Origin: Candidatus Bathyarchaeota archaeon
GTDB lineage: Archaea > Thermoproteota > Bathyarchaeia > RBG-16-48-13 > GCA-020345945
Direction: 5' to 3'
Assembly (NCBI GenBank): GCA_020345945.1
Contig: CP070773.1
Coordinates: forward strand, 1,084,314-1,095,441
DNA: 11,128 nucleotides
Positions 1 to 11,128 of the stretch are shown piece by piece. How positions within the stretch are numbered: the stretch's first letter is position 1; every line of letters starts with the position of its first letter. Under the pieces are notes generated by a model. The model was not told where the DNA came from. It did not search any database and saw only the letters and a list, made by a program, of their open reading frames with translations. The position numbers and the translations under genes were made by a program.

Positions 1-1005
1 GAAGAGAGGTCTGTTCAGCCATCCTACTATAGTTACGGAGGTCGAGCTCCCAATGTCGCATATGGAATCGGAAGACTTGGAGGGGAAGTACGTCTCATAA
101 CAGTCTTCGGTGACGATTTCGATAAGCCATATCCAGGATTCTATGACGGTGGATACTGGACTCATCTGCGCAATGCTGGCGTTAGGATGGATCTCCTGGA
201 TATAGAGATTCCAGAGAATATCTGGGGAAACCCGGAGGAGATGAGATCCCACCTCGAAGAATCTTATGGAGCTATCCTAGACCAGTATGATGCGCTTCGT
301 ATCAAGAACAAAGAGATTCCGACTATCGTCTGTGCCAAAGATGTAACGGGAGTAGACTTCTATTATATCGATGATATAAAAGGGGTCAGTTCAGTTGACT
401 TGGCCCGGCCAGCTCCGACTAAGATAATCAAAGATGTCGACATCGTCTTTGTTACATCATCTGAAATGCCTTTCATGAAGGAGGTAATCCTTACTGCGGA
501 CAGGCTTGGGAAAGAGGTGGTTGTAGACATAGGATCATACGGAATTACTTCTGAGTATCTAAAGGAGACTGTGCCTCATTGTGACATCATATTTGGAAAT
601 ACCTCTGAGATCCAACAGGTGCTAGATGCTTTCCAAGTTAAAAATATCTCATCTCTTTATGAAGGGATTGGCGGGAGTGACCTGAAGCTAATTATTGTTG
701 AGGATAAGATTGGGGGCGTTGTGGAGGTCTTCTTTAGAGACGGGGATAGTAGAGTTTATGGACCGATTGATATCGACAAGAAAGGGAATAGCGTTGGTTG
801 CTGTGATGGGATAGCTGCAGGATTTCTATCGTTGTATCAAAGAGGATCTGAGTTAGATATCTGTATCCAGGCGGGTCTTATGGAGTGTGCAGCTATCTGG
901 GAGATAGAGACCATCCATGAGAAACTACTGGATCGAAGAGAACTAGCTAGTCGATATCTTTCCCAATTTGGAGATGAATCGCGAATCGTTAATGCTCTGA
1001 AGTGA
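1..1005 (+). CDS. PfkB-family carbohydrate/nucleoside kinase, 5'-truncated
   Basis: The reading frame is open from the first base, so the start lies outside the window; 334 codons are visible. Ribokinase/PfkB enzymes phosphorylate sugars or nucleosides with ATP in the cytoplasm. The N-terminal substrate-binding signature is seen as GGRAPNVAYGIGRLGG (about visible residues 13-28), followed by a Gly-Asp-Asp-Phe stretch. The C-terminal PfkB signature, usually DTxGAGD, reads NSVGCCDGIAAGF; the catalytic-base Asp (visible residue 269) and the anion-hole glycine are kept, but two small residues are replaced by cysteines. The next gene is ahcY, which releases adenosine, so an adenosine/nucleoside kinase is a reasonable guess from context. 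Substrate cannot be read from sequence. About 20-30 N-terminal residues are probably missing. Family assignment is firm, substrate is inference. Confidence 0.88.
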   Translation, partial: EERSVQPSYYSYGGRAPNVAYGIGRLGGEVRLITVFGDDFDKPYPGFYDGGYWTHLRNAGVRMDLLDIEIPENIWGNPEEMRSHLEESYGAILDQYDALRIKNKEIPTIVCAKDVTGVDFYYIDDIKGVSSVDLARPAPTKIIKDVDIVFVTSSEMPFMKEVILTADRLGKEVVVDIGSYGITSEYLKETVPHCDIIFGNTSEIQQVLDAFQVKNISSLYEGIGGSDLKLIIVEDKIGGVVEVFFRDGDSRVYGPIDIDKKGNSVGCCDGIAAGFLSLYQRGSELDICIQAGLMECAAIWEIETIHEKLLDRRELASRYLSQFGDESRIVNALK

Positions 1006-1018
1006 CGCTGACTGCATA

Positions 1019-1055
1019 CCCTACAAGTCTAAGTTGACCTCTATCTCTTGTAGGG
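1019..1055 (+). terminator. 9-bp perfect hairpin after the PfkB gene
   Basis: CCCTACAAG at 1019-1027 pairs perfectly with CTTGTAGGG at 1047-1055, leaving a 19-base loop. It begins 14 bases after the PfkB stop and lies well before ahcY. No run of T follows, so it is not a typical intrinsic terminator. It could end or stabilise the PfkB transcript, or form a structured leader if PfkB and ahcY are cotranscribed. The stem is seen directly; the role is inferred. Confidence 0.4.
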
Positions 1056-1114
1056 GTGTCGAGGTTATGAGTACACTTGTTATGAGATTGTGTGATCCCA
1101 GCAACAAATACCTG

Positions 1115-1121
1115 CTTAAAT
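1115..1121 (+). promoter_or_regulatory. TATA-like box upstream of ahcY
   Basis: CTTAAAT, preceded by the A-rich AACAAATACC, fits an archaeal BRE/TATA arrangement. Transcription would begin near 1145 and leave a leader of about 40 bases containing AGGAG. Found by inspection only; short AT-rich boxes are common by chance. Confidence 0.3.
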
Positions 1122-1170
1122 CGGATGCGAATAAATATGTCAAATGAAGCTTACTATACGCCAGTATTTC

Positions 1171-1175
1171 AGGAG
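1171..1175 (+). promoter_or_regulatory. Shine-Dalgarno AGGAG that decides the ahcY start
   Basis: AGGAG ends at 1175. A GTG start at 1175 would use the last base of this motif and leave no spacer. TTG at 1187 leaves an 11-base spacer and gives the N-terminus MVYEVKDIEL, as in other archaeal SAH hydrolases. The motif therefore favours 1187. Confidence 0.5.
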
Positions 1176-1186
1176 TGACAACATCT

Positions 1187-2440
1187 TTGGTATACGAAGT
1201 GAAAGATATCGAACTTTCAAAGAGAGGTAGGCCCTTGGTAAAGTGGGCGGAGGATCACATGCCCGTGATGTTGGAGGTACAGAAGGAGTTCAAGAAGGAG
1301 GAGCCTCTGAAAGGGGTGCAGATTGGGTGTTGTCTCCATGTAACAAAGGAGACCGCGGTTCTGGTTAAGACGTTGATATGTGGTGGTGCAAAGGTCGCTC
1401 TTTGCGGGTCTAACCCACTCTCGACTCAAGATCCTGTAGCGGCTGCACTTGCCGAAGAAGGAGTCGATGTCTATGCGTGGCGAAATCAATCTACAGAGGA
1501 GTATTATCACTGCATAGAAAAGGTTCTGTCATATAAGCCAGCTATTACTATGGATGATGGAGCGGACCTGGTTTCAACCCTCCATACAGAAGAATACTCG
1601 GTTGAAGGGGTTCTTGGAGGAACTGAAGAAACCACAACTGGTGTGATCCGTCTACGTTCGATGGCGGACAAAGGTGTTTTGGAGTATCCTGTTATTGCAG
1701 TTAATGATGCGAATACGAAACACCTATTTGATAACCAGTATGGTACGGGGCAAAGTACCATCGATGGGATAATGCGAGCTACAAGTCTTCTTCTTGCTGG
1801 GAAAGACTTTGTTGTAGTCGGCTATGGATGGTGTGGACGAGGGATAGCGAACCGTGCCCGAGGTATGGGGGCACATGTTGTAGTTTGTGAGACCGACCCA
1901 GTAAGGGCGTTGGAGGCGACTATGGACGGATTCTCAGTAGAACCTATGATAAAGGCAGCTCAACATGGCGATTTCTTCGTTACTGCAACCGGTAATACTT
2001 CGGTCATACGGGGAGAACATATCCGAGAGATGCGGGATGGAGCTATACTTGCGAACAGTGGACACTTCAATGTTGAGATCTCGATCGACGATCTCCTCTC
2101 AATAACTAGATCGAGAAAGAACGTACGTCCAAATGTCGAGAAGTTCGAGCTTAAGAATGGTAGAAGCGTCTATCTTATTGCCGAGGGAAGACTGGTGAAC
2201 TTGGCGTCAGCTGAGGGACATCCTCCTGAAGTGATGATGATGTCCTTCGCTAATCAAGCCTTATCTGCAGAGTACTTGGTTGGGTTTGGACGGGATCTTG
2301 CTCCAAGAGTATATGAGGTCCCTGAACATATCGATAGAAAGGTAGCGAGGACTGCGCTCAAAGTTATGGGAATAGAAATCGACGAACTTACCGAGAAACA
2401 GACTGAGTATCTGAAAAGCTGGGAAAAGGGTACTACATAG
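1187..2440 (+). CDS. ahcY: S-adenosyl-L-homocysteine hydrolase
   Basis: This cytoplasmic NAD-dependent enzyme converts S-adenosylhomocysteine to adenosine and homocysteine and so relieves product inhibition of methyltransferases. The 417-residue length is usual for the archaeal short form. Visible landmarks are WAEDHMPVM near the N-terminus, the substrate-site stretch DDGADLVSTLH, the NDANTKHLFDNQYGTGQS segment that includes active-site Lys and Asp, the Rossmann motif GYGWCGRG (from residue 212), and GNTSVI followed by NSGHFNVEI. The C-terminal part continues through AEGHPPEVMMMSFANQAL. Start TTG 1187 is chosen over the longer GTG 1175 because AGGAG sits at 1171-1175 and the shorter N-terminus fits the family. 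The upstream PfkB kinase may use the adenosine produced. Stop is TAG. Identification is very secure. Confidence 0.97.
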   Translation: MVYEVKDIELSKRGRPLVKWAEDHMPVMLEVQKEFKKEEPLKGVQIGCCLHVTKETAVLVKTLICGGAKVALCGSNPLSTQDPVAAALAEEGVDVYAWRNQSTEEYYHCIEKVLSYKPAITMDDGADLVSTLHTEEYSVEGVLGGTEETTTGVIRLRSMADKGVLEYPVIAVNDANTKHLFDNQYGTGQSTIDGIMRATSLLLAGKDFVVVGYGWCGRGIANRARGMGAHVVVCETDPVRALEATMDGFSVEPMIKAAQHGDFFVTATGNTSVIRGEHIREMRDGAILANSGHFNVEISIDDLLSITRSRKNVRPNVEKFELKNGRSVYLIAEGRLVNLASAEGHPPEVMMMSFANQALSAEYLVGFGRDLAPRVYEVPEHIDRKVARTALKVMGIEIDELTEKQTEYLKSWEKGTT

Positions 2441-2475
2441 ATGCTGTCAAGGACAGGCTTACTCTTCTAGGTTGT

Positions 2476-2489
2476 CGAAAGATCTTTTA
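2476..2489 (+). promoter_or_regulatory. BRE/TATA-like promoter of the glycosyltransferase gene
   Basis: CGAAAGATCTTTTA in the short ahcY-glycosyltransferase gap combines a BRE-like CGAAA with a TATA-like CTTTTA. A start of transcription near 2513 would give a leader of about 25 bases before ATG 2540. Judged by eye. Confidence 0.35.
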
Positions 2490-2539
2490 CGCTGTCATCT
2501 TGATTCTTACGACATTATTCTTCCTGTTGTTTGGTTACG

Positions 2540-3787
2540 ATGAACTTCAAGCGTTTAAGCGATGAGTCCCTAATCATTGCTGTCGGTCTTCTTGCCCGTC
2601 TCCTTGTTTCTCCCTTCTTCGGTGACAGCTATGATGCTTGGGTTTGGCATGTTATCTCTTCTGCTTGGGTAAGACGCGGGATAAATCCTTACGACTATAA
2701 TTTCCATCACTCCAGATTGTATAATGATCCTTATTCCTACCCTATACCTTGGGCACTTCTCTGTGCAATAAGCTACTCTTTTTCAGGACCGATCCCTGCC
2801 AACGGGAATAGGGCCATTCTAGTTCTTCAGAAGATGCCGGTGATTTTCTCAGATATTCTTCTCGGAGTAATGTTAGGACGAATAGTCTTTGATGCCACCG
2901 GAAGTAGTAAGGCGAAGAAGATCGCGATGGCAGGGTACCTCCTTAATCCCTATACCTTTATGGGATCTGTGCTTTACTTTCAGTTTGATCCAGTGCCTGC
3001 TCTCTTTACTGTTTTGGCTCTCTACTTCTTCAAGAAGTCTGAGATCGAGCTTAGCGCTATCTCTTTAGGTATGGGTATTGCCTTCAAGATGTATCCCATA
3101 ATTCTTCTTCCTGTGTTTCTCGTATTCTTGAAGGAGAAAAGGTTGAATTTTCTTCTTCTCTCACTTCTTCCTATAGCTTTCTCTACTCTCCCATTTTTGG
3201 TGCTTAACTATTCACGCTTATCCCATGCCCTGTTCTACCAGAGTACTTGGAGTGGAAACTCTACCTATTGGCGTCTGATCTGGATGAGATTGGGTTTTGA
3301 GTACTATCCAAGAGGGGAGACTTCCCCACTTCTCGGACAAGTTACGATGCTGAATTCGATAATTGTGGCCTCTTCTCTTCTCCTTCTCTACATCTATCTC
3401 TCTAGACGTGTTGGCAAGATTTCTCTTGAACGTGGGATTCTCCTTGCCTTCTTGGTCTTCTTTACTACATATCGATTCATCCAAGATAATCATGCTATGT
3501 GGGCTATTCCGTTTGCAATATTGGATGGTATAATCAATGATAACCGGTTTGAACGTATCTGGTATCTCCCCCTCCTGTTTTATACAGGTACAAGATGGTT
3601 CTACTATCTTCTCTCCATTCCCGCTTGGCTTGGGGGATTCTATTACCTTGAACTCGTTTGGAGATGTCGAGACCTTACAATGTTTATAGCATTTCCTGCA
3701 TTCACATTCGCATATCTGGTAAACAGTCTTGTATCTATCGACGATTCTGCCTCACCTAAGATTCGCAATATTCTCCAAAAACCTTAA
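2540..3787 (+). CDS. GT-C-like polytopic membrane glycosyltransferase
   Basis: The 415-residue product is a hydrophobic protein with about 10-12 membrane segments (first near residues 10-27, then many between 66 and 225 and between 270 and 400). An acidic first loop, GDSYDAWVW (Asp29 and Asp32), follows the first helix, as in GT-C enzymes that use a polyprenyl-phosphate sugar and place catalytic acidic residues outside the membrane. YLLNPYTFMGSVLYFQFDP and GMGIAFKMYPIILLP resemble conserved segments of the PIG-M-like and GT87/DUF2029 mannosyltransferase groups. It probably adds a sugar to a lipid-linked or surface glycan; donor and acceptor are unknown. ATG 2540 is preferred to an in-frame TTG at 2531. 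It lies about 50 bases before metG. The membrane-enzyme call is firm, the subfamily is not. Confidence 0.75.
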   Translation: MNFKRLSDESLIIAVGLLARLLVSPFFGDSYDAWVWHVISSAWVRRGINPYDYNFHHSRLYNDPYSYPIPWALLCAISYSFSGPIPANGNRAILVLQKMPVIFSDILLGVMLGRIVFDATGSSKAKKIAMAGYLLNPYTFMGSVLYFQFDPVPALFTVLALYFFKKSEIELSAISLGMGIAFKMYPIILLPVFLVFLKEKRLNFLLLSLLPIAFSTLPFLVLNYSRLSHALFYQSTWSGNSTYWRLIWMRLGFEYYPRGETSPLLGQVTMLNSIIVASSLLLLYIYLSRRVGKISLERGILLAFLVFFTTYRFIQDNHAMWAIPFAILDGIINDNRFERIWYLPLLFYTGTRWFYYLLSIPAWLGGFYYLELVWRCRDLTMFIAFPAFTFAYLVNSLVSIDDSASPKIRNILQKP

Positions 3788-3789
3788 AC
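3777..3789 (+). promoter_or_regulatory. BRE/TATA-like promoter before metG
   Basis: AAAAACCTTAAAC overlaps the last codons of the glycosyltransferase gene. CTTAAAC at 3783-3789 would place transcription start near 3812, about 28 bases before GTG 3841, with AGGT at 3828-3831 as a 9-base-spaced ribosome site. This suggests metG can be transcribed separately. Judged by eye. Confidence 0.35.
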
Positions 3790-3840
3790 GTCTGACTTTC
3801 TCGTCTTCTTTTCCACGAGGAATCTTCAGGTAAGTTGGGG

Positions 3841-5862
3841 GTGTCAATTCTCGCAAGATATCTTGTTACTGCTGCTATTCCATATGCAAATGCTCCTCTT
3901 CACCTCGGTCATCTCAGGTCGACCTATATCCCGGCAGATATCTACGTAAGATACCTCCGGTTATATGGACATGATGCAATCTATGTTTGTGCGACAGATG
4001 AACATGGTACGCCTATAGCTATCAGGGCAGAGCAAGAGAAGTCCTCTCCCAGAAAGATCGTTGATAGGTATCACGCATCGATTCTCCAAGATCTGTTAGG
4101 AATGGGATGTTCCTTCGATATCTTCTCAAGAACGAGTACGTCAGTTCACAGGGAGTCTACCCAAGAGTTCTTCTCAAGGTTGTTGGAGAAAGGATACATC
4201 TACGAGTCGCAGTATGAGCAGCTCTTCTGCGAGAGCTGTAACCGTTTCTTGCCCGATCGGTATGTTGAGGGAACGTGTCCATACTGCGGTACTAAGGCGG
4301 CTCGTGGAGATGCTTGTGATGCCTGTGGACGCTACTTGAAACCGACGGATCTAGTGGATCCTTACTGTGTATTATGCGAGGGTCGGCCAGTTGTAAAAAC
4401 TTCTCGTCACTGGTTCTTCAAGCTCAGTGTCTTCCAGAAGGAGGTTAGGGACTGGGTATCTAAGAATCCTAATCTTCCGGGTAATGTGAAGAACTATGCT
4501 CTAAACTGGATAGACGAAGGATTGAGAGACTGGTGTATAACCCGTGACCTTTCTTGGGGAGTTCCGGTCCCAGCAGTAGATGTGAAAGACAAAGTTATCT
4601 ATGTCTGGTTTGATGCCCCTATCGGCTACCTCTCCTCTACAAAGATATGGGCGTCCAAGTCGGATGATCCTGAGAAATGGCGTGGTTACTGGAAGGATGA
4701 GAATAGTAAGATAATCCACTTCATTGGTAAGGACATAATCTATCATCACTCTATCTTTTGGCCTGCTATGTTGATGGGAGTTGGAGAATATTGTCTTCCT
4801 TTCGCGATCGTTGCCGGAGAGTATCTTACTCTCGAGGGGCGAAAGATGTCTAAGAGCCGAGGTTGGGTCGTTGGAGTATCGGATTATTTAGAAGACTTCG
4901 AACCTGATTCTTTGAGATACTATTTCATAGCTTCCTCCCCACTAGGAAAGGATGCAGATTTCTCTTGGGATGAATTTGCCCGTCGTCATAACAATGAGTT
5001 AGCAGACATCCTTGGTAACTTTGTTCATAGAGCTCTGGTATTCACCCATAGAGATTTTCAAGGAAAGGTTCCAGATCCTGGGGAGTTCGATCAATATGAC
5101 CAGAAAGTACTAGATAGAATCTCCGAGACCCAGTGTGAAGTAGCGGAAGCGATAGAATGTTTCAGTTTTCATAGCGCGTTAAGAACTGTTATGGATCTGG
5201 CATCTATAGGAAATAAGTACTTCAATGATAAGTCTCCTTGGATTACCGTCAAAGAGGACCCTCAGACCGCAAAGACGACAATATATGTAGCCAATCAAAT
5301 AGTCAAAGCCCTCTCTATTCTACTTGAACCATTCCTTCCCTTCACGGCGGAGAGGATCTGGGATACACTCGGTCTTGAGGGATCTGTACACGATCAGAAC
5401 TGGGATGATGCAATCTCTCCGCTTCCGTCAGGTCAACGAATAAACCCTCCAACTCCACTCTTCAAAAAACTTGACATGGAAAAAATCGAGGCTAAGAAGA
5501 TGAAACTACCGAAGTTGGATGAAGAAGACGATATTGCCGAAGTAACTATAGAAGAATTCGCAAAGTTAGATCTAAGAGTAGGCAGGATCCTCGAGGCGAA
5601 ACCCTTACCCTCCTCTGATGATCTAATCCATCTGACGATCGATTTGGGGAACGGCGTTGTTCGAGAATCTGTCTCCGGACTTCTTCCCCATTATACTCCT
5701 GAAGTTCTGAGAGGAAAGAGTGTTGTAGTTCTAGTCAATATAAGACCTACAAAGATTCTTGGTTCCATGTCAGAAGTTATGGTGCTTGCAGCCGTCGATG
5801 GGAAACAGTTGACTCTATTGATTCCTGATCGTCCTTCGGAGCCCGGCACCCATATCAAGTAA
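3841..5862 (+). CDS. metG: Methionyl-tRNA synthetase with fused C-terminal tRNA-binding domain
   Basis: This class I synthetase charges tRNA-Met for initiation and elongation. The Rossmann domain begins with RYLVTAAIPYANAPLHLGHL, where HLGH (residues 21-24) is the HIGH motif. The connective insertion carries four CxxC pairs (Cys130/133, 146/149, 159/162, 176/179), enough for two zinc knuckles as in archaeal-type MetG. KMSKS is present from Lys335. An alpha-helical anticodon domain follows. Residues about 570-673 form an EMAP-II/Trbp111-like OB fold (KLDLRVGRILEAK, later NIRPTKILGSMSEVM), which is a separate gene in some archaea. Start GTG 3841 gives the usual short N-terminus; an in-frame TTG at 3835 is possible. 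At 673 residues the protein is full length with all key motifs intact. Confidence 0.97.
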   Translation: MSILARYLVTAAIPYANAPLHLGHLRSTYIPADIYVRYLRLYGHDAIYVCATDEHGTPIAIRAEQEKSSPRKIVDRYHASILQDLLGMGCSFDIFSRTSTSVHRESTQEFFSRLLEKGYIYESQYEQLFCESCNRFLPDRYVEGTCPYCGTKAARGDACDACGRYLKPTDLVDPYCVLCEGRPVVKTSRHWFFKLSVFQKEVRDWVSKNPNLPGNVKNYALNWIDEGLRDWCITRDLSWGVPVPAVDVKDKVIYVWFDAPIGYLSSTKIWASKSDDPEKWRGYWKDENSKIIHFIGKDIIYHHSIFWPAMLMGVGEYCLPFAIVAGEYLTLEGRKMSKSRGWVVGVSDYLEDFEPDSLRYYFIASSPLGKDADFSWDEFARRHNNELADILGNFVHRALVFTHRDFQGKVPDPGEFDQYDQKVLDRISETQCEVAEAIECFSFHSALRTVMDLASIGNKYFNDKSPWITVKEDPQTAKTTIYVANQIVKALSILLEPFLPFTAERIWDTLGLEGSVHDQNWDDAISPLPSGQRINPPTPLFKKLDMEKIEAKKMKLPKLDEEDDIAEVTIEEFAKLDLRVGRILEAKPLPSSDDLIHLTIDLGNGVVRESVSGLLPHYTPEVLRGKSVVVLVNIRPTKILGSMSEVMVLAAVDGKQLTLLIPDRPSEPGTHIK

Positions 5863-5925
5863 ATTCATCCCTATCTCCAATCACGATCCAACAGTTCGTG
5901 GCGCTGTTACGAGGGATACAATACC

Positions 5926-5933
5926 GTTTAATC
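5926..5933 (+). promoter_or_regulatory. TATA-like box upstream of the PHP gene
   Basis: GTTTAATC in the 138-base metG-PHP gap is the best TATA-like element, with transcription predicted near 5957. No clear Shine-Dalgarno precedes GTG 6001. An imperfect inverted repeat, GATCT/AGATC around 5949-5968, lies in the presumed leader. Weak evidence. Confidence 0.25.
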
Positions 5934-6000
5934 TAAAACTGTGAAGGGATCTATGCAGGGTCAGATCTGATACCCCAACAAATATTCAAGATGAACAACA

Positions 6001-6654
6001 GTGTTTCCTCTAAAGCTTGATCTTCATGTTCACACTACCCACTCAGGGGATAGTCTCAGTTCGGTGGTTGAAACGATTGAATGGGGTAAGAAAAGGGGTC
6101 TAGACGGGATTGCGATAACCGATCACAACAGTATAGAGGCGTCTAAAGACATCCCTCAAGTGATAAATGATTTTATCATAATTTTGGGGGAGGAGATCGA
6201 CACTCAAGAGGGACACCTAGTTGTTTTAGGTATCGATGAGAAGATTCCGAGTAATCTCCCCTTCTCAGAAACTCTTCAACTAGCTAGGGAGTCGAGTGGT
6301 CTTGCCATTATCCCTCATCCATTCGATTATCTTAGAGGAGGAGTAGGCCCTGAGATTGCTCGGGCATTCATTCCTGATGCTATTGAGGTTGCTAACTCTC
6401 ATTCCCTATTGTTCGGTGTAACAAAAAGTCTTGGTACCCAGTTGGCGAGAGAGTTGAATGTGGCTTCTGTCGGAGGTAGTGATTCTCACCTGCCAGAGAC
6501 TATCGGCGACTCTTATACCGTAGTCTCTTGCAGAAAGCGTTCTCAGGACTCGATCCTAGAATCGATCAAAGAAAGAAGAACTCAAGTATTTGGGAGACCA
6601 ACCCCCCTTCGACATCGTCTGAAGACATTATCTCTGGCATTGAAAGTATTCTAG
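6001..6654 (+). CDS. PHP-domain metal-dependent phosphoesterase
   Basis: The 217-residue protein is a single PHP (polymerase and histidinol phosphatase) domain, a metal-binding TIM-like barrel that hydrolyses phosphate esters. The metal ligands are visible in order: DLHVHTTHSGDS (His9, His11), ITDHNS (Asp41, His42), GEEIDTQEGHLVVLG (Glu64/65, His72), IPHPFDY (His106), the strand AIEVANSH around Glu129, and GGSDSH (Asp161, His163). All expected positions are filled, so it should be active. The substrate is unknown; stand-alone archaeal PHP proteins have been linked to several small phosphoesters. GTG 6001 is the first usable start, since an in-frame TGA lies 12-10 bases upstream, and it puts the metal motif at the very N-terminus as usual. 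It converges with the regulator gene on the minus strand. Confidence 0.88.
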   Translation: MFPLKLDLHVHTTHSGDSLSSVVETIEWGKKRGLDGIAITDHNSIEASKDIPQVINDFIIILGEEIDTQEGHLVVLGIDEKIPSNLPFSETLQLARESSGLAIIPHPFDYLRGGVGPEIARAFIPDAIEVANSHSLLFGVTKSLGTQLARELNVASVGGSDSHLPETIGDSYTVVSCRKRSQDSILESIKERRTQVFGRPTPLRHRLKTLSLALKVF

Positions 6655-6663
6655 AGAGATTCA

Positions 6664-6855
6664 AGGCAATAGAGAGGAGCGGCGGTCGTGTTCCATCTGA
6701 AATAGACCCAAATCCAATTCTATCTGTGCTTTGGTATCCTTCTGCTGTCCTTCCATATTGTATAGCTTCATAGCTTTTAACACGTCGACTATCGTTTCTG
6801 AAGAGCGATCTTCTCGGAATTCTAAGGTTGGAACTCTTCTTTCAGGGTGTTTCTT
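6664..6855 (-). pseudogene. 64-codon open frame continuing past the regulator's TAG stop
   Basis: Read on the minus strand, the frame of the ribbon-helix-helix gene stays open for 64 codons after its TAG (6858-6856), ending at TGA (6663-6661). The translation is rich in charged residues and includes EFREDRSSETIVDVLKAMKL, which reads like a plausible helix. Three explanations remain: a former C-terminal extension cut off by a nonsense mutation, readthrough of TAG, or chance. Chance alone would leave 64 codons open roughly 5% of the time per frame. TAG ends several intact genes here, so routine recoding is unlikely. I do not recognise the sequence. Confidence 0.2.
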
Positions 6856-7020
6856 CTAAGTTCCGTTCTGAGTTCGTCTCTTGGACCAAAGTTCATCGTC
6901 GAGGAGATCTTTTATTGCGATTCTAATCGCTTCTGCTCGATTCGGATAGTATTTCTCCGTTACTAGCTCTTCGAGATCTTGAAGGTAGACCTCAGGTATG
7001 TGTAGGGTTATCAGTCTCAT
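6856..7020 (-). CDS. Ribbon-helix-helix (CopG/MetJ-type) DNA-binding protein
   Basis: A 54-residue protein made almost entirely of one ribbon-helix-helix fold: the DNA-contacting strand MRLITLHIPEVYLQDL, a first helix LEELVTEKYY, the turn PNRAEA and a second helix AIRIAIKDLLDDELW. Such proteins dimerise and bind short palindromes, often repressing their own promoter. The LITLHIPE...YYPNRAEAIRIAIKDLL pattern is typical of small archaeal chromosomal regulators. ATG 7020 is chosen because it starts right at the strand, with GATGAG just upstream; in-frame ATGs at 7029 and 7044 would add 3 or 8 residues. Two dyads and a TATA-like box lie just upstream and could serve autoregulation. No toxin-like partner is recognisable. 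Targets are unknown. Confidence 0.85.
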   Translation of the reverse strand: MRLITLHIPEVYLQDLEELVTEKYYPNRAEAIRIAIKDLLDDELWSKRRTQNGT

Positions 7021-7055
7021 GAAACTCATCTTCCAATATACCATGTAATACAGAA

Positions 7056-7065
7056 CGAATAAACA
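7056..7065 (-). promoter_or_regulatory. TATA-like promoter of the ribbon-helix-helix gene
   Basis: On the minus strand TGTTTATTCG is the best TATA-like element, predicting transcription start near 7034. That gives a very short leader to ATG 7020 or a nearly leaderless start at 7029. It directly abuts the upstream dyad at 7066-7089. Judged by eye. Confidence 0.3.
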
Positions 7066-7103
7066 AGCGTATATCTAGATGAATACGCTGGAAATACGTT
7101 TCC
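7066..7103. promoter_or_regulatory. Two adjacent dyads, candidate operator
   Basis: AGCGTAT (7066-7072) and ATACGCT (7083-7089) form a perfect 7-bp inverted repeat around a 10-base centre that itself contains the palindrome ATCTAGAT. Immediately next to it, GGAAA (7090-7094) and TTTCC (7099-7103) flank TACG. Both lie directly upstream of the TATA-like box of the ribbon-helix-helix gene, where an autoregulatory dimer would be expected to bind. The symmetry is seen; the operator role is inference. Confidence 0.35.
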
Positions 7104-7376
7104 CCTAGTTGATGCATCCAATAATATCTTCTCCGTTTTTGTATCATCTTTTTCGCGGAACTTTTTCCATACTCCAGCAGGGGTTTTGACATCCCACATT
7201 AAGTCTATTTGTTTGGAGTAAAAGGTCGAACACACTTTTCTCTCGGTCAAGTGCTGAGTATTCCTCGTTAGCAAGAGAAAGCTTAGAGATACCTGTTTGA
7301 TCCCTGGGTCATGGTTGATAGTATGCACTCTTTATGTCTGGTGATAGACTCTTTTGAAAATATGTCATCAGAGAAA

Positions 7377-8681
7377 TTATGCTAGTTTGGGGTGTTCACC
7401 CAAGAGATGGAAGGTTTTGGCGTCATAGATTCTGATATTCAAGAACTCTCCCAGATTTCGTTTCTCACGTATTACTACTGGTCGGTATGCAGTATTCCTG
7501 CCTATACAGGACCCGTTTGGGCCTATCTCGTCGAGGAGTATTTCCCCCTGCCAACCTATCCATTTACGGTTTCGAGTCAAGGAGATGCCTCTGAAGAGAT
7601 TTGTGAGAAGTCGACTACGCTTCTTCTTCTCAGATGCAGGTACCTCTCTTCTATCTATTCTAGGTGTCTCTGGTCTTGGGAAGAATCTTGATATGTTTAG
7701 GACATCTGGTTCTACTTCTCTCAGTAGCTGAAGTGTGTTCTCGAAGGCTTTCTCGTCTTCCCCTGGGAATCCGCAGATTACATCTGTTGCTATCGTGATT
7801 CTTTCGATCTTTTCTCTGAATGTGGAGACGATCTGTTTGAAATCATCTGTAGAGTAGGATCTGTTCATATATTCTAATATTCTGTCGTCGCCACTCTGTA
7901 CAGGTACATGCAGAAACTTGAAGATCTTGCTGTTGTTGAAGGCGTCCACTAGTTCATTCTGAACCTTCAAGATATGTTGAGGGTTAATCATTCCAACTCT
8001 GACTTTGAATCTTCCATCTATCTCTGAGATTCTAGTGAGCAAATCTGGGAGCGTTTCTCTATTGTCGAACCCATAGCATCCAAGGTCTTGTCCAGTTAGC
8101 CAGATCTCTTTAGTTCCATTCTCAACATCTCTGGCGACACGAGTTACGATCTCCTTGATAGGATAACTTCTCAATGTACCCCTTGCTGCCTTGACGCAGC
8201 AGTAACTACAATCACCGAGACAACCGTATGAGATCGGTACGACGCTGATGAGTTGACCTGGTTTTGGGTTTGGAAGAAGAGGTTCCAAGTCTTGCTGAAC
8301 CGTGATTCTTGATGTCTTTGAGCCCTTTTTTATCCCCGAAAGGATGTGAAGTATTTCTGAACCTGTAGATGGTCCAGATATACCCGAGAAGTTAACCTCC
8401 CTCTTTAATCTCTTCAAATTGATCTTCGGGAGGCAACCTGTGATGACTAGATTCTTGGAGTCTGGAATTCTCTTCAGCAGGTCTATCATCCGGTTTTCTG
8501 TAGGAGTCTTTACTGCACATGTATTGTATATCAAGAAATCCGCAGAGGAAGGATTCTGAGATATCTGGTATCCTGCTTCTACAAGAGCTCTCTCCATGAA
8601 CCTTGCATCTGCAAGATTAGATGGACAGCCGAAACTTCTTATGAATACTCTCTCTGCTAGGTTTTGTTTTTCCCTCTTCAA
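7377..8681 (-). CDS. tRNA-t6A37 methylthiotransferase, MTAB family
   Basis: This radical-SAM enzyme converts t6A37 in certain tRNAs to the 2-methylthio form, tuning decoding of ANN codons. The 434-residue protein has three domains: an N-terminal UPF0004 domain with cluster cysteines 19, 55 and 83 (FGCPSN, YNTCAVKTPTENR, ITGCLPK); a radical-SAM barrel with CLGDCSYC (Cys154, 158, 161) and VIWLTGQD-like segment EIWLTGQDLGCYG; and a TRAM RNA-binding domain from about 376 (GWQGEILLDEIGPNG ... YRPVV). Domain order and length match the archaeal/eukaryal e-MtaB (CDKAL1-like) group. TTG 8681 is the only reasonable start, since an in-frame TAG lies just upstream; GTGAG precedes it. It follows the MoaD-like gene by 18 bases, so the two are probably cotranscribed. 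No key residue is missing. Confidence 0.93.
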   Translation of the reverse strand: MKREKQNLAERVFIRSFGCPSNLADARFMERALVEAGYQISQNPSSADFLIYNTCAVKTPTENRMIDLLKRIPDSKNLVITGCLPKINLKRLKREVNFSGISGPSTGSEILHILSGIKKGSKTSRITVQQDLEPLLPNPKPGQLISVVPISYGCLGDCSYCCVKAARGTLRSYPIKEIVTRVARDVENGTKEIWLTGQDLGCYGFDNRETLPDLLTRISEIDGRFKVRVGMINPQHILKVQNELVDAFNNSKIFKFLHVPVQSGDDRILEYMNRSYSTDDFKQIVSTFREKIERITIATDVICGFPGEDEKAFENTLQLLREVEPDVLNISRFFPRPETPRIDRREVPASEKKKRSRLLTNLFRGISLTRNRKWIGWQGEILLDEIGPNGSCIGRNTAYRPVVIREKRNLGEFLNIRIYDAKTFHLLGEHPKLA

Positions 8682-8699
8682 GATCTATCTCACTTATTT

Positions 8700-8984
8700 C
8701 TATGTGCCACCTCCGACAGGTGGAACTATTGCTAGTGTGGATTCGGCATCTAACTCTGTATCAAATCCATCAAGCATCAGAATATTCGTTCCGTCAAGTA
8801 GGATCTGGATGTGGCTTCTTAATCCTTCTTTCTCGAATAGATAGTTTGAGAACTCATCTCCGTATCTTTCTGACAACAGATTCAGAATCTCTCTTACCTT
8901 CATCTTTTCTTCAACGATAAGATCCTCTTCTCTTTTTTGAGTAATTTCACGAAGAACCGTGAAGTATCTTACCTTGATTTTCAT
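8700..8984 (-). CDS. MoaD/ThiS-family ubiquitin-like protein
   Basis: A 94-residue beta-grasp protein. It starts MKIKVRYFTVLREITQKREE and ends AIVPPVGGGT, both typical of MoaD-like sulfur carriers and archaeal SAMPs, which are adenylated at a C-terminal diglycine and then carry a thiocarboxylate or are joined to proteins. Here the glycines (91-93) are followed by one extra Thr94, so the exposed Gly-Gly end may need trimming. AGGAG at 8998-8994 with a 9-base spacer fixes the ATG at 8984. It is the first gene of a likely operon with the MTAB methylthiotransferase, so it may supply sulfur for tRNA work, for molybdopterin synthesis, or as a modifier. No moaE or E1-like gene is visible nearby. Confidence 0.85.
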   Translation of the reverse strand: MKIKVRYFTVLREITQKREEDLIVEEKMKVREILNLLSERYGDEFSNYLFEKEGLRSHIQILLDGTNILMLDGFDTELDAESTLAIVPPVGGGT

Positions 8985-8993
8985 CCATTCATT

Positions 8994-8998
8994 CTCCT
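8994..8998 (-). promoter_or_regulatory. Shine-Dalgarno AGGAG of the MoaD-like gene
   Basis: On the minus strand AGGAG stands 9 bases before ATG 8984. Other ATGs in ATGAATGGATG just upstream are out of frame, so this site supports 8984 as the start. Confidence 0.6.
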
Positions 8999-9152
8999 AT
9001 TAAGATACTATTCAAACGAAGGTCATCTCGACTCTCTGGTTTAGTTAGATCAGTAAGCACTAATATTGACGTGTCGTTAGAGTCATAAGAGCTGATGTCA
9101 AGAGTAGTTGTTAATCCTTCCTCTACTAAGTCTAGCTCTATTCCAAAGAAGT

Positions 9153-9158
9153 GGTGAG
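9153..9158 (+). promoter_or_regulatory. Shine-Dalgarno GGTGAG that sets the acyltransferase start
   Basis: GGTGAG lies 6 bases before ATG 9165, an ideal distance. It argues against the longer open frame from 9108, whose extra 19 residues do not belong to the hexapeptide fold. Confidence 0.65.
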
Positions 9159-9164
9159 TCTGAT

Positions 9165-9941
9165 ATGCCTGATATTCATCCTTCAGCTTTTGTTGATCCT
9201 TCCGCCAAGATCCCGGAGAGTTGTCTGATAGGCCCTAATGTACGGCTCGTTGGTGCGATGAAACTAGGGAACTTTGTTAAGGTATCAGCGAATACAATCG
9301 TCTGGGGTTCTGCAGAGATTGGAGAAATGACATACTTGGGCCCTAACTGTCTAGTAGGTCACCCAGGCAAAGATGAATTCAATAAATCTCTGGATAGGAA
9401 TAATCTCGATCTCACTGGACCTAAAAATGCGATCACAAGAATCGGTCGAGAGGTGATTGTCAGATCAAACTGCACAATATACTCTAGATCCACAATTGGT
9501 GATAGCGTAGTCTTTGGTCATAACGTATTACTGAGGGAAGAGACTACGATAGGCGACAGGAGTACTATTGGTAGTAGTGTTGTCATAGATGGAAGATGCC
9601 TCATAGGTGAAGGAGTATCTATTCAGACTGGAGCCTACATTCCATCATCTTCAGAGATCGGAGACTCGGTCTTCCTAGGTCCCCACTGTATTCTACTGAA
9701 CGATAAGTATGTCTCAAGGAAGAAGACCAGACTTGTAGGACCAACAATAGGAAAAGGAGCGAGTATTGGTGGTGGAGCGATAATCCTCCCTGGTGTAGTA
9801 ATAGGGAAAGACGCCGTTGTCGGGGCAGGTGCTGTGGTAACGAAAGATGTGAAAGATCAAACTGTAGTCATTGGGGTTCCAGCGAGATTTCTAAAAACCA
9901 TACCGGAAGATTGGTCTAGATCTTCTGAACCAATCCTTTAG
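9165..9941 (+). CDS. Left-handed beta-helix (hexapeptide) acyltransferase
   Basis: The 258-residue protein is built from repeated [LIV]-G-x4 hexapeptides, from MPDIHPSAFVDPSAKIP through the end of the coil at IGVPARFL. These proteins trimerise and transfer acetyl or other acyl groups from CoA, often to nucleotide sugars. The segment ILLNDKY...GPTIGKGASIGGGAI resembles sugar N-acetyltransferases of the WbpD/NeuD type, and VVGAGAVVTKDV is the usual closing coil. A loop around DRNNLDLTGPKN breaks the coil and may shape the active site. Start ATG 9165 is chosen because of GGTGAG six bases upstream. The ribophorin I-like gene follows after 224 bases on the same strand, so a role in surface sugar or N-glycan synthesis is attractive but not shown. 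The acceptor is unknown. Confidence 0.87.
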   Translation: MPDIHPSAFVDPSAKIPESCLIGPNVRLVGAMKLGNFVKVSANTIVWGSAEIGEMTYLGPNCLVGHPGKDEFNKSLDRNNLDLTGPKNAITRIGREVIVRSNCTIYSRSTIGDSVVFGHNVLLREETTIGDRSTIGSSVVIDGRCLIGEGVSIQTGAYIPSSSEIGDSVFLGPHCILLNDKYVSRKKTRLVGPTIGKGASIGGGAIILPGVVIGKDAVVGAGAVVTKDVKDQTVVIGVPARFLKTIPEDWSRSSEPIL

Positions 9942-9975
9942 CTTATCATTAGCCGTCGACCTATCCAATGATTAG
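9942..9975 (+). terminator. Possible hairpin terminator after the acyltransferase gene
   Basis: ATCATT (9945-9950) pairs with AATGAT (9967-9972), with two further outer pairs across one mismatch and a 16-base loop. It starts right after the stop codon and is followed by a pyrimidine-rich stretch to about 10006. A weak stem, so only a tentative terminator. Confidence 0.25.
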
Positions 9976-10032
9976 TCTGTCCAAGAATCTTCATCTTTCT
10001 ATTCCCGAGTCACTATTTGTGCTCAATATTTG

Positions 10033-10089
10033 ATCCAATTGGAGAATCGAACATTCGCAAATCGAATAATTCTTTCAATTTAATTGGAT
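10033..10089. repeat. Inverted repeat in the AT-rich spacer before the ribophorin-like gene
   Basis: ATCCAATT (10033-10040) recurs inverted as AATTGGAT (10082-10089), and the left arm is also part of the palindrome TCCAATTGGA (10034-10043). AATCGAA is repeated directly at 10045-10051 and 10060-10066. The cluster could be a regulator binding region for the downstream gene. The remainder of the 9942-10165 spacer holds nothing else I recognise. Confidence 0.3.
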
Positions 10090-10126
10090 ATGTCAACGCT
10101 ATTCGAGAGTGGTAAGGGTTCTCCTA

Positions 10127-10142
10127 AAACGTAAACTAAAAG
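10127..10142 (+). promoter_or_regulatory. Weak BRE/TATA-like element of the ribophorin-like gene
   Basis: AAACGTAAACTAAAAG lies 24-39 bases before ATG 10166, about where a promoter for a leaderless or nearly leaderless transcript would be. The TATA match is poor. GGAAGG touches the ATG directly, too close for an ordinary ribosome site. Confidence 0.2.
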
Positions 10143-10165
10143 AGTTGGAGTACCCTCACGGAAGG

Positions 10166-11128
10166 ATGATAGATTTGTATGCGAAGGGTCTAAGCACTCA
10201 TTTCAGCTTATTGCTTCTATTTCTGCTTCTATTCTCCTTTATGCCCAGCGTCTATGGTCAGACTGTCAAAACCAATAGTCCTTTGGCAGATGATGAATCC
10301 GAACCTGTAGAGGCGCCTATAACTGATTTGGAGTGCGACAGGGCCAAGAGGAAAATCGAGTTGGGTGCTTGGGGTATGATACATGTTCATGACGAATTCC
10401 ATGTTTCAAATCCAACGCCTATTCCTATCGATTCTGTAACGCTCTCTCTACCTTTGAATTCTCAGAATGTCACGGCATCTGATATTGCTGGACCTGTAGA
10501 TGTGTTTCTTCCATCAAGGCTAGAAGATCTAGCTCCGAGAGCAATTGTATATTTTAGGTTGAACCTTGGAGAGAATGAATCTTATACCTTCTCGATTCAT
10601 TTCAAGATTCCAGCAAGCAAAAATATCGAACTCTTGGGTTTTGATCTCTATCAGTTCGAGTTTCCTATGGTCCCTGGTTTGGGGTCATCCATTAAGACAT
10701 TACTTGTCGAAGTGGTTCTTCCAGAAGGTGCGAGTCTTAAGGAGGAAGATGTCTCTCCATCTCCCTTAGAGGTTGGGGAGGAGGTATTCAGGAAGAAAGC
10801 TGTCTTTATGATTGATGATGCGAGGTTCGAGAACAACCGGAAACTTACATTGCCGTATAGATATCTCATCACTTTGTCGGCTTTTCGACCAACTCTTTGG
10901 GTTGGATTGGCGTTAGCATCAATAATTACTACGAGACGGATCCTACGAATAGCTAAGTTTGAGTCTCAACGGATTCCCCTTCCAGCGGATCTGATTCGTT
11001 CCTTCGTTGATGCAATGGATGAAAGAATATCGCTTAAGGCTGAACTTTCTTCTCTTGGGGATCGAGTTGAGTCTAGGGAGATACCAAAGCGTGTATACAG
11101 AAGACGCAGCCGAACAATTGAAAGACAA
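10166..11128 (+). CDS. Ribophorin I (OST1)-like membrane protein, 3'-truncated
   Basis: An open frame of 321 codons runs off the window end. Residues 1-31 form a signal peptide with a leucine/phenylalanine core ending SVYG. The ectodomain (about 32-235) looks beta-rich and has two N-glycosylation sequons, Asn101 (NVT) and Asn137 (NES). One membrane helix lies near 239-257, followed by basic residues (TTRRILRIAK) and a charged helix-forming tail. Several short stretches match what I recall of human ribophorin I in the same order: IELGAWGMIHVHDEF, VEVVLPEGA, the membrane helix, and a DAMDERISLKAEL-like helix. In eukaryotes this subunit of the oligosaccharyltransferase presents substrates to STT3. 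Only the part matching the membrane-near half of the eukaryotic ectodomain is present. ATG 10166 gives a clean signal peptide; TTG 10145 and GTG 10109 are in frame. Homology is inferred from memory, not from a search. Confidence 0.7.
   Translation, partial: MIDLYAKGLSTHFSLLLLFLLLFSFMPSVYGQTVKTNSPLADDESEPVEAPITDLECDRAKRKIELGAWGMIHVHDEFHVSNPTPIPIDSVTLSLPLNSQNVTASDIAGPVDVFLPSRLEDLAPRAIVYFRLNLGENESYTFSIHFKIPASKNIELLGFDLYQFEFPMVPGLGSSIKTLLVEVVLPEGASLKEEDVSPSPLEVGEEVFRKKAVFMIDDARFENNRKLTLPYRYLITLSAFRPTLWVGLALASIITTRRILRIAKFESQRIPLPADLIRSFVDAMDERISLKAELSSLGDRVESREIPKRVYRRRSRTIERQ

Follow-up and report, generated by a model that had tools for sequence, protein, structure and literature searches.

A ribophorin I (OST1) homologue with a single ectodomain in Bathyarchaeia

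The window (the whole analysed stretch of 11,128 nucleotides) ends in a gene for a homologue of OST1 (ribophorin I). From sequence comparison, with good confidence, we regard its product as a bathyarchaeal OST1 that combines a membrane-near ectodomain, one membrane helix and a cytosolic helical bundle, that would likely act as an accessory subunit of oligosaccharyltransferase (OST), the machinery that glycosylates new proteins, and that has probably lost the membrane-distal domain. An Asgard setting, which the sequence-only reading of the window had evoked, is rejected: the genome is that of a bathyarchaeon, from the order of Bathyarchaeota archaeon RBG_16_48_13. The methionyl-tRNA synthetase encoded in the window is 56% identical to that of the latter organism, the best of four named matches, the other three (Methanomethylicota/Methanomethyliaceae) being at 53–54%. 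The RBG_16_48_13 genome corresponds to G548, a member of the window's order, by the identity of 500 bases of its contig, and G001, from the same class, encodes a protein assigned by NCBI to a Candidatus Bathyarchaeia archaeon. Bathyarchaeia belong to TACK.

Gene and protein layout

The following features were assigned to the gene.

10166..11128, forward strand: OST1 (ribophorin I) homologue with a single ectodomain; 321 of about 411 residues, 3' end missing
10166..10258, forward strand: signal peptide; hydrophobic maximum 2.01, residues 4–34; cleavage near residue 31, by inspection
10259..10333, forward strand: short linker at the site of the first ectodomain (about 180–200 residues) of long relatives, from family alignment A2
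10334..10873, forward strand: membrane-near ectodomain, the second OST1 domain, holding RKIELGAWGMIHVHDEF and VEVVLPEGA; from alignments and profile matches
10883..10939, forward strand: single transmembrane segment with a conserved FRPTLW motif just before it; from alignment and hydropathy
10940..11128, forward strand: cytosolic helical tail, first 63 of about 150 residues; the rest lost at the contig end

The reading frame starts with the ATG at 10166, with an in-frame GTG alternative at 10109, and is open at the window end. The Kyte-Doolittle maximum is 2.01 at the N-terminus and 1.38 in the weakly hydrophobic membrane segment around FRPTLWVGLALASIIT; the ectodomain spans approximately residues 57–236, and the tail is net-basic (+5 over 63 residues). 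Hydropathy and alignment agree on a type I topology, i.e., signal peptide, ectodomain, one membrane helix and basic cytosolic tail, which is the layout that the sequence-only reading had described. Nine of the other 11 clade members have the signal peptide as well; it is cut short in P0012 and not included in P0009. Of the two similar lumenal beta domains of a canonical OST1, the protein has the second only, and on its sequence it is classed as a reduced variant. The cytosolic four-helix bundle is matched in a solved structure (8whn) by the clade profile, while the window sequence itself stops inside the bundle.

The window is exactly one contig, with 100 N before it (G000:C1:1084214-1084313) and 100 N after it. 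Because the contig ends inside the gene, the last approximately 90 codons are missing, and no continuation of the tail was seen by eye in the three forward frames of the next contig. The assembly amounts to 1.19 Mb and is 66% complete. Stretches L001, L114, L116, and L117 of the same sequence (G000:C1) also consist of contigs joined by runs of exactly 100 N, hence neighbours across gaps need not be true neighbours. The window has no tRNA or Rfam matches, and the repeats near the OST1 gene are short ones only.

Homology to ribophorin I

A search of 5.8 billion proteins found 14, the window's own included. The 11 other clusters of the window clade are 60–89% identical to the window protein, aligned along its length, and have 393–449 residues, except for P0009 (372, with a late start). 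Two further proteins of 520 residues show 29–30% identity to the window protein and score 52 bits with PF04597, the ribophorin I family of Pfam. The latter is the sole Pfam family matched by the window frame at E ≤ 1 (residues 140–193, profile positions 307–361). A PF04597 search had been proposed as a check of the sequence-only reading, and it gave significant matches for the family, whereas the window protein alone, with 321 of its approximately 411 residues present, stayed at 15.8 bits, below the cut-off of 25. The cut-off is passed by relatives, namely P0009 (25.1 bits), L066 (63), L062 (66.2), and P0135 (62.5). All 12 members of the window clade, window included, match at E ≤ 0.1; of the 33 members of the family profile A2, 22 match at E ≤ 0.001, and 11, including the window and L025, fall short.

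No solved OST1 chain was found with the window sequence alone; the homology to these chains is seen at the family level. The window protein matches L066, a short form from the same order, at 7e-50, and L066 alone finds the OST1 of the archaeon MK-D1 (8whn, 4.7e-9), human RPN1 (2.6e-6), and yeast Ost1 (4.3e-4). Profile A2 matches human RPN1 over residues 35–582 at 4.1e-22, 8whn at 7.2e-17, and yeast Ost1 at 1.1e-8. The window-clade profile, A5, matches 8whn at 1.6e-8 and human RPN1 not at all at E ≤ 10. In the alignment of the family profile with human RPN1, the segment pairs compared in the sequence-only reading, IELGAWGMIHVHDEF/IEVSHWGNIAVEENV and VEVVLPEGA/VKIILPEGA, fall in the same columns. 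The sequence-only claim of a ribophorin I homologue is borne out.

A chance test was run on human RPN1 from its second domain to residue 582 and on the printed MK-D1 tail, with 1000 shuffles each. The window sequence scored 4.5 bits against the human protein (5 of 1000 shuffles as high, the best at 11.4) and 4.6 bits against the MK-D1 tail (7 of 1000, the best at 9.5). For profiles, the human scores exceeded the best shuffle in each case: 12.0 vs. 8.2 bits for the window clade, 31.5 vs. 7.4 for profile A1, and 71.4 vs. 7.1 for A2. On the MK-D1 tail the three profiles scored 36.4, 53.5, and 65.6 bits, respectively, with no shuffle as high. The reversed tail still scores 11.3, 16.7, and 9.2 bits, and hence coiled-coil background accounts for some of the tail signal. 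The tail charge in the window clade, from +1 to +9, lies below the +11 of the printed MK-D1 stretch. A search of the genome contigs with profile A1 found no relative.

The Pfam family GvpG (gas vesicle) scores over its cut-off of 30.6 bits on three OST1 tails (36.5 for L066, 36.5 for P0135, and 31.8 for P0140) and is a likely source of misannotation.

Comparison with known OST1 proteins

One of the closest described counterparts is OST1 of the Lokiarchaeon MK-D1 (Ca. Prometheoarchaeum syntrophicum; cytosolic domain PDB 8whn; PMC11417166), an archaeal protein with a signal peptide, an ectodomain and a cytosolic bundle, whose helical tail is homologous to those of the bathyarchaeal proteins (profile matches from 1.6e-8 to 7e-17). 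The two organisms differ in lineage, the window coming from a bathyarchaeon. The MK-D1 ectodomain construct described in PMC11417166 has 393 residues (33–425), about twice the window ectodomain, and MK-D1 OST1 probably has two ectodomains. In human RPN1 (6s7o_E, 8b6l) and yeast Ost1 (6c26_1), the second ectodomain, the membrane segment and, in the human protein, the tail are collinear with the family profile; the yeast chain, with 476 residues, stops shortly beyond the membrane segment. Both have two lumenal domains, as a passage of a review states for yeast (two similar ones; PMC7226087), whereas the window form is without domain 1. Long OST1 proteins of Bathyarchaeia, e.g., L064, L067, and P0140, have the same locus in the order and the same second domain, membrane motif and tail as the window form, but carry an extra first ectodomain, most of them having 560–630 residues. 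CdvA-like and other coiled-coil proteins resemble the tail only, and weakly, with no match to the ectodomain or the membrane segment.

Genomic context

Three neighbours of the gene recur in related genomes.

3835..5862, forward strand: methionyl-tRNA synthetase; recurs in 4 of 6 same-order stretches
7377..8681, reverse strand: tRNA t6A methylthiotransferase; conserved neighbour in 5 of 6 same-order stretches
9108..9941, forward strand: hexapeptide acyltransferase; NeuD-type as the best NCBIfam match, under the cut-off of that model; immediately upstream of OST1

Each of the six same-order loci keeps parts of the order methionyl-tRNA synthetase, methylthiotransferase, hexapeptide transferase, OST1; besides the four stretches that include the synthetase, a fifth locus has it beyond the edge of the stretch, some 5 kb away from OST1. 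In the window and at four of the six loci (two of them from one genus), the hexapeptide transferase immediately precedes OST1. At these four loci OST1 is long in three cases (two of one genus) and short in one (L066).

Several other genes were recorded. A GT-C-like membrane protein at 2531-3787 of the window scores 33.7 bits with PIG-U (cut-off 24.5) and has sub-cut-off similarity to GT87; PIG-U is a subunit of the eukaryotic GPI transamidase. A small MoaD/ubiquitin-like modifier is encoded at 8700-8984 (66 bits vs. the SAMP1 cut-off of 60). In families f3, f6, and f7 (L068, L069, L070, L073, L074, L076, L077), a small similar gene adjoins OST1 or lies near it, and the three tested belong to DUF2095 by Pfam.

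Distribution in Bathyarchaeia

Profile searches found OST1 homologues in 203 of the 256 genomes of the class, and in 107 of the 120 of good quality; in four genomes (G499, G524, G536, G537), the matches are only at 1e-9 to 1e-4. Matches to STT3 occur in 226 of 256 genomes, a false match in the window's own genome counted. Thus 53 genomes have no OST1 match and 30 no STT3 match. Among the matches listed, OST1 is mostly an open frame of 560–630 residues that matches the profile from its start, and among those listed with a source name the homologues are called hypothetical (with 120 of 367 and 19 of 19 rows listed). The short form was observed in at least 10 genomes from five families (G000, G547, G364, G344, G507, G508, G372, G384, G446, G035), and five further proteins near L066 are of the same short length, 405–408 residues. 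A phylum-wide tally (150/398) was set aside, as many hits of 250–280 residues match the coiled-coil tail only, as CdvA-like proteins would; such coiled-coil hits probably inflate this number.

In the debate over how the eukaryotic translocon arose, archaeal OST1 figures chiefly as a trait of Asgards. Its presence in Asgards is known from PMC10307638, PMC8813620, PMC11417166, and PMC8993221, the last of which remains doubtful of a role in N-glycosylation as long as none is demonstrated. A single sentence in PMC11417166 places OST1 also in TACK archaea; an earlier study had no archaeal OST1 candidate (PMC4973528). Neither bathyarchaeal OST1 nor a single-ectodomain form is described in the open-licence text excerpts that were searched. 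With homologues, mostly two-domain ones, in 203 of the 256 genomes of a single TACK class, the protein cannot alone mark Asgard–eukaryote kinship.

Absence of the first ectodomain

In long forms the first and second ectodomains match as repeats (3.6e-11, at 97% probability, in a profile comparison). The window protein has kept the second, which aligns with second domains of long forms down to 4e-29 and with first domains at 1.7e-5 at best. A search with 44 first-domain sequences (tblastn) found no remnant upstream of the window gene, in accord with the sequence-only claim that the first half of the eukaryotic ectodomain is missing. All five same-order long forms tested match the first-domain profile (174–221 bits), four of them being training rows of this profile and L065 (214 bits) not; P0140, P0141, and P0142, also outside the training rows, score 131–156 bits. 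Outside the class, where proteins were picked among hits with open frames longer than 415 residues, the profile matches 11 of 12 tested proteins (1e-20 to 6e-6), the exception being L097 (0.3), and 19 such proteins have the membrane segment at about residue 360–414, with room for two domains. Against human RPN1 the first-domain profile alone reaches only 0.0056, in scattered pieces, and hence the archaeal–human homology of first domains rests on the collinear full-length match.

In phylogenetic trees, built from shared columns only and on selected proteins, short forms are nested among long ones. The 62-row tree has four changes between short and long forms, each of them required by well-supported branches. 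When 16 long proteins of other classes serve as outgroup (67 rows; eight near-duplicates dropped, 12 of the 19 extracted other-class proteins used), there are five changes, at least three of them forced, the root of this tree being weak (58/27). Three changes are forced both in a 56-row tree, from which eleven long-branch rows including one short form (L014) were dropped, and in a 43-row tree centred on the order; in these two no single branch sets the outgroup apart. Long-branch warnings apply to the trees, and near-duplicates (e.g., L005, L019, L021, L065) and fragments (L071, L072, L078) were left out of all of them. A single clade of all 21 short forms is rejected (p-AU 6.3e-93). In the window's order, the 17 short forms make up one clade (97/92), whose sister is the pair of long forms P0140 and P0141 (96/84). 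Forced changes may be gains or losses and are read here as losses. Since relatives from the same order have both domains and the short forms nest among long ones, the missing domain is taken as derived, i.e., probably a later loss and not an ancestral state.

Two OST1 homologues, L018:1018-2559 and L022:1498-3060, have a different first part, to which the first-domain profile has no match (3.4 and 1.5 bits, respectively); residues 1–161 of L018 have no Pfam match. By sequence, the first domain seems to have been replaced in both.

Partner subunits and proposed role

The sequence-only reading had suggested looking for STT3/AglB and OST3/6 in the same genome, and neither turned up in the 66%-complete assembly: a PF02516 search and an STT3 query from an order-mate found no canonical STT3, and PF04756 (OST3/6) had no match. 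The candidate at C1:825211 (33 bits with PF02516) was rejected as STT3, being a 533-residue GT-C protein without the WWD motif. Eight of the 11 other genomes of the order have an STT3 match, and the order-mate G547 combines a short OST1 with a canonical STT3 of 684 residues containing WWDYG. Some genomes, such as the four of f2 g18, have STT3 without OST1, and OST1 is thus not obligatory for STT3. PF04756 is matched in 7 of the 12 genomes of the order, in six of them by proteins of 141–164 residues hit in the N-terminal part, which we take to be thioredoxin-like; bacterial controls match too. PF05251 (Ost5) matches nowhere, controls included, and is therefore uninformative.

A lead towards an OST3/6-like subunit comes from another genome of the order, G545, where a membrane protein of 184 residues with a weak match to the OST3/6 C-terminal part (0.0012) is encoded divergently beside STT3. 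Matches to it occur in 11 of the 12 genomes of the order, G545 itself and that of the window (6.4e-24) included; the matching part of the window's copy finds nothing in PF04756 at E ≤ 1. From these sequence matches and its position, the protein is a possible OST3/6-like subunit.

L114:10031-10510 (match at G000:C1:322159-322494): small membrane protein, OST3/6-like candidate, window genome
L112:2977-3531: small membrane protein, OST3/6-like candidate, beside STT3 in G545

If the role of OST1 has been kept by descent, the signal peptide would direct the ectodomain to the outer face of the cell membrane. There it would pack against STT3/AglB, close to where newly translocated chains emerge, anchored by the membrane helix, while the cytosolic bundle would hold or approach the translating ribosome, with N-glycosylation coupled to translocation. 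Pull-down experiments reported in PMC11417166 had the human and MK-D1 OST1 tails binding human ribosomes. The membrane-distal first domain may have been dispensable for this core role and deleted in the window lineage. What the sequences show directly is the homology, the architecture, the conserved locus and the nested position of short forms; the loss as the direction of change, membership of an OST complex, contact with the ribosome and a part in glycosylation are inferred.

Alternative explanations bear on the homology, on the missing domain and on the function. A chance resemblance, with an unrelated beta-rich membrane protein happening to carry a coiled-coil tail, could appeal to the window protein alone, which is equalled in score by some shuffles and retrieves no solved OST1 chain; it is highly improbable and, on sequence grounds, already refuted by the chain of matches that leads from the window protein through L066 to PF04597, human RPN1 and 8whn. 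Even less credit, practically none, can be given to an assembly or gene-calling artefact as the cause of the missing domain. The contig does end inside the gene, in a genome with contigs joined by 100 N, but only the 3' end is affected; upstream there is no first-domain remnant, nine of the other 11 clusters of the clade show this short start in full, and the short length recurs in five more proteins close to L066. For the N-terminal side, this reading is already refuted.

A "simpler ancestral form", as the sequence-only reading had put it, would mean that the single-domain OST1 came first and the two-domain form arose by a later duplication. The repeat relationship of the two ectodomains does require a single-domain ancestor at some time, and trees by themselves cannot separate gain from loss. 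Against this stand the two domains of the yeast (PMC7226087) and human proteins, the first-domain matches both in other classes and in the same order (L065, P0140, P0141, P0142; 131–214 bits), the prevalence of long forms in the class, the gene locus shared by short and long forms, and the nesting of short forms, with at least three or four changes forced and long proteins as sisters of the window's short clade; we consider the ancestral reading very improbable. Somewhat less remote, yet still unlikely, is that the protein descends from OST1 but no longer serves OST, having become a coiled-coil-tailed membrane protein, e.g., for envelope or division scaffolding. The weak matches of the tail to tropomyosin, GvpG and CdvA-like proteins, the failure to find a canonical STT3 in the window assembly and the STT3-bearing genomes without OST1 would fit such a use. 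On the other side, the clade tail matches the MK-D1 bundle over 140 residues almost without gaps, at 1.6e-8 vs. 0.0056 for the best tropomyosin, and the order-mate with a short OST1 keeps its canonical STT3. An accessory OST subunit is thus the preferred reading.

A broader proposal, which we hold tentatively and at somewhat less than even weight, is that a multi-subunit, ribosome-docking OST of STT3, OST1 and an OST3/6-like protein may be old in Thermoproteota instead of having been invented by Asgards or eukaryotes. OST1 of Bathyarchaeia would then be modular, its distal domain apparently lost on three or more occasions and replaced on one, and the short form would be a natural minimal OST1 that keeps only the parts on the STT3 and ribosome side. 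The repeated absence of one domain provides natural truncations for asking what each domain of OST1 does.

The OST1 homologues L086–L090, from family f20 of another class, have 416–445 residues, with the membrane segment at about residue 371–376 and only a short cytosolic tail.
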